From assembly GCA_947629165.1 (NCBI GenBank), contig CANRCR010000012.1:1-38887 (forward strand): 38,887 nt of DNA, given 5' to 3'. Below are positions 1 to 38,887 of this stretch, in pieces. The stretch comes from an uncultured Bacilli bacterium (GTDB taxonomy: Bacteria; Bacillota_I; Bacilli_A; RF39; UBA660). Below the pieces are notes generated by a model, which did not search any database, was not told the DNA's origin, and saw only the letters and a list, made by a program, of their open reading frames with translations. The position numbers were made by a program, and so were the translations under genes. Within the stretch, counting starts at the first letter, position 1. Every line of letters begins with the position of its first letter.

Positions 1-76
1 CTATAATTACATTTTAACTATATCATATTGCTTTTTATTTTTATTTATTTTTGTCTCACATCATTTACAATTATAC

Positions 77-95
77 AAAGGGATTATTTCCCTTT
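77..95 (-). terminator. hairpin at the end of the ytxH-like gene
   Basis: Arms AAAGGGA and TCCCTTT flank a five-base loop that contains the stop codon of the YtxH-like gene. The minus-strand side lacks a good T-tract (it continues GTATAATTG), so termination here may be weak. The plus-strand side is followed by CTTTTC. Confidence 0.45.
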
Positions 96-503
96 CTTTT
101 CTAATTTGTTTAATACTTCTTTTACTACTTTAATAGCTTGCGTACGAACATCATCGGCTGCTTTTTGTACGACAGGTGTACCTTTTTCAACGGCAAGTTC
201 AACTAATTCATTCGCTTTCTCTTTGATTTGATTTCCTTTTTCTTTTGCTACAGCAAGTACTTTTTCTTTATCGAGCTCACTTAATTCGTATTTGATTTCT
301 TCGATTTTATCTTCAATCATTTCTCTCACTTCGTCAGCATCGATATTTTTTACTTTTTTTACTAAATCATCCATCTTGTCTTTTAAAAGTTTTCTTGTTT
401 CGCTTCCTTTACGAGGGGCAAATAATAATCCGAGCCCTGCACCAACCGCAGCACCTAAAACGAATTTACCTACACCTGACTTTTTCTTTTCTTCTTTACT
501 CAT
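84..503 (-). CDS. ytxH: YtxH-family membrane-associated protein
   Basis: A 139-residue protein of the YtxH type. A lysine-rich start is followed by a single Gly/Ala-rich membrane segment (about residues 10-30) ending in the family's 'LLFAPRKGSETR' motif. The rest is a long, highly charged helix (about residues 35-135) likely to form a coiled coil. In B. subtilis YtxH belongs to the ytxGHJ general-stress operon; its biochemical role is not established. The ATG overlaps the end of the upstream YtxG-like gene by 8 bases (ATGAGTAA), implying translational coupling. The family call is firm from the N-terminal motif; the function stays open. Confidence 0.85.
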   Translation of the reverse strand: MSKEEKKKSGVGKFVLGAAVGAGLGLLFAPRKGSETRKLLKDKMDDLVKKVKNIDADEVREMIEDKIEEIKYELSELDKEKVLAVAKEKGNQIKEKANELVELAVEKGTPVVQKAADDVRTQAIKVVKEVLNKLEKKGK

Positions 504-792
504 TTTCTTCTTCCTCCTCTTCCTCTATCATTTTCTTTTTAAAAAAACGAGTTACCATTTTACTAATCGTACCAGCTACATTATCCGTAAAGGTAGATAC
601 GGCAGTCGATACAGTGTTGATGATATGAAACAAAGAATCCAAGCTGTTTACTTTTTCCTCTACATCATCTAATATGCGATTCATACGCGTAACAGAACCA
701 ATTAAATGAATTCCTAAAATAATTAATACTACTAATAGGATAGCACCTAATACATATAAAACAATAGGTAAAGCTTGTAATAATATTTCCAT
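496..792 (-). CDS. DUF948/YtxG-like membrane protein
   Basis: A 98-residue protein with one N-terminal membrane helix (about residues 6-32), a heptad-like region (about 35-75, 'VEEKVNSLDSLFHIINTVSTA') and a tail of basic residues followed by a run of glutamates. This matches DUF948 proteins such as B. subtilis YtxG, which sits directly before ytxH; the same order occurs here. A site AAGGAG lies 6 bases before the ATG, inside the last codons of the preceding gene (3-base gap). It probably anchors a cytoplasmic coiled coil to the membrane with its YtxH partner; this is inference from the conserved pairing. Confidence 0.75.
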   Translation of the reverse strand: MEILLQALPIVLYVLGAILLVVLIILGIHLIGSVTRMNRILDDVEEKVNSLDSLFHIINTVSTAVSTFTDNVAGTISKMVTRFFKKKMIEEEEEEENE

Positions 793-795
793 ATT

Positions 796-1761
796 CTACT
801 CCTTTTCTTCATACATAGAATCGATTAAATCAAATAGATTATCTTCAATCGATTGATCATCCTTCTTTTCTTCTTCATCGGAAGGAACAGTAACTTTACT
901 TGGAAGATCATCGATATCACTCGAAATAGGGGCTTCACTAGTATGAGAAGAAGCCTTCTCTTTCGCTTGATCTTTATAATCTACATTATATTCTAACCCA
1001 AGATCTTCAAAATATTCTTCGGCATCTGCAATCGTTACTTGTGGAACGGATGGAGTACTATCACGATCACTCATATCGTAAAGTAAATTATCTACCGGAG
1101 GAGATATCGGAGTTTCTTCTTTTTTAGGAGCATCTTTTTCCGGTGTAGATAGTCCGTAAGCTTTTTCACGAACGGTATCCAAATCTACTTTATGAACATA
1201 ACTACTCGCTGTCCTTTGACGTTCTTTTTTATCGACGATATCTTCTTTCGAATAATTTTTATCTAAAACGCCATAGATGGGAGAAATGATTGGTGTCGGA
1301 TGAAAAGTCTTTTCTTTCGGTTCTTCCCGATAAACTTTATTGAAGTTCGTTTGATAAGCTCCGCCATAAGGTTCTTTTTTGGTCGGTACCGAAGCAGGAT
1401 CAGAAGGAATTTCTACTTTGGTAGGCTCTTCTTTTGGAGCTTCTTCTACAAAATCATCGTCTTCAAATAATTTAAAAGATGCATCCGGTTTTAACAATTC
1501 TTGATCCGATAAATTAGCAGGATCGTTTTTAACTGGCTCCTCGTCGTTCAAAACCTCAGTATCGTCTGGTTCAATCAAATCGATATGCCGTTCTTCACGA
1601 CGGGGTGTTTCTATTTTTTTTGCTACAACTTCTTCTTCAGGTGCCTTCTCCGGTACTTCCGTTTTCTTCACTTTTTCAGGTTTCTTCGGTTTTTCTTTTT
1701 CTTCTACTTCTACATATTCTTCTTCAAAAAATACATTTTTTAGCTTGTCCAATAGCCCCAT
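796..1761 (-). CDS. acidic, largely disordered cytoplasmic protein with a SepF-like N-terminus
   Basis: A 321-residue protein I cannot assign. It begins 'MGLLDKLKNVFFEEEYVEVE', an amphipathic helix followed by acidic residues, reminiscent of the membrane-targeting start of SepF. However, no SepF beta-sheet core follows. The rest is rich in Glu, Asp, Lys, Pro and Ser with low complexity and looks disordered. There is no signal peptide and no transmembrane segment. The start at 1761 is chosen because AGAGGTG lies 6 bases upstream; a GTG at 1770 falls inside that ribosome site. It sits 15 bases after the lipoprotein gene and 3 bases before the YtxG-like gene, so it is part of the same transcript. 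A scaffold or divisome adaptor role is only speculation. Confidence 0.7.
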   Translation of the reverse strand: MGLLDKLKNVFFEEEYVEVEEKEKPKKPEKVKKTEVPEKAPEEEVVAKKIETPRREERHIDLIEPDDTEVLNDEEPVKNDPANLSDQELLKPDASFKLFEDDDFVEEAPKEEPTKVEIPSDPASVPTKKEPYGGAYQTNFNKVYREEPKEKTFHPTPIISPIYGVLDKNYSKEDIVDKKERQRTASSYVHKVDLDTVREKAYGLSTPEKDAPKKEETPISPPVDNLLYDMSDRDSTPSVPQVTIADAEEYFEDLGLEYNVDYKDQAKEKASSHTSEAPISSDIDDLPSKVTVPSDEEEKKDDQSIEDNLFDLIDSMYEEKE

Positions 1762-1776
1762 AAAGAGCACCTCTTT

Positions 1777-2442
1777 CTATTTTATTTCTTCGTCCATTTG
1801 AATTTGATCTTCCGAAGGAAGTTCTCCTTCTTCGGCACGGTAGATATACTCCTGTTCGTATTCCAAAAATTCACTTTCTTCTCGTTTCGGTTGGAAAATA
1901 TCGATACTTTCCTCGGTATAGTTCAAGATGTTATCACCAATTAAAGTAGCTAATACTTGATCGTTAAACGACACGCTCGATAAGACTAACAACATATTTG
2001 TAACGGCGTCTTTCAAGTCTTCTTCTTCGACCCATGCCTCGATTTTAGCATAATGATACATCACTTCGACAAAGTACTTTCCATTGGATAGATTGATCTC
2101 GATATAACCTGTTTTACCATTGTAATCGAGCCGTTTAGAATAGTAACTTTCCTCGTTGACTTCATAGTTATTGGCAACTTCGTGCAAATAAGAAACGACA
2201 TCGACATAAAGATAATAATAATGATTTTGATCGTACAAGATGGCATTATAATCCGATTTGTCGACGAGCGATACACCTTTAGGAAGATAATACTTATATC
2301 CTTCAAAAGAAACATTCGCTAACGAATGATCGCTTTCTAAAATCGAATCGATGATGCCTTGTAGACTTTGATCATCAATTCTAACCACATTACAACCGGT
2401 AAGTAGTAAAGTGACTAGTAGTAGTATTACGATTTTTTTCAT
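1777..2442 (-). CDS. lipoprotein of unknown function
   Basis: A 221-residue protein with a type II signal peptide: 'MKKIVILLLVTLLLTGC', lipobox LTGC with the lipidated Cys at residue 17. The mature part is mixed alpha/beta with many tyrosines (about residues 50-150) and ends in an acidic tail from about residue 185. I recognise no domain. It starts after AGGTGAG about 3 bases before the ATG. An extended -10 (TGTTATAAT) lies just upstream, so it may be transcribed separately from trmB as well as by read-through. Expected location is the outer face of the membrane. Confidence 0.75.
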   Translation of the reverse strand: MKKIVILLLVTLLLTGCNVVRIDDQSLQGIIDSILESDHSLANVSFEGYKYYLPKGVSLVDKSDYNAILYDQNHYYYLYVDVVSYLHEVANNYEVNEESYYSKRLDYNGKTGYIEINLSNGKYFVEVMYHYAKIEAWVEEEDLKDAVTNMLLVLSSVSFNDQVLATLIGDNILNYTEESIDIFQPKREESEFLEYEQEYIYRAEEGELPSEDQIQMDEEIK

Positions 2443-2463
2443 AACTCACCTACTCTATATTTT

Positions 2464-2472
2464 ATTATAACA
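2464..2472 (-). promoter_or_regulatory. extended -10 promoter for the lipoprotein operon
   Basis: On the minus strand TGT-TATAAT forms an extended -10 element about 20 bases before the lipoprotein start. I see no convincing -35 at 16-18 bases, which extended -10 promoters tolerate. Confidence 0.5.
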
Positions 2473-2511
2473 AATTTTTAAATGAAATAAAATGATTTTT
2501 ACAAGAGTTTA

Positions 2512-3153
2512 CTATTTCGAAGAAGACTTTTTCTTCGTTACTTCGACATAGTAAATAGGACATCCCATTTGAGAGAATTTGGTTTCAAATTCCGTCGTAA
2601 AAGGAACGTCTCGGTCCTTATGGAAATCCAAACTGATATCTTTTAATGTATATCCTGCTTCACTAAAGCAAAGAAGCGAGTATTCAAAAAGATTTCGATT
2701 ATCCGTTCTTTGATAGAGATGAAAATCATTTTTAAAAAGAGACGCATATTTGGAAAGAAAAAGAGGACTTGTAAGACGACGTAGAGCATGTCTTTTTTTA
2801 GGCCAAGGATCGGAAAAATTTAAATAAATCGTATCGATTTCTTCCTGAAACATAGAATCGATTCCCATCGCATTCCCACGTATAACATAAAGGTTTTTCA
2901 AGTCCTTAGGAATTTTTTCTAAAGCGCGCGCAACCACACTATCATATTTTTCGATACCGACAAAATTGATCGTTGGATTAGCTATTGCCATCGCAATTAA
3001 AAATTGTCCTTTTCCCATACCGATTTCCAAATGAATGGGATGATCATTTTGAAACAAAGCATGCCATTTACCACAATATACTTTCCCATCCGGTATTAAA
3101 AACGGACTATTTTTCATAATTTCTTCTTTACGAGGTACGTTTCTAAGTCGCAT
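2512..3153 (-). CDS. trmB: tRNA (guanine-N7-)-methyltransferase TrmB
   Basis: TrmB uses S-adenosylmethionine to methylate G46 in the variable loop of tRNAs. The 213-residue length is typical. The SAM-binding loop 'LEIGMGKGQFLI' (about residues 42-53), the acidic end of the second strand 'FVGIEKYDS' and the family signature 'NFSDPWPKKRHALRRL' (about residues 112-127) are all present. The C-terminal 'FTTEFETKF' motif, which helps bind tRNA, is also present. The start follows AAGGTGG by 5 bases. It leads the leftward cluster, with its own promoter at 3171-3199. Identification is secure. Confidence 0.96.
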   Translation of the reverse strand: MRLRNVPRKEEIMKNSPFLIPDGKVYCGKWHALFQNDHPIHLEIGMGKGQFLIAMAIANPTINFVGIEKYDSVVARALEKIPKDLKNLYVIRGNAMGIDSMFQEEIDTIYLNFSDPWPKKRHALRRLTSPLFLSKYASLFKNDFHLYQRTDNRNLFEYSLLCFSEAGYTLKDISLDFHKDRDVPFTTEFETKFSQMGCPIYYVEVTKKKSSSK

Positions 3154-3170
3154 CTAGACCACCTTTCTTT

Positions 3171-3199
3171 ATTATACTAGGAACCAAATCATTTTGCAA
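3171..3199 (-). promoter_or_regulatory. sigma-A promoter of trmB
   Basis: Minus strand: -35 TTGCAA, 17-base spacer, -10 TATAAT. The -10 is about 20 bases before the trmB start. Confidence 0.7.
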
Positions 3200-3231
3200 A
3201 ACATATATTAGAATGAAAAGGAGAATGAGGA

Positions 3232-3498
3232 ATGAACAACAATCAAATGCCTTATGGATGGAATCCGAACATGGGAGGAAATCCAATGATGCCATGGCCT
3301 AATAATAATCAAGGAAATTGCAATTGTAGCAATGATATCCGGAATCTAGAAGGAAGGATAAACCGGCTCGAAAGACAACTTCGAAGATTAGAAGAACGAG
3401 TTTCGAGAATGGATGCCAATTATCCTACGGCAACCCCTTATAACGACAGTAACTACGGAAGCAGTAATAACTATTCTCAAGGATATAATATGATGTAA
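3232..3498 (+). CDS. small Asn/Met/Pro-rich protein with a central coiled coil
   Basis: An 88-residue protein without a signal peptide. The first 27 residues are Asn, Met, Pro and Gly rich ('MPYGWNPNMGGNPMMPW'). A 'CNC' pair follows, then an Arg/Leu/Glu helix with clear heptads (about residues 37-62, 'RINRLERQLRRLEERVSRM') and an Asn/Ser/Tyr/Gly-rich tail. This layout resembles small spore-coat or surface-matrix proteins of Firmicutes, but I cannot name a family. GGAGAATGAGGA precedes the ATG. A terminator follows immediately, so it is a single-gene unit divergent from trmB. Confidence 0.65.
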   Translation: MNNNQMPYGWNPNMGGNPMMPWPNNNQGNCNCSNDIRNLEGRINRLERQLRRLEERVSRMDANYPTATPYNDSNYGSSNNYSQGYNMM

Positions 3499-3530
3499 AA
3501 AATATGGAGTTTTCTTCCGTATTTTTTTTA
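3497..3530 (+). terminator. terminator after the small Asn-rich gene
   Basis: The hairpin AAAATATGGA / TCCGTATTTT (one G-T pair, loop of seven) is followed by a T-run. Confidence 0.8.
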
Positions 3531-3533
3531 TGA

Positions 3534-3539
3534 TATAAT
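3534..3539 (+). promoter_or_regulatory. -10 box before the lipoprotein/ABC-F pair
   Basis: TATAAT lies 24 bases before the lipoprotein ATG and directly after the preceding terminator. The -35 region falls within that terminator (TTTCTT at 17 bases) and is poor. Confidence 0.45.
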
Positions 3540-3563
3540 GAAAAAAAGAAAGGGAAAAAGAAT

Positions 3564-4028
3564 ATGAAGAAAAAATATTTATTATTAGGACTCCTTTGTA
3601 TAACCGTAATGTTATTAGTCGGATGTTCGACTAGTAAAACCGTAATTTCGACCAATCAATTTATAGAAAAGGCCACGAGCAATGGCTACACGACCAAGGA
3701 TGCAAAAGATCAATTTTCATCGTACGATCAAATATTAGAGGCGACCATAATTGATAAGGCCGATAATTTTAAAGTTGAGTTTTATGTCCTAAATTCGACC
3801 GATGATGCAAAATCGATGTACGAAACAAATAAAGAAATCTTTGAAGATAGCAAAGAAGGAACATCGACGAATACGACGACCACCATCGGTAATTATGCCG
3901 ACTATACCCTAGTAACGGGAGGAAAATACAAACACCTTTGCCGGGTAGATAATACCCTACTTTATGTAAATGTCGATACCACTTATCAAGAAGAAGTTAT
4001 TAAATTTATTGATAGTTTAGGTTATTAG
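3564..4028 (+). CDS. small lipoprotein of unknown function
   Basis: A 154-residue protein with a lipoprotein signal: Lys-rich start, hydrophobic core and lipobox 'LVGCS', Cys at residue 21. The mature domain (about residues 30-154) alternates strands and helices and resembles small extracytoplasmic domains that recur in gut Firmicutes lipoproteins. No catalytic motif is visible. The ABC-F gene starts 24 bases downstream without a terminator between, so both are likely on one transcript. AAAGGG precedes the start by about 9 bases. Confidence 0.75.
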   Translation: MKKKYLLLGLLCITVMLLVGCSTSKTVISTNQFIEKATSNGYTTKDAKDQFSSYDQILEATIIDKADNFKVEFYVLNSTDDAKSMYETNKEIFEDSKEGTSTNTTTTIGNYADYTLVTGGKYKHLCRVDNTLLYVNVDTTYQEEVIKFIDSLGY

Positions 4029-4052
4029 TTAAAAAAAGAAAAGGAGACCATC

Positions 4053-5678
4053 ATGGAAATAAGAAATTTAACTTTACGTTTTGGCTTACAAACAATCTTT
4101 GATAATGTATCCTTATCTTTACCCGAAAAAGAAAAAATAGGTATTATAGGCGTAAATGGTGCCGGAAAAACTACTTTTTTTAAACTCCTTTTAAAAGAGT
4201 TAGAGCCCGATCAAGGAAGTATTTATTTTCCCAACAAAAGACGTATCTCTTACCTTCCTCAAGTAATTACAGATGAAATACCAAGTCTCGATATAACCGT
4301 TTTTGAATATCTTTTAAAGGCGCGTCCTATCGAAAAATTGCAAAACAAAATCGCCGAACGATATACCGAAATGTTAAATCAAAATGCAAATGAGCAAAAT
4401 AAAACGCTTCAAAAGATTGAAAAGTTACAAACAGAACTAGATTACTTTGAACCTTTAAAAGCCGAAAGTGAACTTTTAAAATTAATCGATGGAATGTCGA
4501 TAGATGCACCGCTACTCGATCAGACATTAAAACAGTTGTCGGGAGGTCAAAAATCTAAAATTGCTTTTGCACGATTACTTTATAGTAAACCGGATCTCAT
4601 TCTCTTAGATGAACCGACCAACCATCTCGATGAAAAAACGAAGACCTATGTCACCAATTATCTCAAACAGTACGATGGCAGTATCTTTATCATTTCCCAT
4701 GACATTCCTTTTCTGAATGCGATTACGACCAAAACACTCTATGTAGACAAGCAACATCATTCGATGGAACTTTTCGATGGAAATTATGACAAATTTCAAA
4801 AAATAAAAGTAGCACGGGAAGAACGGCTTCAAAAAGAATACGAAATACAAGAGAAAGAACGAAAAAAACTAGAAGAAATTATTGCCCGATACATCCACGG
4901 AAATGAAAAGAAAGCAAAAATTGCAAAGGATCGCCAAAAGAAACTAGCACGTCTTTTAGAAAATGAAATTATCATTGAAAAACAAAATAAAAAGACCCAT
5001 CTTGACTTAACCGCGGAACGAGAAAGCACGCGTTTCCCTATCCGTCTAGAAGAAGTATCTTTTAAATACGATAAAAAGGCCAAACGGAATCTACTCTATA
5101 AAATCAGTTTTGAAATACCGCGAAAAGAACGATTCTTAATTGTCGGAGAAAACGGCGTCGGAAAATCAACTTTGCTCAAATTAATTATAGGTGAGTTAAC
5201 GCCCGATCAAGGAAAAGTAATCTTAGGTCCTAAAACCGATATTGCCTACTACGCTCAGGAGCATGAACTATTGGATCCCGAAAAAAATTTAATAGAAAAC
5301 TTAGAGGAGTTTAATTTATCGTTTCAAGAAGCACAGGGCGTGCTCGGAAAATTCCTTTTTGGTAAAGATGAACTCTATAAAAAAGTAAAAACTTTATCTC
5401 CTGGAGAACGTTCTCGAATTGCCCTAGCGAAACTCACTTTAAAAAAAGCCAATGTGTTATTACTCGATGAACCGACGAACCATTTAGATCCGGACACTCA
5501 AAAAATTATTGCTGATCATTTGAAAACCTTTGATGGAACGATTATTTTAGTTTCCCATAATGCCGATTTCGTCGATCAGTTAGGAATCAATCGAAACCTC
5601 ATTCTTCCTGAAGGAAGACTTGCTTATTACGATAAAAAAGTAGTTTCTTATTTTGAAGAAAAAAACAAAAAAGATTAA
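4053..5678 (+). CDS. ABC-F family ATPase (ribosome-associated, non-transport)
   Basis: 541 residues with two ABC nucleotide-binding domains and no membrane segments. The first domain has Walker A GVNGAGKT (residues 33-40), signature LSGGQ and Walker B 'LILLDEPTNHLD'. The second has Walker A GENGVGKS, signature 'LSPGERSRIALAK' and 'VLLLDEPTNHLD'. Between them lies a charged helical linker (about residues 250-320), the P-site tRNA-interaction motif of ABC-F proteins. These proteins act on the ribosome in translation control (EttA-like) or antibiotic protection. I cannot decide between these from sequence; the linker is ordinary in length, which favours a housekeeping role. AAGGAG lies 6 bases before the ATG. 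Confidence 0.93.
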   Translation: MEIRNLTLRFGLQTIFDNVSLSLPEKEKIGIIGVNGAGKTTFFKLLLKELEPDQGSIYFPNKRRISYLPQVITDEIPSLDITVFEYLLKARPIEKLQNKIAERYTEMLNQNANEQNKTLQKIEKLQTELDYFEPLKAESELLKLIDGMSIDAPLLDQTLKQLSGGQKSKIAFARLLYSKPDLILLDEPTNHLDEKTKTYVTNYLKQYDGSIFIISHDIPFLNAITTKTLYVDKQHHSMELFDGNYDKFQKIKVAREERLQKEYEIQEKERKKLEEIIARYIHGNEKKAKIAKDRQKKLARLLENEIIIEKQNKKTHLDLTAERESTRFPIRLEEVSFKYDKKAKRNLLYKISFEIPRKERFLIVGENGVGKSTLLKLIIGELTPDQGKVILGPKTDIAYYAQEHELLDPEKNLIENLEEFNLSFQEAQGVLGKFLFGKDELYKKVKTLSPGERSRIALAKLTLKKANVLLLDEPTNHLDPDTQKIIADHLKTFDGTIILVSHNADFVDQLGINRNLILPEGRLAYYDKKVVSYFEEKNKKD

Positions 5679-5694
5679 GGTCTTTTTTGTTTTT
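5661..5694 (+). terminator. terminator after the ABC-F gene
   Basis: Fourteen-base arms AAAAACAAAAAAGA / TCTTTTTTGTTTTT flank a six-base loop containing the stop codon's end. The tail is T-rich. Being symmetric, it could act in either direction. Confidence 0.75.
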
Positions 5695-5714
5695 GATTGT
5701 TTCTGTGATATACT
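5687..5714 (+). promoter_or_regulatory. promoter of the first FemAB gene
   Basis: -35 TTGTTT and extended -10 TGATATACT are separated by 16 bases. The -35 lies inside the T-rich arm of the ABC-F terminator. Confidence 0.55.
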
Positions 5715-5735
5715 AAAAAGAGGTAAGGTGATAAT

Positions 5736-7010
5736 ATGCGATTAGTAACCGAAATCGATGAACAAAAATATGAAGACTTTGTTAAAAATCATCCCAAAAG
5801 TCATTTTCTACAAAGTTATACTTGGGGACAATTTGAAGCCAAAGTAATGGATCGAACTCCTTACTATGTAGGACTAGTCGATGAACAAGATCATTTGGTA
5901 GCAGCCACTCTCCTACTTCAAAAAAAGCTCCCTTTAGGTTACTGCTATTTCTATGCTCCACGCGGTTATGTAATCGATTTTAAAAATAATACGTTACTGA
6001 CAGAATTTACAAAAGAATTAAAAAAATTTGCCAAAAAGAAAAAGGCCCTTTTTATTAAAATAGATCCCGATATAAAACTACATACCCTCGATCCCGATGG
6101 AAAAGTATTAGATGAAGAAGAAAATAACTATGAGATGGTCGAAAACTTAAAAAAATTAGGATATCGACACTTTGGTTATAATAAAAATTTTGAAAATAGT
6201 GAACCCCGTTATACTTTTCGACTCGATTTAACACCTTCGATTGAAGAAATTAACGAACATTTTCATCCGACAACGAAAAAAATTATCAAAAGAGGAAATC
6301 CTTTCCATTTAAAATTAGAAAAGAATGAGAACGCAAAAATAGAAGACTTTTATTTGACCATGATGGAAACGGCGAAAAGAGAACAAGTACTCTATCACGA
6401 CCAAAACTATTACGAGGCCTTTTATCAAACATTGCACGAGAAGAATGAAAGTGATCTATATGTTGTATCGATCGATATAGAAGAATTAAAAAACGAAGAA
6501 CAAGAAAAGATTCGAGAACTAAAAGAAAAAATTGCTTCCTTCGAAGGAAAAGACGACACAAAGAATCAAAATAAAAAGCAAGAATTAGTAAATCAGTTAA
6601 CCAAAAAAGAAAAATCTTTTCAAGAAATTGAAAAGATACAAGAAAAAGAATTGGTACTATCATCGATTCTTACAGCAAAGTATGGAAACAAAGTATGGAC
6701 GGTACACGGAGGAAATCATTCCCTTTTACGTGAATTAAATGCCAACTATTTTATCTATTACGAAATTATTAAAGCCGCCAAAGAAGAAGGATACCAATTA
6801 ATTGACTTCTTTGGAACCACCGGAGATCCAAAAGAAGATAATCCGATCTATGGAATTCATCTTTTCAAAAAACGATTAGGAGGAGAATACACCGAGTTTA
6901 TAGGCGAATTTGATTTAGTAACCAATCGTTTTATGTACTTCATCTTCCAAAAATTGATTCCCTTTTATCGCAATAGAAAAAGAAAAGAAAACAAAAAAAA
7001 GAACGATTAA
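5736..7010 (+). CDS. FemAB-family peptidoglycan cross-bridge aminoacyltransferase (copy 1)
   Basis: These enzymes move an amino acid from aminoacyl-tRNA to the stem peptide of lipid II, building the interpeptide bridge. The 424-residue protein shows the duplicated GNAT-like fold of FemX/MurM. Its markers are 'FLQSYTWGQFEAK' near the start, 'FYAPRGYVIDF' (about 75-85), a charged coiled-coil arm (about residues 245-310) typical of Fem proteins, and the C-terminal 'IYGIHLFKKRLGGEYTEFIG' segment. It ends in a Lys/Arg-rich tail. A site AAGGTGAT lies just before the ATG. A paralogue is encoded at 7607-8857 on the other strand. The amino acid donated cannot be read from sequence. Confidence 0.92.
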   Translation: MRLVTEIDEQKYEDFVKNHPKSHFLQSYTWGQFEAKVMDRTPYYVGLVDEQDHLVAATLLLQKKLPLGYCYFYAPRGYVIDFKNNTLLTEFTKELKKFAKKKKALFIKIDPDIKLHTLDPDGKVLDEEENNYEMVENLKKLGYRHFGYNKNFENSEPRYTFRLDLTPSIEEINEHFHPTTKKIIKRGNPFHLKLEKNENAKIEDFYLTMMETAKREQVLYHDQNYYEAFYQTLHEKNESDLYVVSIDIEELKNEEQEKIRELKEKIASFEGKDDTKNQNKKQELVNQLTKKEKSFQEIEKIQEKELVLSSILTAKYGNKVWTVHGGNHSLLRELNANYFIYYEIIKAAKEEGYQLIDFFGTTGDPKEDNPIYGIHLFKKRLGGEYTEFIGEFDLVTNRFMYFIFQKLIPFYRNRKRKENKKKND

Positions 7011-7026
7011 ATTAATCGCTCTTTTT
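6994..7026. terminator. terminator between convergent genes
   Basis: The hairpin pairs AAAAAGA-CGA with TCG-CTCTTTTT around an AT-rich loop. It covers the stop codons of the FemAB gene (plus) and the unknown gene at 7025-7501 (minus). T-runs on both sides suggest bidirectional use. Confidence 0.65.
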
Positions 7027-7501
7027 AATAACTCTTTTTATAAGCCTTTCCATAGAATGGATATGTTTTATGACTGTCAAAGTTCGATTTTTGAGCAGTC
7101 TTTTCATCGTTGATAACCATTTCTGTAACCATGGCTTGTTTCTTTTGTTTCGAAAAACACATACTGTATTTACCTGCTTCAGTTTGAGTACTAATTAAAA
7201 CATCGCCTTTACGGTTCGTCATCACAATACCATCGAAGTTAGCATTATTCCATTCGAGAATAAGACGATCCGAACTCGTTTGATCAATAAAACGAAATTC
7301 CATTGGACTTGCTTCTTTTTGAATACGAACAGAATCGTATAATTGCTCTAAAGCCATTTTAAATTCATCGTAAAACTTAGGACTTTCTTTTTGAGATAAA
7401 CTAAAAATATCAAGAAAAGCTTGTTGGGCATTATCTCTTGAAAAATCATCATCACTTACTAAATAACTTCCAAACAAAGCAACGACTTCATAACCTATCA
7501 T
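7025..7501 (-). CDS. hypothetical protein of 158 residues
   Basis: No family recognised. The protein is soluble with no signal peptide. It begins 'MIGYEVVALFGSYLV' and has a helical first half (about residues 15-60) and a beta-rich second half ('FDGIVMTNRKGDVLIST'). It ends in basic and aromatic residues ('YPFYGKAYKKSY'). It is a single-gene unit with a near-perfect promoter and AAAGGGGG before the start. The promoter and leader resemble those of the other unknown gene at 10594-11352, which hints at common expression although the proteins do not look alike. An inverted repeat covers its -35 box. Confidence 0.6.
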   Translation of the reverse strand: MIGYEVVALFGSYLVSDDDFSRDNAQQAFLDIFSLSQKESPKFYDEFKMALEQLYDSVRIQKEASPMEFRFIDQTSSDRLILEWNNANFDGIVMTNRKGDVLISTQTEAGKYSMCFSKQKKQAMVTEMVINDEKTAQKSNFDSHKTYPFYGKAYKKSY

Positions 7502-7533
7502 TGTTTGAACCCCCTTTGATAAATAACGTGTCC

Positions 7534-7562
7534 ATTATAACACAAATAAAGAAAAATGTCAA
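7534..7562 (-). promoter_or_regulatory. consensus sigma-A promoter of the 158-residue gene
   Basis: Minus strand: TTGACA, 17 bases, TATAAT, with an extended TGT before the -10. This is a full match to both consensus hexamers. An inverted repeat (AAAATGT, 3 bases, ACATTTT) at 7553-7569 overlaps the -35. Confidence 0.9.
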
Positions 7563-7569
7563 ACATTTT
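7553..7569. promoter_or_regulatory. inverted repeat over the -35 box (possible operator)
   Basis: Perfect seven-base arms AAAATGT / ACATTTT surround CAA. The repeat is centred on the -35 of the 158-residue gene, where a repressor dimer would block RNA polymerase. No regulator is identified. Confidence 0.4.
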
Positions 7570-7605
7570 AAAAAAAAGGACCTTTGTCAAATACAAAAGT
7601 TCTTT
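7570..7605 (-). terminator. terminator after murJ-femAB
   Basis: On the minus strand an imperfect 13-base stem (AAAGAAC-TTTTGT / ACAAAGGTCCTTT) is followed by eight T. The next promoter's -35 begins 8 bases further on. Confidence 0.7.
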
Positions 7606-7606
7606 T

Positions 7607-8857
7607 TTAATGACGTTTCAATTTCTTTAATAATTCATAAAAGCGATTAAAAGAAGTAACTGGTAAAGTAAATTGACCAATATATTCAATCACCTCTCCA
7701 CCAAAGCCTTTTTTAAACTCATAAAGGCCATAAAAGGGATTGTTTTCTTTCGTAAAATTACCACTTATACCATAAAAGTTACAAGCCTTAAATCCCTGTT
7801 TATAGGCATCTTGTATATGTTGATCATACATCGCATATTTAGGTGTAAAACTGTGATATTCGACAAGACTTCCCGAAGTTAAGGTTAAATATTCGTTACC
7901 ACTTCGAAGAGACAAAAGGCAACCGATAGCCCGACCTTCGGGATACTGTTTTTGAAACGCTTTCGCTTTTTCAACTTCTTCCTTATATTTAGTTATCAAA
8001 TGATCACTGGTCTCTTTTTGTGCCTTTAACTTAGCCCCGACCATGCCACTTTCCATTTTATGAAGTATTTCTTGTTGTTTTTCCTCTTCTTCTTTTAATA
8101 GCTGTTCACTATGAGAAAGATAGATAGCCGGATCCAAATAAGCGATATAAATCGTCATGAGATCATGCATATAGGTATACATCTCTTTATAATAAGATAG
8201 ATCTCGGAAGAAAAAATCTTTACGTCGCGCCGTATTTTCAAATAATTCCTCCATAACCGGCAAATCATCGATGGTCCCTTTTCGAACCGTTAGCCCTTTC
8301 TTATAACAAGATTCCATATTTTTACGGGTACTTTTCGAAAACTTAGTCTTTTTTACTTCGTAAGGTTCATCGAGCGTTAAGCGATAGGCATAACGTACTT
8401 GCATGGCCTCTAAATATTGATTAAATCCAAAATGTTGATAACCTAAATCGATTAAGTTTTGAAATGCTTCATTGTCCACTTGATCGGGATCGAGTAAATC
8501 CCCATCACTCGTCCGAACACGATATACTAAATTGGGATCGATAATGACACGAAATCCTTTTCTTTTCTTAACGTAATCCTTTAATTCCTTCGTAAAAAAA
8601 GTTAACAATTCCCGATCATGATAATCGATTAAAAAACCACGAGGCGCGTAAAAAGAACGTTTCCCCAAAAGAACTTTATGCTCTTCTAATAACGTTGCCG
8701 CCTTGAGTACGCCTTCATCTTTTACCCCGACATAATGAACTTGATAACCTTGATGTTCTTTCAAGTGACCTAAATAAGTCGTTTGCATAAAACTTTCTTG
8801 GGAATGGTTACTTGCAAATGCTTCAAATTCTTCTTCCGTTAAATTAACGAACTCCAT
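7607..8857 (-). CDS. FemAB-family peptidoglycan cross-bridge aminoacyltransferase (copy 2)
   Basis: A 416-residue paralogue of the protein at 5736-7010, with the same landmarks: 'FMQTTYLGHLKEH' near the start, 'FYAPRGFLIDY', the charged coiled-coil arm (about residues 250-310) and 'FYGLYEFKKGFGGEVIEYIG' near the C-terminus. Start 8857 is preferred because AAGGGTGAT ends 4 bases upstream; an in-frame start further up would overlap murJ. It begins 4 bases after the murJ stop codon, so the lipid II flippase and this lipid II-modifying enzyme are translated from one message. Two Fem-type enzymes in one genome usually add successive residues of a bridge (as MurM/MurN or FemA/FemB); that order is inference. 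Confidence 0.92.
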   Translation of the reverse strand: MEFVNLTEEEFEAFASNHSQESFMQTTYLGHLKEHQGYQVHYVGVKDEGVLKAATLLEEHKVLLGKRSFYAPRGFLIDYHDRELLTFFTKELKDYVKKRKGFRVIIDPNLVYRVRTSDGDLLDPDQVDNEAFQNLIDLGYQHFGFNQYLEAMQVRYAYRLTLDEPYEVKKTKFSKSTRKNMESCYKKGLTVRKGTIDDLPVMEELFENTARRKDFFFRDLSYYKEMYTYMHDLMTIYIAYLDPAIYLSHSEQLLKEEEEKQQEILHKMESGMVGAKLKAQKETSDHLITKYKEEVEKAKAFQKQYPEGRAIGCLLSLRSGNEYLTLTSGSLVEYHSFTPKYAMYDQHIQDAYKQGFKACNFYGISGNFTKENNPFYGLYEFKKGFGGEVIEYIGQFTLPVTSFNRFYELLKKLKRH

Positions 8858-8861
8858 GACA

Positions 8862-10508
8862 TCACCCTTTTCTAACAATTTTGTTTCGTTTATTTTTCTT
8901 AAAATTCGTTCCAAATATTTTTTCTACTACTCTATTATAACGCATAAAAAGAAAATAACAACTACCTCCTATGGCAGTATAGAGTATTAATATGAATAGG
9001 CTCTCGATTCTTCCAGAGGTAGCAAAAGGAAGAATAAAACGTGCAACATATAAAACACCAATCATCAAGATGGTTCCTTCAAAAATAGTAATCAAGCGAC
9101 GAATGGTCTCTTCGAAATTAACATGAAGTTTTTTATGCAAGAAGAACAAAGCGATAAAACTAGGTATAAGATATCCTAAAATCGTCGCGGTAATACTTCC
9201 ATAATAACTTGGAAGTGCCATCTTTGTAAAAGCGTACAACAACGGAATATTGAGTAATACTTTGGTAAAGAATCCGACCAAAAGGCAGATGAAAACGGCC
9301 TTGTACTCTTTGATCGCCTGTAGAATCGTCATCGTCGAAGTAAATAAAGTCATTACTAAAGCGACAAAAACGTAATACTGATAACAGACTGTACCATAGG
9401 TAAGACTAGCTTCCGATCCATAGAATAAAGTCCAAAGGGGCGAAGCTAAAAAAGATAATCCAAAAACCATCGGTACCGCTAAAAAGAAAAGCATTTGTAT
9501 CGTTTGGTTAATTTTAGAACGAACATCATCGTAATCTTTTTGAACGAAACTAGCCGTTAAATTAGGAATCAAACTGACCATGACACCCGTCGTAATGGCA
9601 ACGACAATCATATTTAATTTTAATCCCCAAGTAGAAATGACACTCATGATACTTTCCGCCATACTAGGCGTATATCCAAGTCCATTCACTAATGTCCGTA
9701 CTAAAGTGACCACATCGACCGTATTATAAAGCGATTTAAAGATATCGATCATAATAAAAGGAAAAGCATAAACTAAAATCTTTTTTAAAAGCGTTCGGTC
9801 CGATACCTTGGGTTCTTCGATCGCCTTCGTTGTTTTTACGAGTTGTTTTTTATTTTTTTGAACGACAAAGACCAAATAAAAGTATGAAGCAAAAGCCCCA
9901 ATAGAAGCAGCAAAGACAGCAGTTCCAACAGCATCTCGAAGAGATAAACGAAAGACATTTAAAACGAGAAAACTACCGATAACAATGATTAAAACTCTTA
10001 AAATTTGTTCTAATATTTGTGAAATAGAAGTAGGCGTAATAAACTTATGTCCTTGTAAATAACCCCGATAAACACTTAAAAGTGGAACCACTAATAAAGC
10101 CGTCGACACAATGCGTAAGACAAACGTCACATCTTCGACGGTATTTCCTCCACTGACATCTCCGATAATCAATTGGGCAAGAAAAGGAGCTCCTAAAAAT
10201 AAAATCAAAAACATGATAAGTCCAAAGAAAAATAAGGTCTTTTTTCCTAACTGAAAAGCCCTTTCTTTTAATCGATAATAACCTAGTGCTTGATATTCAC
10301 TCGTCACTTTAGAAATAGCTAAAGGAATACCCGCTTGACTAATACTTAAAAAGATAGAGTAAATATTATAGGCATAACCGTAAAGCGCCCCTCCGATAGG
10401 ACCGATCACCGAATAAAAAGGGATAACATATAAAACTCCTAACAATTTACAAAGAACAATGCCAACAGTCGCAATAAAAGCACCTTGTACAAAGGAATTC
10501 TTCTTCAT
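8862..10508 (-). CDS. murJ: MurJ/SpoVB-family lipid II flippase
   Basis: A 548-residue polytopic protein of the MVF/PST family with about 14 predicted membrane helices. The N-terminus 'FVQGAFIATVGIVLCKLLGVLYVIPFY' region and 'YSIFLSISQAGIPLAISK' match B. subtilis YtgP (MurJ) and SpoVB. It moves lipid-linked peptidoglycan precursor to the outer face. The start has an ideal TAGGAGG 8 bases upstream. The gene ends in TGA, direct evidence that UGA is a stop here. It is followed 4 bases later by a FemAB gene, supporting a peptidoglycan role. SpoVB (sporulation-specific) is the alternative within the family. Confidence 0.88.
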   Translation of the reverse strand: MKKNSFVQGAFIATVGIVLCKLLGVLYVIPFYSVIGPIGGALYGYAYNIYSIFLSISQAGIPLAISKVTSEYQALGYYRLKERAFQLGKKTLFFFGLIMFLILFLGAPFLAQLIIGDVSGGNTVEDVTFVLRIVSTALLVVPLLSVYRGYLQGHKFITPTSISQILEQILRVLIIVIGSFLVLNVFRLSLRDAVGTAVFAASIGAFASYFYLVFVVQKNKKQLVKTTKAIEEPKVSDRTLLKKILVYAFPFIMIDIFKSLYNTVDVVTLVRTLVNGLGYTPSMAESIMSVISTWGLKLNMIVVAITTGVMVSLIPNLTASFVQKDYDDVRSKINQTIQMLFFLAVPMVFGLSFLASPLWTLFYGSEASLTYGTVCYQYYVFVALVMTLFTSTMTILQAIKEYKAVFICLLVGFFTKVLLNIPLLYAFTKMALPSYYGSITATILGYLIPSFIALFFLHKKLHVNFEETIRRLITIFEGTILMIGVLYVARFILPFATSGRIESLFILILYTAIGGSCYFLFMRYNRVVEKIFGTNFKKNKRNKIVRKG

Positions 10509-10573
10509 TCGAAAACCTCCTATCTCTTCTTATTATATGATACCACAAATTCAAATATTTGACACATTCGGGC

Positions 10574-10595
10574 AAAAAAAAAGAGATAAATCTCT
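10574..10595 (-). terminator. terminator of the 252-residue unknown gene
   Basis: Minus strand: stem AGAGA / TCTCT with loop TTTA, followed by nine T. The stop codon is in the left arm. Confidence 0.75.
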
Positions 10596-11352
10596 ACTTT
10601 TTATAGATAACTGGTTTTTCAATAAAAATGTAATCATTTAATGCCCCAACTACTTCATCGGTATAATAAGTAACATCTGGCATTGCTTTATGATCAACTG
10701 TTAAATGATAACCTAAACCGGCTTTTTTATAAACGGGTGTATTATCTTTCGTCGCATAACTAATAGCCTTTAAAGAGCGATTGATTCTAGGTTCTCCTAA
10801 GAAATTTTGAATGTTATCGATGTAAGCATTTAAACTACCATTTCCTTGATAAGAAGATTGGTTCATCTTTAAAAGAAGTCCATCGTAAGTCGTATAGTTT
10901 GTACCAAATTCGAGAATGACATCTTTTCCACAAATACCTTTACGCATAAGCATCTCTTGACGAACAATACGAGCATCATCATTCGGTAAAGCCGAATAGC
11001 CTAAAAAACGAATTTGAAGATCCATCGGAACGTTTTTAGAAAAACGAACCGGTGATCCTTTCGGTGCTACCGCATATAAAGTAGTTATCGTGTATTCCTC
11101 ATTATCTATATTTCCTGAAAGAATACGAATTCCCTTCTTTTTCTTATCTTTTTCAATTCGCACATACGAACCATTTTCATCTTTACCCTCTAATTTTGAT
11201 TGATTTTCTTTTAAATCAAAAGTACGTAATCCCGAAATTAAATCACCCAAAACATCATGAAAAGTTAATATTTCATAAGGTAAAAAAGAAACTAATTTAG
11301 TTACGTTTCCATATTTATCGTAATCGTAATGTGCTTCATCTAAATATACCAT
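10594..11352 (-). CDS. hypothetical protein of 252 residues
   Basis: I do not recognise a family. The protein is soluble, beta-rich, with no signal peptide and no membrane helix. It begins 'MVYLDEAHYDYDKYGNVTKL' and includes a basic patch ('RIEKDKKKKGIRIL') near residue 85. The start at 11352 is chosen because AAAGGGGGT lies 8 bases upstream; codons further up would run through that ribosome site. Its promoter (11383-11411) overlaps the stop codon of the Cse60-like gene, so it is independently expressed. The leader shares TCAAAGGGGGTT with the 158-residue gene at 7025-7501. A phage or secretion role is not indicated. Confidence 0.6.
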   Translation of the reverse strand: MVYLDEAHYDYDKYGNVTKLVSFLPYEILTFHDVLGDLISGLRTFDLKENQSKLEGKDENGSYVRIEKDKKKKGIRILSGNIDNEEYTITTLYAVAPKGSPVRFSKNVPMDLQIRFLGYSALPNDDARIVRQEMLMRKGICGKDVILEFGTNYTTYDGLLLKMNQSSYQGNGSLNAYIDNIQNFLGEPRINRSLKAISYATKDNTPVYKKAGLGYHLTVDHKAMPDVTYYTDEVVGALNDYIFIEKPVIYKK

Positions 11353-11382
11353 TTCATGAAACCCCCTTTGAAATATGCGCCT

Positions 11383-11411
11383 ATTGTACCACAAAAGTGA
11401 TTTTTTTTCAA
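11383..11411 (-). promoter_or_regulatory. promoter of the 252-residue gene
   Basis: Minus strand: TTGAAA, 17 bases, TACAAT with TGG before the -10. The -35 overlaps the TGA stop of the Cse60-like gene. Confidence 0.75.
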
Positions 11412-11602
11412 GTATTTTTTAATTTCTTTTTGCGGTAAATAATCATAGCTGAAAAACAGTAAATCTGTTCTTCTCCAAACATCGAACAACTAACATCAAA
11501 CTTAATATCAACTACATCGATATTTTCTTGCTCTTCAAGGAAAGTATTAATGGCACTTTCTAAATCTTTTTCATGCGCTTCGTCAAACAATTTTACTTTC
11601 AT
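11408..11602 (-). CDS. cse60: Cse60-like small protein
   Basis: A 64-residue protein, 'MKVKLFDEAHEKDLESAIN', then 'VDIKFDVSC' and 'EEQIYCFSAMIIYRKK'. This matches the small Cse60 family ('sporulation protein Cse60'), in B. subtilis expressed in the mother cell under sigma-E; the molecular role is unknown. The family's N-terminal KxFDExHExDLE pattern and the C-terminal YCFSAMIxYR pattern are both visible. Start 11602 is used (GGTGATT upstream); the in-frame GTG at 11614 lies within the ribosome site. Relatives also occur in non-sporulating Firmicutes, so this gene does not prove sporulation. It has its own -35 directly after a terminator. Confidence 0.7.
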   Translation of the reverse strand: MKVKLFDEAHEKDLESAINTFLEEQENIDVVDIKFDVSCSMFGEEQIYCFSAMIIYRKKKLKNT

Positions 11603-11629
11603 TTTAATCACCAAAAAAATGATATCAAA

Positions 11630-11651
11630 TAATAAACGCGCATTTTGTCAA
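11630..11651 (-). promoter_or_regulatory. putative promoter of the cse60-like gene
   Basis: Minus strand: TTGACA is fused to the T-tract of the upstream terminator. With a 16-base spacer the -10 would be TTTGAT (four of six), about 20 bases before the start. Confidence 0.45.
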
Positions 11652-11678
11652 AAAAAAGATTAGGTAATACCAAATCTT
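11650..11678 (-). terminator. terminator of the lipoprotein gene
   Basis: Minus strand: AAGATT-T-GG / CC-T-AATCTT with loop TATTA, then eight T that run directly into TTGACA. The stop codon overlaps the left arm. Confidence 0.8.
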
Positions 11679-12141
11679 ATTTACAAGTATAGTTCTGACT
11701 CTCAAAAGTTTCTTTCATCTGATCGTAAGTAGAATCATCTTCTAATCCCAAAGAAGAACGATCCGAACTACTAATCTTTTTAAAATCGACATTAATAGAA
11801 AGTACCGTAGCACCTCCTTCAGTATAAACATCCACCGTCGATCCACGATCTTCTCCAAGATCATATTGTTCGAAAGAATCTTCAAATTGATTTACAATAT
11901 AATCTGTATACTCCGACATATCTTCGTCGAAAGAAAGAGAGGTATCCATTTTAAGATTAGTTGCCTTATCATCTTCAAAACGAATAACAACATCTTGTTC
12001 TACAGTATATCCATCTTCATCAAGTACATAATTACAAGTAAGATTCTTTTCTTCCGGTGCAAGAATGGAAGAAGTTCCACAACCCGTAGTAAAGAGCACT
12101 ACAACAAGAAGTATACCAATAAAAGAAATAGTTTTTTTCAT
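11677..12141 (-). CDS. small lipoprotein of unknown function
   Basis: A 154-residue protein with lipobox 'TTGC', Cys at residue 21. The mature part is acidic and begins with a linker and 'LTCNYV'. A second Cys lies in the last residues ('NYTCK'); the two could form a disulfide. The pattern (early LTC, beta strands, 'ATVLSINVDF', terminal Cys) resembles DUF1307/YehR-type lipoproteins, but I hold that loosely. An extended -10 (TGTTATACT) precedes it at 12172-12180, and a terminator follows. It is a single-gene unit. Confidence 0.72.
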   Translation of the reverse strand: MKKTISFIGILLVVVLFTTGCGTSSILAPEEKNLTCNYVLDEDGYTVEQDVVIRFEDDKATNLKMDTSLSFDEDMSEYTDYIVNQFEDSFEQYDLGEDRGSTVDVYTEGGATVLSINVDFKKISSSDRSSLGLEDDSTYDQMKETFESQNYTCK

Positions 12142-12171
12142 AATTCACCTCCCACTTTACTAGATAATTCA

Positions 12172-12180
12172 AGTATAACA
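12172..12180 (-). promoter_or_regulatory. extended -10 promoter of the lipoprotein gene
   Basis: Minus strand TGT-TATACT, about 30 bases before the ATG. No clear -35. Confidence 0.5.
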
Positions 12181-12205
12181 TATTCGAAATTATAAAGATA
12201 GTGAA

Positions 12206-12240
12206 AAAAAGTGAAGGCTAAATAATATCCTTCACTTTTT
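12206..12240 (-). terminator. strong terminator of the duplicated-domain gene
   Basis: Twelve-base arms AAAAAGTGAAGG / CCTTCACTTTTT with an eleven-base loop and a long T-tract on the minus strand. It lies about 50 bases after the stop codon at 12293. Confidence 0.85.
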
Positions 12241-12292
12241 ATACTAACTTAAAATACAAAATCTACTTTAATACTATCAACAATAAATATTA

Positions 12293-13180
12293 TTAATAGT
12301 TATCAAAATCAAAACTTTTAAAGAAATCACTTTGTTCTTTTTTTATGTGTTTCTTCAAACCATCATTATCTTCCAATAGCATAGATAGCCAATATAGCCA
12401 ATCATATTCCCTTAAAGATATTGATTCATCAACTATCTTTTCAAATACAGGTAGTAATTTTTTATAATCAAAATTTGTTAGTCTTTGCATTATTAATTCA
12501 GCTCCAGGCCAATTTAAGTCTCTAATCCACATTAGCATATTAACTAAATAAGGTTCTAATTCTTGGTCACTTTTACTAACAATAATTAGAGCACAATTAT
12601 CCCACACTGCTTTGCCAGTTTTATATAAAGGTTGAAAAAGTGGAGAATAATCTTGCCATTGATTTATTTTAGTAATTGATTGTTGTACTTCTTTTTCAGT
12701 ACAATCCCAACTTAATCCTCCTAAAATATCATATAAATCATCAATTTTCTGTAAAAGTTTGGGATCAATAATTTTTTCAACTACAGGATTATCATATGAT
12801 AAAAACACACAACACGAATCAAGAAGTCTAAAGTTTTTTTCTGCTAGAGCTTTTTTTAATGCTTTTTCAAGAGGAATCTTTAATAATTGAGGCTCAATCT
12901 TTCTTAATCTTTCACAAATTATCATGCATCCATCATTTCGAAAGCAATATTTTTCTTCTTCAAGCCACTCAAACATATTGGTTAAATATGAATCTAGTTC
13001 TTCATCACTCTTCTTACATATAACTTTAGCACAATTTTGCCAAACGTTTTTACCAGGATAAGTAGGTCGAAATAAGAAAGAAAAATCTGGAATTTTTTCA
13101 GCTTCAGCGATACCTTTTTCTTGAATAGCAGAATCATTATTTAAATCAAGCATTTCTAATATCTTATTATTTTCATTCAT
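12293..13180 (-). CDS. tandem-duplicated helical protein (DUF5071-like), probably acquired
   Basis: A 295-residue soluble, helical protein made of two similar halves. Residues about 30-93 ('LFRPTYPGKNVWQNCAKVIC', 'KSDEELDSYLTNMFEWL') repeat at about 177-234 ('LFQPLYKTGKAVWDNCALII', 'KSDQELEPYLVNMLMWI'). The second copy has 'DLNWPGAELIMQRL', which resembles the 'DMNWPxA' motif of DUF5071 domains, a HEAT-like family I recall from proteins of unknown function; the match is from memory. TAGGAGG precedes the start. Base use differs sharply from neighbours: 5 CpG in 888 bases, against 9 in the first 180 bases of the adjacent leuS 3' end. This suggests recent transfer. An immunity-type role is possible but unsupported, since no toxin gene is present. 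Confidence 0.75.
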   Translation of the reverse strand: MNENNKILEMLDLNNDSAIQEKGIAEAEKIPDFSFLFRPTYPGKNVWQNCAKVICKKSDEELDSYLTNMFEWLEEEKYCFRNDGCMIICERLRKIEPQLLKIPLEKALKKALAEKNFRLLDSCCVFLSYDNPVVEKIIDPKLLQKIDDLYDILGGLSWDCTEKEVQQSITKINQWQDYSPLFQPLYKTGKAVWDNCALIIVSKSDQELEPYLVNMLMWIRDLNWPGAELIMQRLTNFDYKKLLPVFEKIVDESISLREYDWLYWLSMLLEDNDGLKKHIKKEQSDFFKSFDFDNY

Positions 13181-13302
13181 TTTTAGCCTCCTACATTGGC
13201 AACTTTTTATCTATAATTCTTTTTAAATCATAACACACTTTGATGATTATTCCCACACAAAAAGTAAAGATTATGCTTTGCTTCTAAATTAAAATTACCA
13301 CA

Positions 13303-13333
13303 AAAAATAAGAGGAAAACTTTCCTCTTATTTA
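13303..13333 (-). terminator. leuS terminator
   Basis: Minus strand: stem AAATAAGAGGA / TCCTCTTATTT followed by a T-tract. The leuS stop codon is inside the left arm. Confidence 0.85.
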
Positions 13334-15720
13334 ACCACAATATTTACAATACGTCCTTTAATAACGATAATCTTAACGATTTCTTTTCCTTCCAAATGAC
13401 GTTTTACATTTTCAGCGGCTAGTGCTTTTTCTTTAATAACCTCTTCGGTATCATCGATATGGACAGAAATCGTTGCCCGAACTTTACCATTTACTTGAAC
13501 GGCAATTTCTTTTTCTTCTTCAACTAATTTACTTTCGTCATAGGTTGGCCAAGTGGTATAGGCAATCGTATCTTGATGTCCAAGCACCGTATGCCATATT
13601 TCTTCGGTAAGATGTGGCGCAACTGGATTCAACACTTGTACAAATCCATCTGCATACATCCGAGGGAATTTGTTTAATTTATAAATCGTATTTACAAAAA
13701 CCATCATTTGACTGATTGCCGTATTGAAACTTAATTGATCGTAATCTTCGCTTACTTTCTTAATCGTTTGATGATATACTTTTTCAATTTCTAAATCATT
13801 TTCATCGACCAATGGAATTTCTTCAAACATACGCCATACCCGATCAATAAAACGTTTACTTCCTTCGATACCATTTGGATCCCAAGGTTTACTAGCCGAA
13901 AGTGGTCCCATAAACATTTCGTACATTCTTAAAGCATCGGCACCATAATTTTGAACCATTTCATCCGGATTAACGACATTTCCACGCGATTTACTCATTT
14001 TTTCGCCATTCGATCCTAAAATCATTCCTTGATGGAACAACTTTTGGAAAGGTTCTTTGGTTGGAACAATGCCACAATCATATAAAACCTTATGCCAGAA
14101 CCTTGCATAGAGCAAATGAAGTACGGCATGTTCGGCTCCACCGATATAAAGATCCACAGGAAGCCAGTGCTCTAACAATTTAGGATCGGCAATCGCTTGA
14201 TCATTGTGAGGATCAATATATCTTAAATAATACCAACAAGATCCTGCCCATTGTGGCATGGTATTCGTCTCTCGAATTCCTTTCATTCCATCGATTTCAA
14301 CTTCCAAGAAGTCTTGGCAATGAGAAAGTGGACTTTCTCCCGTGGCACTCGGTTGATAGTTATCTGTTGCTGGTAATTCCAAAGGTAATTCGGAAATATC
14401 GACCGTACGCATCGTACCATCTTCCATGTGAATAATCGGAATTGGTTCTCCCCAATAACGTTGTCTTGAGAATAACCAATCACGTAATTTATATTGAACT
14501 TTCGCTTCCCCAACGTTATGTTCTTTTAACCATTCGATCATTTTAGCAATAGCTTCTTCTTTATTTAAACCATCCAAGAAAGAAGAATTGATATGAAGTC
14601 CATCACCCGTATAGGCCGCTTCTTCGATATTTCCTCCTTCAATAACCGGAATAATTGGTAAATCAAACTTTTTCGCAAATTCATAGTCTCTTTCATCGTG
14701 CGCAGGAACTGCCATAATAGCACCCGTTCCATAACTTGCTAAAACGTAATCCGAAATCCAAATAGGTATCTTTTGATCATTAACCGGATTAATAGCATAA
14801 GCCCCCGTAAAGACACCGGTCTTGTCTTTGTTTAATTCCGTTCTTTCCAAATCACTCTTCGAAGCACATACTTTTTGATAATCAGAAACTTCTTCTTGAT
14901 GTTCTTCTGTCGTGATTTCGTTCACAAAAGGATGTTCTGGTGACAAAACACAGTAAGTTGCTCCAAATAAAGTATCACAACGTGTAGTAAATACGGTAAA
15001 TTCTTTATCGGTTCCATCAATTTTAAAGATGACGTTGGCTCCTGTACTTTTACCGATCCAGTTTTTTTGCATTTCTTTCGTTGATTCAGGCCAATCGACT
15101 AACTCCAAGTCTTCAAGTAAGCGTTCCGCATAAGCCGTTATCTTAAGTACCCATTGGCGCATTGGTTTACGAATGACAGGGTATCCTCCACGTTCACTTT
15201 TACCATTGATAACTTCCTCGTTCGCTAATACCGTTCCTAATTCTGGACACCAGTTTACTGGGATTTCATCGACATAAGCAAGTCCCTTTTCATAAAGTTT
15301 CAAAAAGATCCATTGTGTCCATTTATAATACGCAGGATCCGTCGTCGCAATTTCACGATCCCAATCGTAAGATAATCCGAGTGATTGAATTTGACGTTTA
15401 AACGTTTCGATATTTTGTTTCGTAAATTCGGCCGGATGATGTCCCGTCGTAATCGCATATTGCTCTGCAGGAAGTCCAAAAGCATCCCAACCCATCGGAT
15501 GAAGTACATTATATCCTTGCATCCGTTTCATTCGAGCAACGATATCCGTCGCCGTATAACCTTCGGGATGTCCGACATGTAATCCTTGTCCTGAAGGATA
15601 AGGAAACATATCCAAAATATAGTATTTAGGGCGAGAAAAATCCCACGTATCTGTTCGAAACGTTTTGTTTTCCTCCCAGTATTTTTGCCATTTTTCTTCG
15701 GTCTTTTTAAAATTATACAT
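13327..15720 (-). CDS. leuS: leucyl-tRNA synthetase
   Basis: LeuRS charges tRNA-Leu with leucine using ATP. The 797-residue bacterial-type protein has the class I HIGH-type motif as HVGH (residues 48-51, in '[13 protein letters not shown]') and KMSKS in '[17 protein letters not shown]'. It also has the editing-domain threonine-rich segment '[13 protein letters not shown]' and '[12 protein letters not shown]'. The C-terminal domain ends normally. Start 15720 follows AAAGGAAAG by 7 bases; it overlaps the end of the upstream small membrane protein gene by 8 bases (ATGTATAA), implying coupled translation. Control is by the T-box leader at 16161-16376, whose specifier reads CUU (Leu). Identification is secure. 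Confidence 0.98.
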
Positions 15721-16144
15721 GTTTTTTCTTTCCTTTCTTCGGTTTTGCTTTTTGATAATGTTTTCCAATAATTTGAAATGAAATAAGTATCAAGAGTATA
15801 GCTAAAATAAAGCCCACAATTAATTGTAAAAGAAGCCATGGTAGGAAGCTCACAATCGTTACTACGACAGCAATATCAAAACTAGCTACCAGTGCAATAA
15901 AATAAAGTAATTCGCGATAAGATATCTTATTTAAATCAATCTTATACTTTAATACTAAATAGGATACTTCCGTAGGAATATCTTTTTCTTCAATCTTTTT
16001 AATCCGTTTCGAAGAACGTCTTTTTTTCACCTTTTCCGGTTGTTCTTGCAACTTTATTTTTAACAGTTCTACTCGAATCGTCGTAAAATAATAAAGTAAA
16101 AACGCAAGTAGATAAACAGCTATAAACAATAGCACTTGTTCCAT
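15713..16144 (-). CDS. small two/three-helix membrane protein under leucine T-box control
   Basis: A 143-residue protein with an N-terminal membrane helix (about residues 3-21), a strongly basic cytoplasmic segment (about 38-55, '[18 protein letters not shown]') and '[28 protein letters not shown]'. Two adjacent hydrophobic helices follow (about residues 83-127), then a basic tail. I know no function for it. Start 16144 is chosen because GGAGGAGG lies 5 bases upstream. It is the first gene after the T-box, and its stop codon lies inside the leuS start (8-base overlap), so its synthesis should follow leucyl-tRNA starvation as leuS does. It is not a recognised leucine transporter. Confidence 0.72.
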
Positions 16145-16160
16145 AAAAACCTCCTCCAAT

Positions 16161-16376
16161 AAAAAACGTCCTTATTTACATAAGGACGAATGTATTCGCG
16201 GTACCACCTTAATTCATAGTAAAAACTATGCACTTTCTACTCTTAACGGGAGTTATGCGTATCGTATTTTTATAAAAGACAAGTTCAATTTCGATTTTCC
16301 TAGTTTACACCATCCACTAGGTCGCTTTAAAAAATCAACCATTTACTACTTCTTTTGATACGTTTTTCACATTTCA
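16161..16376 (-). promoter_or_regulatory. T-box riboswitch, leucine type (CUU specifier)
   Basis: On the minus strand the leader shows the T-box AAGGTGGTACCGCG (around 16195-16211), followed by a terminator CGTCCTTAT / ATAAGGACG plus TTTTTT (16161-16188). Upstream are a GA-rich stem I base, the distal loop GGATGGTG within CCTAG/CTAGG, and the specifier region TTGAACTTGTC. There CTT (16281-16283) sits after GAA and before a purine, as specifiers do. The TGGT bulge can pair with the ACCA end of an uncharged tRNA-Leu. Binding of uncharged tRNA would favour the antiterminator and expression of the membrane protein and leuS. Confidence 0.93.
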
Positions 16377-16382
16377 GTTATT

Positions 16383-16411
16383 AGTATATTAGATTTCTCC
16401 CAAATATTCAA
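16383..16411 (-). promoter_or_regulatory. promoter of the T-box/leuS operon
   Basis: Minus strand: TTGAAT, 17 bases, TATACT. The -35 lies inside the last codons of the GH31 gene and the -10 directly after its stop, so no terminator separates the two units. Confidence 0.7.
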
Positions 16412-18809
16412 GCAATTTTAAGAATAATTGCATATATTCTTTAGTTAGACCACGTTTCTTTAATTTACGAATTTCGATTCGTTTCTTCTTAATTGGTAAA
16501 TCTGAAAACATAATCGAAGAAATCGTTTCTTTCAAATAAGTATTTATCTGTAAATCCATTAGGATACTATCGATATCATCATTAATTACACGAACAGCAT
16601 CGATTTCGATATCTTTTCCACGACAGTTAATCGTTAATTGACCAACCGAAGGAACATGTCCAACTTCGACGATAAAGTCATTTTGCTCGACATGAGACTT
16701 CGTTGGAATATTGGTACTATTGAAATAAGCAACGATCGAATCGGCAGCTTTCGTATTACGGAAACGAATCTTATAATCACGATATTCCGGTACTAATCCA
16801 CTCTTTCCTTCAATCGAACGAATAATTAAAGTGTAATTACTTGGTAAATAGTTATAATCGATTTGTGTTTTTAAATAATAACCGTCTTGATACAACGAAG
16901 TAACACCATCGTCTTCGTAAAGATTATACGTGTTGTTTTGACCTGGGAAGACGTGAATTTCCATTTCACTTGGATTTCCTATATTGTTTTGATTACTCTT
17001 ATTCGAAAGTGGAATAATACTTCCACCACGAACGAAAACAGGATAATCTTCATCACGGAAGAAAGAGACATGCTTCCGATTACCTGGGAATTTCTTTCCG
17101 GTCGTAAAGTCATACCAAATACCTTCTGGAACGAAGAAACGATGAATGGTACGGTTCATGACAACATCTTTTTTCGTAAGAATAGGCGCAATCATCATTT
17201 CGTCTCCAAAATAGTATTGGTTACGATAGTTTTCATCGTCGTATACCCAAGGTACTTCGTAATAGAGCGGTTGTACCAAAGGCTTTCCAGTAATAGAATA
17301 CTGATAACTTGCCGTATAGAGATATGGAATTAAGCGGTGCCGTAACCGTAAATAGTTATCAACTACCGACAATGTCTTAATATCCCAACGCCATGGCTCC
17401 CGTTTATAATATTTTCCACGAGCTCCATGGAAACGTAAAATCGGACTAAAAACACCTAATTGTACATAACGAATATATAATTCTGGATCCTCAATACCAC
17501 CATGGTTACCACCGATATCGTGACTCCACCAAGAAATACCTGCATTGGCAGCCTGTTGATTTAAAAGTGGAAGTTGCCGTAAGGTTTCCCAAGTAGATTC
17601 CGTTTTGCCGGAATAAAGAACCGGATAACGATGTGGTGCAATCAAAGCTGGACGAGATAGCAACATACCCCGTTTAGCTGCTGCCCGACCGACATCGAGG
17701 AATAGATAATGATTTAAAATCCATAACTTTTGAGTTCCTGATTCAGTTTGATCGTAATCGTCCCAGAAGAAGTCAACACCTTTAGCTTCGAGGGAATGCA
17801 AAAATAATTTCATATATACATCTAAAAAGACAGGATTTAAAGGATCAAAAGGAATAACACTATTCTCAGGAACTTTCAAATAACTAATCGCTTGTTTATA
17901 AAGTTCTTCGTGTGGATAAATGCCTTCTCCAGGATCAACTCGAACACCCACATGAATATTCATCTCATGTAAGGTTTTTAAAGTCTCCTCTGGTTTTGGA
18001 AATAACGTTGGATTAAAGGTGTATCCACCTTTTAATTTTGTTTTCTTTTTATCACCTAATTCACGAATATGCCAATCTTTATCGAGCAAAATAACCGAAA
18101 CTGGAATATTGTGATATTCAAAATCACGAGCAAGTTGAATTAAACTTTCGTGATCATATGTCGTATTGCGACTCCACCAGTTTCCTAACGCATAACGTGG
18201 AATAAATGGTGGTTGACCGGTTAAACGGAAATAATCTTGTAGGCAAAGTTGGAAATCTTCTTTATAAGCAAAAAGATAGATATCGAGTGACTTCTCTTCC
18301 CGTTCGTGAAGTGTTCCATCCGCTTCAAATAATAAAGAATTACTATCGTCAAAAGAAACAAAACCGTCGATTGAATAAAGTCCTTTATAAGGCGTTTGAT
18401 TTCGTTTATTACCATCGAACGAAGTAAATACGCCGCGATAGTTACGTGCTTCTGGATGTTGATAGTACCAAGTGCGATCAGTTCCAGCAATCGTTACCTT
18501 TAAATGATTCATTGGTACGACTTTACCAGAATCAAACGAGGTCTCTTTTAAATATTCAAGTTGAAAATACTTAGTTTGAATATAGAGGTATTTTTCATCC
18601 TGTTTCGCTTCGAATGGTACCACATCAAAATGACGAAAGATAGCAAATTGACTAGGGGCATCGTAAAAAATTCCTTTTGGACTATATTCCATACGAATTA
18701 AACGTTCCGATAAAACAGTAAAACGATAAGTTTTCCCCGCTAAAATAGACTGTCCATCCGCAATTCCATTACGCATATCTATTTGAAATTGTTTTCCTAA
18801 ATCATACAT
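16389..18809 (-). CDS. GH31 family glycoside hydrolase with an atypical acid/base residue
   Basis: An 806-residue cytoplasmic protein of GH31 (alpha-glucosidase/alpha-xylosidase family). The order is an N-terminal beta-sandwich (about residues 1-205), the barrel beginning 'FIPRYALGNWWSRNTTYDHE', 'VSVILLDKDWH', nucleophile region 'DFFWDDYDQTE' (candidate Asp351), 'WWSHDIGG' and 'LGVFSPILRFH'. C-terminal beta domains and a helical tail follow. The site where GH31 enzymes carry the acid/base Asp ('SGD' before 'STW') reads 'YSGKTESTWETL' with Lys402, 51 residues after the nucleophile, as expected. The substrate cannot be told. No signal peptide and no sugar transporter genes are nearby. AGGGTGAT precedes the ATG. 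Confidence 0.9.
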   Translation of the reverse strand: MYDLGKQFQIDMRNGIADGQSILAGKTYRFTVLSERLIRMEYSPKGIFYDAPSQFAIFRHFDVVPFEAKQDEKYLYIQTKYFQLEYLKETSFDSGKVVPMNHLKVTIAGTDRTWYYQHPEARNYRGVFTSFDGNKRNQTPYKGLYSIDGFVSFDDSNSLLFEADGTLHEREEKSLDIYLFAYKEDFQLCLQDYFRLTGQPPFIPRYALGNWWSRNTTYDHESLIQLARDFEYHNIPVSVILLDKDWHIRELGDKKKTKLKGGYTFNPTLFPKPEETLKTLHEMNIHVGVRVDPGEGIYPHEELYKQAISYLKVPENSVIPFDPLNPVFLDVYMKLFLHSLEAKGVDFFWDDYDQTESGTQKLWILNHYLFLDVGRAAAKRGMLLSRPALIAPHRYPVLYSGKTESTWETLRQLPLLNQQAANAGISWWSHDIGGNHGGIEDPELYIRYVQLGVFSPILRFHGARGKYYKREPWRWDIKTLSVVDNYLRLRHRLIPYLYTASYQYSITGKPLVQPLYYEVPWVYDDENYRNQYYFGDEMMIAPILTKKDVVMNRTIHRFFVPEGIWYDFTTGKKFPGNRKHVSFFRDEDYPVFVRGGSIIPLSNKSNQNNIGNPSEMEIHVFPGQNNTYNLYEDDGVTSLYQDGYYLKTQIDYNYLPSNYTLIIRSIEGKSGLVPEYRDYKIRFRNTKAADSIVAYFNSTNIPTKSHVEQNDFIVEVGHVPSVGQLTINCRGKDIEIDAVRVINDDIDSILMDLQINTYLKETISSIMFSDLPIKKKRIEIRKLKKRGLTKEYMQLFLKLLEYLGEI

Positions 18810-18848
18810 GTCAAATCACCCTATCTATTCTTATTATTTCTCTACTAT

Positions 18849-18877
18849 ATCATAACATAAAAATATTTTAGATACAA
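18849..18877 (-). promoter_or_regulatory. promoter of the GH31 gene
   Basis: Minus strand: TTGTAT, 17 bases, TATGAT with extended TGT. About 40 bases before the start. Confidence 0.55.
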
Positions 18878-18890
18878 TTATTTCCAAACG

Positions 18891-18919
18891 AAAAGAGAAA
18901 AGATTTTAAATCTCTTCTC
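18891..18919 (-). terminator. terminator of the zinc-ribbon gene
   Basis: Minus strand: GAGAAGAGATT / AATCTTTTCTC (one G-T pair), stop codon in the loop, followed by TTTT only. A moderate terminator. Confidence 0.6.
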
Positions 18920-20336
18920 CTAATCCTCCAAATAATCCTTGAAAAAACTGTATGATAGATAAACTATTTATTTCAGTTTCGAGTTGAAGTAATTCTTCTT
19001 CCGTTAAACGATCGATATCTTTAGCACTTTCCATAGCACTATCTTGCACAAAAGGAGGTGCTTCTTCGAAAACAATATCGGTTTTTATACCAATATCGAA
19101 ACTGATTCCCTGACTTTGAAATGTCATCTTACCATCGATATAATAAGCATAAGATAAATCATTTGCTTTCTTTCGAATCGTAAAGTCAAAGGAATTACTG
19201 TTTTCTTCGTCTGGGAAAGATAATTCTACTTGATAAGCATCCTCAAGGGGTGTAATCATTCCATCCATAAGTGGTTCATCGTTAGAAAATAAAGTAAAAA
19301 TAGTATCGGTATCCCCCGTTACCCAAACGAGTTTGATAGTATCCTTATCATCCGTAATCACGAACGCATTATTTCCTTCGATTTGATAATAACATAAATC
19401 AGTAGGTCCTTCTTCTAACTCCCATCCGAGAACCTCATTCATTCCTCGTACATAGATACTGTAAGAAAAATCGGTTCCCTCTGGAACAGTCGAAAGCGTT
19501 TCGAAAAAACTGGTAATAGCTTCTTCCTGATCTCCTACAAAAGAAGAAAGTGATTCCATAAATTCTTGATCATTCTTTAAGGATTGTACGAATTCATCAC
19601 AAAATGCCTTGTAATCTTCCTCACTGAGTGCATAGGTATATTTCTTTGCTTTTATAGGTTGGTCTTTTATCGAGGTTACTTCCGAAGAGGTAATCACTTT
19701 ATCATCAATCTTTTCTTTCAATAACGAAACATAATGATTCACTGCCGATTGTAAAAAGGCATAATTTTTATCGGAATAAAGTGAAAAATAAGTACCCTCA
19801 CTAAAATAGTAAGAATCCATTACTTCGGGAAGACGGAAATAATGTTTGGTATCATCCATCATACCATCCCACTCAAAGATTGTGTCTTCTCCGAGTGCAA
19901 AATCCATATTATACGTATTTTTAGACAGATTTTGGTAATCGTTAAATTGAAGATGATAATTGATCGAAGATGCATCTAACCCAAAAGCTTCCGGCAAAGT
20001 TAATTCAAGTTTTAAATCGAGTGTCGCAGCGTCTTTCGACGATAAAAATTGCTGTAACTCATCTACATTCGATTCGTAATATTGGGTTATATTTTCGCTC
20101 CATTTCGTAAGACTCGTAAGCATCAAATTTTTAGGACTAGAAAGCGAACGAATCACAAAAAAGATTAGAACTCCGACCAAAATCGTAATTCCAATAATAA
20201 CAATGGCTAAAAGTGGTCCCCGATTTTTCTTTTTAGGATAAAAATAATCCATATCTGCTTTCGTAACCGGCTGCCCACAATTAGGACAGGTTGTCATAGT
20301 TTCTGTTAAATCTTGACCACAAACCTTACACTTCAT
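18906..20336 (-). CDS. membrane-anchored zinc-ribbon protein with an extracytoplasmic domain
   Basis: A 476-residue protein. The first 25 residues hold a zinc ribbon with two CxxC pairs ('CKVCGQ', 'CPNCGQ'). Lys-rich residues and one membrane helix follow (about residues 43-64, 'LLAIVIIGITILVGVLIFFVI'). The remaining ~410 residues should lie outside and are acidic and beta-rich ('LDLKLELTLPEAF', 'YNMDFALGEDTIFEW'), with no catalytic motif I know. Such zinc-ribbon/TM/outer-domain proteins are common in Bacilli and unassigned. AGGAGG precedes the start. It begins 12 bases after the VanY-like gene ends, so the two form an operon, suggesting an envelope role. Confidence 0.75.
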   Translation of the reverse strand: MKCKVCGQDLTETMTTCPNCGQPVTKADMDYFYPKKKNRGPLLAIVIIGITILVGVLIFFVIRSLSSPKNLMLTSLTKWSENITQYYESNVDELQQFLSSKDAATLDLKLELTLPEAFGLDASSINYHLQFNDYQNLSKNTYNMDFALGEDTIFEWDGMMDDTKHYFRLPEVMDSYYFSEGTYFSLYSDKNYAFLQSAVNHYVSLLKEKIDDKVITSSEVTSIKDQPIKAKKYTYALSEEDYKAFCDEFVQSLKNDQEFMESLSSFVGDQEEAITSFFETLSTVPEGTDFSYSIYVRGMNEVLGWELEEGPTDLCYYQIEGNNAFVITDDKDTIKLVWVTGDTDTIFTLFSNDEPLMDGMITPLEDAYQVELSFPDEENSNSFDFTIRKKANDLSYAYYIDGKMTFQSQGISFDIGIKTDIVFEEAPPFVQDSAMESAKDIDRLTEEELLQLETEINSLSIIQFFQGLFGGLGEEI

Positions 20337-20348
20337 AAATACTTCCTC

Positions 20349-21476
20349 CTAAACATCCAAAAACATCATATAATATTCGTCAAAAGTTAAATCGTTTTGC
20401 TTCATATAAGTAGCAATTTCAACCCCGACATAACGGTAATGCCAAGATTCGTAACTGTATCCGGTAATTTTTTCTTTTCCTTTCGGATATCTTAAAATAA
20501 AACCATATTCATGGGCATGTTTCTGTAACCATTGATATTCATCTGTATTTGCAAAAACACTCGTGTTACTTTCGGCAATATCGATAACAAGTCCCGTTTG
20601 ATGTTCTGAAAATCCAGGACGAGCCGCAATCTCATCTGCTCTTTTTGCACCATAGCTCGAAACGTATTGATTGTAAAGATCTTCCTGTTGCTGGTACGTC
20701 CGATAAGAACTTCTTGCCTTCATCGTCAAATCTTCTTTGGCAGCATCTTCTACCATTCGAACAAAGGCTTCTTCCGCTTCCCGTGACATAAATTGTTCTC
20801 CGTTTAAAGAGTACTCTTCTGGAATTTTAACTAAATCGAGCGGCACGTAACTTTCACTCAACTTACGATATTTATTGGCAAGAACATCGATAGAAAAATC
20901 AGAAATTAATATAGCGTTCTCGTAAAAAGGATGATCGAGTCCAATATTAACACGTATAACCGCATCCTTATCCATCGATACATTTTGTGCTTGATAACTT
21001 TTATAACGATCGTAATTTGCTAAATGCGCATAATCGTACTGCAAATAACGAAGCACATTCGTCTCATAATCCTTTTCGATAAAAGCTTGGACTTCTTCAT
21101 CATTACCCGTTGCTAAAATACGATCAATTTCTTTATCACTATATCCTTTTTCAATTAAACGATTAATATTACTCGTAAAATGTTCTTGATCTTGATAAGT
21201 GATCTTTTCATAAAAAGCTAAATTCTCTTTTTTAAAATCCGAACTTGAAAAAACAGCATCTAAAGTAGGACTATCTTTATGCATTTTGATATAATCTTTG
21301 AGTCCTTCTTTACGAATCGTCTCCACCGCTTTAGGGGAATAACCGTAAGATGCAATCTCATTTTTTTCCATTTCGGTTAAGACAATCGGAACAAAAATAA
21401 TTAAAAGAAGTGCAAAGAGTCCTCCTAAAAAATACATTCCCGTTCTCGATAGTCGAACTTTCTTCTTCACGGCCAT
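20349..21476 (-). CDS. VanY-family D-alanyl-D-alanine carboxypeptidase
   Basis: This family removes the terminal D-Ala from peptidoglycan stem peptides through a zinc-dependent peptidase M15 domain. The 375-residue protein has a signal-anchor helix (about residues 15-35), an extracytoplasmic linker of ~190 residues with helical repeats ('YGYSPKAVETIRKEGL', 'KGYSDKEIDRILATG'), and the VanY domain (about 225-365). Zinc and catalytic motifs are 'SEHQTGLVIDI' (His and Asp) and 'ESWHYRYVG'. Start 21476 is supported by TGAGGTGG 5 bases upstream. The gene leads a two-gene unit with the zinc-ribbon membrane protein. Vancomycin resistance is not implied; no other van genes are present. Confidence 0.92.
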   Translation of the reverse strand: MAVKKKVRLSRTGMYFLGGLFALLLIIFVPIVLTEMEKNEIASYGYSPKAVETIRKEGLKDYIKMHKDSPTLDAVFSSSDFKKENLAFYEKITYQDQEHFTSNINRLIEKGYSDKEIDRILATGNDEEVQAFIEKDYETNVLRYLQYDYAHLANYDRYKSYQAQNVSMDKDAVIRVNIGLDHPFYENAILISDFSIDVLANKYRKLSESYVPLDLVKIPEEYSLNGEQFMSREAEEAFVRMVEDAAKEDLTMKARSSYRTYQQQEDLYNQYVSSYGAKRADEIAARPGFSEHQTGLVIDIAESNTSVFANTDEYQWLQKHAHEYGFILRYPKGKEKITGYSYESWHYRYVGVEIATYMKQNDLTFDEYYMMFLDV

Positions 21477-21500
21477 TAAGACCACCTCAATTCTACCTAA

Positions 21501-21533
21501 ATTATAACATAGTACCTTTGATTATGCTATAAT
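21501..21533. promoter_or_regulatory. divergent promoters with back-to-back -10 boxes
   Basis: Minus strand TGT-TATAAT at 21501-21509 drives the VanY-like gene. Plus strand TGC-TATAAT at 21526-21533 drives the radical SAM gene. Both are extended -10 elements with weak -35 boxes, and each -35 region overlaps the other promoter. Confidence 0.65.
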
Positions 21534-21550
21534 AATTTTGGGTGAAAGAA

Positions 21551-22483
21551 ATGGAAAACAAGTTCCCTTATAGCAACGATAATAAACGTTATCATACCCT
21601 CAATTACGAATATCAAAAAAAATATCATTCCAAAGTATTTAAAGTAAGTCTCAATCTAGGTCTAACTTGTCCCAACAAAGATGGTACCAAAGGATATGGA
21701 GGATGTATCTACTGTGCCAATGGAAGTGGTGACTTTGCAGGAAACCAAGAAGATGATCTAAAAACACAATTTGAAACAGTAAAAAACACATTACTAAAAA
21801 AATGGCCAAATAGCAAATACATTGCTTACTTTCAAGCAGGAACGAACACGTATGCTCCCCTTTCTTTTTTAAAAGAAAAATGGGAAGAGGTATTAACCTA
21901 TAAAGATGTCGTAGGAATAAACATTGCAACAAGACCCGATGCCATCAATCAAGAATGTTTTAATTATTTAATTGAACTAAATAAAAAGACAGATTTAACA
22001 ATCGAACTAGGTCTTCAAACCATACATCCTAAAACATCGAAATTAATTAATCGAGGACACGATTTAAAATGTTTTGAAACAATGGTAAATCGTCTTCGTA
22101 AAGAAAATATAAATGTCGTTGTTCATATTATTAATGGACTTCCTTATGAAACGAAAGAAATGATGATAGAAACAGCAAAATATTTAAACACTTTGGATAT
22201 TCAAGGGATCAAAATACATATGCTCCACGTATTAAAAGGAACGGTTTTAGCAAAAATACTACAAGAGGAAGGATTCCATCTATTAACCAAAGAAGAATAT
22301 GTCGATATTGTTATTGCTCAACTAAGAAAATTAAGACCGGAAATAGTTATTAATCGAATTACGGGAGATCCCAAGGAAGAAGATTTAATAGAGCCACAAT
22401 GGCTTATCAAAAAATTTGGAGTACTGAACGAAATCGATAAAGAAATGGTTCGTCTCGATTGCTATCAAGGAGACGAGTTATAA
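21551..22483 (+). CDS. radical SAM protein, YtqA/TIGR01212 family
   Basis: A 310-residue radical SAM protein with the family's unusual cluster motif, C40-x11-C52-x2-C55 in 'CPNKDGTKGYGGCIYC', in place of the ordinary CxxxCxxC. 'YFQAGTNTYAPL', 'GINIATRPDAI', 'LTIELGLQTIH' and 'VVVHIINGLPYET' follow as expected for this group (B. subtilis YtqA). The cluster would cleave SAM to a 5'-deoxyadenosyl radical; in related Elp3-like families the target is tRNA, but the substrate here is not settled. Start 21551 follows GGGTGA; an in-frame GTG at 21542 is the alternative. The DUF2179 gene follows after 42 bases. Confidence 0.9.
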   Translation: MENKFPYSNDNKRYHTLNYEYQKKYHSKVFKVSLNLGLTCPNKDGTKGYGGCIYCANGSGDFAGNQEDDLKTQFETVKNTLLKKWPNSKYIAYFQAGTNTYAPLSFLKEKWEEVLTYKDVVGINIATRPDAINQECFNYLIELNKKTDLTIELGLQTIHPKTSKLINRGHDLKCFETMVNRLRKENINVVVHIINGLPYETKEMMIETAKYLNTLDIQGIKIHMLHVLKGTVLAKILQEEGFHLLTKEEYVDIVIAQLRKLRPEIVINRITGDPKEEDLIEPQWLIKKFGVLNEIDKEMVRLDCYQGDEL

Positions 22484-22525
22484 ACTCAAAAGAGCTGGTT
22501 ATACTAAAAAGAGGAGGTTAAAATT

Positions 22526-23044
22526 ATGCCACTCTTTTTCCTTTGTTTAGAAGTCTTTTTTGCTCGTATTATCGATGTCTCATTAGGTACTTTTCGAACC
22601 ATTATAACGGTTAAAGGAAAATCACTCTATGCTGCCTTAATTGGTTTTTTTGAAGTACTTGTTTGGTTTTTAGTTGTCAAAGAAGCATTAAACACCACCG
22701 AAACAGGTATTTGGATTGGAATTAGTTATGCCCTAGGATTTGCTACGGGAACTTATATCGGAAGTGTCCTATCACAAAAATTAATAAAAGGAAAACTATC
22801 CGTACAAGTGATTACAAGTAGTCATAACGATACGCTAATCGATGCGATTCGAGATGCAGGATACGCCGTATCGGTAATGGATATCGATGGAAAGAATAAA
22901 GCCGAAGATAAATATATGTTATTTATCGAAATCGACGATTATAAATTAGAAAAATTACAAGCGATTATAAGACAAAAAGATAAAAGAGCATTTCTCGTCG
23001 TAAACGAAACAAAATATGTACAAAATGGCTACTTTGTAAAGTAG
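22526..23044 (+). CDS. UPF0316/DUF2179 membrane protein
   Basis: A 172-residue protein with three membrane helices in the first ~90 residues. The N-terminal signature 'ARIIDVSLGTFRTIITVKGK' and 'ALGFATGTYIGS' belong to the UPF0316 (DUF5698) family. The C-terminal DUF2179 domain follows (about residues 105-165), a small ACT-like soluble domain with 'DAIRDAGYAVSVMDIDGK'. Function is unknown; DUF2179 domains elsewhere are suspected ligand-binding regulators. GAGGAGG precedes the start. Possibly co-transcribed with the radical SAM gene. Confidence 0.88.
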   Translation: MPLFFLCLEVFFARIIDVSLGTFRTIITVKGKSLYAALIGFFEVLVWFLVVKEALNTTETGIWIGISYALGFATGTYIGSVLSQKLIKGKLSVQVITSSHNDTLIDAIRDAGYAVSVMDIDGKNKAEDKYMLFIEIDDYKLEKLQAIIRQKDKRAFLVVNETKYVQNGYFVK

Positions 23045-23055
23045 TTTTTTTTGAC

Positions 23056-23083
23056 AAAAAAATCCTAGTTTTAACTAGGATTT
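23056..23083 (-). terminator. terminator of the YdjG/YdjI-like operon
   Basis: Minus strand: AAATCCTAGTT / AACTAGGATTT (11-base arms) followed by seven T. It lies 60 bases after the zinc-ribbon gene's stop. Confidence 0.85.
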
Positions 23084-23090
23084 CCAAACA

Positions 23091-23108
23091 TGTCACACCA
23101 GTGTGACA
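23091..23108. repeat. 18-base palindrome TGTCACAC-CA-GTGTGACA
   Basis: Perfect eight-base arms around two bases, in the short gap between two convergent genes and 8 bases from a terminator. As RNA the hairpin would have a four-base loop. As DNA it looks like a dimer-binding operator, but no promoter adjoins it. Role unknown. Confidence 0.6.
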
Positions 23109-23143
23109 ATTATATTATATGTATTTTTAATAGTTTAATACCT

Positions 23144-24613
23144 TTATTTAATAATAGAATTATCATCGTCCGGACCACTCTGATTAAATTGATTTAAAGT
23201 CGATAGTATCTCATTTCCTAGACCTTGTCCTTGAACACGATAGTTATTAGCACCGCGCATAGTAGGACTCGATAAACCTCTTTCTACTTTGACAAGATCA
23301 TCTTTCGTTTTAAGATTACGAATCGCAGCTTTCGTTTCCTTCTCGTAAGCGTGACGAGCATTGATATTTCGATAACGTAAATACATAATCAAAAAGTAAA
23401 CAACGCCGGTAAGTAAAAATATTCCATTAATCGAAATACGGATACGTTGCATTAAGAAAATACCGATTAGTTCGAACAAGATAGACATAATGATTAATTT
23501 TGGCATATGGATAGGAACACTTCCCATCGTTTCTTTGGTCCGAGCATTGACCGCAACGTAATGCAAAATTTTTTTATCCCCAGAAACCTGTTGATAACTA
23601 TAAAGCCAAACCGGTAAATAAGCAGCTTTCCATTGTTGTCCGTTAACATCCAATTGTTCATCGCGCCAAGCGACACCACGATCGTATTTTTTCAAAGAAG
23701 CATTAGCTTGAAATCGTGCAATATCTTTGGATTGATCGTCTAAATACGGTTTTATTTCATCTACATTCGTATCGCGTCGTTCAGAAGTATAGCCTTTAAG
23801 ATAATTGGAATTGTAAGGAACACAATTTTCAACGTCAAAAGGCATGATGGAATTGATAACATTGTTCGTTTTATCCGTAAAAAGAGCACTGTTTAACTGA
23901 TCCGATTTCGACTCGATCGTTAAACCATCGATGACGATATCAAAATCTCGTTCCACATTGTATAATTCGGCATCGTAATACGTCACATAATGGTCGCCTT
24001 CTTTTTCCTCATACGACCGAAGAAGATGTTCCCCTTGCCCTGCTAAATGTGCATGGGCATTCACATCGACAATCATATAAGGAAAATAAACACCCATAAT
24101 ATTATCTAAATTAAATTCTTTTTTAAACGTTGGATGTGCAAAAAATTGACGTTTTTGCACAAATTTTTTAATTTCCTGATTCGCTTCTTCCTTCGTTATG
24201 TGGAAAGGTAAAACAACATCGGGAATACTTCCGTTAGGAATTTGCTGGTTAATCGATAAAACATTCCGGCACCAGTGGCAACGTGCTTGCGAAGAAGAAG
24301 CCGTATCAATAACGACTTCTGCCCCACAACTTTCACACTTTAAAGTTATGACATCGTTGGTATCGGTTTGAATATCTTTTACACCAGCACCTAAAACTTC
24401 ACCTTTTAACGATGTTAAATCGGTTACCATACCTTCTACTTTTTTAGGTTCAAACTCATAGCGACAGAAATTACAACGTAATTTACCCGTCGCTTCGTTT
24501 AAAGCAATATCGGTAGAACCACATTTCGGACACTTATCCTGTCCTACTTTGGCATTTTGATCGGTTGTTACAACCACGGCTTCCGATTCGTCTTTTTTCT
24601 CCTCCGTTTGCAT
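23144..24613 (-). CDS. zinc-ribbon membrane protein, YdjG-like
   Basis: A 489-residue protein with two zinc ribbons near the N-terminus: 'CPKCGS...CNFC' (about residues 28-50) and 'CESCGAEV...CHWC' (about 93-117). A ~250-residue mixed domain follows ('VVLPFHITKEEA', 'GVYFPYMIVDVNAH', 'YLPVWLYSYQ'), then two membrane helices (about residues 374-415) and a cytoplasmic tail. In B. subtilis the zinc-ribbon membrane protein YdjG works with YdjH and the SPFH protein YdjI, next to pspA, in membrane-stress protection. The same pairing with a YdjI-like gene 2 bases upstream supports the call. No pspA gene is in the window. Confidence 0.8.
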   Translation of the reverse strand: MQTEEKKDESEAVVVTTDQNAKVGQDKCPKCGSTDIALNEATGKLRCNFCRYEFEPKKVEGMVTDLTSLKGEVLGAGVKDIQTDTNDVITLKCESCGAEVVIDTASSSQARCHWCRNVLSINQQIPNGSIPDVVLPFHITKEEANQEIKKFVQKRQFFAHPTFKKEFNLDNIMGVYFPYMIVDVNAHAHLAGQGEHLLRSYEEKEGDHYVTYYDAELYNVERDFDIVIDGLTIESKSDQLNSALFTDKTNNVINSIMPFDVENCVPYNSNYLKGYTSERRDTNVDEIKPYLDDQSKDIARFQANASLKKYDRGVAWRDEQLDVNGQQWKAAYLPVWLYSYQQVSGDKKILHYVAVNARTKETMGSVPIHMPKLIIMSILFELIGIFLMQRIRISINGIFLLTGVVYFLIMYLRYRNINARHAYEKETKAAIRNLKTKDDLVKVERGLSSPTMRGANNYRVQGQGLGNEILSTLNQFNQSGPDDDNSIIK

Positions 24614-24615
24614 GA

Positions 24616-25833
24616 TTATAATCCTAACAATTGATTCTTTACTTTATCGTAATCTTCTTGGGTAATTGCTCCCGCATCTAATAATTTTTTCATTTCTAAA
24701 AGACGGCTACTAACATCTTCTTGTGATGGTTGAGCGGATGCTTGTGGTTGTGGATTAGCAGGAGCTGCTTGATTGAATCCCGGTTGATAACTAGAAGCAT
24801 TTGCCGGTTGTTGAACAGCACCCATCATACCGCCACTAGCATTCATTCCCATACCCATGAAAGCCATGGCACTTCCACCACCATTTTCACCGGCAGATTG
24901 AATACCACGAGCCACCGATTGTTGCATGAATGAGTTTCCTCTTGCACCCGATAAAGCATCGGCTTTTTGAACATCCTTCATTAATTCTTTCGTAGACTCT
25001 TCGTACTCGATAGAAATAATAGCCGTCGATACGATTTCAAGTCCACGTTCACTCTTCCAATGATAAGCATTTTCTACTTCTTCCGACATAGCTTGCGCAA
25101 GTCCTAAACGATCCATTTGAATTTGCGCCATCCGGTTTCCTTTGTTTGGATCATTAGAATAACGAGCAAAAGCACCACCTAAAGTACCAATTACTTCATT
25201 AAATAATTGAGATCCGGCATCATTATTCATATCGGCAAAATCAAAATCCGGTCCCTCCGCTTGTAGATAAGTAGCAGGAACAAAATTCTTAACAAATAAA
25301 AGTGGATCTACTATTTTTAACGAATAAGTTCCACGTAAAACCGCTCCTACTTGTGTACCAAAATAAGCGTCATCCCAATAAACTGGACCTTGTGTACCAA
25401 AACGATTATTTGGAATTTCTTTTAAATTAACATAGAAAGCCGTCTGCTCACTACCTGCCATGCCGCCAAATTTAAAACGTTCCCAAGAAGTAGTAATCGT
25501 CGATGATAAAATACCATCTCCGGCAAACATTGATTTCGAATTTTGATCCGTAGAAGAATAAATGAATCCTCCTGCTTCAGCAATCAATCCAGTAATGGCA
25601 CCATCTTGTAAAGTGACCAAAGCCATTCCTTCGGGTACGACAATCTTACTTCCATTCGTAATGATATGTTCCGATCCTTTCGTATTTTCTCCACGTCCGT
25701 TATTCGTTCCATAAGGAACAGCTCTCGAAAGTGCAACCGTTGCAGAAATGCCTTGTTTAGGAGCATAGTAATCTTTCCATTGATCGGCAAAAGTACCTCC
25801 TAACGCACCTGCAAAAGCTTTAATAAAACCCAT
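24616..25833 (-). CDS. ydjI: SPFH-domain protein with SHOCT tail, YdjI-like
   Basis: A 405-residue protein of the 'virion core protein'/YdjI branch of the SPFH superfamily. The SPFH-like core spans about residues 25-285 ('VVPEGMALVTLQDGAI', 'GAVLRGTYSLKIVDPLLF', 'WKSERGLEIVSTAIISIEYE'). A Gly/Met/Ala/Pro/Gln-rich linker follows (about 305-370), then a C-terminal SHOCT helix pair 'EMKKLLDAGAITQEDYDKVKNQLL'-type ending at the last residue. There is no membrane helix; recruitment to the membrane would be through the YdjG-like partner. AAGGAGA precedes the start and a strong promoter lies upstream. The two genes are 2 bases apart. Confidence 0.9.
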   Translation of the reverse strand: MGFIKAFAGALGGTFADQWKDYYAPKQGISATVALSRAVPYGTNNGRGENTKGSEHIITNGSKIVVPEGMALVTLQDGAITGLIAEAGGFIYSSTDQNSKSMFAGDGILSSTITTSWERFKFGGMAGSEQTAFYVNLKEIPNNRFGTQGPVYWDDAYFGTQVGAVLRGTYSLKIVDPLLFVKNFVPATYLQAEGPDFDFADMNNDAGSQLFNEVIGTLGGAFARYSNDPNKGNRMAQIQMDRLGLAQAMSEEVENAYHWKSERGLEIVSTAIISIEYEESTKELMKDVQKADALSGARGNSFMQQSVARGIQSAGENGGGSAMAFMGMGMNASGGMMGAVQQPANASSYQPGFNQAAPANPQPQASAQPSQEDVSSRLLEMKKLLDAGAITQEDYDKVKNQLLGL

Positions 25834-25875
25834 ATAAACATCTCCTTCTTTAGCCTTCGCTATTCTTATATATTT

Positions 25876-25904
25876 ATTATAAAATAATTAAAAAAGCGAT
25901 TCAA
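25876..25904 (-). promoter_or_regulatory. promoter of the YdjI/YdjG-like operon
   Basis: Minus strand: TTGAAT, 17 bases, TATAAT, about 45 bases before the SPFH start. Confidence 0.75.
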
Positions 25905-25925
25905 GTTTTTTAAGTGTTTCTAGTC

Positions 25926-25954
25926 AAAAAAAAAGTAACTTGTGGTTACTTTTT
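25926..25954 (-). terminator. terminator of the nfeD-qmcA operon
   Basis: Minus strand: AAAAAGTAAC / GTTACTTTTT with a five-base loop and a long T-run. The qmcA-like stop codon is in the left arm. Confidence 0.88.
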
Positions 25955-26836
25955 CTTTTCGGTCGATGCCATGGTCTCTTTAAGAACTGTACCAAAGGTT
26001 GCTAAATTTTGAAGTTCACTTGGAACAATTATTTTAGTAGCTTGCCCGTTGGCTACTTTTTCCATAGCTTCATAACTCTTAAGTTTTAAATAAGCTTCAT
26101 CGGCTTTTGCTTCCCGAATCATTTTAATTCCTTGCGCATTTGCTTCCTGTACGCGAATAATTGCTTGAGCCTCTCCTTCAGCTTCCCGAATTTGCGCTTC
26201 TTTTTTTGCATCGGCTCTTAAAATAGCACTTTCTTTTTCTCCTTCGGCAATCAAGATAGCCGCTTTCTTTTCTCCTTCAGCTTTAAGAATTGCTTCACGA
26301 CGTTCCCGTTCAGCACGCATTTGTTTTTCCATCGCTTCTTGAATATCACGTGGTGGAATAATATTTTTTACTTCGACACGAGTTACTTTTATTCCCCAAG
26401 GATCCGTAGCTTCATCCAAAATAGCACGCATCTTAGAATTGATAATATCACGAGACGTTAGTGTTTCATCGAGTTCTAAATCACCGATAATATTACGCAA
26501 CGTAGTAGCGGTCAAATTCTCGATAGCACTAATCGGATTTTCTACTCCATACGTATATAGTTTAGGATCGGTAATTGAATAGTAGACAACCGTATCGATT
26601 TGCATCGTAACATTATCCTCGGTAATAACAGGTTGGGGATCAAAATCTTGAACAATTTCCTTCAAACTGACATTCGAAGAAATACGTTCTAAGAAAGGAA
26701 TCACATAGTGAAGTCCGGTTTGCATAGTACGATGGTATGCTCCTAAACGCTCGACAACCACCGCTCTCGCTTGGGGTACAATACGTACTCCAGAAGCAAA
26801 AATAATTAATAAAACAACTAGAATAACCCAAATCAT
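25946..26836 (-). CDS. qmcA: stomatin/QmcA-like SPFH membrane protein
   Basis: A 296-residue stomatin-family protein. One N-terminal membrane segment (about residues 2-18) precedes the SPFH/band 7 domain (about 20-180, 'VPQARAVVVERLGAYHRTMQTGLHYVIPF', given here in part; 'QIDTVVYYSITDP', 'TLRNIIGDLELDETLTSRD', 'WGIKVTRVEVKNI'). A long Ala/Glu/Lys helix follows (about residues 185-255, repeated 'ILKAEGEKKAA'), which drives oligomerisation. Such proteins form membrane microdomain cages, and partner NfeD proteins are usually encoded beside them, as here with a 4-base ATGA overlap. Identification is secure at family level. Confidence 0.93.
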   Translation of the reverse strand: MIWVILVVLLIIFASGVRIVPQARAVVVERLGAYHRTMQTGLHYVIPFLERISSNVSLKEIVQDFDPQPVITEDNVTMQIDTVVYYSITDPKLYTYGVENPISAIENLTATTLRNIIGDLELDETLTSRDIINSKMRAILDEATDPWGIKVTRVEVKNIIPPRDIQEAMEKQMRAERERREAILKAEGEKKAAILIAEGEKESAILRADAKKEAQIREAEGEAQAIIRVQEANAQGIKMIREAKADEAYLKLKSYEAMEKVANGQATKIIVPSELQNLATFGTVLKETMASTEKKK

Positions 26837-27264
26837 TTTTCCTCTTCCTCCTTGATTTCTTTTACTACTAGTTTAACGCCATCAATTGCAAGTATCTCAA
26901 CTTTACTATCTTTTTTAATTTTCTTATTGGCAATGGCCGACCAACGTTTTCCATCGACTTTTACTTCGCCCGGTTCTAAACGCGTAATCGGTTCGGTGAC
27001 AAGTCCTATTTTTCCAATAACACGATCTAAATTTGTTTTTTCAACCTTCGGTAAAATATATTTATGTGCAAGTGGACGAATCGCCAAAAAGGCAAGAATA
27101 CTCGTAACGACAAATACACCTACTTGAATAATAATTTGATCGGTAAAAATAGAAACAATCGATGCTACCAAAGCACCAAATGCAAACCAAACACTAACGA
27201 GATTAACCGTCGTAAGTTCGATGATTACTAAAATGAGACAAAAAACAATCCATACTTCTGCCAT
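26833..27264 (-). CDS. NfeD family membrane protein
   Basis: A 143-residue NfeD protein of the short (NfeD1b/YbbJ-like) type. It has three membrane helices in the first ~75 residues ('VWIVFCLILVIIELTTVNLV') and a C-terminal OB-fold (about 85-135, 'IGKIGLVTEPITRLEPGEVKV', given in part, then 'DGKRWSAIA'). It pairs with stomatin-type SPFH proteins. AGAGGTG lies 5 bases before the ATG at 27264. An alternative start at 27339 with GGAG upstream would add 25 residues rich in Phe and is less like the family. The stop overlaps the next gene's start by 4 bases. Confidence 0.88.
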   Translation of the reverse strand: MAEVWIVFCLILVIIELTTVNLVSVWFAFGALVASIVSIFTDQIIIQVGVFVVTSILAFLAIRPLAHKYILPKVEKTNLDRVIGKIGLVTEPITRLEPGEVKVDGKRWSAIANKKIKKDSKVEILAIDGVKLVVKEIKEEEEK

Positions 27265-27404
27265 TTTTTCACCTCTTTTCATCGTATGAAATAGGATAAA
27301 GAAAAAGAAGCGCATAAAATCAAAGGTATATCCTTTCATTTTACACACTCCATCACCTCATTTATGGCCTTATTATACTACTTTTTTATCGAAAAGAAAA
27401 GATT

Positions 27405-28193
27405 TTATTGTCCGACACTAACTGTTTCTGGAAGCGTACTTCCTCCATCGATAACAAATTCACTTCCGGTAATATAACTAGATTCTTCACTAGCTAAAAA
27501 AGCAGCCAATTCACCTAATTCGTTAATCTTACCAAGTCTTCCCATCGGAATAGCTTGACTGATAGCATCGATGACACTCTTTGGATCCTCTTTATTAGAG
27601 TCTTCCGCAATTCCTTGTACCATCGGTGTTTTAATATAGCCAGGCAAAATGGCATTAACATTAATATGCGAAGAAGCATACTCCCGAGCTAAAGCTTTTG
27701 TAAAACCAATCAGTGCTGCTTTGGTTGTCGCATAGGCCACTTCTCCAGGATCTGCAACCATCGGTCCGGTAACAGACGATAGATTAATAATCTTTCCATA
27801 ATTATTCTCTACCATGTAAGGAAGAATCGCTTTGGTAACATTCCAAGCGCCTTTAATATTAATATCGAAATGATAATCTCTTGTTTCATCACTCATAGTA
27901 AGAAAAGGTTCTATTTTGGCAACACCGGCATTATTGACTAAAATATCAATTCTTCCGTATTGTCGAATAACATCCGTAACCGATTCTTCAATCTTTGCTT
28001 TATCACGAATATCTAAAAGATAGGCTTTAACCGGATACCCTTTTTCTTTTAATACTTCTTCTACCTCAAAAACACGTTCGTTATAGTCGGCAATTACTAC
28101 GGTAGCGCCATATTTTAAAAACATTTTAACAACGCCTAAACCATTTCCCATAGCACCACCCGTAACATAAGCAATTTTTCCATCTAATTTCAT
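27405..28193 (-). CDS. ucpA: short-chain dehydrogenase/reductase, UcpA-like
   Basis: A 262-residue classical SDR with NAD(P)-binding 'TGGAMGNGLG' (about residues 10-19), 'LDIRD', 'NNAG' (about 88-91), catalytic Ser in 'INLSSVTG', and YxxxK as 'YATTK'. Asp at the end of the second strand ('VVIADYN') favours NAD(H). The stretches 'HFDINIKGAWNVTKAILP' and the C-terminal 'GGSTLPETVSVG' closely resemble E. coli UcpA as I remember it; its substrate is not known. The UcpA assignment rests on memory of that sequence. The CorA gene ends 13 bases upstream, so they are likely co-transcribed. Confidence 0.88.
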   Translation of the reverse strand: MKLDGKIAYVTGGAMGNGLGVVKMFLKYGATVVIADYNERVFEVEEVLKEKGYPVKAYLLDIRDKAKIEESVTDVIRQYGRIDILVNNAGVAKIEPFLTMSDETRDYHFDINIKGAWNVTKAILPYMVENNYGKIINLSSVTGPMVADPGEVAYATTKAALIGFTKALAREYASSHINVNAILPGYIKTPMVQGIAEDSNKEDPKSVIDAISQAIPMGRLGKINELGELAAFLASEESSYITGSEFVIDGGSTLPETVSVGQ

Positions 28194-28206
28194 TTTTATC
28201 CTCCTT

Positions 28207-29151
28207 TTACAACATATTCTTTTTCTTTAAAATCCAAGTAATAAGTATGGATATTAACAAAGATATAACAATCATAATCGAAACCGACATTGGACTTGTT
28301 CCAAGTGGTCCAAATGGAATATTCATTCCAAAGAACGAAAAGATCATCGTCGGAATTGAAATAACAAGCGTAATCGAAGTTAAAAACTTCATTACATTAT
28401 TTAGATTATTAGAAATAATGGTAGCAAAAGCATCCGTCATACTACTTAAGATTTCTCGATAAAGACTAGCCATTTCAATGCCTTGTCGATTCTCAATAAT
28501 CGCATCTTCTAATAAATCTTGATCTTCTTCAAACAAAGGAATAATATTCCCTTTCGACATCTTTTCTAAAACCACCTCATTTTCTCTTAAAGAAGTAGAA
28601 AAATACACAAGGGTCTTTTCCAAAGAAAGCATTTTAGCTAAATCCTGATTCGAAGTAGAAGAAAACATCAAATCTTCCGTTTCTTCCATCGCTTGATTAA
28701 TCTGCTTTAAACAACGTAAATAATAAAGGGCTACTTGATATAAAATCTGAATCACAAATCTACTTTTATGATCGGTATAAAAACCTTTTACTTTATCTTC
28801 TTGGAACTCGGTCATAAAACGAAATTCCTGCTTTGAAATCGTTAAAATGTACTGATTTCGTACTAATAGAATTCCTAAAGGATTAGTTTTTACTTGAGAT
28901 GCTTCATGACGTATATAATGTTTTGGAACATCAATAATTACTAACTGACATTCATCGTCTTCATCGAGACGAGGTTGTTCTTCATCGTCGAGAATCGACA
29001 CTAATAAACTAGAATCGATTTTTAATTGATCGGCTACGAGTGATATTTCTTCTTCCGTAGGATTGGTTAAATGAACCCAACAACCGGATTCAATTTTTTC
29101 TAAAGTATTTAATTTTTTATGTTGTTCTAATTTTTGATAAATCTGTATCAT
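28207..29151 (-). CDS. corA: CorA-family magnesium/divalent-cation channel
   Basis: A 314-residue CorA protein. The large cytoplasmic alpha/beta domain and long stalk helices (about residues 1-255) precede two C-terminal membrane helices. The selectivity motif GMN is in 'FSFFGMNIPFG' between them. The tail is basic ('WILKKKNML'). CorA forms pentamers that admit Mg2+ (also Co2+ or Ni2+). Start 29151 is chosen because GGAGGTG ends 3 bases upstream; in-frame starts farther up would overlap this site. The promoter is at 29174-29202. Confidence 0.93.
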   Translation of the reverse strand: MIQIYQKLEQHKKLNTLEKIESGCWVHLTNPTEEEISLVADQLKIDSSLLVSILDDEEQPRLDEDDECQLVIIDVPKHYIRHEASQVKTNPLGILLVRNQYILTISKQEFRFMTEFQEDKVKGFYTDHKSRFVIQILYQVALYYLRCLKQINQAMEETEDLMFSSTSNQDLAKMLSLEKTLVYFSTSLRENEVVLEKMSKGNIIPLFEEDQDLLEDAIIENRQGIEMASLYREILSSMTDAFATIISNNLNNVMKFLTSITLVISIPTMIFSFFGMNIPFGPLGTSPMSVSIMIVISLLISILITWILKKKNML

Positions 29152-29173
29152 AGGCACCTCCATTCTATATATA

Positions 29174-29202
29174 AGTATAGAACGAAATAAAAAGAAAATC
29201 AA
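29174..29202 (-). promoter_or_regulatory. promoter of corA-ucpA
   Basis: Minus strand: TTGATT, 17 bases, TATACT. The -35 begins 2 bases after the T-tract of the upstream terminator. Confidence 0.65.
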
Positions 29203-29204
29203 TC

Positions 29205-29236
29205 AAAAAGGGCACGGTATTTCGTAACCGTAACCC
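29205..29236 (-). terminator. terminator of the CDP-alcohol phosphatidyltransferase gene
   Basis: Minus strand: GGG-T-TACGGT / ACCGTGCCC (one bulge, one wobble) followed by TTTTT, just after the stop codon. Confidence 0.75.
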
Positions 29237-29237
29237 A

Positions 29238-30164
29238 TTATTTTTTCTGATAAGGTGCCTTTCCACGCTCCATAGAAGTATCGGCTTGTTCTAAAAGTGA
29301 AAGTTGCTGATCGATAAGCGCACATTGTTCTTCCGTAGGAACCTTTCTTTGCTTTGGTAAATCGAAGGTCCGAACCGATTGAAGTGCCACTTTTGGAGTT
29401 AACAACCGACTCTTTTCATTTGTTTTTTTTTTCGAAGAAGAACCTTCTTTAAAAGTAGTTAACTGAACTAATTCCTCTTTTCGATTTTCCCTTCGTAACC
29501 GAGCGTTTTTCGATACGGCAAAAAGATCGACAATCGAACACGCATCCGCTAAAACCGAAAAGACAGGAAATAAGTAGTTGCCCGATAACTGATATCCATA
29601 ACGAAGACCACTGATAATTGCAATCGACATAGGCCACATCTTGGCTTTTCCATAAATCGTTGGAAGCATACCATCGCCTAAAAAGAAAGGAGGGGTCTTA
29701 TCTTCCGTTTTTTCACCTTGAATCGTTCTTTTTTGAATTTTAAATTTGCCATCTTCTAATTTATCGATGGCGGTAACCGAAGCAACATAAATATCACGAA
29801 CTATAGTCGGTGCTAATAAAAGTAAACTAGTAACGGGAAGTACGCCAGTGAATAAAAGCGTGAAGGCAATCCCCCAATTGAATACTTTATCGGCAAAAGC
29901 ATCCAAGGCACTTCCTAATTTGGAAGTACAATGAAAATGTCTTGCAATAAAGCCATCGAGTGTATCTGTTAAAACGATAGCACTGGCAAGAAGGGGTAAT
30001 ACCCACGCCGAAGTGATACCAAAAAGAGTCATTGGAGTAAGTCCAAAGGCAACGAGATGGGTTATTAAATAAAAGGTTCCAAGAATTCGAAGGGACGTCA
30101 AAAAATTTGGCACAGTAAGTAATTCTTTGGTAAGCCACTCGTGGGACGTCATCGCTTTGTCCAT
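29238..30164 (-). CDS. CDP-alcohol phosphatidyltransferase (PgsA-like) with a C-terminal extension
   Basis: These membrane enzymes join a CDP-activated lipid to an alcohol; PgsA makes phosphatidylglycerol phosphate. The full signature D-x2-DG-x2-AR-x8-G-x3-D-x3-D is present in 'DTLDGFIARHFHCTSKLG' and 'SALDAFADK' (about residues 67-94). About five membrane helices follow. The protein has 308 residues against ~190 for PgsA: a charged insert (about 134-160) and a soluble, basic, Ser/Lys-rich tail (about 222-308) are extra. The alcohol substrate is uncertain because of these differences. GGAGGAG lies upstream. Confidence 0.85.
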   Translation of the reverse strand: MDKAMTSHEWLTKELLTVPNFLTSLRILGTFYLITHLVAFGLTPMTLFGITSAWVLPLLASAIVLTDTLDGFIARHFHCTSKLGSALDAFADKVFNWGIAFTLLFTGVLPVTSLLLLAPTIVRDIYVASVTAIDKLEDGKFKIQKRTIQGEKTEDKTPPFFLGDGMLPTIYGKAKMWPMSIAIISGLRYGYQLSGNYLFPVFSVLADACSIVDLFAVSKNARLRRENRKEELVQLTTFKEGSSSKKKTNEKSRLLTPKVALQSVRTFDLPKQRKVPTEEQCALIDQQLSLLEQADTSMERGKAPYQKK

Positions 30165-30194
30165 CTTTGTCTCCTCCTTCGTTCATTCTTTTTT

Positions 30195-30224
30195 ATATTA
30201 CGACTTTTCCTATCTTTTTGTCAA
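30195..30224 (-). promoter_or_regulatory. promoter of the phosphatidyltransferase gene
   Basis: Minus strand: TTGACA, 18 bases, TAATAT. The perfect -35 directly follows the T-tract of the DUF421 terminator. Confidence 0.6.
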
Positions 30225-30246
30225 GAAAAAAGCCCTGATTAGGCTT
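30225..30246 (-). terminator. terminator of the DUF421 gene
   Basis: Minus strand: AAGCC / GGCTT stem with a seven-base loop, followed by a T-tract. The stem is short. Confidence 0.6.
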
Positions 30247-30268
30247 AATTTTAAAAGATATCGCATAA

Positions 30269-30979
30269 CTATTCAAACACTTGTAAAGAGGTCTTGCTTT
30301 TATTCTTCTTAAAAACCGTTAATTTCTCATTACTATCACAAATAACTAGTAGCAAATCTTCGATATTGTCGTAGCCTTCGTTTTTTAAACGCGTACACAA
30401 CCACGACCGATCATGTTTAATCATCGTTAAATTCTGATCCATAATATTACCATCAATGACCAAATTTGCACAAAGCCCTTGATAATTCGCTTTTATTTTT
30501 AAATCTTTTAAGGTGGCCGGTTGATATTTGCTTTTTAATAGGAAACTAATTTTACCATTTCCTTCCATTAAAGCAAATTCGACTTGAGATAAATCGAAAT
30601 AACCATTATTACGTGCTTCTTGTAACAAATCGTTAATATCGATTTTAGCTACTTTCAAATTCTTCATTAAAATTTCGCCGTTTTGAATTAAAATAAGTGG
30701 ACTTCCAATAAAAAACCGACGAGATTTAATACTTTTCATCGTAAGTATTGAAATGAATAAAGCTACCATCGCATAAATAACGAGTGAAAAAATTCCCTCA
30801 AAAAAATTTATTTCTGGATTTAAAGTCATTTCAGCAGCAAGTGATCCGATCGTAATACCAATAACATAATCGAATAAATTCATTTGTCCAACTTGTTTTC
30901 GTCCCATCATTTTAGTAAGTAAAAATAAAACGATAACCGAAACTAAGCCTTTTCCCAAAATAAAAAGATAACCCTCCAT
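30269..30979 (-). CDS. yetF: DUF421/YetF-family membrane protein
   Basis: A 236-residue protein with three N-terminal membrane helices (about residues 5-80) including the family motif 'GRKQVGQMNLFDYVIGITIGS' (shown in part; residues 26-46). Two soluble DUF421 domains follow, with 'IDINDLLQEARNNGYFDLSQVEFALME' (in part) marking the first. The helices and the ILIQNGE strand are standard. YetF-type proteins are envelope proteins found in spore formers and other Firmicutes, of uncertain function. The start is 43 bases before the fhs stop; no clear terminator separates them, so read-through from fhs is possible. Confidence 0.9.
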   Translation of the reverse strand: MEGYLFILGKGLVSVIVLFLLTKMMGRKQVGQMNLFDYVIGITIGSLAAEMTLNPEINFFEGIFSLVIYAMVALFISILTMKSIKSRRFFIGSPLILIQNGEILMKNLKVAKIDINDLLQEARNNGYFDLSQVEFALMEGNGKISFLLKSKYQPATLKDLKIKANYQGLCANLVIDGNIMDQNLTMIKHDRSWLCTRLKNEGYDNIEDLLLVICDSNEKLTVFKKNKSKTSLQVFE

Positions 30980-31022
30980 ACAATCACCTAGGATTATCTT
31001 TTCCCAATAAACGTTTTTTATA

Positions 31023-32672
31023 CTAAAATAAACCTTTTATTTTTCCATCAATACAATCGATTTGTTCGTAATTAGGATGTTGAGGAAGTCCTGGCATAGT
31101 CATCATATTGCCTAGTAAAACCGTTATAAAACCAGCTCCCAGATATAGAACAACCCCCGTAACTTCTAACGTGTAATCCGTTGGATTTCCTAACTTTTTA
31201 GGGTCGTCTGATAACGAATATTGTGTCTTTGCAACACAAATTAGAAGATTATTTTGTTTTATTTCGTGCAAAAGAGCAATTTGATTGAGAGCTTCCGTAC
31301 TGTAATGAACATGATTAGCATGATAAATCTCTTTTGCTAGAATAGAAAGTTTATCGGTTATATCAGATTCAAGGGGATATAGATACGAAAAGTGGGAAGG
31401 CTTTTCCATAGAAGTAAGTACTTTTTGAGCAAGGTTGATAGCACCCTTTCCTCCGTCGGAATAACTGGTACAAACTTCAAAAGGAACCTGTGCTTGTTGA
31501 CAAAAAGAACGAACTAAATCAACTTCTTTCTCCGTATCCGATTGATAACGATTTAAAGCAACCACCACCGGTACACCAAATTTTTGAAGATTCGATAAAT
31601 GCGCTTCTAAATTACAAAGTCCTTTTGAAACAGCTGCATCATTTTCTTTTAAAATTTCTTCCTTCGATACTCCTCCATGGTATTTTAATGCTTTAATCGT
31701 TGCAACTAAAACCATGCAAGAAGGTTGAATATTTCCGGTACGGCACTTGATATCACAAAACTTTTCAGCGCCTAAGTCCGATCCAAATCCTGCTTCGGTG
31801 ACAACATAATCCGAAAGACGCATTCCAAGTTTGGTAGCTACCAAACTATTACATCCATGCGCGATATTAGCAAATGGTCCCCCATGAATAAGCACTGGAT
31901 TATGTTCCAACGTTTGCACTAAATTCGGTTTAAAAGCATCTTTTAATAAAGCGACCATAGATCCACTAACATGCAAATCTTTCGCATAGATAGGTTTTTT
32001 ATCAAAAGTGTAACCGATAAAGATTTGATCAATTCGTCTTCTTAGATCTTCCAAGTCCGAAGCCAAGCAAAAAATAGTCATAATTTCACTCGCTGCCGTA
32101 ATATTGAAATGATCCTTACGACGAATTTCTTTCGAAGAAGATTCGCCAATCGTAATACTACGTAAAGCACGATCATTAACATCGAGGCATCGTGCAAAAG
32201 AAATAGTAGCAGGATCTAATTGTAATTCGTTGCCAAAGTACAAATGATTATCGATAGCAGCACATAATAAATTATTAGCCGAAGTAATTGCATGAAAATC
32301 ACCGGTAAAATGAAGATTAATATCTTCCATCGGTACGACTTGACTGTATCCTCCTCCGGTAGCGCCTCCTTTTAAACCAAATACTGGCCCTAAAGAAGGT
32401 TCCCGTAATACAGCTAAAGAATCTTTTGTTAGTGCACATAAAGCATCGTGTAGTCCAATCGTAACAGTCGTCTTCCCTTCCCCATACGGAGTAGGAGAAA
32501 TAGCCGTTACCAAAATAATTTTTCCTTTTTTATCTTTATCTACAAAAGTAGGATCCACTTTAGCCTTATACTTGCCATAATATTCGAGTGCATCTACCGT
32601 AAGGCCTAACTTCTTTCCAATCGATGAAATTGGTTTCATATCCTTACTTTGAGCTATTTCGATATCAGTCAT
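31023..32672 (-). CDS. fhs: formate-tetrahydrofolate ligase
   Basis: Fhs makes 10-formyl-tetrahydrofolate from formate, THF and ATP, feeding one-carbon units to purine synthesis and fMet-tRNA. The 549-residue length is normal. The ATP site 'PTPYGEGKTTVTIGL' (about residues 60-75) and the family blocks 'LREPSLGPVFGLKGGATGGG', 'DINLHFTGDFHAIT' and 'VTEAGFGSDLGAEKF' are all present. Start 32672 has GGAGG 8 bases upstream. A -10 TATAAT at 32692-32697 (minus) is likely its promoter; I see no good -35. Identification is secure. Confidence 0.97.
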   Translation of the reverse strand: MTDIEIAQSKDMKPISSIGKKLGLTVDALEYYGKYKAKVDPTFVDKDKKGKIILVTAISPTPYGEGKTTVTIGLHDALCALTKDSLAVLREPSLGPVFGLKGGATGGGYSQVVPMEDINLHFTGDFHAITSANNLLCAAIDNHLYFGNELQLDPATISFARCLDVNDRALRSITIGESSSKEIRRKDHFNITAASEIMTIFCLASDLEDLRRRIDQIFIGYTFDKKPIYAKDLHVSGSMVALLKDAFKPNLVQTLEHNPVLIHGGPFANIAHGCNSLVATKLGMRLSDYVVTEAGFGSDLGAEKFCDIKCRTGNIQPSCMVLVATIKALKYHGGVSKEEILKENDAAVSKGLCNLEAHLSNLQKFGVPVVVALNRYQSDTEKEVDLVRSFCQQAQVPFEVCTSYSDGGKGAINLAQKVLTSMEKPSHFSYLYPLESDITDKLSILAKEIYHANHVHYSTEALNQIALLHEIKQNNLLICVAKTQYSLSDDPKKLGNPTDYTLEVTGVVLYLGAGFITVLLGNMMTMPGLPQHPNYEQIDCIDGKIKGLF

Positions 32673-32860
32673 AATAATCGCCTCCATTCTTATTATATAA
32701 TGTTTTTGTAAAGATAACTAGCAAAAGAGTGCTTCAAAAAATTTTTTAAAAACTTATAAATATAAATTATAAGACAAAATAAGGTAATAGAAATAAAAAA
32801 AGGTACGGGACTTTATCATTTTTTGAATATAAAACAACGAAAAATCTAAAAAAAAGCGAT

Positions 32861-32889
32861 TTGCAATCCTTTTCATGACCTTTTATAGT
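32861..32889 (+). promoter_or_regulatory. promoter of the adhesin-sortase operon
   Basis: TTGCAA, 17 bases, TATAGT, 43 bases before the adhesin ATG. The remaining gap from 32700 to 32860 is AT-rich with no other feature I can support. Confidence 0.6.
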
Positions 32890-32932
32890 AAGGCACATCC
32901 GTTTACAAAAAATGGATAGAAAAGGAGAAAAA

Positions 32933-34720
32933 ATGAAAAAGAAAATTTTAATAGGTAGTATACTTGCCCTACTTCTTTCCTTTTTTGTTCCAAATTTAGT
33001 TTATGCTTCTACAAAGTTTAAAGAAGGAGAATATATTCCAAATTTGTGGATAAACAAAGAAAAGAATGGACGAATTCGTTACCAACAAGCGCGTTTTTTA
33101 AGAAGACAAGATGGACAATTTGTCTATTGCATCGAACCCTGGGCAGAAGTCGATGAAGGAGTAACGTATGAAGATGCAATCGATATTCATTCGTTAAAAG
33201 AAGAAACACTAAATAAAATCGCCTTAATTGCTTACTATGGATATCAATATGGAAATCATACGGATAGTAAATGGTACTATATTACTCAAGTGTTAATATG
33301 GCAAGAAGTAGATAAAGAAGCAGACTTCTATTTTACCGATCAATTAAATGGAAATAGAACCAATCAATACGACACCGAGATGAAAGAAATTAAAGATCTA
33401 GTAAAAGCCCATCAAACATTACCTAATTTTAATCAAACAAAATTAACCTTGGCATTAGGAGAAAGTATTACTTTAAATGATTTAAATAGAGTGCTAGCGG
33501 ATTATCAAGTAATATCGAATACATCCCATATAAAAATAGAGAAAAAAGAGAATACGCTCAAGATAACAACAAAAAGTGTTGGTAAAGAGACAATTACCTT
33601 ACAAAAGAAAGACCAACGATTCGATACGCCTCCGATTATTTACCGACATCCTGAAAAACAAGACTTTTTATCGATTGGAAGTTATGAAGAATTAAAACTA
33701 AGTATTCCGATAGAAATAAAAGGAGGAGAAATAAAAGTTAAAAAAATAGATCAAGATACCAAAACGAATCAAGCACAAGGAGATGCCGAACTGAAAGGAA
33801 GTATCTTTGATCTATACGATGAAAAAAATAATCTAATTCAAAGTGTAACGCTCGATGAGTCCTTAGAAGCCTCCTTTAAAAATCTTAAAATTGGTACTTA
33901 TATTCTGAAAGAAAGAACAAGTGGGATAGGATATCTTCTAAATGACAAAACAATTACCATAACGCTTACCAAATCAAAACAACAACAAACGGTTTTGTTT
34001 GAAAATAAAGTAATTGAAAATAAAATTAAAATTATAAAATTTTATGGAACCGAAGAAAAAGGTTGGAAAAAAGAAGAAGCAATTACCTTTGGTTTCTATA
34101 ATCAAAAAGGAGAAAAAGTATTCGAAGAAACGACCGATCAAAATGGTGAACTGGAAATTACTTTACCTTATGGAACGTATACAGTAAAACAACTAAATGG
34201 TCCAGATAATTATGAAAAAGTGGAAGACTTTATAATTCAGGTAACCGAAGATAAAAAAGAGCAAATATTTTATAAATTTAATCAAGAAAAACAAGGAACA
34301 GGTATCCTATATAAAATCGATCAAGCGACAAAAGAAAGAATTAAAGAAAAAAATATTACTTTTCTTTTAAAGGAAAAAGAAACCGGCAAAGTAATTGGCA
34401 CTTATAAAACAGATAAAGAAGGATGTCTTACCATCGAAAATCTTTCGTATGGTACGTATCTTCTTGAAGAGCAAATGGCTCCTACCGGTTACTTATTAAA
34501 TACAGAACCTTTTGAATTTACGATCGATGATAATCATCGCCAAGTAATTATCTATTTTGAAAATCAAAAACTAGAAGAACATACCGTTGAAGTACCCGAT
34601 ACAGGATTAGAAGAAGAGGATCAATCGATTCATGTTCAAATATCTATTTCGAATACTCCTTGGAGCACTCCTAATACTATTGTTAACAATGAACAATACC
34701 GTCGAAAGAAACGAAAATAG
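32933..34720 (+). CDS. thioester-domain surface adhesin with SpaA/Cna-B-type repeats and a VPDTG sorting motif
   Basis: A 595-residue secreted protein. It has a signal peptide (residues 1-25, cut near 'VYA'), then a thioester domain with Cys66 in 'FVYCIEPW' and Gln119 in 'YYITQVLIWQE', the Cys-Gln pair that forms an internal thioester able to bind host surfaces. A linking domain follows (about 168-260). Three prealbumin-like SpaA/Cna-B domains (about 264-358, 363-447 and 455-546) carry the E-box motifs 'GTYILKERTSGIGYLL' and 'GTYLLEEQMAPTGYLL'. VPDTG is at 554-558. The 37 residues after it contain no hydrophobic stretch but end in RRKKRK, so a normal wall anchor is missing in this frame. The sortase gene overlaps by 89 bases. 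Start 32933 follows AAAGGAG by 6 bases. Confidence 0.88.
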   Translation: MKKKILIGSILALLLSFFVPNLVYASTKFKEGEYIPNLWINKEKNGRIRYQQARFLRRQDGQFVYCIEPWAEVDEGVTYEDAIDIHSLKEETLNKIALIAYYGYQYGNHTDSKWYYITQVLIWQEVDKEADFYFTDQLNGNRTNQYDTEMKEIKDLVKAHQTLPNFNQTKLTLALGESITLNDLNRVLADYQVISNTSHIKIEKKENTLKITTKSVGKETITLQKKDQRFDTPPIIYRHPEKQDFLSIGSYEELKLSIPIEIKGGEIKVKKIDQDTKTNQAQGDAELKGSIFDLYDEKNNLIQSVTLDESLEASFKNLKIGTYILKERTSGIGYLLNDKTITITLTKSKQQQTVLFENKVIENKIKIIKFYGTEEKGWKKEEAITFGFYNQKGEKVFEETTDQNGELEITLPYGTYTVKQLNGPDNYEKVEDFIIQVTEDKKEQIFYKFNQEKQGTGILYKIDQATKERIKEKNITFLLKEKETGKVIGTYKTDKEGCLTIENLSYGTYLLEEQMAPTGYLLNTEPFEFTIDDNHRQVIIYFENQKLEEHTVEVPDTGLEEEDQSIHVQISISNTPWSTPNTIVNNEQYRRKKRK

Positions 34721-35177
34721 CATACAAAAGATTACTTGGAATGGAGTAACTCCAATCAAAGAGGAGATAGAAGAGAAACCACTAGCAACATTAGTGATAC
34801 CTAAAATACATTTTCAAAGAAATCTTTATGCTAAAAATAGTAAAGAAAATGATTTATCAAAAAATATAATTTTCTTACCTACTTCGGATCTTCCGGATCA
34901 AACACCTGGAATCGTTCTAATAGCAGGTCATTCTGGAACAGGAGCGATGGCCTACTTTCAAAATTTAGATCAAATACAAATATATGATATATTGCTCCTT
35001 TTATATAAAAATAACACCTATACCTATAAAGTAGTCGAACGTTTAAATGATCCCAAGACAGGGTCCATTCATTTCTTTACCAATCCGAAAAAAGATTATC
35101 TGATACTGACTACTTGTATGCCCCATGAGAAAGGAAGGCAATTAACTATAATTGCCGAAAAAAAGAACTCTGATTAG
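34632..35177 (+). CDS. sortase (class undecided), partner of the overlapping adhesin
   Basis: Sortases cleave LPxTG-like motifs and join the protein to peptidoglycan or a pilin. The 181-residue protein has an N-terminal membrane anchor '[17 protein letters not shown]' (residues 4-20) and a sortase barrel (about 50-178). The catalytic triad is His100 in '[13 protein letters not shown]', Cys162 in '[10 protein letters not shown]' and Arg169 in 'KGRQLTI'. It is short and lacks class-C lid or C-terminal helix features. The first 89 bases overlap the adhesin gene in the +1 frame. AGAGGAT about 10 bases upstream can serve as ribosome site. A dedicated adhesin-sortase pair is the simplest reading. 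Confidence 0.9.
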
Positions 35178-35186
35178 AGTTCTTTT
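35161..35186. terminator. bidirectional terminator shared by sortase and clpB
   Basis: Perfect ten-base arms AAAAGAACTC / GAGTTCTTTT enclose a six-base loop holding most of both stop codons. T-rich arms on each strand allow use from both sides. Confidence 0.88.
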
Positions 35187-37279
35187 GTCGTTACTACAAA
35201 TTGATTGTTTTGGTAATCGATGGTGACCGTATCGCCATAATTAATTTCATTTTGAATTAATTTCTTAGAGATAATAGTTTCAATCGTACGACTGGTAATT
35301 CGTTTTAAAGGACGGGCTCCATAAGCGACATCATATCCTTGCTCCAAAAGATATTTCCGAGCCGAATCGGTTAAGACGAAATGAATATCTTGATCGACAA
35401 GACGTCTTTCGATATCTTTCATAATTTTATCCAAAATAAGAGATAGATTTGCTTCCGTAAGCGAGTTAAAAACAATTACCTCATCAATACGGTTAATAAA
35501 TTCAGGACGAAAATGTTGTTTTACTTCCGCTTCAACTAATTCCTTATGTCCTTCTAAAATATGTTCACTACCTAAATTACTTGTCATAATAATAATCGTA
35601 TTTTTAAAGTCTACTGTACGACCATTCGAATCGGTAACACGACCATCATCTAAGATTTGAAGTAACAAATTTAATACTTCTGGGTGGGCTTTTTCTACTT
35701 CATCAAATAAAACGATACTGTAAGGATTACGACGAACGGCTTCCGTCAATTGTCCTCCTTCTTCATAACCGACATAGCCAGGAGGAGAACCGATCAAACG
35801 AGAAACACTAAACTTTTCCATATATTCGCTCATATCAATCCGAATCATGTGTTTTTCATCATCGAAGAGTTCATATGCTAAACTACGTGCCACTTCCGTT
35901 TTACCGACACCGGTAGGACCTAAAAATAGGAACGAACCGATAGGTCGATTAGGATCTTTAATACCACTTCTACTACGCAAAATAGCATCACTTACAAGAC
36001 GAAGTGCTTCCTCTTGACCAATGACTCGTTTAGCTAAATTCTCTTCCAAATGTAAAAGTTTCTCTTTCTCACCACTCATCAATTTAGTAACCGGAATATT
36101 CGTCCATCGAGAAATAATATTTGCAATCGATTCTTCATCGACCGTATCACTTAAAATTTGATTTTTCTCCTGTTGCGTCAATTTATCTAATTCCTTTTCT
36201 AAAACCGGAATATCGCCATGACGAAGACGAGCGGCCTTTTCCAAATCATATTCATTTTCCGCTTGTTCTAATTCAAACCGAGCTCGTTCTAGTTCACTTT
36301 TCTTCTCTTTAATTTGTTCGTAGACAGCTTTTTCATTTTCCCAGGCTTCTTTTAATTCATGTTCTTTTCCACGTTTCGCATTTAACTCAAATTCAATTTC
36401 ATCAAGACGTTTTTTAGAGGCCGCATCTTTTTCTTTTTTGATGGCTTGTCGTTCAATTTCAAGGCGCATAATTTCACGTGTTAGGCAATCAAGTTCAGTG
36501 GGAACAGAATCCATTTGAACACGAATAGTAGCACAAGCTTCATCGACTAAATCAATGGCTTTATCGGGTAAAAAACGATCCGTAATATAACGGTTGGATA
36601 ACGTAGCAGCCGCAACTAAAGCGCGATCACTTATACGAACACCATGATGAATCTCAAAGCGTTCTTTTAATCCACGTAAAATAGTAATGGTATCGAGGAC
36701 GGTTGGTTCCGATACTTTTACCTTTTGAAAACGTCGTTCCAAAGCGCCATCTTTTTCGATATATTTCCGATATTCATTCAAAGTAGTAGCACCGATAACA
36801 TGGATTTCACCACGCGCTAGTAATGGCTTCAAAATATTCGAAGTATCCATCGCCCCTTCCATATTACCCGAACCTACAATCGTATGAATTTCATCGATAA
36901 ATAGAATGATATTACCATCACTTTTTTTCACGGCATCGAGTACTTTTTTTAAACGTTCCTCAAATTCACCACGATATTTTGCTCCAGCAATTAAAGCCGC
37001 CATATCGAGTTCAAAAATCATTTTATCTTTGAGTGAATTAGGAACATCTCCTTTAATAATACGTAAGGCTAAGCCTTCGACGATCGCTGTTTTACCAACA
37101 CCAGGTTCCCCAATTAATACGGGGTTGTTCTTTGTTTTACGAGAAAGCACACGTGTAATAGAACGAATTTCTTCATCACGGCCAATAACCGGATCAATCT
37201 TTCCAGATTTAGCTTGTTCTGTAATATTACGTCCATACTTTTCGAAAACATCTTCTTCTTTTTCTTCATTGGAAAACAT
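35174..37279 (-). CDS. clpB: ClpB disaggregase lacking the N-terminal domain
   Basis: ClpB is a hexameric AAA+ machine that pulls apart protein aggregates with DnaK. The 701-residue protein starts directly at the first ATPase domain ('[12 protein letters not shown]', Walker A GEPGVGKT at residues 57-64). It has 'IDEIHTIVG', '[11 protein letters not shown]', 'MDSVPTELD' (a ClpB mark), the full coiled-coil middle domain (about residues 265-385) and the second ATPase domain ('GPTGVGKT', '[13 protein letters not shown]', '[11 protein letters not shown]'). Usual ClpB has about 860 residues; the ~145-residue N-domain is absent. The start is preceded by AAAGGGTGAT and the promoter is only 26 bases away, so nothing is missing upstream. 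Mollicutes ClpB is similarly short. HrcA control is indicated by CIRCE. Confidence 0.94.
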
Positions 37280-37304
37280 AGTATCACCCTTTCTTTCTAC
37301 CCCT

Positions 37305-37332
37305 ATTATACGCCTTTTTTAGCACTTGTCAA
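37305..37332 (-). promoter_or_regulatory. clpB promoter
   Basis: Minus strand: TTGACA, 16 bases, TATAAT. The -35 lies within the spacer and left arm of the CIRCE element, so HrcA binding would block RNA polymerase. Confidence 0.85.
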
Positions 37333-37345
37333 CATAGAGTGCTAA
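37319..37345. promoter_or_regulatory. CIRCE element (HrcA operator)
   Basis: Inverted repeat TTAGCACTT - nine bases - GAGTGCTAA. It matches the CIRCE consensus TTAGCACTC-N9-GAGTGCTAA in 17 of 18 arm positions. It implies an HrcA repressor elsewhere in the genome and heat-shock induction of clpB. Confidence 0.93.
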
Positions 37346-37354
37346 TTTTCTTTT

Positions 37355-37386
37355 AAAAAAAAGTACTTACTTTTCTGTAAGTACTT
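37355..37386 (-). terminator. terminator of the S41 peptidase gene
   Basis: Minus strand: AAGTACTTAC / GTAAGTACTT with a six-base loop and a long T-tract. The stop codon TAA lies in the right arm. Confidence 0.88.
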
Positions 37387-38710
37387 CAATGGCTTTATCT
37401 AACTGGGTATCCTTACCATTTACGATATCTTCACTCGTAAGGGATACTTCGATATCCGGTTTAATTCCTTCTCCGTTTATCCAGTTTCCATTCGGTGTTA
37501 ACCATTTTTGAATTGTATATTTAATTTGAGCTCCACTACTTAAAGTACGCGTAGTTTGTACCGTTCCTTTTCCAAAAGTTGTTTCTCCCACTAAAGTAGC
37601 GCCGTAAGACTCTTTTAATGCTGCAGCTAATATTTCAGAAGCGGAAGCACTTCCACGATTCATTAAAACGACCACGGGAAGTTTAAAATCCGATACATGG
37701 GTAGAAAAAATGGGTTGTTTAATACCTTTGGTTTCCAATTGATATATAATTTCACCTTTTGGAACAAATAAAGAAGCTATATTTTCGACAACCGATAGAT
37801 GTCCACCCGTATTACCACGTACATCGATAATCAAAGAATCAATTTCCTTTGTTTGCAACCGTAATAATTCTTGTTCGAACTGCGTATAAGTGTTTTCAGC
37901 AAAAATATCGATTACAATCATACCAATTTTATGATCATCTCTTTCGATTACGTCACTCGTTACAGAGGGAATATCTACTTTTCTACGAACAAGCGAATAA
38001 ACCTTTGTTTCTCCATCTCGAATAATAGTCACATTGACACTGGTACCTTCAACACCTTGTAATAAGTCTGAAATATCATCGAGTTCCATACCAGTCACAT
38101 CTTGATCTTCTACAGCGACAATTTGATCTTTTACTTTTAATCCAGCATTGATTGCTGCCCCATTATCAAATAAAGTAACAATTTGAATCGTTCCGTCTTC
38201 TAATTTGGTAACCTCAGCACCAATTCCTACATAAGAACCATTTACTTGCTGATTAAATTCATCAGATTCTTCTTTATCCATATAAGTAGAGAAAGGATCT
38301 CCTAAATAGTCAATCAAACCAGCAATACCGGCTTCCATTAATTCTTTTCCATCAATTTCATCGTAATAGTTCTCTTTAATCTCATTATAAACTTGAATAA
38401 ATTCCGCTAATTCACTAGGAACACTTTCTCCAGAATCTAACAATGGAAAATCATTTTTATTCGCAGAAGATACGATAAAAGCACCTACAAGTCCACCCGC
38501 AATTAAAGTAATAATCATAATAATTACAACTTCTATAAAGTTAAATCCTACTTTTTTTTCAACGATTACTTCTTTCACTTTTTCTTCTTCATCTATTTTT
38601 TTTACAGGTTCTTTCACTTTCGTTTTTTCAACTACTTTTTTTTCAGGCTCTTTCACTTTTTTTTCTTCAACTGCTTTTTTTTCAGACTCTTTTACGTCTT
38701 TCTTTTTCAC
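37367..38710 (-). CDS. C-terminal processing peptidase (S41, CtpA-like)
   Basis: Membrane-anchored serine protease that trims or degrades extracytoplasmic proteins. The 447-residue protein has a cytoplasmic N-terminus of near-repeats (KVKEPEKK, KVKEPVKK, residues about 1-52) and one membrane helix (about 58-82). A short helical domain follows, then a PDZ domain (about 155-235) and the S41 core with 'IDVRGNTGGHL', catalytic Ser in 'NRGSASASEILAAALK' and Lys in 'TTFGKGTVQT'. The start is GTG at 38710, with AGAGGTGG 4 bases before; no other start fits. It has its own promoter and terminator. Confidence 0.93.
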   Translation of the reverse strand: MKKKDVKESEKKAVEEKKVKEPEKKVVEKTKVKEPVKKIDEEEKVKEVIVEKKVGFNFIEVVIIMIITLIAGGLVGAFIVSSANKNDFPLLDSGESVPSELAEFIQVYNEIKENYYDEIDGKELMEAGIAGLIDYLGDPFSTYMDKEESDEFNQQVNGSYVGIGAEVTKLEDGTIQIVTLFDNGAAINAGLKVKDQIVAVEDQDVTGMELDDISDLLQGVEGTSVNVTIIRDGETKVYSLVRRKVDIPSVTSDVIERDDHKIGMIVIDIFAENTYTQFEQELLRLQTKEIDSLIIDVRGNTGGHLSVVENIASLFVPKGEIIYQLETKGIKQPIFSTHVSDFKLPVVVLMNRGSASASEILAAALKESYGATLVGETTFGKGTVQTTRTLSSGAQIKYTIQKWLTPNGNWINGEGIKPDIEVSLTSEDIVNGKDTQLDKAIEVLTEK

Positions 38711-38738
38711 AGTACCACCTCTTTACTACCTACTCATT

Positions 38739-38767
38739 ATCATATCATACTTTTTATAAAATACCAA
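38739..38767 (-). promoter_or_regulatory. promoter of the S41 peptidase gene
   Basis: Minus strand: TTGGTA, 17 bases, TATGAT, 28 bases before the GTG start. Confidence 0.6.
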
Positions 38768-38769
38768 AG

Positions 38770-38798
38770 AAAAAAGGAACAAATCAAATTCGTTCCTT
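38770..38798 (-). terminator. terminator after tRNA-Asn
   Basis: Minus strand: AAGGAACGAAT / ATTTGTTCCTT (one G-T pair), three-base loop, followed by TTTTTT. It lies 10 bases beyond the tRNA's CCA. Confidence 0.88.
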
Positions 38799-38808
38799 AT
38801 ATATACGA

Positions 38809-38885
38809 TGGCGCCCCAACTAGGACTTGAACCTAGGACCCCTTGATTAACAGTCAAGTGCTCTAACCAACTGAGCTATTGAGGC
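38809..38885 (-). tRNA. tRNA-Asn (GTT)
   Basis: A complete cloverleaf on the minus strand. The acceptor GCCTCAA pairs with TTGGGGC, with one G-T pair. The D arm is GCTC/GAGC, the anticodon stem CTTGA/TCAAG has loop CTGTTAA (anticodon GTT, Asn), and the T arm CCTAG/CTAGG has TTCAAGT. The discriminator is G, as in Asn tRNAs, and CCA is encoded. Its promoter lies beyond the window; other tRNAs may precede it. Confidence 0.97.
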
Positions 38886-38887
38886 AA

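Follow-up and report, generated by a model that had tools for sequence, protein, structure and literature searches.

The nearest characterised relative of the protein studied here is LlGH31_u1, an alpha-1,3-glucosidase of Lactococcus lactis that is described as hexameric and probably intracellular (PMC9061262). In that account D341 is the nucleophile and D394 the acid/base residue, the D394A mutant is inactive, and an extra C-terminal domain of four helices is proposed to aid hexamerisation (PMC9061262). Our literature search found no description of a GH31 clade lacking the acid/base residue; an earlier description is possible. By the established mechanism, a retaining GH31 enzyme that lacks this acid can expel an ordinary sugar leaving group only with difficulty. 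Glycosidase folds have nevertheless been kept after the loss of catalysis, for binding or assembly, in rBAT and 4F2hc, the GH13-like heavy chains of amino-acid transporters, and in the chitinase-like YKL-40. Unlike the protein described below, these are eukaryotic and belong to other GH families, and the literature search found no comparable non-catalytic case in GH31. The site of plant myrosinase, of GH1, is of the retaining type and has a nucleophile but no acid/base; the enzyme still hydrolyses an activated substrate.

We analysed a stretch of 38,887 nucleotides (the window) from an uncultured Bacilli bacterium of the order RF39, an uncultured order described as highly reduced in genome (PMC6784871). 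One open reading frame in the window starts with ATG, runs without an internal stop and is the sole GH31 barrel match in the 1.09-Mb source genome (Table 1). Its product matches the GH31 barrel (PF01055, 183.1 bits against a curated cut-off of 23.5), the GH31 C-terminal domain (PF21365, 66.2 against 24.4) and DUF5110 (PF17137, 50.9 against 27), and both sequence and fold, with barrel and C-domains present, place it in GH31. The best PDB match by sequence was LlGH31_u1 (7wj9/7wjc, E about 1e-115). An AlphaFold2 model of the monomer (mean pLDDT 90.7, pTM 0.91) matched 7wja over model residues 19..806 with Z 49.7 and rmsd 2.9 (712 residues aligned, 32% identity). This match reached residue 806, aligned to chain residue 737, and included the C-terminal helices, which are modelled at 741-752, 757-767, 773-786 and 790-805 and correspond to those of LlGH31_u1; VIA-align matches other than 7wj* stop by model residue 732 and are uninformative on other folds of the C-terminal part. 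The window protein thus resembles LlGH31_u1 as described (PDB 7wj9, 7wja, 7wjc; PMC9061262) over the whole fold, including the C-terminal four-helix domain.

Table 1. Features of the window discussed in the text. Subclade counts refer to the 69 sequences of the window's subclade, overall counts to 189 family sequences.
Feature	Coordinates	Strand	Remarks
GH31-like protein, 806 aa	16389..18809	-	From Pfam and model: N-domain, TIM barrel, proximal and distal C-domains, four-helix C-terminal domain
Asp243	18081..18083	-	Subsite -1; equivalent of CtGII D443 by alignment and the text of PMC9061262; 67/69 subclade, 114/189 overall
Asp351	17757..17759	-	Nucleophile position (D341 of LlGH31_u1), in FFWDDYDQ
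Arg386	17652..17654	-	Conserved barrel Arg; 69/69 subclade, 156/189 overall
Lys402	17604..17606	-	GH31 acid/base position (D394 of LlGH31_u1); codon AAA
Glu404	17598..17600	-	Two residues past the lost acid/base; Glu in 59/69 subclade; candidate relocated acid or binding residue
Asp431 (HDIGG)	17517..17519	-	Subsite -1; equivalent of CtGII D662 by the same alignment and text; 68/69 subclade, 177/189 overall
Asn435	17505..17507	-	Replaces the +1-subsite His427; Asn in 67/69 subclade, His in 20/20 outgroup
His461	17427..17429	-	Subsite -1; equivalent of CtGII H691 by the same alignment and text; 64/69 subclade, 84/189 overall
C-terminal four-helix domain, residues 741-806	16392..16589	-	Corresponds to the LlGH31_u1 domain; highly conserved across the family
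T-box leader	16179..16368	-	RF00230, 103.9 bits; directly downstream of the GH31 gene, leads the next genes
Small membrane-type protein, 148 aa	15713..16159	-	No Pfam family over cut-off; between T-box and leucyl-tRNA synthetase
Leucyl-tRNA synthetase	13327..15768	-	Named from sequence; downstream neighbour

The nucleophile and most subsite -1 residues are common to the two proteins: D351 aligns with D341, D243, W349, D431 and H461 are kept, and Y399 supplies an aromatic residue for F391. At other positions D394 is replaced by Lys402, H280 of the subsite -1 set by Asp292, and the subsite +1 residues Q343 and H427 by Asp353 and Asn435; these equivalences to LlGH31_u1, like those to CtGII, are drawn from alignment and the text of PMC9061262 rather than from coordinates. 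The earlier note on this DNA had reported a Lys in place of the acid/base Asp, at 17601..17612, and proposed an alignment with characterised GH31 subfamilies as a check. The HMMER alignment to 7wj9 was gapless over the acid/base segment and paired K402, within YSGKTESTW, with chain residue 414, equivalent to D394 once the 20-residue tag is subtracted; together with the agreeing fold, this rules out a misaligned segment. On the plus strand the codon reads TTT, giving AAA for Lys402, and the earlier span, which encodes Ser400-Thr403, includes it. The note was also right about the nucleophile in FWDDYDQ, whereas its statement that all surrounding motifs are intact holds for the nucleophile and most subsite -1 residues but not for D292, D353 and N435. 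A genome of the same genus with 83% identity likewise has Lys at 402, and three others of the genus have Glu. Because this relative shares the Lys and the family at large is without Asp, Lys402 is not a product of chance or sequencing error, and loss of ordinary hydrolysis is its likely consequence.

Absence of the acid/base Asp proved to be a trait of the host family. A C-terminal profile detected the gene in 131 of 145 family genomes, drawn across 144 genera, and not in the other 14, some of which are incomplete; the first search had given an orthologue in 52 of 57 other family genomes. Named records among the relatives are MAGs of uncultured Bacilli, Tenericutes and Erysipelotrichaceae, many of gut origin. 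From 226 BLAST rows, 202 were kept after identical cores and loci L001, L002 and L069 had been dropped; setting aside the rows of L055-L068 left 193, and four rows missing one site were then removed to give 189 sequences. Position 402 was occupied by K (72), S (48), E (29), R (10), N (8), Q (6) and H (5), and more rarely by P (3), V (2), Y (2), C, I, F and D (1 each); Asp was absent from 188/189, so that the conserved trait is its absence and not, as the earlier note had proposed to check, a Lys shared by a clade. Position 351 was D in 174, N in 7, E in 3, T in 2, and G, S and K in 1 each, and the equivalent of H280 was never His. Because 80 of the loci in this set are the best 80 of at least 578 matches, those nearest the window, the window's subclade is over-represented among the 189; an initial set with less bias, of 53 sequences (the window plus 52), had Asp at 402 in 0/53. 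The only family member with D402 (L185, 4003-6435, plus strand) has a pocket that is otherwise eroded (G243, N292, A461), and its sisters have Asn.

Outside the family the picture differs. Twenty GH31_u1 sequences of other families in the class (L055-L058 and L236-L251) served as outgroup; they are assigned to the same subfamily by alignment at 29-40% identity, have Asp at both the 351 and the 402 positions (20/20) and keep the full active site (barcode DDHWDQRFD.DHH), whereas the window family does not. It is therefore very improbable that the window protein is an ordinary active GH31 alpha-glucosidase that tolerates Lys402. Its fold, nucleophile and most subsite -1 residues would suit such an enzyme, but the Asp is kept throughout the outgroup, the nearest characterised relative is described as inactive when D394 is replaced, and related pocket residues have changed too. 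One family genome, G104, has a non-canonical copy and, in addition, a fragment at a contig end that looks like canonical GH31_u1 and lies nearest the outgroup (L253, 4709-5677, plus strand); it may reflect horizontal gain or contamination.

We placed 188 family and 20 outgroup sequences in a tree, leaving out L139, the three C-terminal fragments L152, L162 and L178, the loci L252-L254, and distant GH31 paralogues. The host family was monophyletic, with weak support at the family node (0.0 after rerooting). Site 402 changes at least 43 times on this tree, about the rate of an average site; this variation rules out a conserved catalytic Lys and makes a specific catalytic role for Lys unlikely. 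The parsimony ancestor of the family has D243, W349, D351, R386 and D431, with K or H at 402, and the acid/base would therefore have been lost first, together with H280 and largely with Q343 and H427. In the window's subclade (69 sequences, support 0.99) the glucose-binding residues are retained, with the nucleophile D351 in 69/69, and Glu404 is a new feature (59/69). Position 402 there is Asp in 0/69 and varies between S, K, E, P, I and C. A subclade of 54 sequences has mainly K402 (45), G461 (49) and N243 (31), another of 32 has E402 (18), G or S243 (26) and S or A461 (32), and all members of an 8-sequence subclade have lost D431. Twenty-five basal sequences, which do not form a clade, have D243 in 25/25, D351 in 25/25 and H461 in 20/25.

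Despite the loss of a catalytic residue throughout the clade, the gene is under purifying selection, as expected of a pseudoenzyme: dN/dS was 0.02-0.12 in the 30 closest of 151 pairs. The earlier judgement that the open 806-residue frame does not represent decay was thus borne out, and open frames, presence in 131/145 genomes and low dN/dS together rule out simple decay or frameshift. A GH31-like frame at L139 (5998-8412, plus strand) is split by an in-frame stop, as a pseudogene or assembly artefact would predict, but that explanation is barely credible for the family, in which frames of about 770-850 aa are open in nearly all full-length matches and dN/dS lies well below 1.

We compared conservation between pairs with an overall identity of 0.36-0.50 (at most 600 random pairs per class, truncated L240 and L248 left out). 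Outgroup pairs were identical at 100% of the 12-site pocket, 52% of the barrel, 37% of the proximal C-domain and 21% of the distal C-domain, and their C-terminal helices, unlike those of the host family, were poorly conserved (10.5%). Family pairs showed 41% for the pocket, 44% for the barrel, 57% and 51% for the proximal and distal C-domains, and 53% for the C-terminal helices. Forty positions that hardly vary in the outgroup are free within the family. Fifteen are newly fixed there, among them Y468, K469, E500, Y504, D524, F583, Y589, Y654, F768 and R777, and most of the fifteen are distant in sequence from the catalytic motifs. The released pocket, the tightened C-terminal half and the low dN/dS thus indicate repurposing rather than decay. 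This shift of conservation towards the C-terminal half, the pocket erosion in three subclades and the replacement of the nucleophile by N, E, T, G, S or K in 15/189 would also be expected if the protein were a pure structural scaffold everywhere, with the pocket of the window's subclade kept by chance or for fold stability. Six pocket sites in that subclade, however, have a mean pairwise identity of 93% against 62% for the barrel, which is too high for an unconstrained site and leaves a scaffold of this kind distinctly unlikely.

A rival reading is altered catalysis in the window's subclade, in which Asp351 would act as nucleophile with Glu404 as a relocated acid/base, or on a substrate with a good leaving group such as phosphate that needs no acid; the protein would then be a transglycosidase, an enzyme resembling phosphorylases or a hydrolase acting on an activated glycoside. 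The invariant D351, the kept subsite -1 residues and the acidic residue at 404 (Asp in one sequence besides those with Glu) speak for this, as do the common Glu402 of another subclade (18/32) and the existence of natural glycosidases without acid/base, such as myrosinase. In myrosinase, however, the replaced acid/base site is conserved, whereas 402 drifts here, also within the window's subclade. Moreover, 9/69 of the subclade, 7 of them with K402, lack an acidic residue at 404 and still keep the gene; position 404 is mostly not acidic outside the subclade, and other subclades mostly have neither acid although the protein is conserved. The +1-subsite residues Q343 and H427 are lost, and no glycan pathway gene was recognised adjoining the GH31-like gene. 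We therefore regard altered catalysis as doubtful. Of the functional options listed in the earlier note, a different proton donor survives only through Glu404 and a lyase finds no specific support; "only binds sugar" fits the window's subclade best.

Taken together, we consider it moderately probable that the protein is a pseudo-alpha-glucosidase, of GH31_u1 type, that has lost its acid/base and is kept for a sugar-binding or scaffolding role as a hexamer. This is the simplest account because it joins the mechanistic need for the acid with a drifting site 402, a pocket that has been freed and a C-terminal half that has become more conserved. The protein has probably taken on a different function, for instance as a sugar sensor or as a holder of other proteins; we infer the absence of hydrolysis, the hexamer, the sugar binding, a partner and a regulatory role. 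An ancestor at the base of this family of small-genome gut Bacilli would have lost the acid/base Asp once, and the gene would have been retained near-universally for a non-hydrolytic job. The window's subclade retains the subsite -1 pocket with its nucleophile Asp, and this pocket is still under constraint. For this reason the protein there most likely holds an alpha-glucose-like sugar and leaves it uncut; the sugar-bound state would be passed on through the C-terminal domains and oligomer interfaces. Several observations count against the pseudo-alpha-glucosidase: a nucleophile kept in 174/189, and throughout the window's subclade, exceeds the need of a pure scaffold; Glu404, found in 59/69 of that subclade, could be a new acid; Glu, the chemically nearest substitute, stands at 402 in 29/189, including the three relatives in the window's genus; the pyruvate kinase linkage described below is confined to one other subclade; and 14/145 genomes, some of them incomplete, lack the gene.

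In the other subclades the pocket has eroded further while the C-terminal half has stayed conserved. One of these, the K402/G461 subclade (node support 0.52), which is not that of the window, has pyruvate kinase directly upstream in 48/53 loci, compared with 0/124 elsewhere (L042, 3589-5019, and 47 further loci), and the distance from the pyruvate kinase stop to the GH31-like ATG is 8-32 bp in 39 of the 42 loci with a start found. This pairing suggests a role in central carbon metabolism in this one subclade, where the protein might serve in scaffolding or regulation. A bolder version, which we hold to be unlikely, is that the family converted a hexameric cytosolic alpha-glucosidase into a core regulator of central metabolism that reads sugar, first by losing the acid/base, which would leave the sugar held but uncut, and then by dismantling the pocket and joining a tight pyruvate kinase operon in one branch.

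Annotation pipelines will give this protein the label of alpha-glucosidase or alpha-xylosidase across hundreds of genomes of uncultured gut bacteria, and metabolic models will credit these bacteria with a use of sugars that they probably lack. The family is also a rare natural series within one fold, from an intact site (other families) through a lost acid/base with the pocket kept to a lost pocket with the scaffold kept, and makes it testable what a glycosidase fold serves after cutting has stopped. Finally, it points to a core function in bacteria with strongly reduced genomes.

The window gene differs from that of LlGH31_u1 in its surroundings: it is not part of a sugar-uptake gene cluster, and its neighbours are VanY, a T-box and leucyl-tRNA synthetase. 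A VanY-type carboxypeptidase is found at most three genes upstream in 53/59 loci of the window's subclade. Just upstream in the window lies a 476-aa protein with a weak zinc-ribbon match (18906..20336, minus strand), relatives of which are upstream in 7 loci. Downstream on the same strand, the small membrane-type protein occurs in 141/191 loci and leucyl-tRNA synthetase in 133/191. The T-box leader directly downstream suggests that the GH31 gene ends its own transcription unit; of 12 relatives tested, 8 have a T-box in this position too, so that, despite the conserved order, a unit separate from leucyl-tRNA synthetase is likely and an operon with it was rejected. A glycogen link was likewise not supported, since glycogen synthase was found over cut-off in 0/58 family genomes and GH13 in 7/58. 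The idea that the C-terminal helices are a general interaction tag was dropped, as beyond weak hits they recur in only one near-identical segment, shared by genomes G056 (L069, 2409-3059, plus strand) and G113 (L231, 4137-4835, minus strand). This segment encodes a multi-pass membrane protein that ends in GH31-like C-terminal helices, beside a GH3-like gene (named by sequence); the membrane-protein frame is broken at L231, and integrase-like ORFs, also named by sequence, lie near L069.
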